Positions 1 to 64,000 of a DNA stretch of 64,000 bases are shown in pieces. The notes beneath the pieces were generated by a model. The model ran no database searches. It saw nothing but the letters and a program-made list of their open reading frames with translations, and was not told the DNA's origin. A program made the position numbers and the translations under genes. How positions within the stretch are numbered: the first letter of the stretch is position 1; each line of letters starts with the position of its first letter. Where the stretch lies: assembly GCA_020852755.1 (NCBI GenBank), contig JADZAF010000326.1:1-64000 (forward strand). The letters are read 5' to 3'. The stretch comes from Bryobacterales bacterium (GTDB taxonomy: Bacteria > Acidobacteriota > Terriglobia > Bryobacterales > Bryobacteraceae).

Positions 1-204
1 CTGCCCGAGGCGCGCACGGCGCCCGCGAGAGCGCCGCGCGGGGAATCCGGTTCCGCCGGGGAACGCGAGAAGATCCTGCGCGCGCTGCGGGAGTCCAACG
101 GCCTGGTGGGCGGACCCAACGGCGCGGCCGCCCGGCTGGGACTCAAACGCACCACCCTCCAGTCCCGGATGCGCAAGTACGGGATCGAACGCCAGTACCG
201 GTGA
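1..204 (+). CDS. C-terminus of an FhlA-like sigma-54-dependent regulator (partial)
   Basis: Frame 1 is open from the window edge to the TGA at 202-204, giving the last 67 residues of a protein. The tail contains a Fis-type helix-turn-helix (HTH_8): an ILRALRESNG helix followed by GAAARLGLKRTTLQSRM and KYGIE. This spacing, with the RTTLxSRM recognition helix, is typical of FhlA/NorR-type enhancer-binding proteins, whose AAA+ domain would lie upstream of the window. The Ala/Arg/Pro-rich segment just before it looks like the usual linker. It faces the activase genes convergently with almost no gap, so no functional link is implied. The regulator's sensor domain and target cannot be judged from this fragment. 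Confidence 0.8.
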   Translation: MPEARTAPARAPRGESGSAGEREKILRALRESNGLVGGPNGAAARLGLKRTTLQSRMRKYGIERQYR

Positions 205-205
205 A

Positions 206-1510
206 TCAGTCCAGCGGATACTTCGGGACGACGCGCTCGAACGGTTTCCGCCGCTGGTAGGTCCGGGCCAGCTCCATGTAGACACCCAGGTCCCGGTCCA
301 GGTCCGACTGTGTGCCGTCGAAGTAGAACGTGCGGATGGGGATGCCGCCCAGATCGCGGCTGAGGCGCGGATAGATGGCCTCGCACACGATGCCGTTCAT
401 GCAGGTGAAGGGACTGATGTCTATGATGCCGTCGGCGCCCTTCCTGGTCAGGTAGACGGCCTTTCCGACGCTCAGCACCATCTCGCCCAGCGCTCCGTGC
501 TGGGGCAGGTAGGGGCGGGCGTACTCCAGCAACTCGCGCACGTCGGGCTCCTCGTAGCCCGCGAAGTCTTCCCGGAAGGGCTCCAGCAGCACGTGCTCAT
601 CCTTCTTCTGCACCGCGTTGCGCACCCAGGCTTTCAAGGCCTCCAGGCTGATCTGTTTTCCGATCAGCCGCAGTTTCCGGAACTGCTCGGCGTTGGTGTA
701 CCAGACCCACTCGGTCAGATCGGAGAGCCAGCCCTCGGCTCCGTACTCCTCCAGCCGGCGCAGCAGGTTCTCGTTGGAGAACGTATTCAGGCGGCAGAAG
801 ATCTCGCCCACCACGCCGATCAGGGGCACGGCCGGGTCGCGGTGGATGGGAATGTGGCGGAAACGGTAGCGGCAGCGCAGCAGCGCGTTCCGGATCGCCT
901 CCAGTTGAACGGGAGGATCGGTGGGCGATTTCTCGATGGTGTGGCAGAGGTCGTCCAGGCTCTCCTCGAAGACCGCGTCGGTGTCGCCCTCGTGCAGTTC
1001 ATACGGGCGGTACTGCAGCATCAGTTTCTGCAGGATGTCCGCCGAGAGCAGGGCCCGCCAGGCAGTGCGCAGAAACGCGCCGGTCAACCCGCCCAGCCCC
1101 GCATAGCCGTTCCGGCTGGTGGGCGACATCACCTTGGTTTCCTCGTAGCCGTTGCCCTTCAGCACGTATTCCAGGTAGGGGGCGTACTGGCCGAAGCGGC
1201 ACGGTCCGTCGGCGGTGGGCATGAAAAGCACCGTGCGGCCCGGATCGTTGCCGGGCGCCTGGAGAACCTTGATGAAATCGCCTACGGTGACCTTGGCCGG
1301 GTAGCACTCGTCGCCGGAAGTGTACCGGGCGCCCAGTTCGTGGGTGCGGTGGTCCGATGGAGGAGTGATGTCGGCCTCCAGCCCGATAGCACGGAAGGAC
1401 GAGGCAAAGGCGCGTCCGCTCCCGTACGCCATGGGCGGGATGTAGATGCACTTGTCTTTCAGTGGATGCTCGCCGGGAGTGCCTTCTCCGGCGGGGCGGG
1501 CTGATAACAT
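206..1510 (-). CDS. HgdB/BcrB-like FeS component of an acyl-CoA dehydratase activase system
   Basis: This 434-residue protein resembles the C-terminal third of the very large 'CoA-substrate-specific enzyme activase' proteins. That part is related to the FeS-binding subunits of 2-hydroxyacyl-CoA dehydratase and benzoyl-CoA reductase. Conserved cysteines are visible in SGDECYPAKVTVGDF, TADGPCRFGQYAPYLE and SPFTCMNGIVCEAI, as expected for cluster ligands. Its start region overlaps the end of the preceding gene by 52 nt in another frame. The first 15 or so residues are unlike a conserved N-terminus, so translation may begin later (for example at the Met of PPMAYGSG) or depend on coupling. In many anaerobes this segment is fused to the activase, so the two genes probably act as one complex. 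The substrate is unknown. Confidence 0.8.
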   Translation of the reverse strand: MLSARPAGEGTPGEHPLKDKCIYIPPMAYGSGRAFASSFRAIGLEADITPPSDHRTHELGARYTSGDECYPAKVTVGDFIKVLQAPGNDPGRTVLFMPTADGPCRFGQYAPYLEYVLKGNGYEETKVMSPTSRNGYAGLGGLTGAFLRTAWRALLSADILQKLMLQYRPYELHEGDTDAVFEESLDDLCHTIEKSPTDPPVQLEAIRNALLRCRYRFRHIPIHRDPAVPLIGVVGEIFCRLNTFSNENLLRRLEEYGAEGWLSDLTEWVWYTNAEQFRKLRLIGKQISLEALKAWVRNAVQKKDEHVLLEPFREDFAGYEEPDVRELLEYARPYLPQHGALGEMVLSVGKAVYLTRKGADGIIDISPFTCMNGIVCEAIYPRLSRDLGGIPIRTFYFDGTQSDLDRDLGVYMELARTYQRRKPFERVVPKYPLD

Positions 1511-4500
1511 CGCAATATTCCTTTACTGTCCAGGTAGGCTTCGCAGCGGGTCATGTAGCCCGCGTCGTTGCCGTGCCCGTCGAATTGCAGGATCAGCAGC
1601 GGCGCTCCCGCCACTTCCCGCGCCGAGGGCTTGATGTAGGAGTCCGGGCCGCACTTGAAGTTGGTGATGTAGACCAGGTGCAGGTTCGGCCGGGACGCGG
1701 CCAGGTGGGCCGCCTGCAGGATCTTGCGTCCCGACGCCCAGTACATGTTGGGATGCAGGCCGTCCATCGGGTCGCTGCCCGTAGCCACGAAATCCAGCGG
1801 GATCACGTTGGCGCCGTAGCGATGCCGCAGCTTGCGCGGGATGTCGCAGTTCACGCCCCGGTCGTAGATGTTGTAGGAGCGTCCCACCAGCAGCAGGCCC
1901 GGCTCCCCGGTGCGGTCGAGCGTCTCCAGAGCCGCCCGGCCGGCCTCCAGCAGGCGGTCCTGGAATTCGCGCTGGGCCGCGTAGGCCGCGTCCACCGCCC
2001 GTTCGTTGGCGCGCCGGCTGATGCCGGTTCGCCGCATGGTTTCCCACAGCGCGTTGCGAACATGCGTGCGCCCCAGCTGAAAATGCAGGGACGGGATCAG
2101 GAACTTGTGGCGGTGCTCCTCGAGGCCCGGGGCGGATTGGAGTACCCACGGCAGCGTCTGGTTCCACGGGCAGTAGTGGGCGATGGTATCCGACGGATCG
2201 TTGGTTTCCGCGTCCAGCGCGTTGGGAACCAGAATGTAATCCAGGTCCATGCGGGTGAGCGCGGCAACATGCCCGTGGGCCACCTGCACCGGATAGCAGG
2301 GCTGTGCCAGGGCCAGTTCCACACCCTCGGCCGCAATCCGCGCATCCGTCGCCGGCGAGAGCACCACGCTCACTCCCAGTTCACTGAAGTAGCGGTGCCA
2401 GAAGGGGTAGCGGTCCAGGATCGACATGGTGCGCGGCACCCCCACCTTCAGCTTGCCGCCCGCCGCCGCGGGGGTCAGCTCTTCCAGCACCTTCTCCCGG
2501 AAGGCGAACAGGTCCTCGATCACCGGTTTGCGTCCCGTGGTGGAAGGCTTGCGGAACTTGTCCGAGCACTTATCGCCCCAGTAACTCTTCTGGCCCTCGA
2601 TGTTGAATTCCTTGATGTCGCAGAGATTCGAGCAGGCCTTGCACACGAAGTCCCGGGAGACAATCCGCAGGCTCTGCAGGTCGTAGCCGCGGAAGCGGCT
2701 GTGCGCCCCGGTGGCCTGGTGCCACTGCCGCGCGATCAGAGCCATGCCCACCGCTCCCATCACTCCGTTGTACGGGGGCACCGTGATACGCTTGCCCAGC
2801 AGGCCCGCGAAGGCCGCCGCCACGGCGTCGTTATAGGCTGTGCCGCCCTGGAAGTAAATGACCTTGCCGATCTTCCGGCCGCGCACCACCCGGTTCAGGT
2901 AATTGAGGGCGATCGAGTAGGCCAGCCCGGCCACCAGGCTGCCGGCCGCTTCGCCTTTGTGCAGCCAGCCGGTGACGTCGCGCTCCATGAATACCGTGCA
3001 GCGCTCGCCCAGCCGCGTGGGGGAGGGAGAGTCCAGGGCCAGGCGGGCGAATTCCCCCTTGATGCTGATGCCCAGCTTTTCGGCCTGCTCTTCCAAAAAC
3101 GAGCCGGTGCCCGCCGCGCAGGCCTCGTTCATGGCGAAATCCACCACCACGCCGTTCTCGATCGAGATGAACTTGGAGTCCTGGCCGCCGATCTCGAAGA
3201 TGGTGTCCACCGGTTCGCCGCCCAGCGTGTTGCTGATGTGCAGGGCGCCGGTCTTGTGCGCGGTGATCTCGTCGTTGACCGAATCGGCGCCCACGAACTC
3301 GGCGATCAGTTCCCGGCCCGAGCCCGTCGTGCCCACGCCCCTGATCTCCAGCCGGCTTCCCCACCGGCGCTCCACTTCGCTCAGGCCCTGCTGCACCGCT
3401 TCAATGGGGCGTCCGGCGGTTCTCAGATACACGTCGTGAATCACCGCGCCCGAAGCGTCGATGGCTACCACGTTGGTGGAGACCGAACCCACGTCGATGC
3501 CCAGGTAGGCCGGAATCGGGCCGTCGCCGGGGGGCGGGGAATAGGGCGCCACCCGGTCGCGCAGCAGGACCACCTGATCCATCAGGAGCGGCGTGGTGTC
3601 CCGCGGCGGCGCTTCCGCTTCATGCTGGCTCAGCCGGTGGATCGCGCGGAAGGACCGCTTCCGGGTCTCCTCGGCTTCCAGCATGGCCGTGCCGATGGCT
3701 CCACACCAGGCGTACAGCTCCGGTACCAGCAACTCCTCCGGCTTCAACTGGAAAGCCTCGCACAAAGCCGCCGTGACCCCCGAGTTCTGCGAGACTGCCC
3801 CGATCAGCGCCACCGGGGAGGTCACCGGGCGGCCTTTCACGATGCTTGACTTGAAGTTGCGGGCCACGGCATCGCACAGCCCGCGCAGGATCTGGGAGGG
3901 CGAGTAGCCTTTCTGCTGGGCGTGGATCATGTCGCTCTTCGCGAACACCGAACAGCGCCCCGCCACCCGCGCCGCGCAACTGGCCGTCGAAACCACGCAG
4001 CCGATCTCTTCCACCGAGTAGTTCATGCGCAGCGCCTGCTGGTCCAGGAACGATCCGGTGCCGGCCGCGCACTCCCCGCTGCGGTCGTAATCCACGATTC
4101 CCGCCCGGTTCGAGCCCGGCTGTGATTCCAGGCGGATGTACTTCGAGCTTTCGCCTCCGATCTCGAAGACCGTGCGCACGTCGGGATAGAAGGACCCGAT
4201 CATCCGGGCGATGGCTTTGAACTCGTTCTCGAAATAGATGCCGAGGATCTTGGAGATCGTCCGGCTGCCGGAACCGGTCACGCGGATGCCTTCGATCCGG
4301 GTCTCCGGCACCACCTCGTAGAACTCCTGCAGCAGGTCGAAAGTCGACTGGATAGGGCTTCCCGCGATCCGCCGGTAGTCGGACAGCACCAGGGGCTGGC
4401 GCCGGTCTTCGGGCTGCGCCCATTCCAGGAGGCGGAAGGCCGGCTTCTGCGCGCACAGCCGGGACAGCAGGGAACGGTCCTCGGGCTTGCCTAAAGCGGC

Positions 4501-4548
4501 CAGTTTAAGAGAGATAGCGCCGATATCCAATCCGATGTTGATGCCCAT
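1459..4548 (-). CDS. Tandem acyl-CoA dehydratase activase (two BcrAD/BadFG ATPase domains + DUF2229)
   Basis: A 1029-residue protein. It has two ASKHA ATPase domains, each with a phosphate-1 loop (GLDIGAISLKL near residue 6 and GIDVGSVSTNVV near 350). Each also has the cysteine signature CAAGTGSFL (Cys160 in the first, near 483 in the second) that in HgdC-type activases binds the bridging 4Fe-4S cluster. The first domain has EIGGESSK where EIGGQDSK is usual; the second has the canonical form. A cysteine-rich linker (CKACSNLCDI, GDKCSDKF, near 670-705) precedes a DUF2229 domain. Such proteins use ATP to push electrons at very low potential into a dehydratase- or reductase-type FeS partner. The partner here is probably the overlapping downstream gene. 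Which reaction is activated in this organism cannot be told. Confidence 0.88.
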   Translation of the reverse strand: MGINIGLDIGAISLKLAALGKPEDRSLLSRLCAQKPAFRLLEWAQPEDRRQPLVLSDYRRIAGSPIQSTFDLLQEFYEVVPETRIEGIRVTGSGSRTISKILGIYFENEFKAIARMIGSFYPDVRTVFEIGGESSKYIRLESQPGSNRAGIVDYDRSGECAAGTGSFLDQQALRMNYSVEEIGCVVSTASCAARVAGRCSVFAKSDMIHAQQKGYSPSQILRGLCDAVARNFKSSIVKGRPVTSPVALIGAVSQNSGVTAALCEAFQLKPEELLVPELYAWCGAIGTAMLEAEETRKRSFRAIHRLSQHEAEAPPRDTTPLLMDQVVLLRDRVAPYSPPPGDGPIPAYLGIDVGSVSTNVVAIDASGAVIHDVYLRTAGRPIEAVQQGLSEVERRWGSRLEIRGVGTTGSGRELIAEFVGADSVNDEITAHKTGALHISNTLGGEPVDTIFEIGGQDSKFISIENGVVVDFAMNEACAAGTGSFLEEQAEKLGISIKGEFARLALDSPSPTRLGERCTVFMERDVTGWLHKGEAAGSLVAGLAYSIALNYLNRVVRGRKIGKVIYFQGGTAYNDAVAAAFAGLLGKRITVPPYNGVMGAVGMALIARQWHQATGAHSRFRGYDLQSLRIVSRDFVCKACSNLCDIKEFNIEGQKSYWGDKCSDKFRKPSTTGRKPVIEDLFAFREKVLEELTPAAAGGKLKVGVPRTMSILDRYPFWHRYFSELGVSVVLSPATDARIAAEGVELALAQPCYPVQVAHGHVAALTRMDLDYILVPNALDAETNDPSDTIAHYCPWNQTLPWVLQSAPGLEEHRHKFLIPSLHFQLGRTHVRNALWETMRRTGISRRANERAVDAAYAAQREFQDRLLEAGRAALETLDRTGEPGLLLVGRSYNIYDRGVNCDIPRKLRHRYGANVIPLDFVATGSDPMDGLHPNMYWASGRKILQAAHLAASRPNLHLVYITNFKCGPDSYIKPSAREVAGAPLLILQFDGHGNDAGYMTRCEAYLDSKGILRCYQPAPPEKALPASIH

Positions 4549-4735
4549 ATTCGCCCGCAGATGGCTCTACCCGGCCATCATATCTAAAGCGCCCGGCGTT
4601 TCAACAGTATCGGACCTGAATGGCGTGAATTCGCCGCCGAGCCGCCGCTTCCCGGGCTGAACGGGAAACGAAAAGGGAAGGGATGCCCCCGGGCAGCCAT
4701 GCTATCATCGGAATTGGCTCTCTCCTAAGACTTTC

Positions 4736-5437
4736 ATGGCTCGAATCACCCGCAAAGAACTGAAATCCGACAAGTTTGCCGCCGAGGTCGGACAGACCGT
4801 CGAGTTCTTCACCGAACACCGGACTCAGGTGATCCGCTACGGCGCCATCGCCTTGGCCGTAGTGGTGATCGCGGCCGGCATTTATTTCTACCGCAAGCAT
4901 CAGAGTTCCGTCCGCGAGGCCGAACTCGCCGCCGCCGTGCGCATTCAGGAAACGCTGATCGGGCAGACCGGCGTCGCCGGCGTGGCCACGTACCCCACGC
5001 AGGCCGAGAAGGACAAGCATGCCATCAAGGCCTTCACCGACCTCGAGCAGCGCTACCCGGGTACCGAGGAAGCACTGGTCGCGCGGTATTACCTGGGCGC
5101 GATTGCGGCGGACCAGGGTAACTTAGCCGAGGCCGAGAAGTCCTTCAAGCAGGTAGTGGACTCGGGGGACAAGGCCTACGGCCCTCTGGCCAAGTTGGCC
5201 CTGGCGGAAATCTGTTTCGCCACCAATCGCGTCGCCGAGGGCGAAAAGCTGCTGCGGCCGTTGCTCGACAACCCCAGCGTCTTCGTGTCCAAGGAGCAGG
5301 CTTCCATCGCCCTGGCCCGCGGGTTGGAGCGGAGCCGGCCCCAGGAAGCCCGCAAGCTCCTGGAACCGCTGCGGACAGCCCGCCCGGCCGTCAGCCAGAC
5401 GGCCATCGCCGCCCTGGGCGAAGTCGGCCAGCAGTAA
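4736..5437 (+). CDS. Single-pass membrane TPR protein (YfgM-like)
   Basis: A 233-residue protein with a charged cytoplasmic N-terminus, one transmembrane segment at about residues 38-57 (YGAIALAVVVIAAGIYFY) and a C-terminal tetratricopeptide solenoid. The layout and the N-terminal helix match the TPR_21/YfgM family. The Escherichia coli member is an ancillary SecYEG subunit that works with periplasmic chaperones. By analogy it would sit in the inner membrane with the repeats outside the cytoplasm; this role is inferred. A TATCAT box at 4703-4708 lies 27 nt before the ATG. The dGTPase gene follows after 14 nt, so the two are probably co-transcribed. Confidence 0.75.
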   Translation: MARITRKELKSDKFAAEVGQTVEFFTEHRTQVIRYGAIALAVVVIAAGIYFYRKHQSSVREAELAAAVRIQETLIGQTGVAGVATYPTQAEKDKHAIKAFTDLEQRYPGTEEALVARYYLGAIAADQGNLAEAEKSFKQVVDSGDKAYGPLAKLALAEICFATNRVAEGEKLLRPLLDNPSVFVSKEQASIALARGLERSRPQEARKLLEPLRTARPAVSQTAIAALGEVGQQ

Positions 5438-5451
5438 TCGAGGCGCCCGGG

Positions 5452-6585
5452 ATGCTGCGGCGCCTGCGCTTCCAGGTGGAATCGAGCCGTGGCCGCCGCT
5501 ATCCGGAAGCCGGCCACCCCTACCGCAATGCCTTTCAGAGGGACCGTGACCGGATCATCCACGCCCGGGCTTTCCGCCGGTTGGAAGCCAAGACCCAGGT
5601 GTTTACCCCCGGCCTCTCGGACCACTTCCGGAACCGGCTGACCCATACCATCGAAGTCTCCCAGATCGCTCGCACCGTGGCCTCCGCCCTGGAGTTGAAC
5701 GAGGACCTGACCGAGGCCCTGGCTCTGGCCCACGACATCGGCCATCCCCCGTTCGCTCACGCCGGGGAAGCCGAGCTGGACCGCCAGATGGCGCGCTACG
5801 GCGAGCGCTTCGATCACAACCTGCACGCCCTCCGGATCATCGAGAGTTTCGAGCAGCGCTATGCGCGCTTCCCCGGCCTCAACCTGAGCTTCGAAGTGCG
5901 CGAAGGCATCGTCAAGCACTCCCGGGATTTTGAACCTGGCGAGATCCCCGAACTGGACGACTACCTGCCCGGCTTGCGCCCGCCGCTCGAAGCCCAGCTG
6001 ATCGACCTGGCGGACGAGATCGCTTACAACACCGCCGATCTCGATGACGCGTTTTCCGCACGGATGTTCAGCGCCGGGGAGGTGGCCGCGGCAGTTCCCG
6101 AGTACGCCGCGCTTTGCGAGGCCGCGGAGACACAGTTTCCCGGCGCCTCGGAGCGGGAGCGCTTTCTGGAGACGCTGCGGCAGATGATCGATCTGCTGGC
6201 TTCCGGCTTGATTGAGGGCACGGCGCAGGCCGCGGCTGGAGCGGATATCCGGGACGCCGGGGAGGTGCGGCGCTGCCCCAGGCGGCTGGCGGCTTTCACC
6301 CCAGCCGCTGAATCGGCGAATGCCGGCCTGAAACGGTTCCTGCACCAGCGGGTCTATTCGGCCGCGCCGCTGGTCGAGGAGCGCGAGCGGGCCGCCGCCC
6401 GGGTAGCCCGGCTGTTCCAGTACTTCGTGGAGCACCCCGGGCGGCTGCCGGAGCCCTACAACCAGCAGGCCGCGCTCGACCGTCCGCACCGCGTGGTCTG
6501 CGACTATATTGCCGGCATGACCGATGCTTTCTTCGACCGGACCTACCAGCAGGAGATGGATTACCCCTCCGAAATCCTGACGTAG
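5452..6585 (+). CDS. dgt: dGTPase-like HD-domain triphosphohydrolase
   Basis: A 377-residue protein of the type-2 deoxyguanosinetriphosphate triphosphohydrolase-like family, which hydrolyses dNTPs to the nucleoside and triphosphate. The N-terminus has the family block NAFQRDRDRIIHARAFRRL followed by KTQVF. The HD metal site is complete: His65 in NRLTHTIEVSQIAR and His94-Asp95 in LAHDIGHPPFAHAGE, followed by FDHNLHALRI; the last metal-ligand region is LADEIAYNTADLDDA. The protein is full length for this subgroup. It follows the TPR gene closely. Its last 25 nt overlap convergently with the small minus-strand gene at 6561-6716. Confidence 0.93.
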   Translation: MLRRLRFQVESSRGRRYPEAGHPYRNAFQRDRDRIIHARAFRRLEAKTQVFTPGLSDHFRNRLTHTIEVSQIARTVASALELNEDLTEALALAHDIGHPPFAHAGEAELDRQMARYGERFDHNLHALRIIESFEQRYARFPGLNLSFEVREGIVKHSRDFEPGEIPELDDYLPGLRPPLEAQLIDLADEIAYNTADLDDAFSARMFSAGEVAAAVPEYAALCEAAETQFPGASERERFLETLRQMIDLLASGLIEGTAQAAAGADIRDAGEVRRCPRRLAAFTPAAESANAGLKRFLHQRVYSAAPLVEERERAAARVARLFQYFVEHPGRLPEPYNQQAALDRPHRVVCDYIAGMTDAFFDRTYQQEMDYPSEILT

Positions 6586-6716
6586 CTGGAAAGCTCCGCC
6601 GATCGCACGACGTAATTCTTCATCAACTGGCGGGCGATCTCTTCGCCCAGCCGTTGGGGGTCCTCGTCCTCGTCGTGCTCGACTTCGACTTTGAAAAAAA
6701 GGTCGGTTCGCGGCAT
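6561..6716 (-). CDS. Small conserved-looking hypothetical protein (51 aa)
   Basis: A short ORF encoding an acidic 51-residue protein that begins MPRTDLFFKVEVEH and ends near VRSAELSSYV. A longer upstream reading (to 7223) is an antisense shadow of the amidase gene and should be ignored. The segment between dgt and the amidase has protein-like composition only in this frame. The strand pattern (amphipathic beta strand, DEDEDPQ turn, then the helix LGEEIARQLMKNY) reads like a small folded alpha/beta domain. I do not recognise a family with certainty and assign no function. It overlaps dgt tail-to-tail by 25 nt. Confidence 0.55.
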   Translation of the reverse strand: MPRTDLFFKVEVEHDEDEDPQRLGEEIARQLMKNYVVRSAELSSYVRISEG

Positions 6717-6779
6717 AGGTCCGGTAGATCCAGGGTAGCGCGGCCGGCCCGCCGTTTGCCGCCTCTCCGGCATGCCGGG

Positions 6780-6785
6780 TATCGT
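6780..6785 (+). promoter_or_regulatory. -10-like box for the amidase gene (leaderless type)
   Basis: TATCGT ends 7 nt before the ATG at 6793. There is no Shine-Dalgarno sequence between them, so the predicted transcript starts at or next to the start codon. No convincing -35 element was seen. Confidence 0.4.
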
Positions 6786-6792
6786 AGACCCT

Positions 6793-8232
6793 ATGCACTC
6801 CAGGCGCGCATTCATGGGGATGTTGCCGGCTGCCGTTTCGCTTCGAGCGGCTTCCGGCGGGCTGGAATGGCTGACGTTGGAAGAGGCCGCCGGGATGGTG
6901 CGCCGGAAGCAGGTGTCGCCGGTCGAGTTGACCCGCGCCTGCCTGCGCCGCATCGAAGCGCTCAACCCCCGGTTGAATGCTTTCATCACCGTCACCGGCG
7001 AGCAGGCTCTGAACCAGGCCCGGACCCTGGAAGCCGAGGCGCAGCGGGGACGGATCCGAGGCCCGCTGCACGGAGTGCCCGTGGCCCTCAAGGACCTGAT
7101 CGACACGGCCGGCGTCCGCACCACGGCGGGCAGCCGCCAGTGGGCGGATCGCGTTCCCGCCCGGGACGCCGATGTCGTGCTCCGGTTGAAAGCTGCCGGC
7201 GCCGTGCTGTTGGGCAAAACCAACCTGGATGAGTTCGCCTACAACTACACGTCGGAAACCAGCTTCTTCGGCCCTGGCCGGAATCCCTGGGACGGGCGCC
7301 GCTCGCCCGGCGGCAGTTCGGGCGGTTCCGCCATCGCTGTGGCCGCCGGCCTGTGCTATGCCGCTCTGGGGTCGGACACCGGGGGCTCCATACGGCTGCC
7401 CGCCGCGCTCTGCGGCATCACGGGGCTCAAGCCCAGCTACGGGCGGGTGAGCACGGAGGGCGCCGCCCCCCTGGCCTGGACCCTGGATCATATCGGGCCG
7501 ATGTGCCGGACGGCGCGCGACGCCGCCATTCTGCTGGCTGCCATGGCCGATCCCCGTGCGCCTTACTCCCCGCTGCCCACCCTCACCGCCATCCTTCAGG
7601 GCGGGGTGGAATCCATGCGGCTGGGTATGCCGCGGCGGCCCTTCTATGAAGCCCTGGACGCGGAAGCGGCGTCCATCCTGGCGGAGGCCCGGAAGGTGCT
7701 GGCCGGCCTGACGGCGGGGGTGCGCGAGACCGTTTCGCCGCCCCTGGCCTACTCCCCGGAAGTTCCCGATCTGCCGGTCCACTACATGCGTGTCATCTCG
7801 GCTGAGGCCTATGCTTTCCACCGCGAGATGCTGGCCCGAAGTCCGGGCAGCTATCATCCGGGGACACGGAAAAGCATCGAGGGCGGCGCCGCGGTGAGCG
7901 CGGCCGATTACATTGGCGCCCGGCGGGACGTCGAGCGGCGGCGTGCGGAAGCGCGCGACCTGTTCCGGGAGGCGGACCTGCTGATCACGCCCGCCGCCCC
8001 CGGCCCCGCCTTCGAATTGGGTAAGCCCGGCGGGCTCGTTTTTCTGCGCAACGCCGCCCCGTGGAACGTCTACGGCCTGCCGTCCATCTCCGTTCCCTGC
8101 GGATTTACCCGGGCGGGACTGCCGGTGGGAATGCAGATCACCGGCCCGGCCGGCCGCGACGACCTGGTTCTGGCCCTGGCGGCGGCCTGGCAGGAGGCCA
8201 CCGAATGGCACCGCCGCCGTCCCCCGGTCTAG
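6793..8232 (+). CDS. Exported amidase-signature hydrolase
   Basis: A 479-residue amidase of the Ser-cisSer-Lys family. The catalytic elements are all visible: Lys100 in VALKDLIDTAG, cis-Ser175 in SPGGSSGGSA and nucleophile Ser199 in GSDTGGSIR. The chosen ATG gives the leader MHSRRAFMGMLPAA, which fits a twin-arginine (RRxFxG) export signal; an upstream in-frame ATG at 6772 would bury this signal. No gatB or gatC is nearby and the leader is unlike GatA, so this is not the Glu-tRNA amidotransferase subunit but more likely a periplasmic amidase or amide hydrolase of unknown substrate. It probably forms a single-gene unit with its own leaderless promoter. Confidence 0.88.
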   Translation: MHSRRAFMGMLPAAVSLRAASGGLEWLTLEEAAGMVRRKQVSPVELTRACLRRIEALNPRLNAFITVTGEQALNQARTLEAEAQRGRIRGPLHGVPVALKDLIDTAGVRTTAGSRQWADRVPARDADVVLRLKAAGAVLLGKTNLDEFAYNYTSETSFFGPGRNPWDGRRSPGGSSGGSAIAVAAGLCYAALGSDTGGSIRLPAALCGITGLKPSYGRVSTEGAAPLAWTLDHIGPMCRTARDAAILLAAMADPRAPYSPLPTLTAILQGGVESMRLGMPRRPFYEALDAEAASILAEARKVLAGLTAGVRETVSPPLAYSPEVPDLPVHYMRVISAEAYAFHREMLARSPGSYHPGTRKSIEGGAAVSAADYIGARRDVERRRAEARDLFREADLLITPAAPGPAFELGKPGGLVFLRNAAPWNVYGLPSISVPCGFTRAGLPVGMQITGPAGRDDLVLALAAAWQEATEWHRRRPPV

Positions 8233-8307
8233 AGCCTGCTTCTTCCGGCGCGCGCTCTTGCCGCCGGCTCATGGATTCCTTTGGTTGCGGCCCGTCTGCA
8301 AGACCTA

Positions 8308-8336
8308 TTGACAGCCTTGCGAGTTCATGCTATTTT
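8308..8336 (+). promoter_or_regulatory. Sigma-70 promoter of the blaI-like gene
   Basis: A consensus -35 hexamer TTGACA (8308-8313) is followed after exactly 17 nt by TATTTT (8331-8336). This is the best sigma-70 promoter in the window. It lies 42 nt upstream of the chosen ATG at 8378 and is overlapped at its -10 end by a dyad. Confidence 0.75.
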
Positions 8337-8356
8337 TTCAGCATAATGCTAAAAAA
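8333..8356 (+). promoter_or_regulatory. Dyad operator over the blaI promoter
   Basis: A perfect inverted repeat AGCAT-A-ATGCT (8340-8350) is flanked by TTTTTT (8333-8338) and AAAAAA (8351-8356), so the symmetry extends over about 24 nt. It covers the -10 and the predicted transcription start. This is the position expected for an autoregulatory site of the BlaI/MecI-type repressor encoded directly downstream. Confidence 0.6.
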
Positions 8357-8377
8357 TCAGCAGGAGGCGCGCAGGCC

Positions 8378-8758
8378 ATGGCGCTGGCGGGTTTGAGCCG
8401 GAGGGAACGGCAGATCATGGAGATCCTCTACCGCCGCGGCAAACTGCCGGTTTCCGCCATCCGCGAGGAGATGCAGGACGCGCCCAGCTACTCGGCCGTT
8501 CGCTCCCTGCTGCGCGTGCTGGAGGAAAAGGGCCACGTCAAACACCAGGCCGAGGATCTCAAGTACGTCTACATGCCGGTGGTGCACGCGGACAAGGCCC
8601 GGCGTTCAGCCGTCAAGCACCTGATGACCACTCTGTTCGGCGACTCGCCCGAGCAGGTGGTAGCCGCGCTGCTGGACGTGGCGTCCAAACGCCTCACCCG
8701 CGAGGAACTGGACCGCATGGCGGCCATGATTGAAAAGGCAAGGCAGGAGGAGAAGTAA
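8378..8758 (+). CDS. BlaI/MecI/CopY-family repressor
   Basis: A 126-residue winged-helix repressor. The DNA-binding block LSRRERQIMEILYRRGK...SAIREEM, then SYSAVRSLLRVLEEKGHV, is the standard BlaI/MecI pattern. It is followed by the C-terminal dimerisation helices with LTREELDRMAAMIE. The ATG at 8378 is preceded by AGGAGG (8362-8367) and gives the usual family length; the longer reading from 8327 would start inside the operator. Family members repress their own operon and are cleaved after signalling by a membrane M56 protease. That partner is encoded immediately downstream (TAA then ATG with no gap). The inducing signal is not evident. Confidence 0.93.
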   Translation: MALAGLSRRERQIMEILYRRGKLPVSAIREEMQDAPSYSAVRSLLRVLEEKGHVKHQAEDLKYVYMPVVHADKARRSAVKHLMTTLFGDSPEQVVAALLDVASKRLTREELDRMAAMIEKARQEEK

Positions 8759-10711
8759 ATGGCTGGGTTCCTGGTGGAATTGGCGATCAAGAGCACTCTG
8801 GTGCTGGCGGCGGCGTGGCTGGCGGCGGCTATGCTGCGCAGGCAGTCCGCCGCGGTCCGCCACCTGGTGTGGACGGCCGCATTCGCGGCGCTGCTGGCCA
8901 TGCCTTTCCTTTCCGCGTCGCTGCCCGCCCTGCGGTTCACGGTATCCGAAAGCCTGCTGCCGGCGGACCGGCTGGTCGTCACCAATGCGCCCACGTCGCC
9001 GGATATCCCGGCAGCCGCGGCCGCGCGCTCACAAACCGGCGCGCCGCTTCCCGGGAGACGCGCGCCCCGGGGGCCGGACTGGCCGTTGATTCTGATGCTC
9101 GGCTGGGCGGCCGGCACGGCGGCGGGCCTGGCCCGGATGGCTTTGGCCTGGCTGGCGGTCCGGCGCATCCGCCGTTCGGCGCGGGCGTTTCCTTCCGGCG
9201 ACCTGCCGTACTGCGCGCGAATCCTGGAAATCGGCCACGGCGTCGAGGTGCTGGAGACTCGCGACGGGTTGATGCCGATGACTTTCGGCCTGTTTCGGCC
9301 GGCTGTTCTGATGCCGGCCGGCGCAAACGAATGGAGCGGCGAGCGGCGCCGCTACGTGCTGCTGCATGAACTGGCGCACGTGCGGCGCGGCGATGCCGCC
9401 ACCCACCTCATGGCGCGTTTGGTGCTGTGCCTGCACTGGTGGAACCCGCTGGCCTGGAAAGCGTGGGGCGAGTTCCTCAAGGAACGCGAGCGCTCCGCCG
9501 ACGACCTGGTGCTGAGTGCCGGCGCACCCGCTCCGGAGTATGCCGGCCAGCTTCTGGAGATCGCCCGTTCGATGCAGGCCCCCCTGGCGGCCGGGTGGGC
9601 GGCACTCGCGATGGCGCGGCCGTCGCAACTGGAAGGCCGGCTGCTCGCCATCCTGGATCGCAAATGCAACCGTAAGCCTCCGCGGCGGAGGTTTGCGGCG
9701 GCCGTACTGCTGCTGGCTGCCGGGATCGCCGTCCCGCTCGCGGCTCTCCAGGCACAGCGCGGAACGCTGGCGGAGGTCCCAGCCGATGCGGATGCTCTCA
9801 TCCGCGCGGCCGGGGCGCAGCGGAATCCGGCCATGCTCGAGGCCGCCGCCGAGGCTGCCACGGCTTCCCGCGAGTACGACCTGGCGAGGAAACTGCTGGA
9901 ATCCGCTCTTTCCATCCGAGCCGGAATCTACGGCCGGCAGAGCCCGGAATATGGCGTGGGGCTGTCGAAACTCGGCGAGATGGAACGTAACCGCGGCAGG
10001 TTCCAGGAAGCGCAGGCCCGGTACGTGGAGGCCCTGCCCCTGTTGAGCGGCCGGCCGGAATCCGCGCCCGCTTTGATCTACATGGGGATAGCTGCCCTCG
10101 GTAAGAAGGACACCGATCAGGCGGTCGACTATTTCCAGAGAGCGCAAGCGGCGGATGCCGCCCACGCCGGGCCCGCCCTGATGTGGCTGGCCGTGGCCCG
10201 GGAGCGCCAGCAACTCGCGCAGGAAGCGGATTTCCTCTACCAGCAGGCCTTGAGCGCTCAGGATGCGGGTTCGGAAGGAGCGGCTGTCACCCTGGAGCTT
10301 TATTCCCGCTTCCTCCGGGCGCAGGGCCGCGAGGAGGAAGCGAACGACACGCGCTACCGGGCCGCGGCCATACGCGGCCACCACAGCCGTCAGGCGCAGC
10401 CGGCGCCGAAGCCCGCCGCGTCCGTCCACCGGGTCGGGGGCGGCGTGACGGCGCCCGTGCTGGTTTCCAAGCTGGAGCCGGAGTACACGGAGGAGGCGCG
10501 TATCGCCCGGTACGAAGGGACGGCCGTGCTCTACGCCGAGATCGGGTTGGATGGCGCGCCTCGCAACCTGAGGATCATGCGGGGCGTGGGCCTGGGACTG
10601 AACGGGAAGGCTATTGAAGCGGTCTCCCAGTGGCGCTTCAAGCCCGGCATGAAGGACGGCAACCCCGTGGTGGTGGCCGCCACCATCGAGATCAACTGGC
10701 GCTTGCTGTGA
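8759..10711 (+). CDS. BlaR1/MecR1-like M56 membrane peptidase with TPR and TonB C-terminal domains
   Basis: A 650-residue protein. The N-terminal half has several transmembrane helices (about 5-25, 37-57, 108-130 and one near 315-330). Its cytoplasmic M56 zinc protease has the motif HELAH at residues 203-207 and the downstream HWWNPLAW...ERSADD block containing the third metal ligand. After the last helix, the extracytoplasmic part contains TPR-like repeats (about 370-540), not a penicillin-binding sensor domain, and ends in a TonB C-terminal domain (LEPEYTEEARIARYEG to the end). It is thus a signal-transducing protease paired with the BlaI-like repressor, but probably not a beta-lactam sensor. 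The TonB-like end suggests a contact with an outer-membrane or envelope partner; this is inference. Confidence 0.88.
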   Translation: MAGFLVELAIKSTLVLAAAWLAAAMLRRQSAAVRHLVWTAAFAALLAMPFLSASLPALRFTVSESLLPADRLVVTNAPTSPDIPAAAAARSQTGAPLPGRRAPRGPDWPLILMLGWAAGTAAGLARMALAWLAVRRIRRSARAFPSGDLPYCARILEIGHGVEVLETRDGLMPMTFGLFRPAVLMPAGANEWSGERRRYVLLHELAHVRRGDAATHLMARLVLCLHWWNPLAWKAWGEFLKERERSADDLVLSAGAPAPEYAGQLLEIARSMQAPLAAGWAALAMARPSQLEGRLLAILDRKCNRKPPRRRFAAAVLLLAAGIAVPLAALQAQRGTLAEVPADADALIRAAGAQRNPAMLEAAAEAATASREYDLARKLLESALSIRAGIYGRQSPEYGVGLSKLGEMERNRGRFQEAQARYVEALPLLSGRPESAPALIYMGIAALGKKDTDQAVDYFQRAQAADAAHAGPALMWLAVARERQQLAQEADFLYQQALSAQDAGSEGAAVTLELYSRFLRAQGREEEANDTRYRAAAIRGHHSRQAQPAPKPAASVHRVGGGVTAPVLVSKLEPEYTEEARIARYEGTAVLYAEIGLDGAPRNLRIMRGVGLGLNGKAIEAVSQWRFKPGMKDGNPVVVAATIEINWRLL

Positions 10712-10724
10712 CCCGGCCGGGCGG

Positions 10725-13700
10725 CTACCGCTCGCGGCTCAGCTTGCGGAAATACTCCGCCACGGAATCCGCGTATCCGGGGGGCGCCGGTTCCTGGACT
10801 CCCGCCCGCGCCGCCCCGCCCTGGTTGTCGTCGAGTTTGCGCCGCAACTGCAAGGCGAGTTGTTCCAACCCCGGAAGCACGTTGGTGCGGATCCGTTCCA
10901 GCAGCTGCGGGTTGCCCGGAAACTGCCTGGGGTCGATCCGCTGCATTTCGCGTAGGAGTTGCTGCAGGTCACCCATCACTTCGGGATTCTCCGAAAGACT
11001 TTCCCGCAGCCGGCCCAGGTCGCGCAATGCCTCACGATAGGCCTGTTCGGCCGGCATGGCGCCCTCGAACGGCCCCGGCGCCGGCTGCCAGTCGCCGCGA
11101 TTGATGGCCGGAAATCCTCCGCCGGGCTGGCCGCCGCCCTGCTGACGCTGATTTCCCCAGCCTTCGCGGCCGCCCGGCGTCCCCTGGCCCTGGCCGCCTG
11201 GCTGGCCGGAGGCGCTCGGTTGGCCGCCTTGACCCTGTCCCTGTCCCTGGCCCTGCTGCTGTCCTTGACCCTGCTGCTGTCCCTGCCCCTGCTGCCCCTG
11301 CTGTTGTCCCTGCCCCTGCTGCTGGCCCTGTCCCTGTTGCTGCCCGCGCTGGCCCTGGCCCTGCCGGCCGCGCTGCGCCATGCGTTCCAACTGCCGCCGC
11401 ATCTGCTCCACGCGATTCAGCGCCTGTTCCAGACCCTGCTGGCTGCCCTGGCCGCGGTCCAGCGCGTTCTGGGCGTCGCGCAGGCCATCGCGTAACTGGT
11501 TCAGAGCCTGAGTGACGGGCGCCGAGCGCATGACGGCGTACTGGCCGAGGCCGCGGCGGATGGCTTCCGCGTTCCAGCGCATACGCGATACGGGTTCCTC
11601 CTGCTGCAGGTTACCCAGTGCACGGCGTGCTTTGCCGCCGGCCGCGCTCTGGCTGCCCGCCATCTCCCGCACGGCCTGCTGCAGTTCCTTCTCCAACTGC
11701 GCCAGTTCCTGCGCCAGGCGCTGTTGCTCGTCGGCCAAGGCCTCGGCTTCGCGTCGCCCCGGGCGCGGCTCTGATGGCTTGCGTTCCAGTGGATTGCCGT
11801 ACTGGCGGCGGAGGCGATCGGAGAGATCCTGCTGCCGCGCGGCCAGTTGTTCCGCCTGTCCGGCCAGCGATTCGAGCTGGTTGCTGGCTTGCTCCTTGCG
11901 GATTCCGGAAAGCAGGTCGCGAGCCCGCTCGAGGCGCTCGGCTGCGCGGCGCGCATCGGTCTGGTTTCCGGAACCGGAGCGCTGCATGTCGCGCGTGGCC
12001 TGGGACAGCTGCTCCAGCGCCCGTTCCAGCTGCTGGGATCCGCCCGGCTGGGGCTGGCCGGAGCCGCCCCGCGCCAGGCGCTCCACGCGGCGCTGCAACT
12101 GCTCGGCTTCCCGGCGCAGCATCTCCTGCTGCCAGCGCTGCTGCAGGGACTGCTGGCTGCCGCGCTGCTCGGCCAGTTCCTGCTGGCGGCGGGCCAACTG
12201 CTCGAGTTTCTGCAGGGCCTCGTCGATCTCGCGCTGCCGCTGGTTGCCGGAGGCATTTTGCTGGCCGCTCTCGTACTGGTTCTTCTCGGTGTCCAACTCG
12301 AGATCGAAGAGACTTTCCAGGTCGCGGCCCATGTTGCGCCCGCCTCCGCCCCCTCCCCCGCGGTTGCCAAAGGCCACCTGGATCTGGCGGAAGGTGGACT
12401 CGGCGCGCAGCAGGTGCTGCAGGGCCTTCTGTTCCGGCGGCAGGGCGTCCTGCCAGCGGCCGCCTTTCAACCGCTCCGAGGCGGGACCCATGGCCTCGAC
12501 GGCCTGTTCCATGTCTCGCACGAAGGAGTTGAAGCTCTCGCCGGCGCCCGCCAGTTGACGGCTGCGCATGCGCTGCGCCAGTGAGCGCGCCTGGGCCTGC
12601 AGCTTGGCCTGCATGTCGGAGAGGAACTGCGCGTTTTCCGACGCCTCCTGCCGGCTGCGTCCGGTGGTGCGGAGTTCATTCCAGGTGGCCGCGATAATCT
12701 CCTTCTGGCGCTGGGAGATCTGCCGCTGGTCGTCGCCTTCCTCGCCGCCTCCCCCGCCGCCCGCCACCTGGCTCTGGGTGTACTCGCGCTCGAAAGGCTG
12801 GGCCTCAATGAAAAAGATATCGGTCCTGCCGCTGGACCGCGCGTCCCGGGCGGCGGCATACAGGCTGATCACGTCGCCCGGAACCAGCTTGAAGTCCTCG
12901 AGGTACAGCAGGGTGGAGCCGCCGCCCTCCTTGCGTCCCTTGCCCGGCAGCGCGACAGTCTTCTCCGGACCGCCGTTGACCGAGTAGCGCAGTTCCACGG
13001 CGTGCAAAGCGAAATCGTCCTGCGCTTCCACCGCGACGGTGACTTCCTCGATGGGGCTGACCTTGGCGTCGCGGCCCGGCCGGGTGATACGAACCGAGGG
13101 AGCGGCGTCGGGGCGGGCTTCAATGAAGTAGTCCTCGGTCAGCCGCACCGTCTCTCCCTGTTCCACCGCCGCGACGTAATACAAGCCGTCCTTGCTGATC
13201 GGCACCCGGGCCGTGCCGGACTCGAGCGGGATGCGGCTGCCGTCGTCCAACTGCAGTGCGCCCTGGACCAGAGGCCGGTCGGTTTCGATGAACACTTCCG
13301 CCACGGTGCCCTGGACGGCGCGCAGATCGCCGCCCGGATCCTCCACCTGGTCGACCATTCCGGTCCAGGCCGGGTAGTGATAGGTAACCCGCAGCCGCTT
13401 CACCCCGGGCAACTGCACGACGTTGAGCTTGTAGGTTTCCGAACGGACGCCGGCCGCCTCCACGTAGTATTCGAGCGACTCCGGGAGTCCGGTCAGCAGG
13501 AACTCGTAACCGTTGCCCCCCGGCTGCGGGTGCATGGAGGCTTCTTCCCACTTGCTCGCGCTCGCGTATTTGGCCAGCAGGCGCACGCGGGGCGCGTCGA
13601 ACCCCATCAGCCGCGCGGTCACGGCCTGGTCGGTATTCTTGCGGACGGTGCGGTTGCCGGGCGAGACCGCGATGCTGTAGAAGGGCTTCGGTCCGCCCTT

Positions 13701-14231
13701 GGGCGTTCCAGCCCAGAGCAGGGAAGCGCCGTAGCCCAGGAATCCGGGCGCCGAGGTGATCATCCAGACCAGCGCCCCGAAAGCGCCCGCGGCCAGAGAT
13801 GAGAACGCCACCAGCCGCCCCTTGCCCGCCACCCCTTCGGGCTCCGACCGCCGGGCCACTTCCAGCGTGTCCGCCGCGAGCAGCTCCAGGAAGGGGCCCT
13901 TCTCCGCCGATTTCTCGGCGAAGGTGAGCAGGCGCTCCTCGAACTCCGGGAAGCGTTTCTCGGCGGTGTGCGCCGCCCGGCGCCGGTTCAGCCGCAACAG
14001 GGGGACCAGCAGGCCGGCGCCGGCCGCGGCCGCGACGGACAGATACAGCGCCAGCCGGGATCCGGTCACGCTGGCGCTGGAAAACGCGAAGTTATTGGCC
14101 AGCAGCACCAGCAGGAGCGTGGCCGCCGCGGCCGCGCCCGCCGCCGCCGCAAGGCCGCGAGCGAGCGCCAGCAGTCGCAGCCGCCGCTCCACCCGCCGCA
14201 GGTACGAGCCCAACAGTTCCAATGGGTTCAT
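10725..14231 (-). CDS. DUF4175-like membrane protein with coiled coil and Gln/Gly-rich tail
   Basis: A 1168-residue protein and the last gene of the MoxR operon. Two transmembrane segments lie at about residues 20-45 and 50-72, followed by beta-rich extracytoplasmic domains. A long Gln/Arg/Glu-rich coiled-coil region (about 515-930) comes next, then a low-complexity Gly-Gln tract and a short conserved C-terminal helical part. This arrangement matches DUF4175 proteins found beside MoxR/DUF58/VWA genes. The start is the ATG at 14231, which overlaps the stop of the preceding gene as ATGA; the longer reading is rejected. The molecular role is unknown. Given its neighbours it is likely an envelope-spanning partner or effector of the MoxR machine. 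Confidence 0.8.
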   Translation of the reverse strand: MNPLELLGSYLRRVERRLRLLALARGLAAAAGAAAAATLLLVLLANNFAFSSASVTGSRLALYLSVAAAAGAGLLVPLLRLNRRRAAHTAEKRFPEFEERLLTFAEKSAEKGPFLELLAADTLEVARRSEPEGVAGKGRLVAFSSLAAGAFGALVWMITSAPGFLGYGASLLWAGTPKGGPKPFYSIAVSPGNRTVRKNTDQAVTARLMGFDAPRVRLLAKYASASKWEEASMHPQPGGNGYEFLLTGLPESLEYYVEAAGVRSETYKLNVVQLPGVKRLRVTYHYPAWTGMVDQVEDPGGDLRAVQGTVAEVFIETDRPLVQGALQLDDGSRIPLESGTARVPISKDGLYYVAAVEQGETVRLTEDYFIEARPDAAPSVRITRPGRDAKVSPIEEVTVAVEAQDDFALHAVELRYSVNGGPEKTVALPGKGRKEGGGSTLLYLEDFKLVPGDVISLYAAARDARSSGRTDIFFIEAQPFEREYTQSQVAGGGGGGEEGDDQRQISQRQKEIIAATWNELRTTGRSRQEASENAQFLSDMQAKLQAQARSLAQRMRSRQLAGAGESFNSFVRDMEQAVEAMGPASERLKGGRWQDALPPEQKALQHLLRAESTFRQIQVAFGNRGGGGGGGRNMGRDLESLFDLELDTEKNQYESGQQNASGNQRQREIDEALQKLEQLARRQQELAEQRGSQQSLQQRWQQEMLRREAEQLQRRVERLARGGSGQPQPGGSQQLERALEQLSQATRDMQRSGSGNQTDARRAAERLERARDLLSGIRKEQASNQLESLAGQAEQLAARQQDLSDRLRRQYGNPLERKPSEPRPGRREAEALADEQQRLAQELAQLEKELQQAVREMAGSQSAAGGKARRALGNLQQEEPVSRMRWNAEAIRRGLGQYAVMRSAPVTQALNQLRDGLRDAQNALDRGQGSQQGLEQALNRVEQMRRQLERMAQRGRQGQGQRGQQQGQGQQQGQGQQQGQQGQGQQQGQGQQQGQGQGQGQGGQPSASGQPGGQGQGTPGGREGWGNQRQQGGGQPGGGFPAINRGDWQPAPGPFEGAMPAEQAYREALRDLGRLRESLSENPEVMGDLQQLLREMQRIDPRQFPGNPQLLERIRTNVLPGLEQLALQLRRKLDDNQGGAARAGVQEPAPPGYADSVAEYFRKLSRER
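11210..11350 (-). repeat. Gly-Gln low-complexity tract inside the DUF4175 gene
   Basis: On the minus strand this stretch is an irregular array of CAGGGN and CAGCAG units, coding for repeated GQGQQQ-type residues. It is in frame and lies between the coiled coil and the C-terminal helices. It is likely to vary in length between strains and to be difficult to assemble. Confidence 0.85.
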
Positions 14232-16186
14232 GCATCCCTCGCTTCGGACAAATGCCGGTTCCCGATCACTGATTCGGCCGCCGCCACCACTGCTCCGAGC
14301 GCCAGCACGTACCACCATAGCGTGACCGGCTTGCGCTCCGTTTCTCCTTCTGCGGCGGCTGCCGCCTGGCCTTCTCCGGTCTTGCGCCAGAGATCCAGGG
14401 CCTCCCGGGGCGCCAGGTCCAGGTCCGACTCGCGCCGGTCAGGGTTCACCGCCACGAGTTCATGGCGCCCGCTGGGGCGGCGCACGTCGTAGAAGCCGGC
14501 GCTGGCCAGCAGCAGGTTCTTCGCCCGGGTGGATTCCTCCAGCGACAGGGCGCGCTTGCCGCCCGGCTCCAGCACCTCCACCGCCGCCCCGGGCCCTCCC
14601 GCCCGCAGCTCCAGATAGGCGCCCACCCGGAAATGCTGCTGGTCATGCTCCATTCCCGAGAGGTATTGGGCAGTCTGCTGGACGAACGGGACGAAGGCCG
14701 TGTGCAGCGGAAAGTCGTTCGAGATGTTGTCGAAGGTGGAGGCGAATACCAGGACCCGCCCCTCTCCCATACGCTTGTCGAGCAGCAGGGGGGTCTCGTC
14801 GGAAAGGCGGGCGGCCACCTGGGCCTTGCCCGGATTCACCTTCACCGCCCGGTAGAACCGGATGCCGTCCCAGCGAACCGCGCCGGACATGGAAGGGTGT
14901 GCCGGGTTCATCCAACTGACGGTTTCCGGCGCTTCGGCGGTGTAGCGCGTCTCGCCGATGGGTTCGTCGAAGACGGGTACCCGCTTTGCCGGCGCGGCGC
15001 CGGGTCCCAGGGCCACCAGCAGGGAGCCTCCGGAATGCACGTACTTGCCCAGCGCCTCCTCAAACGCCGCGTTCAGGCGGCCCACGTCGGAGAGCACCAC
15101 GAAGGCGTACTTTTCCGGCGAGACGCCGGCCGCCGCCCCGGCGGGAATCGCGTCCACCGAAAAGGCCGCATCCGCGGCGGCCTCGAGCGCGGTGCGGAAA
15201 TACAGAGCGCCGCGCGCGTCGCGGTCGTCGTGCACCACCAGCGCGCGCCGGGGTTCGGACCGCTCCACGGAGAAATAATAGCGGTCGTCATCCGGGAAGG
15301 CGTCGCCGGAATCGGTGCGGATCTCGCAGCGGCTCAAGCCGTGAGAGGCTTCCAGAGAGAGAAACTCGACCGTGGCCCGCCCTCCGGCCGGCACCTCGAC
15401 CGTCTTGGACGCCTGTTCCTTGCCCTCCAGCAGCAGCGATACGCGGCGGGTGGCCGGGTCCGTCCCGTAGCCGGCCACCGTGGCTTGAATGCGCACCTTG
15501 CGGGGATCGACGAAACGGCGGGGCGCGTTCACGTTCTCCACCGCGAAGTTCGGCAACCGGCGGTCGGCTACCGCGTGCACGGTGAGCGTGCTGCCTTCCG
15601 GCAGGCGCAGGTCGGCGAAGTTGGAGGGCAGGGAAGTGCGCTGCATGTCCGAGAACAGATGAACCTCCACCGGCATGCGCGCCGACTGCGCCACCGAGCG
15701 CACCGCCCGCGCGAGCTCGGCGTAGGAACTCTGGGCATCGGTCGGCTGGATGGCCTGCACGGCATCCACCATCTGGACCTGGGAGGCGAAAGCCAGCACC
15801 TGCACGCGATTCTGCGGCGCCACACGGGCGGCCGCGGCCAGCGCCATGCGCTTGGCGCGCTCCAGCCGGTCGCCCTGGCGCATGCTGAAAGAATTGTCCA
15901 CCGCCAGCAGAGTGAGTTTTCGCCCGCCCGCGGCGGGCGCCCTGGCGGACTCGAAGTAGGGGTTGGCGAAGGCCAGCGCCAGCAGCGCCAGCAGGGCGGT
16001 GCGCAGCGCATAAAGCAGCAGGTAGTGCAGGCGGCGGTGCTTGATGGAGCTCTGGGTACGCCGCTCGAAGAACATCAGCGAGCTGAAGGGCAGCGGGTTG
16101 CTGCGATGGCGGCGCAGCAGGTGCAGCCACAACGGCAAGCTCAAGGCGGCCAGCCCGGCCAGAAACCATGGACTCAGAAAACCCAC
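14228..16186 (-). CDS. BatA-like membrane protein with VWA domain
   Basis: A 652-residue protein. The N-terminus has the double transmembrane BatA domain (helices at about 3-22 and 54-76), including the signature block LPFSSLMFFERR. A von Willebrand A domain follows, with MIDAS motif DNSFSM at residues 97-102. The middle contains a second Rossmann-like segment related to GATase/DUF1355 folds, and a C-terminal helix near 620-640 returns to the membrane. Translation starts at a GTG that overlaps the stop of the DUF58 gene (TAGTG), and it ends overlapping the DUF4175 start (ATGA). The protein is therefore firmly embedded in the operon. VWA proteins of this type are client-binding adaptors of MoxR ATPases. 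Confidence 0.85.
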   Translation of the reverse strand: MGFLSPWFLAGLAALSLPLWLHLLRRHRSNPLPFSSLMFFERRTQSSIKHRRLHYLLLYALRTALLALLALAFANPYFESARAPAAGGRKLTLLAVDNSFSMRQGDRLERAKRMALAAAARVAPQNRVQVLAFASQVQMVDAVQAIQPTDAQSSYAELARAVRSVAQSARMPVEVHLFSDMQRTSLPSNFADLRLPEGSTLTVHAVADRRLPNFAVENVNAPRRFVDPRKVRIQATVAGYGTDPATRRVSLLLEGKEQASKTVEVPAGGRATVEFLSLEASHGLSRCEIRTDSGDAFPDDDRYYFSVERSEPRRALVVHDDRDARGALYFRTALEAAADAAFSVDAIPAGAAAGVSPEKYAFVVLSDVGRLNAAFEEALGKYVHSGGSLLVALGPGAAPAKRVPVFDEPIGETRYTAEAPETVSWMNPAHPSMSGAVRWDGIRFYRAVKVNPGKAQVAARLSDETPLLLDKRMGEGRVLVFASTFDNISNDFPLHTAFVPFVQQTAQYLSGMEHDQQHFRVGAYLELRAGGPGAAVEVLEPGGKRALSLEESTRAKNLLLASAGFYDVRRPSGRHELVAVNPDRRESDLDLAPREALDLWRKTGEGQAAAAAEGETERKPVTLWWYVLALGAVVAAAESVIGNRHLSEARDA

Positions 16187-17073
16187 TACATTCTCCCCTG
16201 CCGCACCGACAGATACTCGCGCAACCCCTCATCCAGGGGCCGCCCGGTATTCATCAGGAAATAGTCCATCCCGGCGCCTTTCGCCTTCGCGCCGAGCGCC
16301 TCGATGTGGGCGTCGATCTTCTCACGGTATTCACCGCGCGCGTAATCCGGCGAAACCTCCAGGCTGTCTCTGGATTCCATGTCCACCAGGAGCACCGGCT
16401 GCCGGAACGCCGGCGCGATCTCCTGCGGGTCCAGGATGTGGAAGAGGATGATATCGTTGCCGCGAAATTTCAGCGGCTCGAGGACCGGAATGATCCTGCC
16501 GGGATCTTCGTAGAAATCCGAAATCACCACGACCAGCCCGTGCCTGCGAAGAAACTGCTGCAGGTGATGGAACGGCAGGGTGAAATCGGTCCGTGTTCCG
16601 GCTTCGGCGTTCTCGATAGCGTGCAGGAGCCGGAATAACTGGCCGTGGCGGGCGGACGGCGCCAGATAGTTCTTCACCTGCTCGTCGAAGACCACCAGGC
16701 CGGCCAGGTCGCGCTGCTCATTCGCCAGATAGCACAGCGACGCCGCCAGGTAGCGGGCGTAGTCCAGCTTGCCGACCGCGTGCGAACCGTACGCCATGGA
16801 GGCGCTCGCGTCCAGCAGGATCATGAGCTGGGTGTTGGTTTCGCCATGGTAGCGCTTGAGATAGCAGCGCTCGGTGCGGGCGAAGACGTTCCAGTCCACG
16901 TGCCGCAGGTCGTCGCCGGGAGTGTAGGCGCGATACTCGGCGAACTCCTGGCTGAAGCCGAAGTCCGGGGAACGGTGCAGCCCGGCGATGAAGCCCTGCA
17001 CGACGGTCTTGGCCACCAGGTCCAGGCCGGAGATGCTGGCGAGCACGGCAGGGTCCAGGAAACGCTGGCTCAT
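16186..17073 (-). CDS. DUF58 (VWA-like) protein
   Basis: A 295-residue DUF58 family protein. The family signature is seen as EYRAYTPGDDLRHVDWNVFARTE (residues 46-68, with YTPGDD at 50-55 and Asp60-Trp61), followed by a VWA-like MIDAS segment LLDASASM at 86-93. No signal peptide or transmembrane helix is apparent, so it is cytoplasmic. DUF58 genes are almost always next to moxR and are thought to act as its substrate adaptors. Here moxR lies 58 nt upstream, and the BatA-like gene is translationally coupled downstream. Confidence 0.9.
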   Translation of the reverse strand: MSQRFLDPAVLASISGLDLVAKTVVQGFIAGLHRSPDFGFSQEFAEYRAYTPGDDLRHVDWNVFARTERCYLKRYHGETNTQLMILLDASASMAYGSHAVGKLDYARYLAASLCYLANEQRDLAGLVVFDEQVKNYLAPSARHGQLFRLLHAIENAEAGTRTDFTLPFHHLQQFLRRHGLVVVISDFYEDPGRIIPVLEPLKFRGNDIILFHILDPQEIAPAFRQPVLLVDMESRDSLEVSPDYARGEYREKIDAHIEALGAKAKGAGMDYFLMNTGRPLDEGLREYLSVRQGRM

Positions 17074-17131
17074 GTCAGTTCATCACCGTTCTGAGTTCCC
17101 CAATCACCGGGTCATCGGCCATTTCTCCGAA

Positions 17132-18160
17132 TCACTCTCCCCGCGGAGCCGGCTTTGCCTCCAGCAGGCGCCTCAGAATGTCGTCCTGCTTCAGGCGGTC
17201 GCTCTCGGCGTGGAAGTTCAGCAGGATCCGGTGCCGCAGCACGGGAATGTACAGCGCCCGCACGTCCTCGTAGGAAACGTGATAGCGGCCGCGCATCAGG
17301 GCGCGCGCCTTGGCGGCCAGCACCAGGAACTGTGCGGCGCGCACGCTGGCCCCGTAGTTCACGTACTTCTTCACGAAATCCGGCGCGCTCTCGTCGCTGG
17401 AACGCGAGGCGCGCACTAGCTCGATCACGTGGCGTCCCACCGACTCGCCGATGGGGACCATGCGCACCAATTGCTGGAAGTCCAGGATCTCGGTGGCATT
17501 GGTCACGGGCTCGGCCTGCGCCACGTGCGTGGTCGTGGTCAGGTCCACCACCTGCAACTCTTCCTCCGGAGACAGGTAGCCCAGCACCGTGTTGAACAGG
17601 AAACGGTCCAGCTGCGCCTCGGGCAGCGGATAGGTGCCCTCCAACTCGATCGGGTTCTGGGTGGCCAGCACGAAGAAGGGCTGCGGCAGCCGGTAGTTGT
17701 TGCCGCGCACCGTGCAGGCCAGTTCCTGCATGGCCTCCAGGAGCGCCGACTGCGTCTTGGGAGGCGTGCGGTTGATCTCGTCGGCCAGCAGCACGTTCGC
17801 GAAAATCGGCCCTTTGACGAAGGTCCAGGTGCGGTGCCCGGTCTTGGTGTCTTCCTCTATGATGTCGGTGCCGGTGATGTCGGACGGCATCAGGTCCGGC
17901 GTGAACTGGATGCGTTTGAACACCAGCCCGAGAGTCTGGGCCATGGTGCGCACCAGCAGGGTCTTGGCGGTGCCGGGCAGCCCGGTGATCAGGCAGTGGC
18001 CGCCCACAAACAGGGCGATCATTACCTGTTCCAGCACCTCCTCCTGGCCGACGATCACGCGCCGCACCTGGCGCACGATCTCCTGCTCAACCTCGCGGAA
18101 CCTCGCGATCCGGCTCCTGAGTTCGTCGGGTTCCACCTGCGCGGCGGCTAATAGCGACAT
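17132..18160 (-). CDS. MoxR-family AAA+ ATPase
   Basis: A 342-residue AAA+ ATPase. Walker A is GLPGTAKT (residues 60-67), and Walker B with the sensor region is VLLADEINRTPPKTQSALLEAM. The segment LATQNPIELEGTYPLPEAQLDRFL is characteristic of the MoxR subfamily. A Shine-Dalgarno AAAGGA precedes the ATG, 12 nt after the peptidase-MA gene. MoxR proteins form hexamers that remodel or activate client proteins through VWA-domain adaptors. Three VWA-type genes are in this operon (DUF58, BatA-like and the GATase-linked one), which supports that role. The client is not known. Confidence 0.95.
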   Translation of the reverse strand: MSLLAAAQVEPDELRSRIARFREVEQEIVRQVRRVIVGQEEVLEQVMIALFVGGHCLITGLPGTAKTLLVRTMAQTLGLVFKRIQFTPDLMPSDITGTDIIEEDTKTGHRTWTFVKGPIFANVLLADEINRTPPKTQSALLEAMQELACTVRGNNYRLPQPFFVLATQNPIELEGTYPLPEAQLDRFLFNTVLGYLSPEEELQVVDLTTTTHVAQAEPVTNATEILDFQQLVRMVPIGESVGRHVIELVRASRSSDESAPDFVKKYVNYGASVRAAQFLVLAAKARALMRGRYHVSYEDVRALYIPVLRHRILLNFHAESDRLKQDDILRRLLEAKPAPRGE

Positions 18161-18172
18161 TGACGGTTTCCT

Positions 18173-20245
18173 TTACTCTCGGGATAACTCCAACAGCATC
18201 TTCTGGGCCGGGCGATAACCCGGCGCGGCCTCCAGGGCCAGCAGCAACTCGTCCTTGGCCCGCTCCACACGGTCGGCCGCCCGCAGGGCCCGGGCCAGGT
18301 TGAAGTGGGCCGCGGCCGTGTCCGCGGGCTTCAGGGCGATGACGGCTTCGAATTCGCGGATGGCGCCAGGCAGGTTACCCTGCGACATCCACAGCCCGCC
18401 CAGCCGGCGGTGCAGTTCTTCATCCAACGGGTGTATATAATTGATGCGCTCCAGGGCCGCAGCCGCTTCTTTTGTCCGGCCGGACTCCTCCAGCAGCGTG
18501 GCGAGCTTCTTGAGCGCCGCGGGGCTGCGCCCGCCGCGCTTCGCGTAGCGCTCCAGTTCCGCTGCCGCGGAGGCCTTATCCTGCTTCGCCAGGTAGGCCT
18601 CGGCCAGGAACTCGTACACGTTGGCCGCCTCCACGTAGTCGGGAAAGATGTCCCGGATAGCCGTGCCTGCCTTGATCACCTCGTCGTGGTCGCCGGCCCG
18701 CGCATACTCGGCGACCTGCTTCAGGCGCTTGCGCCAGTCCTCGAACCCCGCCGCCAGGGAGCGGTTCTCCGCCTCGATCCAGGCCAGGAACCGGCGGTCG
18801 AACTCCTCGGGCTTCAGGCCGAGATTCTTCTCGACGGCCGCGGGCGTGTCCGCTCCGGCGCCGAAATCTCTCAGCATGTCCAGCAGCTTTCCGTAGCCCC
18901 ATTCTTTTGCGATGTAGGAGCAGATGCGGCCGGCCTGGAAATAGGAAACGCCGATCTGAGCGGGATAGCTGGGGCGCACGAAACCCCGGTCCAACTGGGC
19001 CACCGGCAGCAGTTTCCTGTCCCTGATGGCCTGGATTACTTCAGGATCCAGCCGGTCGCCCCATTCCGGGGACACCGCGGTCTCCTCGTAGACCGCCATG
19101 CCCTCGCTGAACCAGCGCGGCACCCGGTGCCTGGTGGCCGAGAGCGTGAACACGTGGCTCAGTTCGTGCCACAGCGTGCTGGCCCAGTGGAAACTCCCCG
19201 GCTTGCGCCCGGAAGGGCTGTCCATGGCCACCACGTAGCCGAATGTGACGCCCAGCGCGCCCAGTCCCGGCATTCCCAGGGTGCGGACGGCGAAGTCCTC
19301 GTGCTCCGGGTAGACCTCCACCTGCACGGGGCGCTCCAGTTGAAAGGCGTACTTCTTCTCGAAAGCCGCGATGGCCCGCTTCAGCTCCCCTTCGAAATAC
19401 GGACGCAGCACCTCCGCCTCTTTGCGGTGCAGCTTGAGAACCGTGTTGCCGGTCTTGAAAGTGACGTAGTTCTTGTAGCTGTCCAGTAAGCGCAGCGTGT
19501 TGACGGTGGCGTCATTGGCGTAGCCGTTGTGGTAGCACTTCTCCAGGTGCTGGCGGGCCTCGGCCTCCGCTCCCAGCCGCATCAGGTTGATGCCGAGCTG
19601 CGAGCGGGCGCTCCACAGCTCCGGGTCCAGGCCGATCGCCTTGCGATAGAAACCGATGCCCTCTTCATAGCGGCGGTTCAGGATGAAAAAGTACCCGGCG
19701 GTCTCGTAAGCTTTGGCGTGGCGCGGGTCTTCGGAGGGCGTCTTGTCCTGAAGCCACTCGATGGTCGCCAGGATCGCCTTGGCCTGCACCGACCCCGGCG
19801 CGATGCGCAGCGCTTCCGCGGCCTGCCCGGCGGCTTTCCGCGGATCGTTCTCCTCCAGCGCCAGGCGCGCCAGCAGCTCTCGTGCCTCCACCAGCCTGGG
19901 ATCGGCCTTCAGAGCCCGCTCGGCCAGTTCCACCGCTTTGCGCTCGAAGCTGTCCGAAGCCGCCAGCGCCAGGCCCAGCAGCGCCCCGGCGTGTTCCTTG
20001 TTGCGCTCCAGGGCTTCCTGGAACAGGGCCGCCGCATCGGCCTTGTTGAACCGCTCCAGCAGCAGCCGGCCCCAGCGCACACGGTAATCGGGGTTGTCCG
20101 GATACGCGGCCACCAGGGCCCTGAAGGCGTCGTTGGCGCCCCGGTAATCCCGCGCGCTCCAGAGCGCCTCGGCCCGTTGCAGGGTCTGGCCGGCGGCGGC
20201 AGCGCACAGCGCCAGGCAGGCGGCGATACAGAAGGGAACCCTCAC
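18173..20245 (-). CDS. Exported TPR protein with peptidase-MA (M1/M48-like zinc) domain
   Basis: A 690-residue protein with a cleavable leader (VRVPFCIAACLALCAAAAG) and a GTG start that overlaps the previous stop as GTGA. N-terminal TPRs cover about 24-260. A peptidase-MA-like domain follows, with zinc motif HELSH at 360-364 and the third ligand Glu381 in WFSEGMAVYEE; C-terminal TPRs fill the rest. The catalytic residues are intact, so it should be an active gluzincin outside the cytoplasm. The substrate is unknown. A longer ORF reaching 21229 is only the antisense-free extension into the caspase-like gene and is rejected. Confidence 0.85.
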   Translation of the reverse strand: MRVPFCIAACLALCAAAAGQTLQRAEALWSARDYRGANDAFRALVAAYPDNPDYRVRWGRLLLERFNKADAAALFQEALERNKEHAGALLGLALAASDSFERKAVELAERALKADPRLVEARELLARLALEENDPRKAAGQAAEALRIAPGSVQAKAILATIEWLQDKTPSEDPRHAKAYETAGYFFILNRRYEEGIGFYRKAIGLDPELWSARSQLGINLMRLGAEAEARQHLEKCYHNGYANDATVNTLRLLDSYKNYVTFKTGNTVLKLHRKEAEVLRPYFEGELKRAIAAFEKKYAFQLERPVQVEVYPEHEDFAVRTLGMPGLGALGVTFGYVVAMDSPSGRKPGSFHWASTLWHELSHVFTLSATRHRVPRWFSEGMAVYEETAVSPEWGDRLDPEVIQAIRDRKLLPVAQLDRGFVRPSYPAQIGVSYFQAGRICSYIAKEWGYGKLLDMLRDFGAGADTPAAVEKNLGLKPEEFDRRFLAWIEAENRSLAAGFEDWRKRLKQVAEYARAGDHDEVIKAGTAIRDIFPDYVEAANVYEFLAEAYLAKQDKASAAAELERYAKRGGRSPAALKKLATLLEESGRTKEAAAALERINYIHPLDEELHRRLGGLWMSQGNLPGAIREFEAVIALKPADTAAAHFNLARALRAADRVERAKDELLLALEAAPGYRPAQKMLLELSRE

Positions 20246-21132
20246 TTCTCCAGTTCCTCCTGCACGCGCGCCAGTTCCAGCAGCAGCGCCGTCAACTGCT
20301 TCTTGTAGTCCTCCGCCGGCATGGCCGCCTTGCGAAACTTCAGCCGGTCGATCTGCTGCTCGAGTTCCTCGCGCCGCGCCAGCAGCGAGCGTTTGGCCGG
20401 ATCGCCGGCAAATCCGGCTGTCGCGCCATAGCGGACCAGCGGAAAACTGCCCGCCATCTGCTCTTCCAGCAGAACGGGGTGTTCGGTGGCCAGGCGTTTC
20501 TCGGTTTCGTAAAACCGGGCGGTCTTCTGCTGGGCATAGCGGAAGGCTTCGGCGGCGGAGATGGTCTGGTTCTTGTCCGTGTCGGCCGAGGACTCGCGCA
20601 GGGCTTCGGCCCAGTAGCGCGCGAAGATGGTGGCATTCTTCTCGGTGCCGCTCTTGGTGGCTGAGATCACCACCCGGCTGGGCTTGCGAAGGGCTTCGTT
20701 GGCGCCGCCGCTGGCCGAGGTCATGTTGACCACCAGCTGCCGCTCGGCCGGAATCCGGTCGAGCAGCCCCGCCAGGTCGGCGGCGGTCAGGTCCGGCCCG
20801 GGCAGGTTCAGCCGGTAATCCACACCGTCGAACGAACCGTGCCCGATCAGCATCAGGATAAAGGCGTCGCCGGCTTTGGACTCGCGGGCGACCCTCCCCA
20901 GGGCGGCGCGAACGCCGTCGCGGCTGGCCGCGGTTCCCTGGAGCGACTCGACCCGGGCGTCGCCCCCCGCCGACTTCAGCACCCGCTCGATCTCCTGGGC
21001 CCACAGCCCGAAACGCTTTTCGTAGTCCGGTTCGCCGCCCAGACCTGCCACGGTGACGTAGTAGGTCGCCGCCCGCGCCCCGGCGGCGGCCAGGCATAAA
21101 GCCAGCGGAAGAACGAGGCGCGCGGCTCTCAC
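20242..21132 (-). CDS. Exported caspase-like (C13/C14-type) protein, predicted Cys-less
   Basis: A 296-residue protein with a signal peptide (about residues 1-21), started at a GTG that overlaps the upstream stop as GTGA. The fold pattern is caspase-hemoglobinase-like: a strand-rich LMLIGHGSFDG block supplies His98, and a second strand block QLVVNMTSASGGANEAL aligns with the usual D/N-A-C-x-S-G-G nucleophile loop. Here the cysteine position is occupied by Ser139 (TSASGG), so it is either inactive or uses serine. The C-terminus is a coiled-coil segment (about 245-296). It sits between the GATase/VWA gene and the peptidase-MA gene in the MoxR operon. Confidence 0.75.
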   Translation of the reverse strand: MRAARLVLPLALCLAAAGARAATYYVTVAGLGGEPDYEKRFGLWAQEIERVLKSAGGDARVESLQGTAASRDGVRAALGRVARESKAGDAFILMLIGHGSFDGVDYRLNLPGPDLTAADLAGLLDRIPAERQLVVNMTSASGGANEALRKPSRVVISATKSGTEKNATIFARYWAEALRESSADTDKNQTISAAEAFRYAQQKTARFYETEKRLATEHPVLLEEQMAGSFPLVRYGATAGFAGDPAKRSLLARREELEQQIDRLKFRKAAMPAEDYKKQLTALLLELARVQEELEK

Positions 21133-23378
21133 ACCACCCCCCACTTCCGGCGCAGCACCCACTCGCCGCCGCGCAGGGCGATGAGCAGCAGGAACACCGC
21201 CGGCATGTCCCACAGGTCGCGGGTCTCACGCGTGGTGATGCCGGCTTCCGAATACGAGATCTCCTGCGGCAGCTTGGCCAGCGTGCCCGGCCGGTAATAC
21301 CGCCCCCCGGTCTGCTCGGCCAGTTTTTCGAGCAATTCCCGGTTCTGGACCGTCCGGAAGCTCTCGGCCACGCCGTCCTCGCGGCGGAACATCACCACAT
21401 CGCGACCGATCTCCTCCTCGCCGGCCCGCGCCACGATCTCGGCCAGGAACGATCCGGGGCGGTCTGCGGTCCAGCGCGCCGTGTAGACGCCCTGCTCCTG
21501 CGGATCCGGGGTCAGCTCCAGGCCGGCGGCTTGCCCGTCCGGGCCCACGATGCGCGCTTCGACCCGGGCATCCGGCACCGCCTCGAAAGCCTTGTTGCGC
21601 ACTTCGGCGCGTATCACCGCCTCGCTTTCATCCGAGAGCACCGGCTTGGGAGTCGTGGCCGCCACCTGCCCCGGAGTTCCCGCCACCAGCCAGCGCAGCA
21701 TCTGCTGCCAGAAGATTTCGTGAGTCTTGTCCTCCAAAGGCTGCAGCATCTGCCAGCGCCAGCTCCCGCTGCTGGCGAACAGGAACGTCCGGCCCCGGCC
21801 GTAATTCTCGATGGCCAGAAGCGGACCGGGCCGGCGGCCCGCCGGAGCGACCTCCAGCAGCGCCACGGCGCCGGGCTTCAACTCCCCCGTTTCCTGGTAG
21901 TCGGCCAGCAGAGGCATCTTCTTCCAGCGCGCGGCGTTCTGTTCCTGATCCTCCTCCAGCCGGCAGAGCAGGCTCAGGCTCCCCATGGGAGTCAGCCGGA
22001 CGGCTGCCTCCTCGCGGTGAAATGTGGACTTGGAATCGGCCAGCCGCACCGGCAGCATCTCGGCCAGGGGCGAGTTCTGGTAGCCCCCGCCGGAGAGGCC
22101 GGCGCGTCCCGCCAGGAAAAGGACTCCGCCGCCCCGGCGGTTGGCGAATTCGCGGATCATCTCCCGCTGCGCCGGGGTGAAGTAGCTTACCTCGACATCT
22201 CCAACGATCAGGCCCTGGTAGGCAAACAACTCCTCGGGCCGCGACGGGAACCCCTGCTCCAGTTCGGCCGGCGCCGAGATCCCCTGGCGGTAGATCTGGT
22301 TCTGGGTCGTTCTCAGCATGGTGACCAGTTCGACGCCCGTGTCCTCCTCGATGGCCCGCCGGATGAACTTGAACTCCCAGCGCGGCTCGCCCTCGATGTA
22401 GAGCACCCGCGGCTTCGCGCTGTCCACGCTGATCAGCCGGGTCAGCGCGTTGTTGGCGGTGTTTTCCTCGCCGTCCAGCGCGTCCACCGCGACCTGCAGG
22501 GTGTGGGCGCCGCCGGCGCCGGCCTGGAAGGCCACGGTTTCGGTCTGGGGCGCGCCGTCGGCCTTCAGGGTCACTTCCCGCGAGGCCAGCACACGCTCAC
22601 CGTCCTTGATCCGGATGCGCGTCCTGCGCTGCGAGTAGCCGAACTGCCGCAGGGTCACCTCGGCGCTCAGCCTGGAACCGGCCAGGGTGCGGGCCGGCAC
22701 CGCCGCCTCCGCCAGTTCAATATCTCTCTCCAGCCGCTCCTTGCCGAAGCCGGCCGTGTGCACGGGGATGCGCCGCTGGCGGATCTGAGCGGTGGTCTCC
22801 CGGTCGATCCCGCCGCTGTTGTCCGCTCCGTCGCTCAGCAGCACCACGGCGCCCAGAGGGAGTCCGGAGGCGTCAGCCAGGACCTGCTTCAGGCTCTCCC
22901 CGATTCGCGAGGCGCTCTGGGTTCCCGAAAGCCGGGTGGTGGTGTCGACCCGCTCCGCGTCCTTCCCGAAGCGGTACAGCCGGACCTGGAACTTCTTCCG
23001 CAGTTCGGCGGCCAGTCCCCCGTCCAGGGCCTTGAGGGCCTGCTGGAGGCGCGTCTCGCCGTTCTCGGCCAGGCCCATGCTGCGCGAATCGTCCACCATC
23101 ACGGCCACGATGTTCTGCTGCGGCCGCAGGGTGGCAACGCTCAGCGCCGGCCGCCACAGCAGCACCAGGATCAGGGCGAGAGCCCCGGCCTGCATCAGCC
23201 ACACGGCGGCCCGCCGCCATCCCTCCAGCGGAGCGCGGGTCCGGAGCACATGCCAGGCCAGCGCCGCTCCGGCGGCCAGGATCGCGCCCGCCAGGACCCA
23301 GGCCGGCCAGGCCGACAGCAGCACGAATTCCCCCTTGGAGAACACCGCCGCCGGGTACTTGAAGAGCCACTCGAACAT
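21129..23378 (-). CDS. Membrane protein with VWA and glutamine-amidotransferase-like domains
   Basis: A 749-residue protein. Two transmembrane helices at about 20-45 and 58-75 are followed by a VWA domain with MIDAS DDSRSM (96-101) and a later VLLSDGADNSGG segment. A beta-sandwich and a GATase1-like/DUF1355 Rossmann domain (around 330-530, including RVLYIEGEPRWEFKFIRRA) come next, then a C-terminal beta domain. A final helix near the C-terminus (AVFLLLIAL) returns to the membrane. The pattern matches the large VWA/GATase proteins that accompany DUF4159 and MoxR genes. It starts 13 nt after DUF4159 and overlaps the caspase-like gene by 4 nt. Confidence 0.85.
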   Translation of the reverse strand: MFEWLFKYPAAVFSKGEFVLLSAWPAWVLAGAILAAGAALAWHVLRTRAPLEGWRRAAVWLMQAGALALILVLLWRPALSVATLRPQQNIVAVMVDDSRSMGLAENGETRLQQALKALDGGLAAELRKKFQVRLYRFGKDAERVDTTTRLSGTQSASRIGESLKQVLADASGLPLGAVVLLSDGADNSGGIDRETTAQIRQRRIPVHTAGFGKERLERDIELAEAAVPARTLAGSRLSAEVTLRQFGYSQRRTRIRIKDGERVLASREVTLKADGAPQTETVAFQAGAGGAHTLQVAVDALDGEENTANNALTRLISVDSAKPRVLYIEGEPRWEFKFIRRAIEEDTGVELVTMLRTTQNQIYRQGISAPAELEQGFPSRPEELFAYQGLIVGDVEVSYFTPAQREMIREFANRRGGGVLFLAGRAGLSGGGYQNSPLAEMLPVRLADSKSTFHREEAAVRLTPMGSLSLLCRLEEDQEQNAARWKKMPLLADYQETGELKPGAVALLEVAPAGRRPGPLLAIENYGRGRTFLFASSGSWRWQMLQPLEDKTHEIFWQQMLRWLVAGTPGQVAATTPKPVLSDESEAVIRAEVRNKAFEAVPDARVEARIVGPDGQAAGLELTPDPQEQGVYTARWTADRPGSFLAEIVARAGEEEIGRDVVMFRREDGVAESFRTVQNRELLEKLAEQTGGRYYRPGTLAKLPQEISYSEAGITTRETRDLWDMPAVFLLLIALRGGEWVLRRKWGVV

Positions 23379-23391
23379 CGGATCCAGCCCG

Positions 23392-24192
23392 CTAGTGCGT
23401 CATCGCGTAGATGATGTAGTTGATGCCTACGCGATAGGCTTGCGATGCGTATTTCTCCGGGTAGCGCGGATGGTCCGCCCACTCCCACGCGTCGCCGTTG
23501 TCCTGGTTGTAACAGATCGCCACCATGACGCGCCGCTTGTCGTCATAGATGCCGCGCCAGTGCGGCTCCACGCCGTCCCGTTCCCAGGGGCGGCCGGAGT
23601 AGAAGTACTGGATGCCGGGAACCTGGACCCGCTCGCTCAGGTCGTAGAGGACGTGAAAGATGGGATCGGCGCTGTCGATCTCCTCCACCGGGCGGTCCGG
23701 GAAGACCTTCTGCATGGACTCCATGAAGACCTCCCATTCGTAGGTGCCGTGAAAGTCGTCGGTCATCAGGAATCCGCCCTTGAGCAGATATTCCCTGAGA
23801 CGACTGGCCTGCGGATCGGTGAGGCTCCAATGCCCCGTCTCGACGGCGTAGATCCAGGGCCACTTGAAGATCTCGTCGCTGTCCAGATCCACCACCTCCT
23901 CCATCGAGCGGGCGTGGATGCGCGTCAGGCGGCGCACTCCCTGAAGGAACTGCCGGTCCGCCTTGGGATAGTCGGTGGGCCAACTGCTGTAATACCGGCG
24001 GGCATACGGGCCGGGCAGGTAGCGCAGGCGCGCGAAGACGAATTCGGTCTTCTCGTGCGCGTCGGCCGGGATCGGCGCGGGATTGTCTTCCTCGTCCTGG
24101 AAGAACCGGAAGCGGCGTTGCTGGAACGCGAAAAGAGAGGCGATGCCAACTGTCGCGATCAGCATGGCCGCCGCCCAGCCCCGAAGTCCCAT
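23392..24192 (-). CDS. DUF4159 protein, first gene of the MoxR operon
   Basis: A 266-residue protein with an N-terminal hydrophobic anchor or signal (about 5-23). A DUF4159 domain follows, with FVFARLRYLPGPYARRYY, WTDYP-like and LKGGFLMTDDFHG segments and the late block MVAICYNQDNGDAWEWAD. The domain is GATase-like in fold but without a recognisable nucleophile. It is the first gene of an eight-gene run on the minus strand reaching 10725. The 100-nt gap upstream of it is the likeliest site for the operon promoter; I could not identify convincing -35/-10 hexamers there. The function is unknown beyond its consistent association with MoxR/VWA genes. Confidence 0.85.
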   Translation of the reverse strand: MGLRGWAAAMLIATVGIASLFAFQQRRFRFFQDEEDNPAPIPADAHEKTEFVFARLRYLPGPYARRYYSSWPTDYPKADRQFLQGVRRLTRIHARSMEEVVDLDSDEIFKWPWIYAVETGHWSLTDPQASRLREYLLKGGFLMTDDFHGTYEWEVFMESMQKVFPDRPVEEIDSADPIFHVLYDLSERVQVPGIQYFYSGRPWERDGVEPHWRGIYDDKRRVMVAICYNQDNGDAWEWADHPRYPEKYASQAYRVGINYIIYAMTH

Positions 24193-24292
24193 GGGTGATA
24201 CCCTCGTGTTCCCTAGGGTACCACCGGTAACGCCCCGGCGTCTCGACGAACGGTCCGCGGCCGGACCCGCCCGGTGTCCCCCGGCAGCGAGT

Positions 24293-25168
24293 TTACACTT
24301 GCTGCGCCGGCGGGGTGACCAGGGTGCGCAGATTGGCGCCGCAGATCATGCTGGCACGGTGCTTGTTCCCGCCCGGGCCGCACCAGTGGGTCTCGAGGCT
24401 GACATAGCCGCCGTAGCCGTCCGCCTGGAGAGCCGCGATCTGGCCCTTCCAGTCCACCGCGCACTCGCCCAGCGGCCCCCAGGACGGTTTGTGGTTCTCC
24501 ACATGGCAGTCCTTGGCATGCACGTGCGCCACACGCCCCTTGGGCAGAAGGCCGTAGCCGTAAGGGAAGGGCTCCTCGCCCGCCACCAGCGCATTGGCCG
24601 GATCCCAGACCACCTTCAGGTTGGGATGGTCCACGGCTTCCAGCAGGCGGGCCGTCTCCGCTCCCGTGGCGATGTTGCAGGCCGCCTCGTTCTCCAGGCC
24701 GATGATCAGTTCCTCGCCCGCGGCTTTTTCCGCGAGGTCGCGCAGCGCGGCTGCCACGCGGTCGAACACCTTCTCCGGCTCCACCACCCGCCAATATGAG
24801 AAGACACGAACGATGGGCGCCCCGGCCTGCCTGGCGATGGCGAAGGTTCGCGAGGTCAGCCCCGGCTGGTCCGCGTAGGTGTGCCGGGAGGCGAACACGT
24901 CCTGCTGAAAGCGGGCGTCCACCTCGGGCGCGTCCGGCAGGACGCACTTCAACAAGGGCGATGCGATGGAGATCACTTCCATCCCCCGGGCGTGAACCGC
25001 CTCCCGCGCCTGATCCACCTCTTCCAGAGTCAGGTCGGCGATGTTCTTCCCGAAGACGACGCGCAGCTCCGCGCCCTTCATTCCGAGCTCCGCCATGGAG
25101 TCCAGCGCGGCGGCCAGATCCGGTGAAAACTCGTCCGTTATGGCAGCCAGCCGAAAGAGTTCTGTCAT
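24293..25168 (-). CDS. Sugar phosphate isomerase/epimerase-like TIM barrel
   Basis: A 291-residue AP-endonuclease-2/xylose-isomerase-like TIM-barrel protein without a signal peptide. Typical metal-site strands are visible: IIGLENEA (Glu), VVWDPANAL (Asp), HVHAKDCH (His/Asp) and a final SLETHW (Glu). These proteins act as isomerases, epimerases or dehydratases on sugars and inositols in the cytoplasm; the substrate cannot be assigned. The ATG is preceded by GAGG (7-10 nt away) and by TAAAAT, so both a leadered and a near-leaderless start are possible. It lies 100 nt upstream of the MoxR operon and may be transcribed separately. Confidence 0.85.
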   Translation of the reverse strand: MTELFRLAAITDEFSPDLAAALDSMAELGMKGAELRVVFGKNIADLTLEEVDQAREAVHARGMEVISIASPLLKCVLPDAPEVDARFQQDVFASRHTYADQPGLTSRTFAIARQAGAPIVRVFSYWRVVEPEKVFDRVAAALRDLAEKAAGEELIIGLENEAACNIATGAETARLLEAVDHPNLKVVWDPANALVAGEEPFPYGYGLLPKGRVAHVHAKDCHVENHKPSWGPLGECAVDWKGQIAALQADGYGGYVSLETHWCGPGGNKHRASMICGANLRTLVTPPAQQV

Positions 25169-25241
25169 AAAGACCTCATTTTATCCGAAGTTGTGTGAGC
25201 TTTCGTACACGGCCCGGATGGGGATGCGAGGGTTCCGAGCC

Positions 25242-25247
25242 TATAAT
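25242..25247 (+). promoter_or_regulatory. -10 box TATAAT for the histidine kinase gene
   Basis: A perfect TATAAT ends 12 nt before the first ATG (25260). The -35 region 17 nt upstream is poor. The predicted leader is only a few nucleotides. Confidence 0.5.
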
Positions 25248-25259
25248 CGAGAAGCCCGC

Positions 25260-26831
25260 ATGATGGTTGAGAAGCCACTTCGCCTGCGTCCCGCGCGGCT
25301 CGGCAGCCGCATCTTTCGAGCACTCACTGAGACCATCCCCTCGGCGATTTTCGTCTATCAGGACGGCCGCCTGCAATACGTGAACCCGGCCGCCGAGTCC
25401 ATCACCGGGTATTCGCGCGAGGAACTGCTGGAGATGGAAAACCCCGCCGGCCTGATCCCGCCCGATCACCGGCAGGCTCTGGCGCGGCGCATAGCGGCCC
25501 TGCAGCCGGGCGGGACCGAGCGGTTTGAGGTGCCCATCCTGGCCCGCGGCGGGGAACGCTGGCTGGAGGTGGTGACCAGCGCCACCAGCTTTGCCGGACG
25601 CCCGGCCGTTCTGGGGGCGGCCATCGACATTACCGGGCGCAAGCTGCTCGAGTCGCAGCTCCGGCAGGCGCAGAAGATGGAGGCCCTGGGCCGGCTGGCC
25701 GGAGGCGTGGCGCACGACTTCAACAACATTCTCACGGTGATCGCCGGGTACGGGCAGATGCTGCTTTCCCGCCTGGAATCCGACAACCCCGCCCGGGCCG
25801 ACATCGAGGAGGTGTTGAAGGGCGCCGCCCGGGCGGCCTCGCTCACTGGCCAGCTGCTGGCGTTCTCTCGCCGGCAGCCGGCTCAGCCCCGCGTGCTGGA
25901 TCTGAACGCCCTGGTTTCCAACATGCACAGAATGCTGCGCCGCGTGATCAGCGAGGACGTGCGCCTGGAGACGGTGTTGCTTCCCGATATCGGCCGCATC
26001 AAGGCCGACCCCAGCCAGATCGAGCAGGTCGTCCTCAACCTGGCGGTGAACGCCCGCGACGCCATGCCCGACGGCGGCTGCCTGACCATCGAAACCTCCG
26101 GCTACCAGGTGCGGGAGCCATCTCCCCATTCGCCCTGGAACCTGGCGCCCGGCTCTTACGTGCTGCTGACGGTCACCGACACCGGTCGCGGCATGGATGC
26201 CGAGACGCAGTCGCACCTGTTCGAACCTTTCTTCACCACCAAGGAGGTCGGCCGCGGAACCGGGCTGGGTCTTTCCACGGTGTACGGCATCGTGAAGCAG
26301 AACGGCGGCGATATCCAGGTGACGAGCGCTCCGGGGAAGGGCTGCCGGTTCCAGGTCCTGCTGCCGGCCGTCAAGGCGGCGGCCGACACGGAGCCGGCCT
26401 CCGAGCAGCCGCGCCTCTGGCCGGTTGGCGACGAGACCATCCTGCTGGCCGAGGACGACCGGGTGCTGCGCGCCATGCTGCGCGGCGCTCTGGAGAAACA
26501 GAACTATACGGTGCTGGAGGCGGCCAGTGGGGACGAAGCCCTGGAACTGGCAAGACGGCACCGCGGAACCGTGCACCTGCTGATCACCGACCTGGTGATG
26601 CCGGGCATAACCGGCATCGAGCTGGCGCGGCGCCTGAGCGCATCCCGGAAGTCCCTCAAGGTCCTCTACATCACCGGCTACGCGGAGGATGCGATTCTGC
26701 TGCGGGGCGAGCAGGCCCCCGACAATCACCTGCTGCACAAGCCCTTCACGCTCCCGGATTTTATCCGCCGCGTCCGCGACCTGCTGGACACCCCGGCGGC
26801 CGGACGCGTGCGCACCGCGTCGGCCCGCTGA
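25260..26831 (+). CDS. Hybrid histidine kinase (PAS-HisKA-HATPase-REC)
   Basis: A 523-residue soluble sensor kinase. A PAS domain (about 20-125, with VNPAAESITGYSREEL) is followed by HisKA with phospho-acceptor His152 in GGVAHDFNNILT. The HATPase domain has N box NLAVNARDAMP, G1 DTGRGMD, FEPFFTTK and G2 GTGLGLSTVYG. A C-terminal receiver domain follows, with acidic pair EDD and phospho-acceptor Asp444 in ITDLVMPG. No transmembrane helix is present, so it senses a cytoplasmic signal through PAS; the ligand is unknown. No response-regulator gene is adjacent, so output must go through a phosphorelay partner elsewhere. Longer upstream readings are antisense to the TIM-barrel gene. Confidence 0.93.
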   Translation: MMVEKPLRLRPARLGSRIFRALTETIPSAIFVYQDGRLQYVNPAAESITGYSREELLEMENPAGLIPPDHRQALARRIAALQPGGTERFEVPILARGGERWLEVVTSATSFAGRPAVLGAAIDITGRKLLESQLRQAQKMEALGRLAGGVAHDFNNILTVIAGYGQMLLSRLESDNPARADIEEVLKGAARAASLTGQLLAFSRRQPAQPRVLDLNALVSNMHRMLRRVISEDVRLETVLLPDIGRIKADPSQIEQVVLNLAVNARDAMPDGGCLTIETSGYQVREPSPHSPWNLAPGSYVLLTVTDTGRGMDAETQSHLFEPFFTTKEVGRGTGLGLSTVYGIVKQNGGDIQVTSAPGKGCRFQVLLPAVKAAADTEPASEQPRLWPVGDETILLAEDDRVLRAMLRGALEKQNYTVLEAASGDEALELARRHRGTVHLLITDLVMPGITGIELARRLSASRKSLKVLYITGYAEDAILLRGEQAPDNHLLHKPFTLPDFIRRVRDLLDTPAAGRVRTASAR

Positions 26832-26860
26832 AAGCGGAGCGGGCGCGGCTTCTCGTGTGC

Positions 26861-26866
26861 TAGAAT
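26861..26866 (+). promoter_or_regulatory. -10 box TAGAAT for tRNA-Lys
   Basis: TAGAAT lies 9 nt upstream of the first tRNA base. No strong -35 is visible in the GC-rich sequence upstream. Confidence 0.4.
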
Positions 26867-26875
26867 CAACCCTAA

Positions 26876-26951
26876 GGGCGCGTAGCTCAATTGGCAGAGC
26901 AAGTGACTCTTAATCACTAGGTTGCAGGTTCGATTCCTGCCGCGCTCACCA
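26876..26951 (+). tRNA. tRNA-Lys(CTT)
   Basis: A 76-nt cloverleaf: acceptor arms GGGCGCG and CGCGCTC pair (one G-U), D arm GCTC/GAGC, anticodon stem AGTGA/TCACT with loop CTCTTAA (anticodon CTT at 26909-26911), T arm GCAGG-TTCGATT-CCTGC, discriminator A and an encoded CCA (26949-26951). It reads AAG lysine codons. Confidence 0.97.
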
Positions 26952-27704
26952 GGAAAACCAAAAGCCTTTGCCTGCTTGAATTCCGCCGGGTAACCTGCAC
27001 GTGGGGGATTCTTTCGCGATCCCTGCCTCGCCGTTGCTTCCTGTTTCACCCGCGCCCGCCGCCACGGCATTGTCCGCTCCGGGACGTCGCCGGATTCCTT
27101 GAACCCTGGCCGCGCCAGAAAGACGCAATTTACAGAGCAGGGTTTGTCACGGAGCGGCGAGTCCGAGCGGGCGCCTGGACGGACTAAGAACCGCATCTTG
27201 CGCGAGCCGCGACCGCGACGATTTGCCCAAAAGCGCGATTCCGCAGGTACCGCCCGACAGCCGCGATCCGGCGCGAGGGTCGTTTCCCGGCAGCCACCGG
27301 CCGGAAAACAACCGGCCAACACCCTTCCGGCCGTTCCGCCGGGAGTCGGGAGACGCAGCTGTCGGCGCGGCATCATCTGCTTCGAGACGTAATGGCACTC
27401 GGTCTCTGCGACTGATGGCCGGACGTTGTACCGCAACCCGGCATCCGAGCCCGGGTTGGCTCCGGAGCCGGCCTGAAGGAAGGCGGCGCGAACCGAGAGG
27501 CGCCAAAGGCCTTAACGGACCCATCCCTTCCAACCGCTTGGCCTTCTGGTACCGATGCGACCGGGGCACTGCCTTTCGAGGCCTCCCGGGGAGAAAAGCC
27601 CAGTCTCCGGGCCCAGTACGGAGGGCACGGATTAACACGCGAAATAGCAATATATTAACCGGAGGAAATCCAGATTTGCTCGCTGATATCTCTTCATAAG
27701 TTCC

Positions 27705-27833
27705 GGTACTGAGCCAGCCAGCCGGGCTCATCTGGTACTGCCAGTTTGCCTTCCCGAACACCTGAGAGAAGCGGGGTACTGCTACCCGTATCGGGCCACC
27801 CTCGAGTCCCGGTACAAAGCCGCTCAGGTACTG
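27705..27833 (+). repeat. Cluster of four GGTACTG motifs
   Basis: Exact GGTACTG occurs at 27705-27711, 27734-27740, 27775-27781 and 27827-27833, all on the plus strand; a related GGTACAA is at 27811-27817. Spacings are 29, 41 and 52 nt. The cluster ends about 90 nt before the start of the PEP-CTERM gene, which suggests regulator-binding sites. Confidence 0.55.
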
Positions 27834-27857
27834 TGACCGGGACCAGGCCAACTCCAG

Positions 27858-27875
27858 TGTAAACTGTGGTTTACA
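27858..27875 (+). promoter_or_regulatory. Perfect inverted repeat upstream of the first PEP-CTERM gene
   Basis: TGTAAAC-TGTG-GTTTACA is a perfect 7-bp dyad with a 4-nt spacer, centred about 55 nt before the ATG. It resembles an operator; TTTACA (27870-27875) inside it could also serve as a -35 hexamer. Confidence 0.5.
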
Positions 27876-27921
27876 GTGATCTACCACTTACATGTTTGGA
27901 CAGAGGATTGAAAGGAAAAGG

Positions 27922-28590
27922 ATGCGATTGAGCTTGAGCTTCTGCGCCTTGGCGCTAGCCGCACTGATGGTGGTTCCACTGCAAGCCGCCACGGTTCTCA
28001 CTCTGGAGCAGCCCAGCAACGAGCAGATTACCCAAACCAAGCAATTTCCCTGCATTTTTGGGGATCCTTCGTGCCATCAGCCGTCGGGTTTCGATTATTT
28101 TCTGCTCGACGACGAGCCAGGCCTGTACGACGTGTATTGGGAGTACACGGTGGGCGAGATCGTGAACGCCCTGAACGGGGATAATCTCTTTGCGGTCCAC
28201 TTCAGAATGAACACCGCCACGGGGCAGCCCCCGGAGCTACTGGAGCGCTTCTCCATGGAATGGACCGACGACGACCCCGCGGGCCCGAACCCGCACTGGA
28301 AACTGGTAGCGGACTACAACCCGTCTACGCCCACGGAGATGCTCTCCTTCAACGCCGCCCAGACGTCGGATTCGCGTCTGATGATCTTCGACGTCTCCGA
28401 GTTCCAGCTGACCGATACCGTCCGTTTCTACCTGCGGATGAGCCGGCTCAGCGGCGGCCTGGAGCAGGTCTACCTGCAGGGCCTCGGCTCGATCGATCCG
28501 GACATCGTGCCTGAGCCGTCCTCACTGATCCTGTTGGGCACCGCCCTGGTGGGCGTCTATCTCCTCCGGAGGAAGCGCGCAGGCTTCTGA
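27922..28590 (+). CDS. PEP-CTERM sorting-signal protein
   Basis: A 222-residue secreted protein. The start at 27922 follows AAGGA with 5-nt spacing and yields a clean signal peptide (MRLSLSFCALALAALMVVPLQA); the ORF's earlier ATG at 27892 is rejected. The mature part is acidic and aromatic-rich with no recognised catalytic domain. The C-terminus is the tripartite PEP-CTERM signal: VPEPSSL, a hydrophobic helix, then RRKR. This targets the protein to the exosortase/EPS-linked surface pathway. No exosortase gene is in the window. A strong terminator follows at once, so it is a single-gene unit. Confidence 0.88.
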   Translation: MRLSLSFCALALAALMVVPLQAATVLTLEQPSNEQITQTKQFPCIFGDPSCHQPSGFDYFLLDDEPGLYDVYWEYTVGEIVNALNGDNLFAVHFRMNTATGQPPELLERFSMEWTDDDPAGPNPHWKLVADYNPSTPTEMLSFNAAQTSDSRLMIFDVSEFQLTDTVRFYLRMSRLSGGLEQVYLQGLGSIDPDIVPEPSSLILLGTALVGVYLLRRKRAGF

Positions 28591-28625
28591 CCGGAAAACG
28601 CGGATTCTCCTTTCCGCTCCCTAGG

Positions 28626-28660
28626 GCCCGGCCGCGGTTCGCTGCGGCCGGGCTTTTTTT
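28626..28660 (+). terminator. Rho-independent terminator after the PEP-CTERM gene
   Basis: A perfect 10-bp GC stem, GCCCGGCCGC (28626-28635) with GCGGCCGGGC (28644-28653), has an 8-nt loop and is followed by seven T (28654-28660). This is a textbook intrinsic terminator for the plus-strand gene. Confidence 0.92.
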
Positions 28661-30471
28661 CATCCGCTGCCGTTGCCTCCACGCGGGAGACTCTCCTCCG
28701 CCAGTTCCAGGAATTCCGTCGGCGTCAGCAGGTGCCAGCGGACCTCCAACGCGGTGAACCGCCTCAGCTCCTTGCCCAGTTCGTCGGAGGGCAGCTCCGG
28801 TGACGCGATGAACAAACGGCCCTGGGCGACCCTGAACGGGAGAACCTTCCACACCTGGGTGATGCGGGCGGGCAGAGTTCGCAGCAACCGCACCCCGCCG
28901 TCGGCTGCGGAAACCAGGGGCAGGTTCTGCTGCACGCTCAGGGCCTCGTAGACCTCCTTCTCGGTGAGAACTCCCCTCCGCACCAGCCATTCGCCCAGCC
29001 GCACCCCCTTGGGTTGGGTCGCCAGCGCTTCATCGACCTCGGCCTGGCTCAGCCGCCCGGATTCCACCAGGACCTCGCCCAGCTTCTTCTTGTAACGCAT
29101 GAGCGCGGACCGCGAAGGATAGCGGTGCTCGGTTTTCAGCCAGGGCAGCGGGCCGCCCTGCCGGCGGGCCAGGGCGTACTGCTTCAGCGCCGCCACAGTC
29201 GCAATACAGTTGATCCAGTTCGCCCAGGCGACCCGCAGCGGCACGCCCAAGGCGAAACGCCAGCCGTACAAGCGGGCCGAGCAGCCGGCCCGGACCGCCA
29301 GATGAACGGTCTGCAATCCCAGCAGCGCCGCCGATATCCACAACAGTTGGGGGCCCGCCGGCCGCGCCAGTCCCCACTCCGCCCCCGTATGAGTGCTCCA
29401 CAGCCACGTAGCGGCGCCATAGAGGAAGATGGCGTTGGCCAGTGGACTGAGCAGGTTTCCCACCAATCCCTTGCGGTCCCTCCAGAACCAGTACAGCTGC
29501 CCCGCCGTTTCACGCCATCCGTGACGCTCCCAGCTCTGCAGCGCGATCCCCGTCACCCAGCGGGTCCGCTGGTGAACGGCCGCCCGCAGAGTGTGGGGAA
29601 ACTCCTCCCGCGTGGCCACCGGCCCTCCGTTTGCCCGATGGATTCCGATGAACTTCTGCGGCCGGCCGAGCTTGTGCACGCGGAACCCGTTCTCGTAGTC
29701 CTCCGTCAGGCAGTCCGGCTCGAAGATACGGTTCGAATAGGCGTCCGCGAGTTCCTCCAGAAGCGCTCGCGAGTATCCGGTCCCCACCCCGTTGGAAGGC
29801 AGGAAGCCGCCCAGCATGGCGCGCACCGGGACGTCCTTGCTCTGGTATTCCGCGAACTCGTCGCAGTACACGCCTTCCGTCAGCCGCCAGACCGGCGCGG
29901 GCAGCGGCAGGACCGGCACCTGGATCATATCGTAACGGGCGGAGTAGTAGTTGATGAGGCGCAGCGATTCCGGGTGGATGAGGTCTTCGGCGTCGTGGGT
30001 CACGACCATCGAAAAGCGCACCCCGCGCTCCTCCTCGTAAAGCAGCATGCGCTGGTAGATCCAGTTCAGGCAGTCGGCTTTGGAAGTAGGGCCGTCGTGC
30101 GGGCACATCGCCTCATGAACGTTGGGAAAACGCTCGCACGCTTCCCGGACGGCGGCCACGGTCGCGGCGTCGTTGGGGTAGGCGCCCACAAAGAAGTCGT
30201 AGTTCCGGTAGCGGCTGGCGGCGATGTTGTGCTCCAGCATGTGCCCGATGACCCGGCTCTCCTTCCACAGCGGAACGAAGATGGCGACCGGCTGTTCAGG
30301 CACGGAGCGAAGCGCGGAATCCGAGGGCCACGGCTCGCGGCCCGAAAAATTCCGGCGCAGCCACCCGAACAGGCACGCCGCAGCGATCCACAAATCGTCC
30401 AGGCCGCTGGCGAGCATCCAAACCGCCAGCAGGGGAAGGCAGGCCGCGGCCCATGCGTCGAGAATATCCAC
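28660..30471 (-). CDS. NfrB-like membrane glycosyltransferase with MshEN (c-di-GMP-binding type) domain
   Basis: A 603-residue protein. An N-terminal hydrophobic segment (about 5-38) precedes a GT-2 domain: VAIFVPLWKES (62-72), the DxD-like HDAED at 159-163, a later LTEDYENGFR and the QRTRW motif near 300. Several transmembrane helices follow (about 330-420). The C-terminus (about 455-600) is an MshEN/GspE-N domain with two LGExLxxxGxL-type repeats, the kind known to bind c-di-GMP. This GT plus MshEN order is that of NfrB, which makes a secreted polysaccharide under c-di-GMP control in E. coli. A GTG start with CAGGA upstream fits. It is flanked by two PEP-CTERM genes, consistent with exopolysaccharide biology. 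No nfrA-like gene is visible. Confidence 0.85.
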   Translation of the reverse strand: MDILDAWAAACLPLLAVWMLASGLDDLWIAAACLFGWLRRNFSGREPWPSDSALRSVPEQPVAIFVPLWKESRVIGHMLEHNIAASRYRNYDFFVGAYPNDAATVAAVREACERFPNVHEAMCPHDGPTSKADCLNWIYQRMLLYEEERGVRFSMVVTHDAEDLIHPESLRLINYYSARYDMIQVPVLPLPAPVWRLTEGVYCDEFAEYQSKDVPVRAMLGGFLPSNGVGTGYSRALLEELADAYSNRIFEPDCLTEDYENGFRVHKLGRPQKFIGIHRANGGPVATREEFPHTLRAAVHQRTRWVTGIALQSWERHGWRETAGQLYWFWRDRKGLVGNLLSPLANAIFLYGAATWLWSTHTGAEWGLARPAGPQLLWISAALLGLQTVHLAVRAGCSARLYGWRFALGVPLRVAWANWINCIATVAALKQYALARRQGGPLPWLKTEHRYPSRSALMRYKKKLGEVLVESGRLSQAEVDEALATQPKGVRLGEWLVRRGVLTEKEVYEALSVQQNLPLVSAADGGVRLLRTLPARITQVWKVLPFRVAQGRLFIASPELPSDELGKELRRFTALEVRWHLLTPTEFLELAEESLPRGGNGSG

Positions 30472-30534
30472 TGGTCCTGGTGTCTAAGTGGCCGCTGGCG
30501 AACGAATTTCTCACCTGCGCCGGAGGGTTGCTTC

Positions 30535-30680
30535 TGCTACGTACCAAGAGTACCAATACCAGCACTCGCAGATTATTGCGCCACACAGTTGTGGGTGACA
30601 TGTAAGTTATTGCGCAATCAACGCTTATTTCCGGTTGCACCTTTTGCGGGTGCATCGTATCCTCACGTTTAGTGGTACCT
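30535..30680 (+). promoter_or_regulatory. Intergenic region upstream of the second PEP-CTERM gene with GGTAC motifs and dyads
   Basis: Between the divergent glycosyltransferase and PEP-CTERM genes lie two GGTAC motifs on the minus strand (within 30541-30555) and one on the plus strand (30674-30678). There is also a perfect palindrome ATTGCGCAAT (30609-30618) and an inverted repeat TGCACC/GGTGCA (30636-30641, 30649-30654). These are candidate operators; no clear -35/-10 pair was found. Confidence 0.4.
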
Positions 30681-30716
30681 CACGAGAGGGTAAACGGAGG
30701 TTCAGCAAAAGACCGC

Positions 30717-31319
30717 ATGAAGACGCTCACGTTGATGTTTGCAGTGTGCTTGTTTGCCGCCGGAGGATTACAGGCGGACATTATCCCGTCGTTCGATTTT
30801 CCGGCCGACATGACGAATCTGGGGGGTGGGGAGTGGATGTACTCCTACACTCTGGACCTGGGTGATGCTCAGAGAATCGATGCGGCCGGCACGGGGAACC
30901 CGGCCAGCTTTACAATCTACGATTTTCTGGGATTCAACGGCGCCCATTCGGAGCCGGCAGGCTGGGAATTTTCGTCCTCGCTGACCGGCCTGACCCCGCC
31001 CAACATCATTCCCACCCGAGACGATCCGGACATTCCCAACCTGATTTGGACCTATACGGGACCGTCCCTGGTGCTTGGCCCGGCTTTCCTGGGTGTCTTT
31101 AGCGCCAACAGCACCATGGGAGGGTTCTACCGGATAGGCGAGTACGCCGCCCAGGCGACCAAGAGCATCGGACTCACGGCCGGGCGGCCCGTCCAGAATC
31201 ATGGCGAAGTGGCAGTACCTGCTCAGCTCCTGACTCCGATTCCCGAGCCGGCCTCCATGCTTCTGATCGGAACGGGTCTTATCGGCGTGGCTTTGGCTCA
31301 CCGCCGGCTGCGTCGCTAG
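30717..31319 (+). CDS. PEP-CTERM sorting-signal protein (second)
   Basis: A 200-residue secreted protein. The ATG at 30717 gives a signal peptide (MKTLTLMFAVCLFAAGGLQA). A GGAGG at 30696-30700 is 16 nt away, unusually far, so an earlier in-frame GTG (30672) cannot be excluded, although it would place 15 polar residues before the signal. The mature region has no recognised enzyme domain. The C-terminus has IPEPASM, a hydrophobic helix and RRLRR, the PEP-CTERM anchor signal. The last 41 nt overlap the 3' end of the convergent CDF transporter gene. Confidence 0.85.
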   Translation: MKTLTLMFAVCLFAAGGLQADIIPSFDFPADMTNLGGGEWMYSYTLDLGDAQRIDAAGTGNPASFTIYDFLGFNGAHSEPAGWEFSSSLTGLTPPNIIPTRDDPDIPNLIWTYTGPSLVLGPAFLGVFSANSTMGGFYRIGEYAAQATKSIGLTAGRPVQNHGEVAVPAQLLTPIPEPASMLLIGTGLIGVALAHRRLRR

Positions 31320-32202
31320 TGATTGCTTCCGGGGATGGCTCGACGTGCACCAGCACGTCGGCCACCCACTTTAGATCCCTCTTGATCCGGTTCTTCACGT
31401 CGGTCGCAATATCGTGCGACGCTCGCACGCTCATCTCCGGGCTTACCTCCAGGTGCAGATCGACGTGGTACTGGAAGCCGGTCCGCCGCGCGAAGCATTT
31501 CTCGACTCCGTAGACGCCCGGTACCGTCCGCGCCGTAAGCCGGATCTCGTTCATCAGGTCCTCCCCGGGCATGGTGTCCATCAGGATGAGCGCCGCGTCC
31601 CGGGAGATGTGCAGCCCGGTGAAGACCACGATCAGTCCCACGCCGAAGCCGCCGTAGTGATCGGCCGCCAGGAAGCGCGACGGGTCGTAGAGGGTCAGGC
31701 CGACTGCCGTGAGGGCCGTCAACGCGGAGAGGATGTCGATCGTGTCGTTCCACGCGTCGGCCACCAGCGCGGCGCTGCGGATCTTCCGGCCGTAATGGAA
31801 TTTCAGCCAGGAAAGAAAGCTCTTGGCCCCGATGGACACCAGCAGGGGCCATACGGCATAGAGAGCCGGCGGCGCGTGCCTCTCGCCGATGGTCTGCAAG
31901 GAGTGGTAGCAGATGCTGACGCCCACCAGCATCAGGCCCAGCCCCACCACCAGGCCGCTCAGCGTTTCCACCCGCCCGTGTCCATAGGGATGGTTGGCGT
32001 CGGGCGGCTTGGCCGCCAGCCGAAGGCCCACCCAGACGAAACCCGAGGCGAAAATGTCCCCTGCCGATTCCACTCCGTCAGCCACCACCGCGGTCGAACC
32101 GGCCATCCACCCGACGATGACCTTTAGGACCGCGAGCAGGGCGCTGACGCACATCCCCACGATGGCGACGCGCTGGCCCACGTCCATCATCCACTCACCC
32201 AC
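31279..32202 (-). CDS. Cation diffusion facilitator (CDF) family metal transporter
   Basis: A 307-residue CDF transporter with six predicted helices. The metal-site motif of helix 2 is ADGVESAGD (residues 41-49; the usual xxDSxxD pattern has Glu here). HPYGHGR (71-77) follows, and ADAWNDTIDI marks helix 5. The C-terminal cytoplasmic domain (about 215-290) shows the usual HVDLHLEV strand. The family exports Zn, Fe, Mn or Co in exchange for protons across the inner membrane; specificity is not clear. The annotated start is a GTG; an ATG a few codons later (MMDVGQR) is an alternative. It overlaps the PEP-CTERM gene tail-to-tail. Confidence 0.9.
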   Translation of the reverse strand: MGEWMMDVGQRVAIVGMCVSALLAVLKVIVGWMAGSTAVVADGVESAGDIFASGFVWVGLRLAAKPPDANHPYGHGRVETLSGLVVGLGLMLVGVSICYHSLQTIGERHAPPALYAVWPLLVSIGAKSFLSWLKFHYGRKIRSAALVADAWNDTIDILSALTALTAVGLTLYDPSRFLAADHYGGFGVGLIVVFTGLHISRDAALILMDTMPGEDLMNEIRLTARTVPGVYGVEKCFARRTGFQYHVDLHLEVSPEMSVRASHDIATDVKNRIKRDLKWVADVLVHVEPSPEAITSDAAGGEPKPRR

Positions 32203-32242
32203 TCCCAGTGTGTCACAGACGGATGGGCGCCGGATCCCGTGC

Positions 32243-32248
32243 GATAAT
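32243..32248 (+). promoter_or_regulatory. -10-like box for the thioesterase gene (leaderless type)
   Basis: GATAAT ends 7 nt before the ATG at 32256, with no Shine-Dalgarno between them. Confidence 0.45.
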
Positions 32249-32255
32249 CTGCACG

Positions 32256-32669
32256 ATGCATATTCATGAAACCCGTCTCCGGGTCCGGTACGCCGAAACC
32301 GACCAGATGGGAGTGGCTTACTATGGAAACTACCTGACCTGGATGGAAGTGGGCCGCGTCGAATACTGCAAGTCGGCCGGATTCAATTATCGGGACATGG
32401 AACAGGAGGACGGGGTGCTTCTGGCGGTGGTGGAAGCTCGCTGCCGCTACTTGTACCCTGCGCGTTTCGACGACGAAGTGGTGGTCCGCACCTGGGTGGA
32501 AGAAGCCAATACGCGCATGCTGCAGTTCGCCTACGAAATGAAGCAGGGGGAGGGCGGGCGCCTGCTGGCTACCGGCCACACCCGCCACCTTTTCTGCAAT
32601 CGCGACCTCAAGCCCATGCGCCTTCCGGCCAGGTACCGGGAGGGTTTCGGAATCCGGCAGCCGGCCTGA
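32256..32669 (+). CDS. Hotdog-fold acyl-CoA thioesterase (YbgC/4HBT type)
   Basis: A 137-residue single hotdog domain. The family active-site block RVRYAETDQMGVAYYGNYL carries the catalytic Asp16, followed by the long helix WMEVGRVEYCKSAG. It hydrolyses acyl-CoA thioesters in the cytoplasm; the chain length is unknown. The ATG at 32256 was chosen because it matches the family start and sits 7 nt after a -10-like box; the earlier frame opening at 32208 has no support. It converges on the sulfatase gene with a 19-nt gap. Confidence 0.9.
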   Translation: MHIHETRLRVRYAETDQMGVAYYGNYLTWMEVGRVEYCKSAGFNYRDMEQEDGVLLAVVEARCRYLYPARFDDEVVVRTWVEEANTRMLQFAYEMKQGEGGRLLATGHTRHLFCNRDLKPMRLPARYREGFGIRQPA

Positions 32670-32688
32670 CGCGGTCCGCCTGACCTCG

Positions 32689-34032
32689 TCAGCCTGGGGC
32701 CTCACGGACCGGGAAGTCGGGCGAGTCGGTGCGGGCACGCGCCAGCAATTGTTCCAGCTTCGCGGCTTCCGCCGGGTACCGGCTCGCCACATCGCTCTTC
32801 TCTCCGGGGTCGTCCCTGAGGTGGTACAGTTCGAGCGGGCGTCGTGTTCCCAAGCGCACGCCCTTCCAGTCTCCCGCTCGCACCGCCTGGCTGAAGCCCC
32901 GTTCGTGGAACTCCCAGTACAGGAATTCGTGCTGGCGCTGCCGGCGTCCCTCCAGGGCGGGCAGCATGGAGATGCCGCTGATGCCGGCGGGCGGCTGGAT
33001 TCCCGCGATCTCCGCCGCCGTCGGCAGGAAATCCCAGAAGGCCCACACCTGGTCGCTGGCTCCGGGGCGGATGCGCCCGGGCCAGCGGGCCAGCATGGGA
33101 ACGCGGATGCCGCCTTCGTACAGGTCGCGCTTGATGCCCCGCAGAGGGCCGCTGCTGCGGAAAAACTCGGGCTCGTGGCCGCCTTCGCGGTGCGGGCCGT
33201 TGTCGCTTGAGAAAAAAACAAGAGTGTTTCCGTCCAGCCCGAGCGACTCCAGTTTCGCCATGATCCTGCCCACGTCCCCGTCCAGACGGGTCAGCATGGC
33301 CGCGAAGTTCTTCTCCGTCTGCGGCCAGGGGCGCGAGGAGAACGGCTCGTCGCCGGGCACCTCCATGCCGTTGCCTGTGGCGCGGCCCAGTTCGTTATTG
33401 GCGTGCGGGATGGTGTAGGCCAGGTACAGGAAGAAAGGCCGGGCGCCGCCGTTCTTCTCAAGGAAGTTCAGGGCGCGTTCGGTGAAAAGGTCGTGCGAAT
33501 ACTGCTGCCGGGTGCCGAGATTGCCGGGCAGGATGCGCTCCTCCTGGTTCTCCCAGAGGTGATCGGGATAGTAGCTGTGGGCATGCTGCTGGTCGAGGTA
33601 GCCGAACCACTCGTCGAAGCCCTGCAGGTTGGGAATGCCCGTGCTGCCGGCGTTTCCCAGTCCCCACTTGCCGATGATGCCGGTGCGGTAGCCCGCGCTC
33701 TTGAGCAGTCTGGCCACGGTGACGTCCGTGGGGCGCAAAGGGACTCTCGCGTTGCCACGGATGCGTGCGTGCCCGGTGTCCAGCCCGGTCATGAGACAGC
33801 AGCGCGACGGAGCGCACACGGTGCTGCCGGCGTAACTCTGCGTGAAGCGCATTCCCTCGGCCCCGATCCGGTCGATGTGGGGCGTGGGAATCCGCTCCTG
33901 GCCGTAGCAGCCCAGGTCTCCGTAGCCCAGATCGTCGGCCAGGATGAACAGGATGTTGGGCCTGCGCGCGCCGCCCTGCGCCAGCGCCGGCGCCGCCGCC
34001 GTCTTCAGAAACTCTCTCCGGTTCCAAGGCAT
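32689..34032 (-). CDS. Exported type I sulfatase
   Basis: A 447-residue sulfatase of the alkaline-phosphatase superfamily. The leader MPWNRREFLKTAAAPALAQG is a twin-arginine signal. The metal site LADDLGYGDLGCYG and the core CAPSR (Cys73) are present; Cys73 is the residue converted to formylglycine by a maturase. A second metal block FFSSDNGPHREGG is also intact. Shine-Dalgarno GGAGG precedes the ATG. It likely removes sulfate from polysaccharides in the periplasm, but the substrate class is not determined. No sulfatase-maturating enzyme gene is adjacent. It is divergent from the SMP-30 gene. Confidence 0.92.
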   Translation of the reverse strand: MPWNRREFLKTAAAPALAQGGARRPNILFILADDLGYGDLGCYGQERIPTPHIDRIGAEGMRFTQSYAGSTVCAPSRCCLMTGLDTGHARIRGNARVPLRPTDVTVARLLKSAGYRTGIIGKWGLGNAGSTGIPNLQGFDEWFGYLDQQHAHSYYPDHLWENQEERILPGNLGTRQQYSHDLFTERALNFLEKNGGARPFFLYLAYTIPHANNELGRATGNGMEVPGDEPFSSRPWPQTEKNFAAMLTRLDGDVGRIMAKLESLGLDGNTLVFFSSDNGPHREGGHEPEFFRSSGPLRGIKRDLYEGGIRVPMLARWPGRIRPGASDQVWAFWDFLPTAAEIAGIQPPAGISGISMLPALEGRRQRQHEFLYWEFHERGFSQAVRAGDWKGVRLGTRRPLELYHLRDDPGEKSDVASRYPAEAAKLEQLLARARTDSPDFPVREAPG

Positions 34033-34101
34033 GGCATCAGCCCTCCATGGTACTCTCCGCCCGCGGAGCGGCGCACGTTCTATGCCCTGCTCCCCCTACG
34101 C

Positions 34102-34107
34102 TATACT
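34102..34107 (+). promoter_or_regulatory. -10-like box for the SMP-30 gene (near-leaderless)
   Basis: TATACT ends 10 nt before the ATG at 34118, with no Shine-Dalgarno sequence in between. Confidence 0.45.
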
Positions 34108-34117
34108 GGCCTCCACG

Positions 34118-35158
34118 ATGAGACTCGATCGCCGCTCGTTTCTGTATTCGATTGCCGCTGCCTTGCCGCTCGAAGGGGCGCAACGCGATTGGACGGGACG
34201 CGAACCGGTCCGCTACCCCGACCCCGATGTTGTCGTGCTGGACAAGCGCTTCGCCAGATACAAGATCGGCAACACCCCCATCCAGCGCCTGTATACCGGC
34301 ACGCTCTGGGCGGAGGGCCCTGCCTGGAACGGGGTGGGCCGCTACCTGGTCTGGAGCGACATCCCCAACAACGTGCAAATGCGCTGGCTGGAAGAGGACG
34401 GCCACGTGACCGTGTTCCGCAACCCGGCCGGGAACAGCAACGGCAATACGTTCGACTGGAAAGGCCGCCAGATTTCCTGCGAGCACGGCAACCGCCGGGT
34501 GGTGCGCTACGAGCCCAACGGCGCCGTCACGGTGCTGGCCCGGGAGTGGCAGGGCAAGCCCCTGAACGCGCCGAACGATGTCGTGGTCCACCCCGACGAC
34601 GCCGTCTGGTTCACCGACCCCGGCTACGGGAGTCTCGCCAACTACGAAGGTAACAAGGGGCCGCTCGAACTGAAGGAAGCGGTCTATCGCATCGACTCCC
34701 AGTCGGGAAAGATGGACATGGTCACCGATGAGATTTACAAGCCCAACGGCCTCTGCTTCTCCCCGGACTACAAGAAACTCTACATCGCCGAAACCGGCTC
34801 GACGCATTATCCGGATGCGCCCAGGAACATCAAGGTCTGGGACGTGGTGGATGGCCGCAAGCTGGCCAATGGCAGGGTCTTCACCTCCATGGAGCTGCCC
34901 GGCAAGGGCTCCGGCATCGCCGACGGCATCCGGGCCGACACCGACGGCAACATCTGGGCCGCCGCCGGCTGGGTGGGGGCGGGGTATGACGGCGTGCATA
35001 TCTTCACTCCGCAAGGCGAGCGCATCGGCATGATCCTGCTGCCGGAGATCTGCTCCAACCTGTGCTTCGGCGGCACCCGCCGCAACCGGCTGTTCATGAC
35101 CGGCAGCCAGTCCTTGTACGCCGTGTACGTCGAGACACAGGGAGCGCACATCACGTAA
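34118..35158 (+). CDS. SMP-30/gluconolactonase-family secreted protein
   Basis: A 346-residue six-bladed beta-propeller. It begins MRLDRRSFLYSIAAALPLEG, a twin-arginine-like leader. Propeller motifs of the SMP-30/gluconolactonase family are visible: EGPAWNG, NGNTFDWKGR, NAPNDVVVHPDDAVWFTDPGYG, PNGLCFSPD and ADGIRADTDGNIW. The Glu, Asn and Asp residues of these motifs form the divalent-metal site. The likely activity is sugar lactone hydrolysis in the periplasm. The start was set by the leader and the -10 box; the ORF opening at 33944 is antisense to the sulfatase and is rejected. Confidence 0.9.
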   Translation: MRLDRRSFLYSIAAALPLEGAQRDWTGREPVRYPDPDVVVLDKRFARYKIGNTPIQRLYTGTLWAEGPAWNGVGRYLVWSDIPNNVQMRWLEEDGHVTVFRNPAGNSNGNTFDWKGRQISCEHGNRRVVRYEPNGAVTVLAREWQGKPLNAPNDVVVHPDDAVWFTDPGYGSLANYEGNKGPLELKEAVYRIDSQSGKMDMVTDEIYKPNGLCFSPDYKKLYIAETGSTHYPDAPRNIKVWDVVDGRKLANGRVFTSMELPGKGSGIADGIRADTDGNIWAAAGWVGAGYDGVHIFTPQGERIGMILLPEICSNLCFGGTRRNRLFMTGSQSLYAVYVETQGAHIT

Positions 35159-35217
35159 GGGCCGGGCCGCGCCGGTTCCCCTCGCTTTTCCCGCGTACTG
35201 TCGGTGAGGGGCGAATC

Positions 35218-36324
35218 ATGAGCGCAGCAGCGATCTTTGCCGATCCGGCGGCGGAACGCCGGGCGGCACTTTCCGAGCGGCTGATGAACGCCGCATCGGG
35301 AGCCTTCATCCTTTTCAGCGTCTACCTCGGCGACCAGCTGGGATACTACCAGGCCTTGTCCACCGGCGGTCCCCTGACTGCGAAGGAACTGGCCCGGCGC
35401 ACCGGCACGCACCCGCGCTATGCGCGGGAATGGCTGGAGCAGCAGGCTGTTGCCGGAGTAGTGCTGGTCGAGGACGAGCAGGCGCCGCCGGAGTCGCGCC
35501 GTTTTCGCCTGCCTCCCGGGCATGACGAGGTGCTGGCCCGTCCGGATAGCCTGGATTACCTGGCGCCCATGGCGCAGCTCGTCGCCGGGGCGGTACGCCC
35601 TCTGGAGCAGGTGCTGAACGCCTACCGGAGCGGGGGCGGCGTTCCCTATGAATCGTATGGAAGAGACCTGCGCGAAGGACAGGCGCGGATGAACCGGGCC
35701 ATGTTCCTGTACCAGCTCGGGCAGGAGTGGCTGGCCGCCGTTCCGGGGCTGGCCGCACGGTTGAACTCGGACCCGGCGGCCAAAGTAGCCGATCTGGGAT
35801 GCGGCGCCGGCTGGTCCGCCATCGGCGTGGCCCGGTGCTATCCCAGGGTCCAGGTGGATGGTTTCGACCTGGATGAGCCTTCCGTCGCGCTGGCCCGGAA
35901 GAACGCCCGGGAGGCCGGCCTGGAGGGTCGCCTCCGCTTCGACGTGCGCGATGCGGGCGACCCGGACCTGGCCGGGCAGTACGATCTGGTGATGGCCCTG
36001 GAGTGCGTGCACGACATGGCGGACCCGGTCGGAGCGCTGCGCACCATGCGGCGGCTCGCGAAGCCGGGCGCACCCGTCTTCGTGGCCGATGAGCGGGTGG
36101 AGGAGCGTTTCACTCCCAACGCCGGCGGACTGGAGTGGCTGATGTACGGCTTCAGCGTGTTGCATTGCCTGCCTGCCGGCATGGCGGCGCAGCCTTCGGC
36201 GGCGACCGGGACGGTGATGCGAGCGGAGACCTTCCGCGGCTACGCCGGAGCAGCCGGCTTTCGCCGTGTGGAGGTGTTGCCGGTCGAGCACCCCTTGTTC
36301 CGGTTTTACTGGCTTTCCGGCTAG
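35218..36324 (+). CDS. Class I SAM-dependent methyltransferase with N-terminal winged helix (Rv2258c-like)
   Basis: A 368-residue protein. The N-terminal third (about 20-105) is a winged-helix dimerisation domain with LTAKELARRTGTHPRYAREWLEQ. The C-terminal Rossmann domain has motif I ADLGCGAGW (191-199), followed by VDGFDLDEPSV and MALECVHDM. The arrangement matches the Rv2258c-like methyltransferases. The acceptor is unknown. The ATG at 35218 has GTGAGGGG upstream; it follows the SMP-30 gene by 59 nt and may be co-transcribed with it. Its last 4 nt overlap the stop of the convergent YVTN gene. Confidence 0.85.
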   Translation: MSAAAIFADPAAERRAALSERLMNAASGAFILFSVYLGDQLGYYQALSTGGPLTAKELARRTGTHPRYAREWLEQQAVAGVVLVEDEQAPPESRRFRLPPGHDEVLARPDSLDYLAPMAQLVAGAVRPLEQVLNAYRSGGGVPYESYGRDLREGQARMNRAMFLYQLGQEWLAAVPGLAARLNSDPAAKVADLGCGAGWSAIGVARCYPRVQVDGFDLDEPSVALARKNAREAGLEGRLRFDVRDAGDPDLAGQYDLVMALECVHDMADPVGALRTMRRLAKPGAPVFVADERVEERFTPNAGGLEWLMYGFSVLHCLPAGMAAQPSAATGTVMRAETFRGYAGAAGFRRVEVLPVEHPLFRFYWLSG

Positions 36325-37298
36325 GGCAGCGGCAGGGCCGGGTCGGGTCCGGCGCCCTTGGGAGTCCGAATCACCTGAACGATCTTGCGGTCCGGAACCG
36401 AGAGCACGCAGATGCGGTCCTGGTCCTGGATGCCCGCATAGGCGCGCCGCCCGTCGGGCGACATCGTGAGCGACAGCGGGCGCCCGCCCAGGGGAACTAC
36501 CGCGGTCTGGCGGCGCGAGGCGATATCGGCAAAACCCACCGCTTCGCCTGCCTGCAGGTTGTACACCAGCGTCTTGCCGTCCGGAGTGATGGCGATCCGG
36601 CCGGGACCCCGGGCGGTCGCGATGGTTCCCACGACTTCCTTCCCGGCGGTATCGATGAGGGAGATCGAGTTGCCGTCCGAGTTGGTCAGGTAGAGGATTT
36701 TGCCGTCGTGCGACAACGCCGCGCCCTGCGGCCGTGCGCCCGTCGAGATCACCTTAACGCTGCCGCTGGCCAGTTCCACGGCCGCCAGCGTTCCTGATGC
36801 CGTGTTGCTGACGTAGGCCCACTGCCCGGGTTTGTCGAACACCACCATGTGGGGATCCGCCCCCTTGACGTCGTACATGCGCAGCACCCTGCGGGCGGCG
36901 GGGTCGATCAGCAGCATGCCGTCGGGGTTCTCGATGGTGACTGCCATGCGCCCGCTTTGCGGGTGGATGTCGATGCCGTGCGGGCGCCGGTACTTGCCCA
37001 GGTCGATCGCTCCCACCTTCCGGCGGGTAGCCACGTCGATGATCGACACGGTATTGCCGCCTTCCCCGGGGTCGGTCATCCAGAGAATGCCGTTGTCGGT
37101 GACGTAGAGCAGGCGCCGGTCGGGTGAGAGGATGATCTCGTGCGGGTGCGCGCCAAGCTTGACCTCGGCTACCCGCCGGCCCGAAGCGGTATAGAAGCCG
37201 ACGTGGCCGGATATCTTCTCGACTACCGCCAGCGCGGGCCTATCCGGCGCCGCCGCGGCAAGCCCAAACAGCAGCGGCAGGAAACACAGAGGGGTCAT
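36321..37298 (-). CDS. Secreted YVTN-type beta-propeller protein
   Basis: A 325-residue protein with a short signal peptide (about 1-17). Seven propeller repeats follow, each with patterns such as LSPDRRLLYVTDN, VFDKPGQWAYVSNTASG, LSHDGKILYLTNSDGNSISLID and MSPDGRRAYAGIQ. These are the YVTN/lactonase-like family repeats of cell-surface and periplasmic proteins. No catalytic residues can be assigned. A GATATT box ends 7 nt before the ATG, compatible with leaderless expression. It overlaps the methyltransferase gene tail-to-tail. Confidence 0.85.
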   Translation of the reverse strand: MTPLCFLPLLFGLAAAAPDRPALAVVEKISGHVGFYTASGRRVAEVKLGAHPHEIILSPDRRLLYVTDNGILWMTDPGEGGNTVSIIDVATRRKVGAIDLGKYRRPHGIDIHPQSGRMAVTIENPDGMLLIDPAARRVLRMYDVKGADPHMVVFDKPGQWAYVSNTASGTLAAVELASGSVKVISTGARPQGAALSHDGKILYLTNSDGNSISLIDTAGKEVVGTIATARGPGRIAITPDGKTLVYNLQAGEAVGFADIASRRQTAVVPLGGRPLSLTMSPDGRRAYAGIQDQDRICVLSVPDRKIVQVIRTPKGAGPDPALPLP

Positions 37299-37390
37299 CG
37301 GATCGAATATCAGTCTACACGAACCCCCCGGTCTCCGGTCCCTGGCGCTGCCGCGCGAGCGGAAGAGCGCCGGCTAAGGGCTGCTTCCGC

Positions 37391-37729
37391 CTATGTCTGG
37401 CGGGCGAGATCCGGTTCCCGGCGCACGGCCGCCGGGACGGGCGAAGGGTCCTTGGGCATGATGAGCCAGGCCACCAGGTAGGCAATGAAGCCTACTCCGG
37501 TCAGCAGCGAAAGCGTAAGCCAGAGCACTCGGACCAGGGTCACATCGATACCCAGGTACCGCGCAAAGCCGGCGCAAACACCCCCGATCTTCCTGCCTTC
37601 AGCCGGGATGCTGAGCCCGCCCGAATAAGGCTGGTAGGCCTGGGCGGTTCCATAGCCCGTCGGCTGGCCGCATTGGGAACAGTAGCGGACCTCGTCGCCG
37701 ATCCCGGCTCCACATCGCGTGCAGAACAT
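37391..37729 (-). CDS. Zinc-ribbon PspC-domain membrane protein
   Basis: A 112-residue protein. A zinc ribbon of two CxxC knuckles (CTRCGAGIG and CSQCGQPTG) is followed by a PspC domain (about 38-95) with RKIGGVCAGFARYLGIDVTLVRVLW and a membrane helix (LLTGVGFIAYLVAWLIMP). PspC proteins act in membrane-stress responses in some bacteria; here this is only a domain-based call. The ATG at 37729 has GGAG 8 nt upstream, so it is preferred over the GTG at 37741. No pspA or pspB is nearby. Confidence 0.85.
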   Translation of the reverse strand: MFCTRCGAGIGDEVRYCSQCGQPTGYGTAQAYQPYSGGLSIPAEGRKIGGVCAGFARYLGIDVTLVRVLWLTLSLLTGVGFIAYLVAWLIMPKDPSPVPAAVRREPDLARQT

Positions 37730-37828
37730 AATCGTCTCCACAATCGGGTACGAAGCGCGTAGGGAGATAGTTCCCGGAAATGGGAAAGAAGGGCGGGCAG
37801 GGGAGGGCCTGCCCGCCGGAGGAGAGGA

Positions 37829-38839
37829 CTACCGCAGGAAACTGCCGGAGGAGTAGGAGCTGAGCACCTTCATGTAGTTGGCGCGCAGGAAGGCCGCCGG
37901 CTCCGCCACCGACCGCTGGCTCATGGAGCCCTGCATCTGGCGGATGGATTCGTATTCGTGCTCGTCCATCCACTTCACCATCTCGTCCCGCACCAGGCCG
38001 AGATAGGGGATGCCGTGCTTCAGCAGGGCCGAAGTCATCATGGCGACCTTGGCGCCCGCCATCATGGCCTTCAAACCGTCCTGGCCGCTGTGTACCCCGC
38101 CGGTGATGGCCATGTCGGCCTTGATGCGGCCGTACAGGATGGCCACCCAGTGCAGCCTCAGCAGCAGCTCATACGGCGTGCTCAGGACCAGGTTGGGCAC
38201 CACTTCCAGGGCTTCCAGGTCGAAGTCGGGCTGGTAGAAGCGGTTGAACAGAACCAGGCCGTCCGCGCCGGCCTCGTCCAGTTGCTTGGCCAGGTTGGCC
38301 ATGGAGCTGAAATAGGGCCCCACCTTCACCGCCACCGGGATGCCCAGGTTGGCCTTCACGTCGCGCACCAGGCCGACGTACTGCTTTTCGACCTCGGAGC
38401 CCGCCAGGTCCGGGTTGCTGGAGACGAAGTAGATGTTCAATTCCAGCGCACTGGCGCCGGCCTCCTCCATTTGCCTGGCGTAGCGGATCCAGCCGCCGGT
38501 GGAGACGCCGTTCAGACTGGCGATGACGGGAATCTGGACGGCCGCCCTGGCCTTGCGAATGTGCTCCAGGTACTCGTCCGGCCCCAGCTTGACGCCCGCC
38601 AGGTTGGGGAAGTAGCTGAAGGCTTCCGCCGAACGCTCCTCGGCGTAGGACAAGGCCCGGTCCAGTTCATGGCTCTCCAGGTTGATCTGCTCTTCGAACA
38701 ACGAGTGGAGCACGACCGCGCCGGCGCCCGCGTCTTCCATCTGCCGGATCTTGCCGACATCCTCGGAAAAAGGGCTGGGAGACGCCACCAGAGGATTTTT
38801 CAGCGTGAGCCCGAGATAACTGGTTGTTAGGTCGATCAT
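37829..38839 (-). CDS. Dihydroorotate dehydrogenase-like protein, PFOR partner
   Basis: A 336-residue FMN-type TIM barrel similar to class 1 dihydroorotate dehydrogenase: [15 protein letters not shown] at the N-terminus, [40 protein letters not shown] and the phosphate-binding [20 protein letters not shown]. It begins 2 nt after the pyruvate:ferredoxin oxidoreductase stop, so the two are an operon. This linkage suggests it is not a pyrimidine-pathway enzyme; it may accept or donate electrons to ferredoxin. True PyrD function cannot be ruled out from sequence alone, but no pyr genes are nearby. Confidence 0.85.
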
Positions 38840-38841
38840 GA

Positions 38842-41800
38842 CTACTTCACCTCCTGCTTGGCGCCATCGAACGGCATGGCGGCCATGTACTCGTACAAAC
38901 GCCAGCGTTCCGCAACGTCGTTCTGCGCTTCCAGAAGCAGCTGCCTGGCGGCTTCCGGATTGCTCTTGACCAGCATGGTGTAGCGGGTCTCGTTGTAGAT
39001 GTACTTCTCGAGCGGCAGCGCGGGCGCCTTGGAGTCGAGCTGGAACGGATTCTTGCCCTGCTTCTTCAACTCGGGGTTATAGCGGACCAGGGGCCAGTAG
39101 CCGCTGGTGACCGCGGCCTTCTGCTGGTCCAGGCCGTGGATCAGGTCGTAGCCGTGGGCAATGCAGTGGCTGTAAGCGATGATGATGGACGGCCCGTCAT
39201 ACGCTTCGGCTTCCAGGAAAGCCTTGAGGGTGTGCATGTCGTTGGCGCCCATGGCCACCCGCGCCACGTAGGCCGATCCGTAGTTGATGGCCATCATGGC
39301 CAGGTCCTTCTTCGCCACCGGCTTGCCGCCCGCGGCGAACTTGGCCACCGCGCCGCGCGGGGTGGACTTGGACATCTGGCCTCCCGTGTTGGAGTAGACC
39401 TCGGTGTCCAGCACCAGGACGTTGACGTTGCGGCCGGAAGCGAGCACGTGATCGAGCCCGCCGTAGCCGATGTCGTATGCCCAGCCGTCGCCGCCCAGGA
39501 TCCAGACGCTCTTCTTGACGAGCATGTCGGCCACCGCCAGCAGGTCCTTGGCTTCGGAAATCTTCGCCCCCGCCAGTTTCTCCTTCAACAGGCTGACCCG
39601 CTCGCGCTGCGCCAGGATGCCGGCTTCGTTTTTCTGGTCGGCGTTGAGGATCGCCTGGATCAGCTCGTCGCCGACCGCGCCGTTGACCCGCACCAGCAGC
39701 TCGCGGGCGTATTCGCTCTGCTTGTCAATGGCCAGGCGCATGCCGAGGCCGAACTCGGCGGCGTCCTCGAACAGGGAGTTGTTCCAGGAAGGTCCGCGGC
39801 CCACGGCGTCCTGGCAGTACGGAGTGGTCGGCAGGTTGCCGCCATAGATCGAGGAGCAGCCGGTCGCGTTGCCGATCACGGCACGGTCGCCGAACAACTG
39901 CGTCATCAGCTTCACGTAGGGCGTCTCGCCGCAGCCCGTGCAGGCGCCGGAGAATTCGAACAGCGGCCGCATCAACTGCACGTCCTTCACTTGTCCGACG
40001 CTGAGGGGGGCGCGGTCGTTGTCCGGGAGCCCCAGGAAGAAGTCCCAGTTCCTGGCTTCCGGCTCGCGCAGCGGCATCTGGGGAGCCATATTTATGGCCT
40101 TGTGCTTGACCTCGGTCTTGCTCTTCACCGGACAGATCTCGACGCACAGCGCGCAGCCGGTGCAGTCCTCGGGCGCCACCTGGAGGGTGTAGCGCATGTC
40201 CTTGAACTCCTTCCAGCGGGCGGGCGCCGACTTGAAAGTCTCGGGGGCGCCGGCCAGCAGGTCGGAGGGATAGACCTTGGCGCGAATGACGGCGTGCGGG
40301 CAGATCAGCACGCATTTGCCGCACTGGATGCAAAGCTGCTCGTCCCATACCGGGATTTCCAGCGCGATATTGCGCTTCTCCCATTGGGTGGTCGAGGTCG
40401 GGAAAGTACCGTCCACCGGCATGGCGCTCACCGGCAGGGTGTCGCCCTCGCCTTGGATGATGGGGGCCAGCACCTTCTGCACGAATTCAGGAGCCGCCGC
40501 GGGGACCGGGGGCGGCATGTCGTACGGGCTGGTCGCTTCGGCCGGGACCTTCACTTCGCACAGCCGGTCCAGCGTGGCATCCACGGCGGCGAAGTTCTTC
40601 TGCACGATCGACTCGCCCCGGCGCCCGTAGGTCTTCTTGATCGCCTGCTTGATCTGCGTGATGGCCTCTTCCCGGGGCAGCACGCCGCTGATGGCGAAGA
40701 AGCAGGTCTGCATGATCGTGTTGATGCGCACGCCCATGCCGGTGAGTCTGGCCACCTCGTAGGCATCGATCACGTAGAACTTCAGCTGCTTCTGGATTAT
40801 CTGGCGCTGCACCGTCTTGGGCAGCTTGTCCCAGACCTCGTCCGGCCCGTAGGGGCTGTTCAGCAGGAAGGTGGCCCCCGTCTCGGCCGACTTCAACATG
40901 TCCAGCTTCTCGAGAAAGGTGAACTGGTGGCAGGCGATGAAATTGGCCCGGGTGATCAGGTAGGAGGAATGCAGCGGCTCGGGACCAAAGCGCAAGTGGG
41001 AGATGGTCACCGAGCCGGACTTCTTCGAGTCGTACACGAAGTAGCCCTGCGCGTAGTTGTCCGTCTCCTCGCCGATGATCTTGATCGAGTTCTTATTGGC
41101 GCCCACCGTGCCGTCCGCGCCCAGTCCGTAGAACAGGCACCGCACGGTCCTGGGATCCTCGGTGGAAAACTCGTGGTCGACCTCCAGGCTGGTGTGGGTG
41201 ACATCGTCGGTGATGCCGACGGTGAAGTGGTTCTTGGGATTCTCCTTGCTCAGCTCGTCGAACACCGCCTTGGCCATCGCCGGGGTGAATTCCTTGGAAG
41301 AGAGGCCGTAGCGGCCGCCGGTCACCACGGGGTAAGCCGCCATCGGCAGCTTGCCCTTGCCCATCGCTTCGCTCAATACGGTAACGACGTCGAGGTAGAG
41401 CGGCTCCCCGGTGGAACCCGGTTCCTTGGTGCGGTCCAGAACGGCGATCCTCTTCACCGTGGGGGGCAGGGCCGCCAGGAAGTGATCGGCGGAAAAAGGC
41501 CGGTACAGGCGCACCTTGATCAAGCCGACCTTCTCGCCGCGCTTGACCAGATGCTCCACGGTCTCGTGGCCGACTTCCGCGCCCGACCCCATCATGATGA
41601 GGACTCTCTCGGCATCCGGAGCGCCGACGTAATCGAACAGGTGATACTGGCGGCCGGCGATCGCGGCAAACTTATCCATCACGTTCTGCACGATCTCCGG
41701 GCAGGCCAGGTAGTAGGGGTTCACCGTCTCGCGGGCCTGGAAGTACACGTCCGGGTTCTGGGAGGAACCGCGCAGTACCGGCCGGTCGGGGGACATGGCG

Positions 41801-42417
41801 CGCGCCCGGTGCTTGCGCACCAGTTCGTCGTCAATCATGGCCCGCAGGTCCTCAACCGAGAGCTGCTCCACCTTGGAGACCTCGTGAGAGGAGCGGAAGC
41901 CGTCGAAGAAGTGCAGGAAGGGCACCCTGGATTCCAGAGTCGAGGCCTGGGCGATCAGGGCCATGTCCATGACTTCCTGAACGGAATTCGAGGACAGCTC
42001 CCCGAACCCGGTGGGGCGGATGCACATCGCATCCTGGTGGTCGCCGAAGATCGACAGGGCCTGCACGGCGATGGCGCGAGCCGCCACGTGGATGACGCAG
42101 GGCGTGAGTTCGCCCACCAGCTTGTACATGGTGGGAATCATGAGCAGGAGGCCTTGAGCGGAGGTGAAGGTGCAGCCCAGCGCGCCGGCTTGCAGAGCGC
42201 CGTGCAGTGCCGCCGAAGCGCCGCCCTCGCTCTGCATTTCGATCACGGTCGGAATGGAGCCCCAGATGTTGGTTTTACCCTCGGAAGACCACTGATCCGC
42301 CCACTCCCCCATGTTGGATGAGGGAGTGATCGGGTAAATTGCGATTACCTCGTTGGTTTGATGGGCAACGTAAGCGGCCGCCTCGTTCCCATCAATGGTT
42401 ACTTTAGGCCTATTCAT
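38842..42417 (-). CDS. nifJ: Pyruvate:ferredoxin (flavodoxin) oxidoreductase, single-chain
   Basis: A 1191-residue homodimeric-type PFOR, full length. In order: the pyrimidine-type domain I ([14 protein letters not shown]), domain II, the central and gamma domains, and a two-cluster ferredoxin domain ([12 protein letters not shown] and [12 protein letters not shown], about 685-755). A further cysteine motif CTGCGETPY follows, then the thiamine-diphosphate-binding domain with [17 protein letters not shown] and EVYSNTGGQ. It oxidises pyruvate with CoA to acetyl-CoA and CO2 and reduces ferredoxin, implying anaerobic or low-oxygen metabolism. A Shine-Dalgarno GGAG precedes the ATG, and TATACT lies further upstream. 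It may also power the activase system at 1-4.5 kb; that link is speculation. Confidence 0.97.
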
Positions 42418-42649
42418 TTCGACTCCGGATTAAAGGATGTGAGAATCACCACAGACAGTTAAATACCAGTATAAGGGTTTTTGATCTGAAATTGGGTCGC
42501 GGCGGGTTCCGAAAATGTGCTGAGCCGGAACTGCGGCCGGCCGGACCTGCGCCACCCGAACGGCGTGGCATTCGGCCGCCGGACAACTGCCGCGCTGCGA
42601 AATTATTGTGCCGTGGAAGTCCGGCCGGTTGACACGCAGGAATCGTGGC

Positions 42650-43900
42650 TCAATGGCCGCGATAGGCGATCCGCCAGATCCTGCCGCCTCCGTCGTCGGA
42701 GACCAGCAGGCTGCCATCCGTAGCCTGGACCACGCCCACCGGCCGGCCCCAGACTTCCGCCCGGTCCGGAGAGAGCATCCAGCCGGTCAGGAAATCGCGC
42801 GGCGGCCCCGACGGCCGGCCGTTTCTAAAAGGCACAAAAGCGATCGAATATCCGACTCGCTTCGAGCGGTTCCAGGAACCGTGCAGCGCCAGAAACGCTC
42901 CGCCGCGATACTCGGAAGGAAACTGCCTGCCGGTGTAGAACGCGAAGTCCATCACCGCGACGTGTGACCCGAGCAGCACATCGGGCTTCGCCGTCCGGGC
43001 CGCCAGGTCCGGCTGCCGGCCCTTCAGCCGCGGATCCGGATGCGGGCCGATGTAGGCGAAAGGCCAGCCGTAGAAGGCTCCCTGCCGCACTTGGGTGAAG
43101 TAGTCCGGGACCAGATCGTCGCCCAAGGCATCGCGCTCCTGTACGGCGGCCCACAGATCGTCGGTGCCTGGATACCAGTGCAGACCGATCGGGTTCCGCA
43201 AGCCGGCGGCGTAGATCTCGTGCCCGCTGCCGTCCGGATTGTAGCGGCTGATGGCGGCGCGGCGTGGGTCCTCCCCGGGGCTCACGTTGCTTTCCGACCC
43301 GATGCCCGCGTAGAGTTTGTCGCCCGCGCGGTCGAACAGCAGGCTGCGGGTCCAGTGGCCGTCGCCGAAACCGTGCCAGGCAATCACTTCCTGCCCCTGC
43401 CCGGCCTGCGCGCTGGAGGCATCATAGCGATACCGTTTGACGGATTCCGGCTCGGCCACATAGAGGTAGTCTTTCCACAGCGCCAGGCCGTAAGGCCGGT
43501 CCAGGCTGTCGATCAGCTTCCGCCGCTTGCCGGGATTTGCCTCCGGGAAGACATAGACGGCCCCGGTATGTCCCCGCCGTCCGCGGCTTCCCACCGCCGC
43601 CGAACGCGCCTCGCCTCCACTGTCCGCCAGCAGCAGTTCGCCCCCGCCGCCGGTCAGCATGAAGCGCGGCCGCTCGAATCCCTCCGCCCAGACCCGCACC
43701 TCGAAACCCGGCGGCACTCTGAGTTGTGCCTCTTGGGGTTTCGGGACCACGCGCGGGGAGTTCCGGGCCGAGCGAGTGGCGTAGGGTTCGGGCAGCCGGT
43801 CCGGCTCCGACGGCAACTGGGATGCAGCCCGCACAAGAAAAGAAATCCCCGCCACGATCGCGAGGGCCCACGGCACGTACACAGCGGATTTTCGGGACAT
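42650..43900 (-). CDS. PQQ-dependent sugar (sorbosone-type) dehydrogenase-like protein
   Basis: A 416-residue secreted or membrane-anchored beta-propeller. An N-terminal hydrophobic segment (about 8-26) is a signal or anchor. Family motifs include VPPGFEVRVWAEGFERPR, RPYGLALW, WTRSLLFDRAGDKLYAGIGSESN, YAAGLRNPIGLHW, YGWPFAYIG and GSWNRSKRVGY. These match the glucose/sorbosone dehydrogenase family, which uses PQQ in the periplasm. No PQQ biosynthesis gene is in the window, so cofactor supply is unknown. It is divergent from the dehydratase gene, with 85 nt between them; TATCAT is within this gap. Confidence 0.85.
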   Translation of the reverse strand: MSRKSAVYVPWALAIVAGISFLVRAASQLPSEPDRLPEPYATRSARNSPRVVPKPQEAQLRVPPGFEVRVWAEGFERPRFMLTGGGGELLLADSGGEARSAAVGSRGRRGHTGAVYVFPEANPGKRRKLIDSLDRPYGLALWKDYLYVAEPESVKRYRYDASSAQAGQGQEVIAWHGFGDGHWTRSLLFDRAGDKLYAGIGSESNVSPGEDPRRAAISRYNPDGSGHEIYAAGLRNPIGLHWYPGTDDLWAAVQERDALGDDLVPDYFTQVRQGAFYGWPFAYIGPHPDPRLKGRQPDLAARTAKPDVLLGSHVAVMDFAFYTGRQFPSEYRGGAFLALHGSWNRSKRVGYSIAFVPFRNGRPSGPPRDFLTGWMLSPDRAEVWGRPVGVVQATDGSLLVSDDGGGRIWRIAYRGH

Positions 43901-43972
43901 GGTGATGATAATTTGCGGCAGCTAGCATCTCGGATGCGCGAAACCGGGCCGGGGTCGCACTCGCTCAGGGCA

Positions 43973-43978
43973 TATACT
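43973..43978 (+). promoter_or_regulatory. -10 box for the enolase-superfamily gene (leaderless type)
   Basis: TATACT ends 7 nt before the ATG at 43986, with no Shine-Dalgarno between them. Confidence 0.5.
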
Positions 43979-43985
43979 GTCGGGC

Positions 43986-45197
43986 ATGACACGCAGAGAG
44001 CTCTTCCGGGCTGCCCTGGCTTTGCCGGCCGGCGCCTGGATGGCACATTACGAAGCCCTGGCCCAGGCGGAACGGCGCCGCGTCAGGATTACGGCCGTGA
44101 AGGCCGTCCTGCTGCGCGGCACCGGACAATCCCTGATCAAGGTGGAAACCGACGCCGGCCTGACCGGCTTTGGCGAGGCCGGCATCAGCGGGGCGGCGGC
44201 ACGCGCCCGGATTGAATTGCTGAAAGGCCTCCTGGTCGGTCAGGACCCGCTCGCCATCGAGCACCTGTTTCACCGCATGAGCACCCAGATGCACGCCTAC
44301 CGCGCCCATATCCCCACGGTCAGCGGCATCGACATGGCGTTGTGGGACCTGGCGGGGAAGATTTTGAACCTGCCGGTCTGCCGTTTGCTGGGCGGGCCCT
44401 TTCGCGACCAGATCCGGATGACGTTGAACAGCCAGCCGCGCGACCCGCTCGATCCCGCCTCCTGCCGCGAGTGGGCGGCCCGCCTGCGGGCCGACCCGAA
44501 CGGCTGGAATTGTTTCAAGATCGGCTACATGCGCCTGACCAACCAGACGCCGGACCGCCTGGCCTCGGCGCTGACCGCTCCGGAGTTGTACCGCATCGAG
44601 CGCGCCTTCCACAACATCCGCGAGGCCATCGGGCCGGAATCGGACCTGGTTCCCCACGGGCACAACGAACTGGACCTGCACGGAGCGATCGGGCTGGCGC
44701 AGGCCGTGGAAGCGATCAAGCCGCTGTGGGTCGAGGATCCCATGCCCGTGGCGTGGTCGGAAAGCTGGATGATGCTGCGCCGCTCCGTCCGCGTCCCGAT
44801 TCAGACCGGCGAGAAGCTGGAACTGGCGAACGAGTTCCACCCTTTCCTGCACAACCACGCGGTGGATTCCATCCAGCCGGACCTGGCCTTCGCCGGCGGC
44901 ATCACCGGGGTGCGCAAGATCGCCGACCTCGCGGCGCTCTATCGCATCCCGCTTTGCCTGCACAACATCGGATCCCCGGTCCACATCAGCGCCTCGCTGC
45001 ACTTCGGCGCTTCGATCTACAACTTCGTCACCTCGGAAGTGGTTCCCCGCGCCCAGTTCGCCGATCTGGCGCCGGGGGCCGCCTTCCAGGCGAAGAACAG
45101 CCGCATCGATGTGCCGCAGACACCCGGCCTGGGCATTGAGCTGAACCCCGAAGCGGTACGCAGGGAGATGGCCCCGGGCGAGCCGTGGTGGGGCTGA
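43986..45197 (+). CDS. Mandelate racemase/muconate lactonizing (enolase superfamily) sugar-acid dehydratase-like protein
   Basis: A 403-residue protein with a twin-arginine-like leader (MTRRELFRAALALPAGAW). The N-terminal capping domain has GQSLIKVETDAGLTGFGEAG, and the barrel starts at SGIDMALWDLAGK. The barrel keeps the acid metal ligands in LVPHGHNELDLHG, LWVEDPMP and QTGEKLELANEF, and a late HNIGSPVH supplies the His. The set is closest to sugar-acid dehydratases such as D-galactonate dehydratase. Export of such an enzyme is unusual outside this group. The substrate is unknown. Confidence 0.85.
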   Translation: MTRRELFRAALALPAGAWMAHYEALAQAERRRVRITAVKAVLLRGTGQSLIKVETDAGLTGFGEAGISGAAARARIELLKGLLVGQDPLAIEHLFHRMSTQMHAYRAHIPTVSGIDMALWDLAGKILNLPVCRLLGGPFRDQIRMTLNSQPRDPLDPASCREWAARLRADPNGWNCFKIGYMRLTNQTPDRLASALTAPELYRIERAFHNIREAIGPESDLVPHGHNELDLHGAIGLAQAVEAIKPLWVEDPMPVAWSESWMMLRRSVRVPIQTGEKLELANEFHPFLHNHAVDSIQPDLAFAGGITGVRKIADLAALYRIPLCLHNIGSPVHISASLHFGASIYNFVTSEVVPRAQFADLAPGAAFQAKNSRIDVPQTPGLGIELNPEAVRREMAPGEPWWG

Positions 45198-45200
45198 AGG

Positions 45201-46436
45201 CTACTCGTATCGCAGCGCCACCACCGGATCCAGGCGGGCGGCTTTGTTGGCCGGCCAGATGCCGAAGAACAGGCCCACGCCGACCGAGACCGCCACCCCC
45301 AGCAGGGCGGCCCATAGCGGCACGGTGGTGGGCAGGTTGGGAAAGATCAGGCGGGCGCCCTGCGAGGCCGTCCACCCCAGCATGATGCCGCAAAGGCCTC
45401 CCAGCCCGGTCAACACCACCGCTTCGGTCAGGAATTGGATGATGATGTCGAAACGTCTTGCCCCCACGGCCTTGCGCACGCCGATCTCCCGGGTGCGCTC
45501 GGTCACCGAGACCAGCATGATGTTCATCACTCCGATCCCGCCGACCAGCAGGCCGATGGAGCTGAGCACAACCATCACCAGCGCGACCATGGATGTGATG
45601 TTGCGGAAATCCTCGATCATCTGCTCGGCCGAGGAGATCCAGAAATTGTCGGGCCGGTCGTGGGGCACCCGGCGCTGAATCCGCAGGATGGTTCGCACTT
45701 CGTCCTCGGCCGCCGGCAGTTTGCCCGGGTAGGCGACCACCACCAGCATGTGCTCCTGGGCGTTGGGGAACATCTTGCGCATGCTGAAGTAGGGGAACAG
45801 GATGCGGAGGTCCTCCTGTCCGGGCATGGCGTTGGCCGGGCGCTGCATGGCCCCGATGACCTCGAACTGGTGCCCGTCCACGTCGATCCATTTCCCTACC
45901 GACGAGACGTTCGGGAAGAGGGCCTTCTTGATGTCCTCGCCGATCACCGCCACGGGAAGGCGGCGCTGGTTGTCGGTGTCGCCCAGAAAACGGCCCTCCA
46001 GCATGATCACGCCGTTGGCGGCATAGCCTTCCTCCGTGCCCCCCAGTTCCACCCGGTAAACGTCGTTCCCTTTGTAGCGGGCGCGGCTGACGTTGAAGAA
46101 GCCGGGGAACAGGTACGGGCTGACGTGCTGCACCGAAGGACAGCGCTCGGCGATGGCGCGCGCGTCCTCCAGCGTCAGCGGTTTGCGGCGCAGTTCCTCG
46201 GTGCTGAGGTTGCCGCGCATGGCCGCCTTGAACTTAAACACGATCAGGGTGCTGGAGCCGAAGTTGCGAAACAGGCCGGTCACCGTGCTGTCCAGCCCGG
46301 TCACGATGGAACCCACCGCGATCACCGTACCCGTGCCGATGATCACCCCCAGCACGGTGAGAAACGAGCGCAGCTTGTGCTCCCGGATGGTGGCCATCGC
46401 GATCTTCACGCCGGTAGCCAGCGGGGAAACGATCAT
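45201..46436 (-). CDS. MacB-like ABC transporter permease (second)
   Basis: A 411-residue permease with the MacB/FtsX layout: an N-terminal helix (about 22-45), a large periplasmic MacB_PCD domain (about 50-270), and three C-terminal helices from about 285. The latter include GGIGVMNIMLVSVTERTREIGVRKAVGARR, the conserved coupling segment. Its start overlaps the previous permease stop by 4 nt. The pair would need a separate ATPase to work; none is adjacent. Likely substrates are envelope components or small peptides, but none can be named. Confidence 0.92.
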   Translation of the reverse strand: MIVSPLATGVKIAMATIREHKLRSFLTVLGVIIGTGTVIAVGSIVTGLDSTVTGLFRNFGSSTLIVFKFKAAMRGNLSTEELRRKPLTLEDARAIAERCPSVQHVSPYLFPGFFNVSRARYKGNDVYRVELGGTEEGYAANGVIMLEGRFLGDTDNQRRLPVAVIGEDIKKALFPNVSSVGKWIDVDGHQFEVIGAMQRPANAMPGQEDLRILFPYFSMRKMFPNAQEHMLVVVAYPGKLPAAEDEVRTILRIQRRVPHDRPDNFWISSAEQMIEDFRNITSMVALVMVVLSSIGLLVGGIGVMNIMLVSVTERTREIGVRKAVGARRFDIIIQFLTEAVVLTGLGGLCGIMLGWTASQGARLIFPNLPTTVPLWAALLGVAVSVGVGLFFGIWPANKAARLDPVVALRYE

Positions 46437-47674
46437 CGCTCGAACCTCAGGGCTTCGATCGGATCCAGCTTGGAGGCGCGCTGCGCCGGGTACATGCCGA
46501 AGGCCAGCCCGACGATGGTGGAAAGCCCCACGCCGATGAGTACCGCGCGCAGCGGAACGGCCATGGGCACCGGAGTCGTGTTCCTCACGATGATGGCGAC
46601 CACCCAGGCAATGAGCACTCCCGCCATTCCGCCCGCTCCGGCCATCATCGAGGATTCCACCAGGAACTGATTCAGGACGTCGATCCGGCGCGCTCCCACC
46701 GATTTGCGCACGCCGATCTCATGGGTGCGCTCGGTGACTACCGCCAGCATGATGTTCATGATCACCACGCCGCCCACCACCATGAACACCGAAACGATGG
46801 CGACGGCCGTGGCGGCGATGGCGCCGGTCAGCTGGTCCCACAGTTCCACCAGGGAATCGGACGCCATCAGACCGAAGTTGTCTTCCTGGCCGGGCCGCAG
46901 GTGCCGGAAGGCCCGCAGCAGCATGCGCACCTCGTCCTGGGCCTGTTCAAGGTGAAAACGGTCGATGGCCAGGCCGGTGTACCCGATGCCGACGCGGACT
47001 CCGAACATCTTCTGGTAGGTGCCCATCGGGATGATCACGTACTCGTCCAGCGACTGCCCGAAGACGCTGCCCCGGGCCTCGGCCGCGCCCACGATCTCGA
47101 AGGGCCGGCCCTGGACGTACATGATCTTTCCCACCGGGTCGACGGTCGGGAAAAAACGCTGCTTGAGATCCGCCCCGATGAAGGCCACCTGCGCGTTGCG
47201 GTAGTCCTCGGTTTCGGTGATGAAACGACCCTGAGCCGGCTGGTAGTTGCTGATCACGCCGATGTTGGCGGTCGCGCCGTACAGGTCGGCAGCTTCCAGG
47301 GAGTCCTGCCCGTAGTGGATCGGGGCCTGGCGGTGGGCTTCCATGCCCAGTTCGCGCACCAGGGTGGTCTTATCGCGCAGGAACTGGAACTCCTCGCGGC
47401 TGAGCTGCGGGTTGCGGCGCTGCATTTCGAGCCACTTCTTGGGGTTGAACTGCCCGATCATCACCGCCCGGCGCACACGGAAGCCGTCTACCCCCATGTC
47501 GGAGATGTTCTGGGCCACGTAGCGGTCCATGCCCTCGATCACGGACATCACCGCGATCAGGGTGGTGGTGGCCAGAATGATGCCGAGAAGCGTCAGGAAA
47601 CTGCGCATCTTGCTGGAGCGCAGCGACCCGCCGGCAACACAGACGGCTTCCCAAAACGAGGCGTTCGACTGCAT
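46433..47674 (-). CDS. MacB-like ABC transporter permease (first)
   Basis: A 413-residue paralogue of the next gene. It has the same layout: helix near residues 22-45, a periplasmic MacB_PCD domain, and a C-terminal FtsX domain with VVIMNIMLAVVTERTHEIGVRKSVGARR. TATACT lies 14 nt before the ATG. Together with 45201-46436 it forms a two-gene operon of heterodimer-forming permeases. The missing ATPase gene must be elsewhere on the chromosome. Confidence 0.92.
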   Translation of the reverse strand: MQSNASFWEAVCVAGGSLRSSKMRSFLTLLGIILATTTLIAVMSVIEGMDRYVAQNISDMGVDGFRVRRAVMIGQFNPKKWLEMQRRNPQLSREEFQFLRDKTTLVRELGMEAHRQAPIHYGQDSLEAADLYGATANIGVISNYQPAQGRFITETEDYRNAQVAFIGADLKQRFFPTVDPVGKIMYVQGRPFEIVGAAEARGSVFGQSLDEYVIIPMGTYQKMFGVRVGIGYTGLAIDRFHLEQAQDEVRMLLRAFRHLRPGQEDNFGLMASDSLVELWDQLTGAIAATAVAIVSVFMVVGGVVIMNIMLAVVTERTHEIGVRKSVGARRIDVLNQFLVESSMMAGAGGMAGVLIAWVVAIIVRNTTPVPMAVPLRAVLIGVGLSTIVGLAFGMYPAQRASKLDPIEALRFER

Positions 47675-47782
47675 CCGGTAACAAGACGAGTATATCCGGA
47701 ACGGTATCCGCGTGGCGCGCGGCGGAACCTCCGGGACGCAGGCGCCAGGCAGACGGCAGGCCAGGCGTGAGCCGCCGGTCCG

Positions 47783-48745
47783 TCAGGCCCCGCTGCTCAT
47801 CCACTGCAGAAGCACCGCCTCGCTCCAGAACCGGGTGGCGCCGCCCGGAAGGGGCAGCAGGCGGCGGGAGAGAAAACCCAGGTGGCCGCCGTGCTCCGCC
47901 GCCAGCATCGTAATCAAGCGGTTCTCCCGGATGGCCGGGTGACGGAAGCTCTCGAACGGGATGATGGGATCGTCGCGCGCCTGCAGCATCAGCGTGCGCA
48001 CGCGGATATCCGCCAGGTAGTGCTGCGACGATTGCGACTGGTAGTAGTCCGAGGCGCCGCGAAAGCCCCACAGCACGGCCGTGTACTGCTCGTCCAGGTC
48101 CCGAACCGAGCGCAGGCGGGAGGCGCGGCAGTGCGGGAACCGCCCGGTCCCTTCCACCTTCTTTCCCAGCTTCCGCACGAAACGGCGTTCGTAGAGGCGG
48201 TTTTCCCGGCTGCCCAGCCGGGCGGCGCAGGCCAGCAGGTCGATGGGGGCTGAAACGGCGCAGATGCCCGCCATCAGTTCCGCGCCCCGCTCTCCCAGTT
48301 CCCCGGCCAGCTTCAAAACGATGTTTCCGCCCAGGGAATAGCCGGTCACGAAAGCCGGGCGGCCGAGCGTTTCCAGGACGCGCCGCAGATCGGCCGTCAA
48401 TCCCCCGTGGTACAGATTCGGGCACAGGCGCTCGGTGCCTCCGCAGCTTCGTATGTTGAAGCGATGAACGGCGTATCCGGAGGCGAGCGCCGCCTGCGCC
48501 ATCCCGAGCATATAGCTCGCTTCCGACGAGCTCTCCATCCCGTGCACCAGAACCAGTTCGCCGCGCGGCCGCCCGTGCGGCCGGTGCGATTTCACCAGCA
48601 CTTGCACACCAGGCTCCGTCTCGATGTAGCGAGCCCGGGCGGGAAAGCGCCGCGTGTCGAGCCGGCGGGGCCAGAAATGGGCCAGGATGGTTTGCCAGTG
48701 AGGATCGTGAACCAGGGGGGTGAAACTGGGGTAACCGGAAAGCAT
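47783..48745 (-). CDS. YheT-like alpha/beta hydrolase
   Basis: A 320-residue alpha/beta hydrolase of the YheT/ABHD group. The sequence shows HDPHWQTILAHFWPRR near the N-terminus, a strand with VLVHGMESSSE, the nucleophile elbow GYSLGGNIVLKL, an acid strand LMLQARDDPIIP and the catalytic His in AEHGGHLGFL. The triad is thus complete. It is predicted to be a cytoplasmic esterase of unknown substrate. TATACC ends 10 nt before the ATG at 48745, which is preferred over the TTG one codon earlier. The divergence from neighbours makes it a single-gene unit. Confidence 0.88.
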   Translation of the reverse strand: MLSGYPSFTPLVHDPHWQTILAHFWPRRLDTRRFPARARYIETEPGVQVLVKSHRPHGRPRGELVLVHGMESSSEASYMLGMAQAALASGYAVHRFNIRSCGGTERLCPNLYHGGLTADLRRVLETLGRPAFVTGYSLGGNIVLKLAGELGERGAELMAGICAVSAPIDLLACAARLGSRENRLYERRFVRKLGKKVEGTGRFPHCRASRLRSVRDLDEQYTAVLWGFRGASDYYQSQSSQHYLADIRVRTLMLQARDDPIIPFESFRHPAIRENRLITMLAAEHGGHLGFLSRRLLPLPGGATRFWSEAVLLQWMSSGA

Positions 48746-48755
48746 CAACCTTCCC

Positions 48756-48761
48756 GGTATA
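48756..48761 (-). promoter_or_regulatory. -10-like box for the YheT-like gene (near-leaderless)
   Basis: On the minus strand TATACC ends 10 nt before the ATG at 48745. It overlaps nothing else. An AAGG further downstream could also act as a weak ribosome site, so the call is tentative. Confidence 0.35.
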
Positions 48762-48787
48762 ACAGATGCGGCTCGCGCGGCGCTAAT

Positions 48788-49867
48788 TCAGGCCCGCCAC
48801 AGATCGATGGGTTTACGGACCCGGGCCGGACCGAAAGGCAGCTCGATCTTCCTGCCCCTGCCCGCCGAGGCGTAACCCGCATAGAGCGCTTCCATCACCA
48901 CCCGGCCGTCCCGGCCGGTGGCGCGCGGTTCCTCCTTGCCGGTCGCGCAGCGCGCGAAATGGCGCATTTCCTGCGGGAAGCCGTAATTCCATAGCTCTTC
49001 GAAGACCGGGTAGCTCCAGCCTTTGGTGCCCGGCGCCTTTTCCACCGCGTAGCCGTATCCGTATTCGCGGTAGGTCGGCAGGGCGTTGCCCATGTGCAGG
49101 TTGGCGTAAGTCACCCCGCCCTCGCCGAAAATCTCCACCCGGTCGTCCATGCCGCCACGCCTGGCCCAACTGTTCTCCACCAGCCCGGTGGCACCGTTTT
49201 CGAATTCCAGGATGCAGAGCGATTCATCCTCGCCGCGCGTCCGGCCGCCATGGACCTGGGTGGACATCTGGCAGTACACGCTGCGGATCGGAGAACGGTC
49301 CAGAAACCAGTAGCAGAAGGCGATGCCGTGGCATCCCATGTCCATGAAGACGCCGCCCCCGGAGCGGTCCACGTCCCAGAACCAGTCGGCGTGCGGGCCG
49401 AAGTGCTTCTCGCTCTGCTTCACCAGGTAGACCTTGCCGAAAGCGCCCTGGTCGGCCATCTCCTTGGCCTTGACGTATTTCGGAGTGAAGAACAACTCCT
49501 CGGCGTAGAGCAGCAGCACGCCTTGCCGCTCGCAGGTTTCCAGCATCTCATCGGCTTCCTCCAGGTTCATCGCCAGGGGCTTCTCGCAGACCACGTGTTT
49601 GCCCGCCCGCGCGCAATCCAGCGTCATGCGCGCATGCAGATGGTTGGGCGCCGCGATGGTCACCATCTGGAGGTCCTTCTCACAGAGCATTTCGCGATAG
49701 TCGGTGAACACCCGGGGTATGGCGTGCCGGCCGGCCAGCGCGGCGGCGTTTCCGGGGGTGGGCGAGGCTACCGCCGCCAGCTCCGCTTCATCCGGCGCCA
49801 TGCGGATGGCAGCGGCGTGCAGGTCCGCCTCGAATCCCGAGCCGATGATCCCTATTCTCACTGGCAT
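48788..49867 (-). CDS. Gfo/Idh/MocA-family oxidoreductase
   Basis: A 359-residue NAD(P)-dependent dehydrogenase. The N-terminal Rossmann motif is RIGIIGSGFEADLH. The family motif CEKPLAM carries the catalytic-site Lys, and GGGVFMDMGCHGIAF supplies the Asp/His pair. It likely oxidises or reduces a sugar or inositol in the cytoplasm. Start choice: the ATG at 49867 or the one three codons upstream (49876); the former matches the family N-terminus. It is divergent from the M14 peptidase, so the two share the 61-nt gap region. Confidence 0.88.
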   Translation of the reverse strand: MPVRIGIIGSGFEADLHAAAIRMAPDEAELAAVASPTPGNAAALAGRHAIPRVFTDYREMLCEKDLQMVTIAAPNHLHARMTLDCARAGKHVVCEKPLAMNLEEADEMLETCERQGVLLLYAEELFFTPKYVKAKEMADQGAFGKVYLVKQSEKHFGPHADWFWDVDRSGGGVFMDMGCHGIAFCYWFLDRSPIRSVYCQMSTQVHGGRTRGEDESLCILEFENGATGLVENSWARRGGMDDRVEIFGEGGVTYANLHMGNALPTYREYGYGYAVEKAPGTKGWSYPVFEELWNYGFPQEMRHFARCATGKEEPRATGRDGRVVMEALYAGYASAGRGRKIELPFGPARVRKPIDLWRA

Positions 49868-49914
49868 GACCGCCATGCTATGCGATCCCGAACGCGCGCG
49901 GCAACCGGATGCGT

Positions 49915-49920
49915 TATGAT
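49915..49920 (+). promoter_or_regulatory. -10 box for the M14 peptidase gene (leaderless type)
   Basis: TATGAT ends 8 nt before the ATG at 49929, with no Shine-Dalgarno between them. Confidence 0.45.
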
Positions 49921-49928
49921 GCGGTTCG

Positions 49929-51125
49929 ATGCTGAGCCTGTTTCTTGCGGCCATCGCCGTGTCGACCCAGTTCGAGGCGGGCAGCCTCGGCAAAGTCGAG
50001 CACCTCTCGCCGGTTCACCTGCGCTGCAGCGTGGAGGGCGAATCCGACCAGGACAAGCGCAACCGCCAGGCCAACTGGTACTACTTTCAACTCGACGGCC
50101 TGCCGCAGTCCGAGATCGTCGTCGACCTCGTCAACCTCGCGGGCGAGTACAACTATCGCCCCGGAAGCCACTCGGTGACCAAGGGCAGCCGGCCGGTCTA
50201 CAGCTACGACCGCCAGAGGTGGGAGCACTTCACTGATGCAAACGTCGAGTGGGACGAAAAAGAGGTGCGGCTGCGGTTGAAACTCGTTCCCGAACGCGGG
50301 CGCATGTGGATCGCTCACGTTCCGCCGTACACCAACCAGCGCCTGCGGCGGCTGCTCGCGGAGATGAACGGCAAGCCATACCTGGAAAAGCAGGTCATCG
50401 GCCGGACGGTGCAGCGGCGGGACATTCTGCTGCTGACCGTGACCAACCCGGCAATCCCCCCGGCGGGCAAGAAAGTGGTCTGGCTGATGTTCCGGCAGCA
50501 CGCCTGGGAAGCGCCGACATCGCACGTCTGCGAGGGTTTGCTGCGTTTTCTCTTGTCTGACGATCCGGCGGCCGCGAAGATTCGCGACCAGGTGATCTTC
50601 AAGATCATTCCGCTGGCGGATCCCGACGGCGTGGCCCGCGGCGGCGTGCGCTTCAACGCTCACGGCTACGACCTCAACCGGAATTGGGATGCGGTGGATC
50701 CGCGGCGCATGCCCGAGATCGCGGCCCAGCGCAGCGCCATTCTCGGCTGGGTAGACAAAGGCGGCCGCATTGACCTGTTCATCGCCTTCCATAACACCGA
50801 GAGCGCCGAGTACCTGGAAGGGTCGCTGCCGCCGGAAGCCGTTCCGACGGCCGAGCGCCTTTTCCGGCTGCTTACCCTAAAGACCAGCTTCAACCCCACT
50901 TCGCCTCTCCGGCGGTCCGGTGTCTCGACGACGCCGGGCAAACCGGGCCGCATGACCGTCAACCAGGGCCTGTATCGTGACCGCGGGATCCCCGCCCTTC
51001 TGATGGAGCAGATGGTGGAGTACAACTCCAAACTGGGCCGCCTGCCCAGGGTGGAGGACCGCCTGGAATTCGGAGCCGGCCTGGCACAGGCTGTCTGGGA
51101 AGCCCTTACCGCGCCGCAGCAGTGA
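49929..51125 (+). CDS. M14-family metallocarboxypeptidase with N-terminal beta domain
   Basis: A 398-residue protein. The short hydrophobic N-terminus (MLSLFLAAIAVSTQ) may be a signal. Residues about 20-135 form a beta-sandwich of the type that precedes cytosolic-carboxypeptidase-like M14 domains. The zinc ligands His191 and Glu194 are in RQHAWEAP, followed by GYDLNRNWD (with the substrate-binding Asn-Arg pair) and His288 in IAFHNTE. All three metal ligands are present, so it should be active. The substrate is a peptide C-terminus, possibly cell-wall derived; not known. Confidence 0.88.
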   Translation: MLSLFLAAIAVSTQFEAGSLGKVEHLSPVHLRCSVEGESDQDKRNRQANWYYFQLDGLPQSEIVVDLVNLAGEYNYRPGSHSVTKGSRPVYSYDRQRWEHFTDANVEWDEKEVRLRLKLVPERGRMWIAHVPPYTNQRLRRLLAEMNGKPYLEKQVIGRTVQRRDILLLTVTNPAIPPAGKKVVWLMFRQHAWEAPTSHVCEGLLRFLLSDDPAAAKIRDQVIFKIIPLADPDGVARGGVRFNAHGYDLNRNWDAVDPRRMPEIAAQRSAILGWVDKGGRIDLFIAFHNTESAEYLEGSLPPEAVPTAERLFRLLTLKTSFNPTSPLRRSGVSTTPGKPGRMTVNQGLYRDRGIPALLMEQMVEYNSKLGRLPRVEDRLEFGAGLAQAVWEALTAPQQ

Positions 51126-51182
51126 CCGCGTACCGGTGGACGCCTGGTTTGGCACGCGGCCCCCGCTGGGGGGATGCTGGCT

Positions 51183-51578
51183 TCAGCGGCTCGCCAGGTC
51201 GATGATGTCCAGAACCGTTCGGGTTGCCGTCAGGATCAGCAGTGCCTTCGTGCCCAGGGTGACCCGGCTGTAGCCGGCCGGCAGGGGTCCCAGGCGGCTC
51301 GACAGGCCGTCCGGGAAGGGAACCAGCTTCTTCTCGAGTCCCGGCGGCAGCCGGCCGTTGCGCCGCAATTGCGTCTCGAGTCCCGGGGGAAGATCGCCGG
51401 CGCGCTTTGCCAGGCCCGGCGGGAGCCCGCCATCCGTACGGTAATAGTCCAGGATGACGCGGATCTCCGCTTCCTGGAAACGGACTGCGGCGCGGCCGCG
51501 CTTTCCTTTCGATCTCCCTTGCTTCGCCAGGACCAGAACCGGTCCGGCGGCGTACAGCAAAAAGAGGCGGCGTTTCAT
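51183..51578 (-). CDS. Secreted CigR/RcnB-like small protein
   Basis: A 131-residue protein with a leader MKRRLFLLYAAGPVLVLA. Three LPPGL repeats (GGLPPGLAKRAG, GDLPPGLETQL, GRLPPGLEKKL), then PLPAGYSRVTLGTKALLI and TVLDIIDL, are the pattern of CigR-type periplasmic proteins. The start was set at the Met before the leader; 15 upstream residues are not needed. The function in this organism is unknown; CigR was first seen as a virulence-regulating protein in Salmonella. It is divergent from the TIM-barrel gene that follows. Confidence 0.78.
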   Translation of the reverse strand: MKRRLFLLYAAGPVLVLAKQGRSKGKRGRAAVRFQEAEIRVILDYYRTDGGLPPGLAKRAGDLPPGLETQLRRNGRLPPGLEKKLVPFPDGLSSRLGPLPAGYSRVTLGTKALLILTATRTVLDIIDLASR

Positions 51579-51635
51579 GATTGCCCAATCCCAGTGTATC
51601 TCCGGGCGGCTATTCTGTAGCATGGAAGGACCGTT

Positions 51636-52526
51636 ATGACCCGACGCGAATTCACCGCCCTGAGCGCGGCCGCAGCCGTCCCTGCCGCCGCCGGCGCCTG
51701 GAAGAAGAGCATCTGCTCAATCATCTTTCCCCCCGCCATGCCTCCCGCGGAGCGCTTCCGCGAAACCCGCAACGCCGGCTTTGAAGGGATCGAAATCCGG
51801 CTGGGCGAAGAAGTCAAGCTGGCCTCCAGCGCCGACGAGGTGAAGCGCGTGGGAGATGACGCCCGCAAGGCCGGAGTGGCGATCAGCGCGCTGTGGGTAT
51901 CGGAAGGCTTGGGAGACCATCCCCTGAACCACGCCTCGCCGGAAGTGCGCGCCCAGGGCCGGGCGGCCATCGCCAGGGCCATCGAGTTCGCCGCCCACCT
52001 CTCCTGCCCCGCTTTGCTGCTGGTGCCCGGCCGGCTGGGTTCCGGTGCGAAATTCCAGGTGGGCTACCAGGAGACCTGGGAACGCGTCACCGCGGAACTG
52101 AAGCAGCTTCTGCCGGCGGCGGCGCGCGCCAAGGTGATCCTCGGTCCGGAGAACGTCTGGAACAAGTTCCTGGTGAGCCCGCTGGAAATGCGCTCCTTCG
52201 TCGACCAGTTCCGCAGCCCCTGGCTGCAGAGTTTCTTCGACATCGGCAACGTGATGCAGTTCGGCTACCCGCAGGATTGGATCCTGACCCTCGGCGGCCG
52301 CATCAGGAATGTCCACCTGAAGGACTACAAGCTTTCGTCCCGCGCCGAGCAGGGCCGTTTCGTAGGCCTGCTGGAGGGCGACGTGGACTGGAAGGAAACC
52401 ATGGCCGCGCTGGCCCGGACCGGCTATCGCGGCTTCATCGCTCCGGAATACGGCCGCGACGCCGGCGACCCGGATCAGCTGAAGAAACTGTCCGCCCTGA
52501 CCGACAAAATCCTGGCCATGGCTTGA
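51636..52526 (+). CDS. Exported sugar phosphate isomerase/epimerase-like TIM barrel
   Basis: A 296-residue xylose-isomerase-like TIM barrel with a leader MTRREFTALSAAAAVPAAAG that fits a twin-arginine (RRxF) or Sec signal. Barrel signature strands: GFEGIEIRLGEE, KVILGPENVW, SFFDIGNVMQ, NVHLKDYK and FIAPEYGRD, giving the Glu, Asp, His and Glu metal ligands. AAGGACC precedes the ATG and TATTCT lies 19 nt upstream. Its substrate is unknown. The neighbours on both sides are in sugar metabolism. Confidence 0.87.
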   Translation: MTRREFTALSAAAAVPAAAGAWKKSICSIIFPPAMPPAERFRETRNAGFEGIEIRLGEEVKLASSADEVKRVGDDARKAGVAISALWVSEGLGDHPLNHASPEVRAQGRAAIARAIEFAAHLSCPALLLVPGRLGSGAKFQVGYQETWERVTAELKQLLPAAARAKVILGPENVWNKFLVSPLEMRSFVDQFRSPWLQSFFDIGNVMQFGYPQDWILTLGGRIRNVHLKDYKLSSRAEQGRFVGLLEGDVDWKETMAALARTGYRGFIAPEYGRDAGDPDQLKKLSALTDKILAMA

Positions 52527-52535
52527 GACGCGCCG

Positions 52536-53636
52536 TCAGGCCAGGTCGAAGCGCTTCACCTCGATCTTGGCGTCGTCGAACACGCCCAGGCCCAGCAATC
52601 CGGCAAGTTCGACGTGTTCCACCTGGCAGTTGAACCAATGGCTGTCGGCATCGGGCTTGGAGAGCGCGATGGAGGCCATGCCCACTTCCTTGCGCTTGTC
52701 GTCCAGCACTTTCCACCCGACCTTGTCCAGCGCGACGGGGTCGGTTCCAAAGTACATGGTCTTGTGTTCCCACTGGTACTTGGGCCGGCCGCCGGGACCG
52801 CCGTGGTACTGCGCTTTGATGCCGTCCACAATGTGCAGGACGGCCTTCTGGCGGATCACCGGCAGGTTCACCACCGCGGGGATGAAGGTGCCGCAGGCAT
52901 TGGCCGTCGGCGTCACGTGGCTGCGCCGCACGTTGTTGACCAGGCCGTGCGACATGTTCTTGAGCGTGATGGTGATGCCCGCCGACTGGTGGTGTTTCAC
53001 CACCGGCAGGTTGACGAATTTGTTGATCTGCTTGGTCAGAACCAGGCTCGCATAGGAGCGGCGCACGTGCTCATCGCTGGGGTTCTGGCCGGGAAGGCAA
53101 AGCGCCATGTCCACGTACACGTCGGGGTCGTAGCCGTTGATGTTCTGTTGGACCTCTTCGTACGCCTCGGCGGACCAGGCGATGCGGACTCCTTCCGGCA
53201 GCCACCGGTTGATGCGGGCATCGAACATCTCGCGGCGGTAGCGGTTGAAGACCACGATGTTGCCCGGCTTGACGCCGGCCTGCTTCAACCCGTCCACGAT
53301 CTGATGGAGCACAGTCGCGTCAGAGCTCATGCGCGCGCCGCCGACCGGGCACACCTTGATGCCCACGACATCGCTGGGTTCGAAGAAGACCCGCCAGGCG
53401 TCCGGCCAGCCGGGCGCGCCGGTCAGTTCCATCATGCCTTTGTGCATCATGTTCCTGACAGGCTCGGCCTGGTAGGCGCCGGAAACGATCGAACCCGGAT
53501 GTTGAACCGCGATGACCCGGCCGGGATACGGTCCGGGAATTCCCAGTTTGGAGACTGCGGCCCGCGCGGGCGAGAAACGCGCCGCGGAGGCGGCCAGCAA
53601 CGATGCTTGCAGAAGATCACGGCGAGACTGCTGCAT
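52536..53636 (-). CDS. DUF362-domain exported protein
   Basis: A 366-residue protein. The ATG at 53636 gives the twin-arginine leader MQQSRRDLLQASLLAASAARF; the ORF's first 13 codons are dropped. A DUF362 domain follows: VVGIKVCPVGGARMSSD, FNRYRREMFDARI, FVNLPVVKHHQSAGITITLKNMSHG, and HIVDGIKAQYHGGPGG. No ferredoxin CxxC motif is present, unlike many DUF362 proteins. The function is unknown. TACAAT ends 7 nt before the ATG, so the gene may have its own leaderless promoter as well as read-through from the isomerase gene 86 nt upstream. Confidence 0.85.
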   Translation of the reverse strand: MQQSRRDLLQASLLAASAARFSPARAAVSKLGIPGPYPGRVIAVQHPGSIVSGAYQAEPVRNMMHKGMMELTGAPGWPDAWRVFFEPSDVVGIKVCPVGGARMSSDATVLHQIVDGLKQAGVKPGNIVVFNRYRREMFDARINRWLPEGVRIAWSAEAYEEVQQNINGYDPDVYVDMALCLPGQNPSDEHVRRSYASLVLTKQINKFVNLPVVKHHQSAGITITLKNMSHGLVNNVRRSHVTPTANACGTFIPAVVNLPVIRQKAVLHIVDGIKAQYHGGPGGRPKYQWEHKTMYFGTDPVALDKVGWKVLDDKRKEVGMASIALSKPDADSHWFNCQVEHVELAGLLGLGVFDDAKIEVKRFDLA

Positions 53637-53643
53637 AGCCACG

Positions 53644-53649
53644 ATTGTA
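53644..53649 (-). promoter_or_regulatory. -10 box for the DUF362 gene (leaderless type)
   Basis: On the minus strand TACAAT ends 7 nt before the ATG at 53636, with no Shine-Dalgarno between them. Confidence 0.45.
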
Positions 53650-53722
53650 CCGAGTTTCCGGCACGGGTTATGCAACCCGGAACGGCTGTGGCTCGGAATG
53701 TTTTCGCTGACTGACGTCCCGC

Positions 53723-55228
53723 CTACACATCCTCCTCGACCAGCGTGTATCCGATGAACGCGGCCGCATCCTTAAGGCGTTCCCGGAAGTCGCCGAAGGT
53801 GGCGCAGCGGTGTACGCCGTACTTGTCGGGATACACGTATCGAATCACCTTTTTGGCATCGACCGATGCCACGATCTTGGTCCTTCACATCATTTCCCAA
53901 AGATGGTCCCGGTACTTCACCGGGCCCGCCAGCATGTGGACGGTCTTGCCGGTATGTACCAGGATCTCCTTGTTCAGTACCTCGATCTGCCACATAGTGA
54001 CCGGCTCGCCGGCCGGATAGAGCACCCACGAAGCCCCGCCCACGCCGGTCGCGTTGCGCGCCCGCACCCGCCGCTCGCGATGGTCCGTGAGAATGTACGG
54101 CGTTCGCCGCCGGTCGCCCCAGGGATTCCAGGGCCCCTCGCAGTGCTGCACGCAGGAGGTGTTGTTGTAGGTGTCCACCGAGTAGTCGCCCAACATGCTG
54201 GGGCGCCCGTAGGCATACTGCAGCATCATCTCCGACAACAGGATATTGAGGTGCGACTGGCACTTGGCCACCGTGTTGTGCAACTGGAACTCGGACACCG
54301 CCAGGGCCGGAAAAACCATGTCCTCGGGGCGCGCGTCCTTCACCAGCGCCCGGATATGGAAGGCCATGGCCGTGGCGCCGTGCTTCTCCATCAGCATCTT
54401 CATCGCGAGATACAGCTTGGCCGAGCGCACGATCTCCGGCTCGATGGTGTAGGTCATCTTCTGCGCGGCCCGGATCCAGCGCTGCGCGATCTGCTTCGCT
54501 TCCCGGCTGTCGTTGTGCCAGAGGTTCTGTATGTCCTTGTCCTCGGTCACCTCCTTGCTGCCGATGCGCGTGACTTTCGTTCCGAAGGTCTGATCGATGG
54601 CCGCCAGCATGGTCTCGTTGTAGCGGGCGGGCGGGCTCTTGAGAAGATCGCCGTAGAAGACGTTGACGTACTTTGAGTCGGTCACGGTCAGGATGTGCTC
54701 GCTCTTCATGCGTTTCAGCATCCCGATCAGTTTGATCTGCGCCGCCAGGTCCTGGAACATCCGCTCGGACACGGCCGGGTCGGCGCAGAACCGCCAGGGG
54801 TCCAGCATGGCGCCGACCGTGCGGTTCTGCCGGAACACCGGGTAGGGGATGTTCATGAAGTCGTTCAGAACCGCGACGTTGATGGTCGGCAGCCCGGTTC
54901 TCAGCAGATCGTAGTCGCGGGGCCATCCGTACACGATGACCCCGTCGTAGTTCAGCCGCTTCAGATCCCGGGCCTCGTTGAGCACCGCCGCCATCTGGGC
55001 GTCCCGGGTCAGGTCCCGCACCGTGAACTCCACGCCCGGACACGCTTTCTCCAGGCGCCGGACAATCTCCTCGTGCGGTATGGGTCGCAGGCCGGTGTCG
55101 TCTTCCGACGGCGCCACGCTGAAGAAGACCGAATAGATGCGGGTGGGACTGCCGCTGCGGGCGGCCTGGGGCGCCAGGGCAAGCGCCAGCGGCGCGCCGA
55201 GAAAGCTGCGGCGGGTTATCGCGGACAT
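53723..55228 (-). CDS. L-fucose/arabinose isomerase-like protein with in-frame TGA; candidate selenoprotein
   Basis: The annotated ORF of 447 residues ends at TGA (53885-53887), but the same frame continues for 53 sense codons to TAG (53723-53725). The extension reads RTKIVASVDAKK, then VIRYVYPDKYGVHRC and TFGDFRERLKDAAAFIGY, and is plainly protein-like (about 77% GC3). Read through, the product is 501 residues with residue 448 as Sec. The N-terminus has a twin-arginine leader (TRRSFLGAPLAL), so the enzyme is probably exported. The main body resembles the L-fucose/L-arabinose isomerase fold: SCVQHCEGPWNPWGD and TPYILTDHRERR carry likely metal or substrate residues. From memory of the family, homologues end in a C-RTK-type motif, which would place Cys where this gene has TGA; this must be checked. 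A nonsense mutation or assembly error remains possible. Gene order deoC, TIM barrel, DUF1080, this gene suggests one operon. Confidence 0.75.
53854..53871 (-). promoter_or_regulatory. Candidate bacterial SECIS hairpin after the in-frame TGA
   Basis: On the minus strand TGGCATC-GGTC-GATGCCA forms a perfect 7-bp stem with a GGUC tetraloop (53861-53864). The loop begins 20 nt after the TGA at 53885-53887, within the distance seen for bacterial SECIS elements. GGUC is also the core of the apical loop in the E. coli fdhF SECIS. The hairpin lies inside the coding sequence, as expected for bacteria. Confidence 0.65.
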
Positions 55229-55241
55229 GGCGCTCCGGCTC

Positions 55242-55916
55242 CTACAGTTCCCGGATCCGCAGGTTGCGCCAGCGCACCTGGTAGGGCTTGTACTTCTCTT
55301 TCGGCACCTGGTGCACCTGCAGCCCGATGATGCCGCGCGTGGTCATGGAATCACGGAAGTCGGCCGCCGGCACGCCGTTCACCCAGGTCCTGATGGAATC
55401 GCCCTTGCACTCCACCCGGTACTTGTTCCACTTGCCGTCCTTGAAGGCCTTCTGAGCGGCCGGCTTGCCGCTGAAGTCGTCCAGAAAGACGGCCCGGCGC
55501 GCTTCGTCATAGACGTTTCCGGCGTCCTTGCTGTTGGCGGCGATCTCCACCTGGTATCCGTACACGCGGTCCGGGGGCAGCTTGCGCTCGATTTCCTTCC
55601 CGTTCTGCACGACTTTCAGCACGGTGTTGGGGCCCGCGATCAGGCTGCGGAATTGCACCCCGGAATTCAGTTCGGAGTCCACCTTCACCTCGAAGTCCAG
55701 GATGAAGTCGCCATACTCCCTGTTGGTGCACAGGAACGTGTTGGGGCTGCCCAGCACGGTGGTCCCGACGATGGTCTTGTTCTCCACCTTGTAGGTGGCC
55801 GTGCCGCTATGAACCGTCCAGCCATCCAGGCTTTTGCCGTCAAACAGGCGCTCCCAACCGGCGCCCAGGCAGGAACCGGCCAGGACCAGCGCCAGCATTG
55901 CGTTCTTCAGGAACAT
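55242..55916 (-). CDS. DUF1080 (3-keto-disaccharide hydrolase-like) secreted protein
   Basis: A 224-residue protein with a signal peptide (MFLKNAMLALVLAGSCLG). The DUF1080 lectin-like/glycosidase domain follows: GWERLFDGKSLDGWTVHSG at the N-terminus, DFILDFEVKVDSELNSGVQFRS, YGYQVEI and the final GIIGLQVHQ and VRWRNLRIREL. The conserved Glu/Gln surface fits carbohydrate binding or hydrolysis. AGGAG is 9 nt before the ATG. It begins 28 nt after the TIM-barrel gene and ends 13 nt before the isomerase-like gene, so it is part of the same operon. The longer ORF to 56051 overlaps the upstream gene and is rejected. Confidence 0.88.
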   Translation of the reverse strand: MFLKNAMLALVLAGSCLGAGWERLFDGKSLDGWTVHSGTATYKVENKTIVGTTVLGSPNTFLCTNREYGDFILDFEVKVDSELNSGVQFRSLIAGPNTVLKVVQNGKEIERKLPPDRVYGYQVEIAANSKDAGNVYDEARRAVFLDDFSGKPAAQKAFKDGKWNKYRVECKGDSIRTWVNGVPAADFRDSMTTRGIIGLQVHQVPKEKYKPYQVRWRNLRIREL

Positions 55917-55944
55917 GATTCGGTCTCCTCTCACCAGTTTTCCG

Positions 55945-56862
55945 TCACGGCAGGAACTGCCGCAGATAGCGTCCGCTTTGCCGCAGGGCCGCCTTGCGAT
56001 CTTCCAAAGTACTTTCGTAGGCGCGGTCTTCCACTTCCACGCAAACCGCACCGCGGTAGCCGGTTTCCGTCAGGACCGAGAAGAAACGGCCCCAGTCGAC
56101 GTCGCCCAGGCCCGGCAGCTTGGGCGAATGATATTCCAGGGGATGCGCCAGGATGCCCACCTGGTCGAGCCGCTCCTGGTCCAGCCGTACGTCCTTGGCG
56201 TGCACATGGAAAATGCGGCCGGCGAATTCCCGCAGCGGTTTCAAATAGTCCATGCGCTGCCAGATGCAGTGCGACGGGTCGAAGTTCAATCCGAAATTCT
56301 CGTCGGGGATGTCGCTGAACATGCGCCGCCAGATGGCTGGCGAGATGGCCAGGTTCTTGCCTCCCGGCCACTCGTCCCGGGTGAAGAGCATCGGGCAGTT
56401 CTCGATGGCGATGCGCACTCCCTGGTCGGCGGCGAAGCGGACCAGGGGCCGCCACACTTTCAGGAAGCGGGGCCAGTTCTCTTCCACGCTGCGCGTCCAG
56501 TCCCGACCGATGAAAGTGTTCACCACCCTGACCTCCAGGGCCCGCGCCGCCTGGATCACCTTGCGCAGATGATCGACAGCCACCTTGGCCTCGTCCGGGT
56601 CGGGGGCCAGCGGGTTGGGATAGTAGCCCAGGCCGCTGATGGCCACTCCGGCGGCCGCCACTTTCTCCCGGGTCCGTTCCGCTTCGCCCGGGCTGAAGGC
56701 CGACACGTCCAGGTGGGTCACCCCGGCGTAGCGCCGTTCGGCTTTCCCTCTCGGCCAGCACATCAGTTCCACGCAATCGAAGCGGGCGGAGGAGGCCAGG
56801 CACACCACGTCGTCGAGCGTCAGGTCCGCAAGAATCGCACTGACAAAACCGAGTGTCATCAT
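55945..56862 (-). CDS. Sugar phosphate isomerase/epimerase-like TIM barrel (cytoplasmic)
   Basis: A 305-residue xylose-isomerase-like TIM barrel without an export signal. Metal-site strands: [10 protein letters not shown] (Glu), [13 protein letters not shown] (Asp/His), [10 protein letters not shown] (His/Asp) and [11 protein letters not shown] (Glu). The deoC stop ends just before it. A TTG three nt earlier was given as the start in the longest reading; one of the two following ATG codons (56862 or 56859) is more likely. The gene lies between deoC and DUF1080 in the same direction, and probably acts on a sugar released by the exported enzymes. Confidence 0.87.
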
Positions 56863-56865
56863 CAA

Positions 56866-57591
56866 TCAGTATCCTGCCACACTGGAACCGGCCTGTTCGC
56901 CCAGAGGTTGCAGCCCCAGCCGTCTGCGGCACTCCTCCAGCATGCCGGCCGTGCGCGTGGCGCCCACCCGGGTCACTCCGATGGAACGCACCCGCAGCAG
57001 GGCATCCAGGTCGCGGATTCCGCCGGCCGCCTTCACCTGCACCTGCGCCGGGCTGTGCCGGCGCATCAGCTGCAGGTCCGGAATGGTGGCGCCGCCCGAT
57101 CCGTACCCGGTGGAGGTCTTCACCCAGTCGGCGCCCAGCTCGCCGCAGATCTCGCAGAGCCGTATCTTCTGGTCGTCGTTCAGGTAGCAGTTTTCGAAGA
57201 TCACCTTCACCCGCTCGCCGGCCTCGTGAGTGATGTCCACAACCGCGTGGATGTCGTCCCGCACGTAGTCCCAGTCGCCGCTCAGCACTTTACTGATGTT
57301 CACCACCATGTCGAGTTCCTGGCCGCCGTCGGCCAGGGCTTGCCGGGCCTCGGCCAGCTTGATCGCGGTGGTGTGACCGCCGTGCGGAAAACCGATGGTG
57401 GTGCTGGCCATCACCAGGCTGCCCGCCAGCAGATCGGCGCAGCGGCGCAGGTAGTAGGGCAGGATACAGACGCTGCCGGTGTTGTAGGTGAGGGCGAGCC
57501 GGATGCCTTTCTCCAGATCGTCCACGGTGAGCGTGGGATTCAGCAGCGAGTGGTCGATCATCCTGGCTATGTCTTCGTAGCTGTAATCCAT
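56866..57591 (-). CDS. deoC: Deoxyribose-phosphate aldolase
   Basis: A 241-residue class I aldolase, full length. The Schiff-base lysine is Lys158 in WVKTSTGYGSGGA. The other active-site residues appear in DMVVNISKVLSGDWD (Asp94, Lys101) and QVKAAGGIRD. It cleaves 2-deoxyribose-5-phosphate to glyceraldehyde-3-phosphate and acetaldehyde, or a related phosphorylated sugar. AGGAG is 9 nt before the ATG. It is the first gene of the operon that runs to 53723; a longer ORF to 58776 is antisense to the FG-GAP gene. The 117-nt gap to the divergent FG-GAP gene should hold the promoters. Confidence 0.93.
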   Translation of the reverse strand: MDYSYEDIARMIDHSLLNPTLTVDDLEKGIRLALTYNTGSVCILPYYLRRCADLLAGSLVMASTTIGFPHGGHTTAIKLAEARQALADGGQELDMVVNISKVLSGDWDYVRDDIHAVVDITHEAGERVKVIFENCYLNDDQKIRLCEICGELGADWVKTSTGYGSGGATIPDLQLMRRHSPAQVQVKAAGGIRDLDALLRVRSIGVTRVGATRTAGMLEECRRRLGLQPLGEQAGSSVAGY

Positions 57592-57708
57592 GATGCTGTT
57601 CTCCTGATGCCGGGTGGTTTTCGGGCCGGCCGGGACCGCGCCCCATCCCTGGGTGGCGTTTTCATCTCCCTGCCGCATCCTATAAGATAACGGACTCTGG
57701 AGTCTGCC

Positions 57709-59064
57709 ATGCTGCCTTATTTGCGCCGCGCGATTCTCGTCTTCCTCGGAACGGTTCTGCTCGCCGCCGCCGAGCCGCTCATGATCCCTGTCCGGGTGGA
57801 TGGACCGGTCCACAATCCTGCCCGGCACACCTTCTGGTACGGGCCTTTTTCCGAGTGCGCCTCCGTGCTTGACGCGGACGGCGACGGCGACCTCGACATC
57901 GCCGCCGGCAAGAACTGGTATGAGAACCAGGCCGGCCGCTGGGTCAGGCATTCCAGCTTCCGCGAGGGCGCCGACCGCAACGGCCCCGAGACGGACAACA
58001 ACAGCGAGTTCTCCATGGACGTCAACCGCGACGGGCGGCCGGACGTGGTGGCCTCGGGCTGGATGTTCATGCGCGGCGTTTTCTGGTATGAGAACCCGGG
58101 CAGGAAGGGTGTTCCCTGGAAAGCCGCCCGCATCCATTCCGCGAAGAACAACGAAGGCGTGATTCACGGCGACATTGACGGCGACGGCGACGACGACATC
58201 CTGGTAAACCACTGGGCCCTGGCGCCCGGGCAGGGCATGACCTGGCTGGAGCACCTCGACCGCGCCCCCTGGATGAAGGAGCACGTCATCGGCACTCAGG
58301 GCGAGGTGCACGGCAACGGGCTCGGGGACATCAACGGCGACGGCCGCACCGACATCGTCACCCCGGTGGGATGGTACGAAGCCCCGCCCAGGCCCGCGGA
58401 ACAGGCCTGGACCTTTCACGCCGACTACAAGTTTCAGGGCGCGGCCTCTCACCCCATCCTGGTGCATGACGTGAACGAAGACGGCCGCGCCGACATCATC
58501 ATCGGCAACGCCCACGCCCACGGACTGGCCTGGCTGGAGCAGAAGGCCGCGGGCGGCCAGCGCAGCTTCGTCGAACACTGGGTGGAGCGCGATTTCGGCG
58601 GGTTCCACACCATGGCGCTGGGCGATCTGAACGGCGACGGCAAACCCGACCTGGTCACCGGCAAGCGCCTGTTCCCCCACCATGGCCGGGACGTCGGCGA
58701 GTTCGAGCCGCTGTTCGTCTTCTGGTACGACATCCAGGGCGGCAGGTTCGTCCGGCATGTGCTCTCCTACAACCACACCCCCTGGTATCCGGAGTTCTTC
58801 AGCATGAACGCTCCACCCACCGGCGCCATCGGCATCGGCATGAAGGTAAACGTCGCCGACATGGACCGCGACGGCCGCAACGACGTGGTTTGCGCCGGCA
58901 AGAGCGGCCTGTTCGTTTTCTACAACAAGGGCAGCATGCCCTCGCCCCGGGTGCCCAGCATGCTGCCGCCCGAAGAGACCTACCCCGACTGGGCGCCGTG
59001 GACGAAATGGGATGCGGCTCCCAAGCGGCTGGACGGCAAAGCCGCTCCCAAGAAGCGTCCATGA
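57709..59064 (+). CDS. Secreted FG-GAP/VCBS-repeat beta-propeller protein
   Basis: A 451-residue protein with a signal peptide (about 1-21). It has FG-GAP/VCBS-type calcium-binding loops: DADGDGDLDIAAG, DVNRDGRPDVVASG, DIDGDGDDDILVN, DINGDGRTDIVTP, DVNEDGRADIIIG, DLNGDGKPDLVTG and DMDRDGRNDVVCAG. These seven repeats predict a complete seven-bladed, integrin-like propeller. The protein is probably periplasmic or at the cell surface and binds sugars or polymers. TATAAG at 57681-57686 is 22 nt before the ATG. The stop overlaps the ATG of the next gene (ATGA). Confidence 0.9.
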   Translation: MLPYLRRAILVFLGTVLLAAAEPLMIPVRVDGPVHNPARHTFWYGPFSECASVLDADGDGDLDIAAGKNWYENQAGRWVRHSSFREGADRNGPETDNNSEFSMDVNRDGRPDVVASGWMFMRGVFWYENPGRKGVPWKAARIHSAKNNEGVIHGDIDGDGDDDILVNHWALAPGQGMTWLEHLDRAPWMKEHVIGTQGEVHGNGLGDINGDGRTDIVTPVGWYEAPPRPAEQAWTFHADYKFQGAASHPILVHDVNEDGRADIIIGNAHAHGLAWLEQKAAGGQRSFVEHWVERDFGGFHTMALGDLNGDGKPDLVTGKRLFPHHGRDVGEFEPLFVFWYDIQGGRFVRHVLSYNHTPWYPEFFSMNAPPTGAIGIGMKVNVADMDRDGRNDVVCAGKSGLFVFYNKGSMPSPRVPSMLPPEETYPDWAPWTKWDAAPKRLDGKAAPKKRP

Positions 59065-60149
59065 GCGCGCCCTGCCGCATCGCTTTCGCCGGGGCGGGAG
59101 CCATTGCCCGCGCGCACGCCTACGCCCTGGCAGCGCTGCCTTACTACTACGCCGGCGTTCCGGAACGGGTTCGCGTGGCGGTCGCCTCCCGCACCCGGGA
59201 CAAGGCTGCCGCTTTCGCCGCGCGCTTCGGCTTCTCCGAAGCGGTGGAATTGGACGAGTTGTGGCGGCGGGACGACATCGACACGCTCTTTATCGCCGGG
59301 CCCAACGAATCGCACTGCGGGCAGCTGTGCGCGGCGCTGCGCATGCCCGGCATTCGCCGGATCTACCTGGAGAAGCCGGTGTGCATCAGCGCCGCGGAGG
59401 AAGGGCGCATCGAACAGGCGGCGGTTCCGGACGGGGTCGCGGTCCAGACCGGCTTCCAGTACCTGCAAATGCCGGCCGCGCGCCGGGCGCTGAAGATGTG
59501 GCGGCGGGGAGAGTTCGGCGACCCGGTGCACTTCGAAGCCCGCTACCTGCATGACGGCTACCTCGACCGCGCCTACCGCGACGCCCGCCGGTCCCGCTTG
59601 CAGCCCACACCCGCCGGCGGCGCGCTCTCCGACCTGGGCAGCCACGCCTTCAGCCTGCTGGCCGCTTTCCTGGGGACCGACCTGGAAGTCGTGGCCGCGC
59701 GGCAGTCGGGCCGTTTTGACGACGTGCCGGAAGACTCGGATCTTTGCACCTCGGCTCTGCTGGAGCATCGCGGAAGCGGAGCGGCGGGCAGCGTGGTGGC
59801 CAGCCGCGTTTCGGCGGGCGCGGCCGAATCGCTGGACCTGGAAATTCGCGGCACGCTCGGAGCGTTTCGTTTCTCGGGCGACCGCCCCGACGTGCTGGAA
59901 AGCGCCGTCCGCCTCTCGCGCACCTGGAACGCTACCCCCTGCGGCGGCGAGTACCTGCCGGCCAGCGCCTTTCCCGGGGCCAATACAACCGGCGGCTGGC
60001 TGCGTTCCCTTGTGCACGCCCACTACCTGTTTTTCGGGGGAGCGGATGCGGATGCCTTCATCCCCGATCTGCTGCACGGCCTGGCCGTGCAGCGCCTGCT
60101 CCGCGCCACCGCTGTAAGGCTTGGCAGACCGGCGGACGCGCGGATATGA
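59061..60149 (+). CDS. Gfo/Idh/MocA-family oxidoreductase
   Basis: A 362-residue dehydrogenase-like protein. The Rossmann motif is FAGAGAIARAHAYALA, the EKP motif is IYLEKPVCIS, and GGALSDLGSHAFSLL gives the usual Asp-x-x-x-His. It begins at an ATG that overlaps the stop of the FG-GAP gene, so the two are translationally coupled. It has no export signal and acts in the cytoplasm on a sugar. The ORF reading upstream into the FG-GAP gene is not real. Confidence 0.88.
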   Translation: MSAPCRIAFAGAGAIARAHAYALAALPYYYAGVPERVRVAVASRTRDKAAAFAARFGFSEAVELDELWRRDDIDTLFIAGPNESHCGQLCAALRMPGIRRIYLEKPVCISAAEEGRIEQAAVPDGVAVQTGFQYLQMPAARRALKMWRRGEFGDPVHFEARYLHDGYLDRAYRDARRSRLQPTPAGGALSDLGSHAFSLLAAFLGTDLEVVAARQSGRFDDVPEDSDLCTSALLEHRGSGAAGSVVASRVSAGAAESLDLEIRGTLGAFRFSGDRPDVLESAVRLSRTWNATPCGGEYLPASAFPGANTTGGWLRSLVHAHYLFFGGADADAFIPDLLHGLAVQRLLRATAVRLGRPADARI

Positions 60150-60230
60150 TCTAGTACTGGTTGCGGAAGTCCGGGCCGCCGGAATGAAACGGGCGTTGAG
60201 TTCTCATCAATCCGAAAGGGAAGAACCGAA

Positions 60231-60674
60231 ATGAAAGTACATCTTTACCTGCTGACGATGTTTCTGGGCGCGGTGCTGGCCATCCACCTGGCCATGAACG
60301 GCAAAGTCGGGGCGGTGTTGAACAACCCCCGGGTGGGCAACGCGCTGTTCTGGTGTATCGGCGCGCTGGCGGCCGTGGCGATCGGCATGACCGGCTGGAC
60401 CAGCAGCGCCCTCGCCCCCCTCAAGAGCGTGCACCCCGTCCTGCTGACGGCCGGCGTGCTGGGCGCCTGCCTGGTGTTCGCCATCGCCTGGCTGATCCCC
60501 CAGGTGGGCGCCGGGCCCGTCATGATCACCCTGCTGGCCGGCCAGATTCTGGGCGGGCTGCTGATGTCCCATTTCGGCTGGCTGGGCTCGCCGGTCCAGC
60601 CCATCACCTTCATGAAGCTGCTGGGCGTGATGGTGATGATCGCCGGTGTGGTGCTGGCGACTTTCAGCAAGTAG
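60231..60674 (+). CDS. YdcZ/DUF606-family DMT membrane protein
   Basis: A 147-residue protein with five predicted helices (about 3-22, 35-55, 65-86, 90-112, 122-143). The pattern GKVGAVLNNPRVGNALFW, then QVGAGPVMITLLAGQILGGLLMSHFGWLG, is typical of DUF606/YdcZ transporters, half-size relatives of the EamA family. Substrates are usually unknown. It lies between two Gfo/Idh/MocA genes in the same direction, so it may import or export their sugar substrate. The next gene starts 14 nt after it. Confidence 0.85.
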   Translation: MKVHLYLLTMFLGAVLAIHLAMNGKVGAVLNNPRVGNALFWCIGALAAVAIGMTGWTSSALAPLKSVHPVLLTAGVLGACLVFAIAWLIPQVGAGPVMITLLAGQILGGLLMSHFGWLGSPVQPITFMKLLGVMVMIAGVVLATFSK

Positions 60675-60688
60675 ACACAGGAAGAGTT

Positions 60689-61804
60689 ATGTCTCGGAAC
60701 CTTACTGATTTCTCGTGGCCGCCGTTCCGGCCGCCCCTGGAGACCTATCAACTGGACCTCGGCATCGGCATCGTCGGATACGCCGGCATCGTCCGGGCGC
60801 AGCAGCTGCCCGCATACCGCCTGGCGGGCTACCGGGTGGCCGCCGCGGCCGACATCCGCGCGGACCGCCGCGAACTGGCCAGGCTCGACGGGATCCCCTG
60901 CGTGTACGAGGACTACCGCGAGCTGCTGGCGCGGGACGACGTGGACCTGATCGACTGCGCCGTGGACCACTCCGACATGGCCGCCCGCGTGAGCATTCTC
61001 AAGGACGCGGCCAAGGCGGGCAAGCCGGTCCTGATGCAGAAGCCCATGGCGCTCGATCTGGCCACGGCGGAGGAGATGGTCAGGATCGCCGAGGACCACG
61101 GCATCCCCTATGCCGTGAACCAGAATCTGCGCTTCGATCCGGCCATCTACCTCACCAGGCAGTTCCTGAGTCCGGACCGCTTCGGAAAGCCGGGCTACAT
61201 TCATTTCGCCAATGTGTCCATCGAGGGTCCCAAGTTCGGCTTCGGCTCCGACGGCGTGGTGATGGCCTGGCAGATCCACGGCATCGACTCGATCCGCTGG
61301 CTCTCGGGCGGCGAAGCCGTTTCCGTGTACTGCACCAACCGGAACAACGCCTCGCTCTACCAGATCGAGTTCTCCAGCGGCGCGGTATGCAATTACTTCG
61401 AGTATCACAACGAGGATAATTTCCGGAACGAAACGCCGCTGCGCGTCTGGGCCGAGAAGGGAGCCGTCCGGGGCAACCACCGCTGGAACCCGAGCTCGCG
61501 CTGGGAAAAGGACCTGGTGGAAGTGCGCGGCTACGACTGGCCCAGGGAGATCGGTTGGGTCACCTATAACCTGCCGGACGACCTGACCAACCGGCACGTC
61601 TTCATAAAGCCCTGCTTCGACATGTGCGCCTCCATCGGCGGCTTCATCGGCATGATGGGCGAGTTCATGCAGTCCATCCACGAGAAGCGTCCGGCCGTTA
61701 CCAACGGCCGTGACAACCTCAACTCGCTGCGCATCTACTTCGCCGGGCAACTCTCGGCCGAAAAGAAACGGCCGGTCGACCCGCGGACGCTGGAAACGAT
61801 CTGA
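60689..61804 (+). CDS. Gfo/Idh/MocA-family oxidoreductase with QKP motif
   Basis: A 371-residue dehydrogenase-like protein. The Rossmann segment is GIGIVGYAGIVRAQQLPAY. The usual EKP triad reads QKP (VLMQKPMAL), keeping the Lys and Pro but replacing Glu with Gln. The later AWQIHGIDSIRWL gives the substrate-site His/Asp. A Shine-Dalgarno AGGAAGAG precedes the ATG at 60689. It follows the YdcZ gene by 14 nt, in an operon with it. The substrate is unknown. Confidence 0.87.
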   Translation: MSRNLTDFSWPPFRPPLETYQLDLGIGIVGYAGIVRAQQLPAYRLAGYRVAAAADIRADRRELARLDGIPCVYEDYRELLARDDVDLIDCAVDHSDMAARVSILKDAAKAGKPVLMQKPMALDLATAEEMVRIAEDHGIPYAVNQNLRFDPAIYLTRQFLSPDRFGKPGYIHFANVSIEGPKFGFGSDGVVMAWQIHGIDSIRWLSGGEAVSVYCTNRNNASLYQIEFSSGAVCNYFEYHNEDNFRNETPLRVWAEKGAVRGNHRWNPSSRWEKDLVEVRGYDWPREIGWVTYNLPDDLTNRHVFIKPCFDMCASIGGFIGMMGEFMQSIHEKRPAVTNGRDNLNSLRIYFAGQLSAEKKRPVDPRTLETI

Positions 61805-61815
61805 AGCACGGTGCG

Positions 61816-61872
61816 GGCCGCCGGCGGCTCGGGATCGGGTTGAGGTACAGTGCCTCCAACCCGCCGGCGGCC
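61816..61872. repeat. 12-bp inverted repeat between convergent genes
   Basis: GGCCGCCGGCGG (61816-61827) and CCGCCGGCGGCC (61861-61872) are exact inverted copies 33 nt apart, in the gap between the oxidoreductase and fkp genes. The position suits a bidirectional transcription stop, though there is no T-tract. The right arm lies just before the fkp stop. Confidence 0.4.
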
Positions 61873-61882
61873 GCCGCGCGGC

Positions 61883-64000
61883 TCAGCAGGTGACCACTTC
61901 CAGCCCGCGGCCGTTGATGTCGAAATCGAAGAAACGCGAGCGCTCGTTGAGCGGCTGCCGCTCCAGCGCCGCCCGCACCCTGGCCGCGTCGCCGGGCGAT
62001 TTGCAGATCATCAGCAGGAAGCCGCCGCTGCCCGCACCCGAAATGCGCATGCCGTGCACGTGCGGCCGGGCGCGCGCCAGCAGACACTCGATGGATTCGT
62101 TGGTCACGTCGCGGCACAGACGCTTCTGCAACTCCCAGGCTTCATTCACGTGGCGGCCGAAGTCGGCCGGGTCCTTGCGCCCCATGGCGTCGGCGATGGC
62201 GTGCGCCACCTCGTGCTCCCGGGCCAGCGTCGCCATGATGCCGCGGTCCCGGTTCAGATAGCCGCCCACCACCTGGTGCAGGATATTCTTCGCCAGGCGG
62301 GTGAGGCCGGTGTAGTAAAGCAGCGTCGAGCCGCCGTTCAACTTCGGATCGAACAGGTCGCCGGGGACGTAGTGAATGCGCGGGTCGGGAAACATCCCGG
62401 GACGGGTGCTGGTAAGCTTGGCGCCACCCACGCCGCCGCCGATCTGGTCCTGCCATCCGCCCCCCGTTGTGAGTGCCTGTTCCAGCCGCAGCACTTCATG
62501 GAAGATCACGCGCGGGTCCAGGCCGCGACCCAGCATGCGCCGGATCACAGCCACGATGACCGCTCCCAGGATGCTCGACGTCCCCAGGCCGCTGCCCTTC
62601 GGGATGCCCACCAGGGTAGTGAGTTCGATGCCCCCTCCGAAATCCTCCAGCATGCGCCGTAAAGTGATGCCCGGCCCCCAGCCGCCCGTCCGGGGTGAGA
62701 AGCCGGAGATAGCCAGCGCGGCCTTGGTCAGCGCGAAGCGGTCCTCCGGCCGGCGATAGTCGAGGAGTTCCTCCAGGCTGCCGACCTCCACGTGCAGCCC
62801 GCCGTCGATCGAGCTCAGCCGGATCACGGGCTCTCCGATGATACGGCCGTAGCAGTGGATGGGCGGCTGGCCGTTCAGATTGATCGCCACGTTGGTGACA
62901 TCGCCGCCATGCTCCAGCGAATAGGGCGGCGTGTCGGTCCATCCGCCGCCCAGTTCCAGCCGGGCGGGAGCGCGTCCCCAGACGGTTTCATCCGGCCGCA
63001 GAACGTTGCGCGGCCGTCCGGACGGGTGCAGCGAACTGGCCAGGATGGCCCGGTTCAGTTCCTGGAAGGCCGCCGCGCGCAGCCGCTCGCCCGGCGCGCC
63101 GCTGCTCTCCGAATCATTGAGCGGCGCGTCAACCGAAGCCAGCCAGTCCAGTGTGGGGCGCGGCAATCGCGGCGCGGCCCTGCCGAAAACCAGCGGGACT
63201 GCGGCGCCAGCGGAGTGCAGAATCCGGCAGGCGCTGAAGGATTCCAGCCCGCCGCTCGTCAGGCCCGCCTCGCGGTTCGATCGCGCCAGGGACAGCAGGT
63301 CGGCCAGGAATTCCTCGGGGCGCTCTGAATTCCGCACGGCACAGGCCAGGTCGTCCGAGGAGAACGGGCTGGCAGGATGAAACAGCGCGGCCAGCGAGCG
63401 CCGCACGACCGCGGCGCGAATTCCCGCGCGGCGGGCATGAAACGCTTCCTGGCACGCCAGCACCGCGATCTCGGCCGAACTGTAGCGGGCGGCCTGGCGA
63501 AAGGCGCGCCGCTCTTCGTCTGTGGCCCGTTCCGGCGCGAACATCCAGATCCAGCGGCGGTAGCCTTGCGGATCGCTCTCGGCAGGAAACACGCGCGCGT
63601 TCCACAGGATCCGCTCCGCGCCCTCGTCCCATACCGCATCCGGGTCCAGTCCCGCCGAAGCCAGCCACTCTTCGATCTGCCGCCCATGGAAGCGCGCGTC
63701 CTTGAAGGCATCCTCGATGCCGTAGCAGCGCACGAACCAGGCACGCTCCCCATCGTGCTTGCGGCCCTCCAGCACGTCCAGGCAGGCGTTCTCCGGCAGG
63801 GCCAGGGGCCGCTCCACGTCGAGGCCGGCCGCCAGGTTGCTGCCCGCAAGATTCAGCGGCGCGGTGAGGCGGCAGCCCTCCACCCAGGCGTCGCGCCCGG
63901 CGATGCCGCCTGCCTCGCGAACCTCGTTGTTCAGCGCCAGTACGGTGGAGGCGGATGCCGCGCCGCGGTCCCGGGCGGTCAGCGCCAGCCCGCTGGCGAT
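61883..64000 (-). CDS. fkp: Bifunctional fucokinase/GDP-fucose pyrophosphorylase (N-terminus beyond window)
   Basis: The frame stays open to the window edge, so the visible 705 residues are the C-terminal part; the N-terminal part with most of the guanylyltransferase domain lies outside. The Met at 63883 is an internal GTG within WVEGCRL, not a start. The GHMP kinase portion is complete: WGRAPARLELGGGWTDTPPYS, the ATP loop IPKGSGLGTSSILGA and the late ISGAGSGGFLLM. In Bacteroides FKP this protein converts L-fucose to fucose-1-phosphate and then GDP-fucose. This gives fucose for surface polysaccharides. Its location at the end of the sugar cluster agrees with the fucose-isomerase-like gene upstream. 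Confidence 0.88.
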   Translation of the reverse strand: MASGLALTARDRGAASASTVLALNNEVREAGGIAGRDAWVEGCRLTAPLNLAGSNLAAGLDVERPLALPENACLDVLEGRKHDGERAWFVRCYGIEDAFKDARFHGRQIEEWLASAGLDPDAVWDEGAERILWNARVFPAESDPQGYRRWIWMFAPERATDEERRAFRQAARYSSAEIAVLACQEAFHARRAGIRAAVVRRSLAALFHPASPFSSDDLACAVRNSERPEEFLADLLSLARSNREAGLTSGGLESFSACRILHSAGAAVPLVFGRAAPRLPRPTLDWLASVDAPLNDSESSGAPGERLRAAAFQELNRAILASSLHPSGRPRNVLRPDETVWGRAPARLELGGGWTDTPPYSLEHGGDVTNVAINLNGQPPIHCYGRIIGEPVIRLSSIDGGLHVEVGSLEELLDYRRPEDRFALTKAALAISGFSPRTGGWGPGITLRRMLEDFGGGIELTTLVGIPKGSGLGTSSILGAVIVAVIRRMLGRGLDPRVIFHEVLRLEQALTTGGGWQDQIGGGVGGAKLTSTRPGMFPDPRIHYVPGDLFDPKLNGGSTLLYYTGLTRLAKNILHQVVGGYLNRDRGIMATLAREHEVAHAIADAMGRKDPADFGRHVNEAWELQKRLCRDVTNESIECLLARARPHVHGMRISGAGSGGFLLMICKSPGDAARVRAALERQPLNERSRFFDFDINGRGLEVVTC

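Follow-up and report, generated by a model that had tools for sequence, protein, structure and literature searches.

Most known selenoproteins are redox enzymes, many of which have a thioredoxin-like fold, or else metal enzymes, formate dehydrogenase being one example. A catalogue published in 2026 comprises 119 prokaryotic selenoprotein families (PMC13188914). No entry among these 119 families is a sugar isomerase or has the fold of L-arabinose isomerase (AraA) and L-fucose isomerase (FucI), the entry "thiol-disulfide isomerase-like" being a thioredoxin-type protein (PMC13188914). No sugar-isomerase selenoprotein is named in the main text of the deep-Sep and Peng papers either, and a search of the full-text literature for sugar isomerases, those of fucose and arabinose included, that are selenoproteins returned nothing relevant, a mention in Haft and Tolstoy 2025 or Deng et al. 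2026 being possible. The assertion in a preliminary description of the present locus that no selenoprotein of this type was known to have been described is consistent with the catalogue and with the literature searched. One of the two papers just named reportedly examined groundwater genomes, a habitat of two of the relatives, and may hold an unlisted candidate.

The gene described here lies in a 64-kb stretch of DNA, hereafter called the window, and shares with the catalogued families an in-frame UGA, a bSECIS-type hairpin and the existence of Cys homologues. Very probably the family is a new one among selenoproteins, with a fold that had not been listed for selenocysteine (Sec) before. The UGA at codon 448 is very likely decoded as Sec, and we hold with high confidence the joint reading of Sec insertion at this position in a protein of the AraA/FucI fold. 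The features of the locus are collected in Table 1. The minus-strand frame running from 55228 to 53723 has this TGA as its sole interruption, and the preliminary description had placed correctly both the end of the ORF at the TGA and the 53 open codons leading to a TAG. Within the window, one further TGA (45195) passes a crude filter for coding sequence on both sides.

Table 1. Features of the Sec-encoding locus and its immediate neighbours (window coordinates)
Feature	Coordinates	Strand	Basis
Gene of the Sec-containing AraA/FucI superfamily protein (probable), 501 residues, read through TGA	53723..55228	-	translation, homologues, fold search
Tat (twin-arginine) signal, N-terminal, predicted, MSAITRRSFLGAPLALALAPQAARS	55154..55228	-	RRxF motif
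Gln324, invariant in the Sec clade, position of superfamily metal ligand Glu306 (E. coli AraA numbering)	54257..54259	-	alignment
Asp348, conserved, near second metal-ligand position	54185..54187	-	alignment
His362 (QHC motif), conserved in superfamily alignment	54143..54145	-	alignment
In-frame TGA, codon 448, very likely read as selenocysteine	53885..53887	-	Cys in all distant homologues
C-terminal extension, 53 codons, then TAG stop (53723-53725); belongs to conserved domain	53723..53884	-	
bSECIS-type hairpin, 7-bp stem TGGCATC/GATGCCA, loop GGUC	53854..53871	-	sequence, folding, covariation
His473 (VHR motif), conserved C-terminal His, candidate metal ligand	53810..53812	-	alignment
Downstream neighbour, DUF362 protein (PF04015)	52539..53675	-	
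Upstream neighbour, 3-keto-disaccharide hydrolase family (PF06439)	55245..56051	-	
Further upstream, xylose-isomerase-like TIM barrel (PF01261)	55948..56865	-	

A peptide-pattern scan of a species-genome collection retrieved seven relatives with 65-72% identity, including representatives of Planctomycetota and Verrucomicrobiota, all seven with TGA at the same codon, and a whole-genome survey added three genes from the window's phylum, each with exactly one TGA. TGA occupies this codon in 11/11 close genes, which come from the window, from three further genomes of the same phylum and from Planctomycetota and Verrucomicrobiota, and because 11 genes share it, the sequencing error that had been considered earlier is excluded. 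Three phyla were surveyed, that of the window and those of two relatives (L018 and L019), with 388-396 genomes per survey, and no close member with Cys at codon 448 was found among these genomes. The family is rare: it was present in 4 of the 396 genomes from the window's phylum, its own genome counted, and in each of the draws from the other two phyla the seed genome alone had a Sec-clade gene; a plasmid search for the family gave no match. In the tree, the UGA genes group together (support 95/88) except for L046, which is placed on a long branch through a trimming artefact, its TGA terminator having been read through.

In all close genes the stretch following the TGA extends over 53-54 codons and ends with a separate stop (TAG, TAA or TGA). 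Comparison of each gene with that of the window gave for the extension a dN of about 0.09-0.20 and a dS of at least 0.6 where estimable, and the dN/dS constraint on it equals that on the codons just upstream of the TGA. The extension, which in the alignment holds the Arg and Thr of a C-R-T motif and the conserved His473, is by these values under purifying selection, and both the low dN relative to dS and the presence of these motifs agree with the initial proposal that it is the missing C-terminus of the protein. Distant homologues devoid of an internal stop were recovered with E-values of 1e-10 to 1e-33. They have Cys at the UGA-aligned column in 36/36 rows, 35 of these within the C-R-T motif (L060 aligns poorly), and the three residues of the motif are invariant in a mixed alignment of 23 proteins. 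The Cys that the preliminary description had given for homologues at residue 448 (CRTK-like) is found in every distant row, and none of the homologues ends at the position of the TGA, as all read on, the close clade through TGA and the distant proteins through Cys. This alternation of UGA and Cys at residue 448 has the pattern of a classical Cys/Sec pair.

Bacterial SECIS elements are described as having a stem of 4-16 bp and a loop of 3-9 nt, with a G in the first two loop positions and a distance of 16-37 nt from the UGA (PMC13188914). The window hairpin fits this published description (PMC13188914): it begins 13 nt past the TGA, its apical loop begins 20 nt past it, and the outer G and C of the GGUC loop make up an additional covarying pair, giving a stem of 7-8 bp. 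Its coordinates and structure had been correctly reported, and the claimed match to bacterial SECIS elements holds for position, stem and loop, with covariation in addition. For the eleven genes, folding of the 45-nt stretch that follows the TGA gave MFE values between -9.7 and -15.6; set against synonymous shuffles, the energy is unremarkable for most members (p 0.01-0.57), and for this reason it was not used as evidence. The support for the hairpin comes from covariation and position and not from energy alone. Since the protein sequence in the hairpin region is nearly fixed, mainly third codon positions are free to vary. At a first wobble pair, GCA occurs with GAT or GCG with GAC (A-U in five genes, G-C in five), and at a second, TCG with GTC or TCA with GTT (G-C in seven, A-U in three), with 0 exceptions among the 10 alignable genes at either pair, the rows being related and the 5/5 and 7/3 counts not representing independent events. 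As a control, sliding the partner by 1-3 columns reduced the paired cells from 96% to 13-66%. In one relative (L019), the loop region is longer by an inserted codon, and a hairpin still folds there.

The own genome of the window encodes selB (363 bits), selA (504 bits) and selD (364 bits), all above the curated cut-offs. Its selD has itself an in-frame Sec-UGA in the N-terminal loop (KAAG-U-ASKLSP) and a downstream hairpin (L034/L040, contig C362:11611-12534), so the organism uses UGA for Sec elsewhere. This selenophosphate synthetase resembles the present gene in its in-frame UGA, its downstream hairpin and the machinery on which both would depend, but belongs to an already known selenoprotein family. 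Among the four genes that the preliminary description had proposed to look for, selA, selB and a Sec-type selD are thus present, whereas selC was not found in the 398 contigs of the assembly: the matches to Rfam RF01852 were Ser, Leu, Gly, Tyr and Cys tRNAs, two sequence patterns and a covariance model derived from nine tRNA-Secs retrieved no tRNA-Sec, and there was none in the regions around selA, selB and selD. In two relatives (L117 and L119), selC sits between a sulfatase gene and a SMP-30-like gene; the window has sulfatase and SMP-30-like genes side by side (about 32750-35150), with no tRNA between them. A tRNA-Sec with anticodon UCA is present in 9 of the 10 other genomes carrying the Sec-clade gene, and 16 of 20 relatives searched have a tRNA-Sec that scores 68-80 bits, the ten that were checked all being called tRNA-SeC with UCA. 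The own tRNA-Sec is likely missing from the assembly through a draft gap.

Three other readings of the UGA codon have to be weighed against its decoding as Sec. An in-frame stop is by default read as the end of the protein, and a premature stop, whether due to a pseudogene, to sequencing error or to a functional terminus at the TGA, would also be in line with the lack of recognition of this protein by Pfam and NCBIfam; the identical TGA in 11 genes of three phyla, the purifying selection downstream of it, the location in the extension of the C-R-T and His motifs, invariant in the alignment, and the covarying hairpin make this reading extremely improbable. A genome-wide altered code with UGA as a sense codon would account for the open frame and nothing more, and it conflicts with the termination by TGA of three of the genes themselves (L017, L046 and L047) and with the presence of standard Sec machinery, which brings its probability to a negligible level, the lowest of the three. 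Decoding of UGA as Cys by a selC-like tRNA variant (selC* recoding) has been described, and the product would here carry Cys instead of Sec. The Cys of the distant homologues at residue 448 would suit this reading, and the own genome, in whose contigs no tRNA-Sec was found, may have such a variant. Against it stand selA and the Sec-type selD of the same genome, the ordinary tRNA-SeC(tca) called in the genomes sharing the gene and the occurrence of UGA in every member across three phyla, a distribution ill-suited to scattered recoding; it is very unlikely, if somewhat less so than the other two. Decoding as Sec is the reading retained in what follows.

The window protein matches no Pfam or NCBIfam model, and a profile built from the Sec clade only found no match in the PDB. 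The nearest named family of the Cys homologues is the sulfoquinovose isomerase SftI (NF048012), which they match with an E-value of 3e-16, in addition to weak matches to L-arabinose isomerase; a Cys homologue reaches 59 bits against a cut-off of 700 for SftI, and the Sec protein itself has no match to it. A mixed Cys and Sec profile retrieved E. coli AraA over its central domain (E 6e-7). The AlphaFold model of the Sec protein is of low confidence (mean pLDDT 47, pTM 0.49), as was an earlier one from eight Sec-clade sequences (pLDDT 37). With a low-confidence model as the Foldseek query, 38/38 PDB matches at E<0.001 were AraA/FucI enzymes, and VIA-align of a model of this low confidence gave Z 11.5-13.2 and rmsd 4.9-5.8 over 335-375 aligned residues for AraA/FucI, the only structures above Z 6, the next unrelated one being at Z 5.7. 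By this full-length match of its modelled fold to AraA (2ajt, 4f2d) and FucI (1fui), the Sec protein is assigned to the L-arabinose/L-fucose isomerase superfamily; at the level of sequence profiles, the match is that of the mixed profile to the central domain. It differs from these cytoplasmic, Sec-free enzymes by an identity of about 10% and by a Gln in place of Glu306 of AraA, which we take to be a metal ligand.

At the Glu306 column of the alignment, Glu is found in the Cys family (CE-[AG]-D) and an invariant Gln in the Sec clade (CQSH), and both groups retain the Asp, the HC motif and the C-terminal His. Because this metal-ligand Glu is Gln throughout the Sec clade, aldose-ketose isomerase activity of the Sec protein is doubtful; of the initial designation "fucose/arabinose-isomerase-like", the part concerning the fold stands and the enzyme label is doubtful. 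The own genome also encodes two Cys-type Tat-signal paralogues (L061 on C46 and L065 on C271), and the Planctomycetota genome of L019 has another one (L019:171-1622) directly upstream of its Sec gene, on the same strand. These AraA/FucI-like proteins share with the Sec protein the Tat motif, the domain order, the CRT and HC motifs and the C-terminal His, but have Cys in place of UGA and only about 25% identity to it; L061 and L065 keep the metal-ligand Glu (CE-G/A-D motif).

In the mechanism that we propose, SelB and tRNA-Sec, guided by the hairpin after the UGA, would insert Sec at residue 448 and translation would run on to the TAG, a step that is well supported. The protein would subsequently be exported by the Tat system in a folded state, with Sec already in place. 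In the C-terminal domain, Sec448 would stand in for the Cys that is otherwise invariant in the C-R-T motif of the superfamily; it precedes by 25 residues the conserved His regarded as a candidate metal ligand, and would be near the active site, as the C-terminal domain provides a metal-binding His in the AraA/FucI fold; the model confidence (pLDDT 47) is too low to give a distance between Sec448 and the metal site. Outside the cytoplasm, the selenolate of Sec448, at or near the metal and substrate site, may act on a sugar-derived substrate as a ligand, a nucleophile or a redox group, a role that we put forward as tentative. The joint change from Glu to Gln and from Cys to Sec suggests an altered chemistry rather than plain isomerisation, owing to the replacement of the usual metal-ligand Glu in the Sec clade. 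That the loss of Glu and the gain of Sec amount to a new extracytoplasmic sugar chemistry, in a selenoenzyme family with Sec acting directly at the metal and substrate site of a sugar-isomerase fold, is possible and somewhat speculative. Alternatively, the selenoprotein may still catalyse aldose-ketose isomerisation, with a metal site completed by Gln324 or by a Glu or His close to it, and with Sec only tuning the enzyme or protecting it from oxidation; this is compatible with Sec insertion and concerns the chemical role only. The full-length fold match, the retention of Asp348, His362 and His473 and the sugar-catabolism genes close by would favour it, while the invariant Gln at the Glu306 equivalent and a Tat export that would bring the protein outside the cytoplasm, an unusual place for sugar isomerisation, weigh on the other side, and we consider it a possibility of limited likelihood.

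The use of selenium would be extended towards carbohydrate metabolism by a Sec protein with the fold of the arabinose and fucose isomerases. The family, apparently exported, has a thin distribution across Planctomycetota, Verrucomicrobiota and the phylum of the window. Its genes are cut short in automatic annotation, immediately ahead of the conserved C-terminal stretch, and such truncation at the UGA may be the reason for their absence from the catalogues. Export of the Sec protein by the Tat system is predicted from the motif only: the signal in the window (RRSFL...ALALA) combines RRxF and a hydrophobic stretch, similar signals occur in the relatives, the RRxF motif is present in nearly all family members, and the Pfam and NCBIfam TAT models match the Cys homologues weakly. 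Besides the neighbours given in Table 1, the window holds a second xylose-isomerase-like TIM barrel, Gfo/Idh/MocA oxidoreductases, an enolase-superfamily protein and a fucokinase-like protein, and the neighbours of the Sec gene are compatible with a carbohydrate setting. Among the relatives, we found no shared gene neighbourhood and no conserved operon indicating a substrate. The DUF362 gene, on the minus strand directly downstream of the Sec gene, is a possible operon partner. The fucokinase-like protein, encoded at 61886-63883 (minus strand), is fusion-like and combines a fucose-pyrophosphorylase fragment with a GHMP kinase domain.
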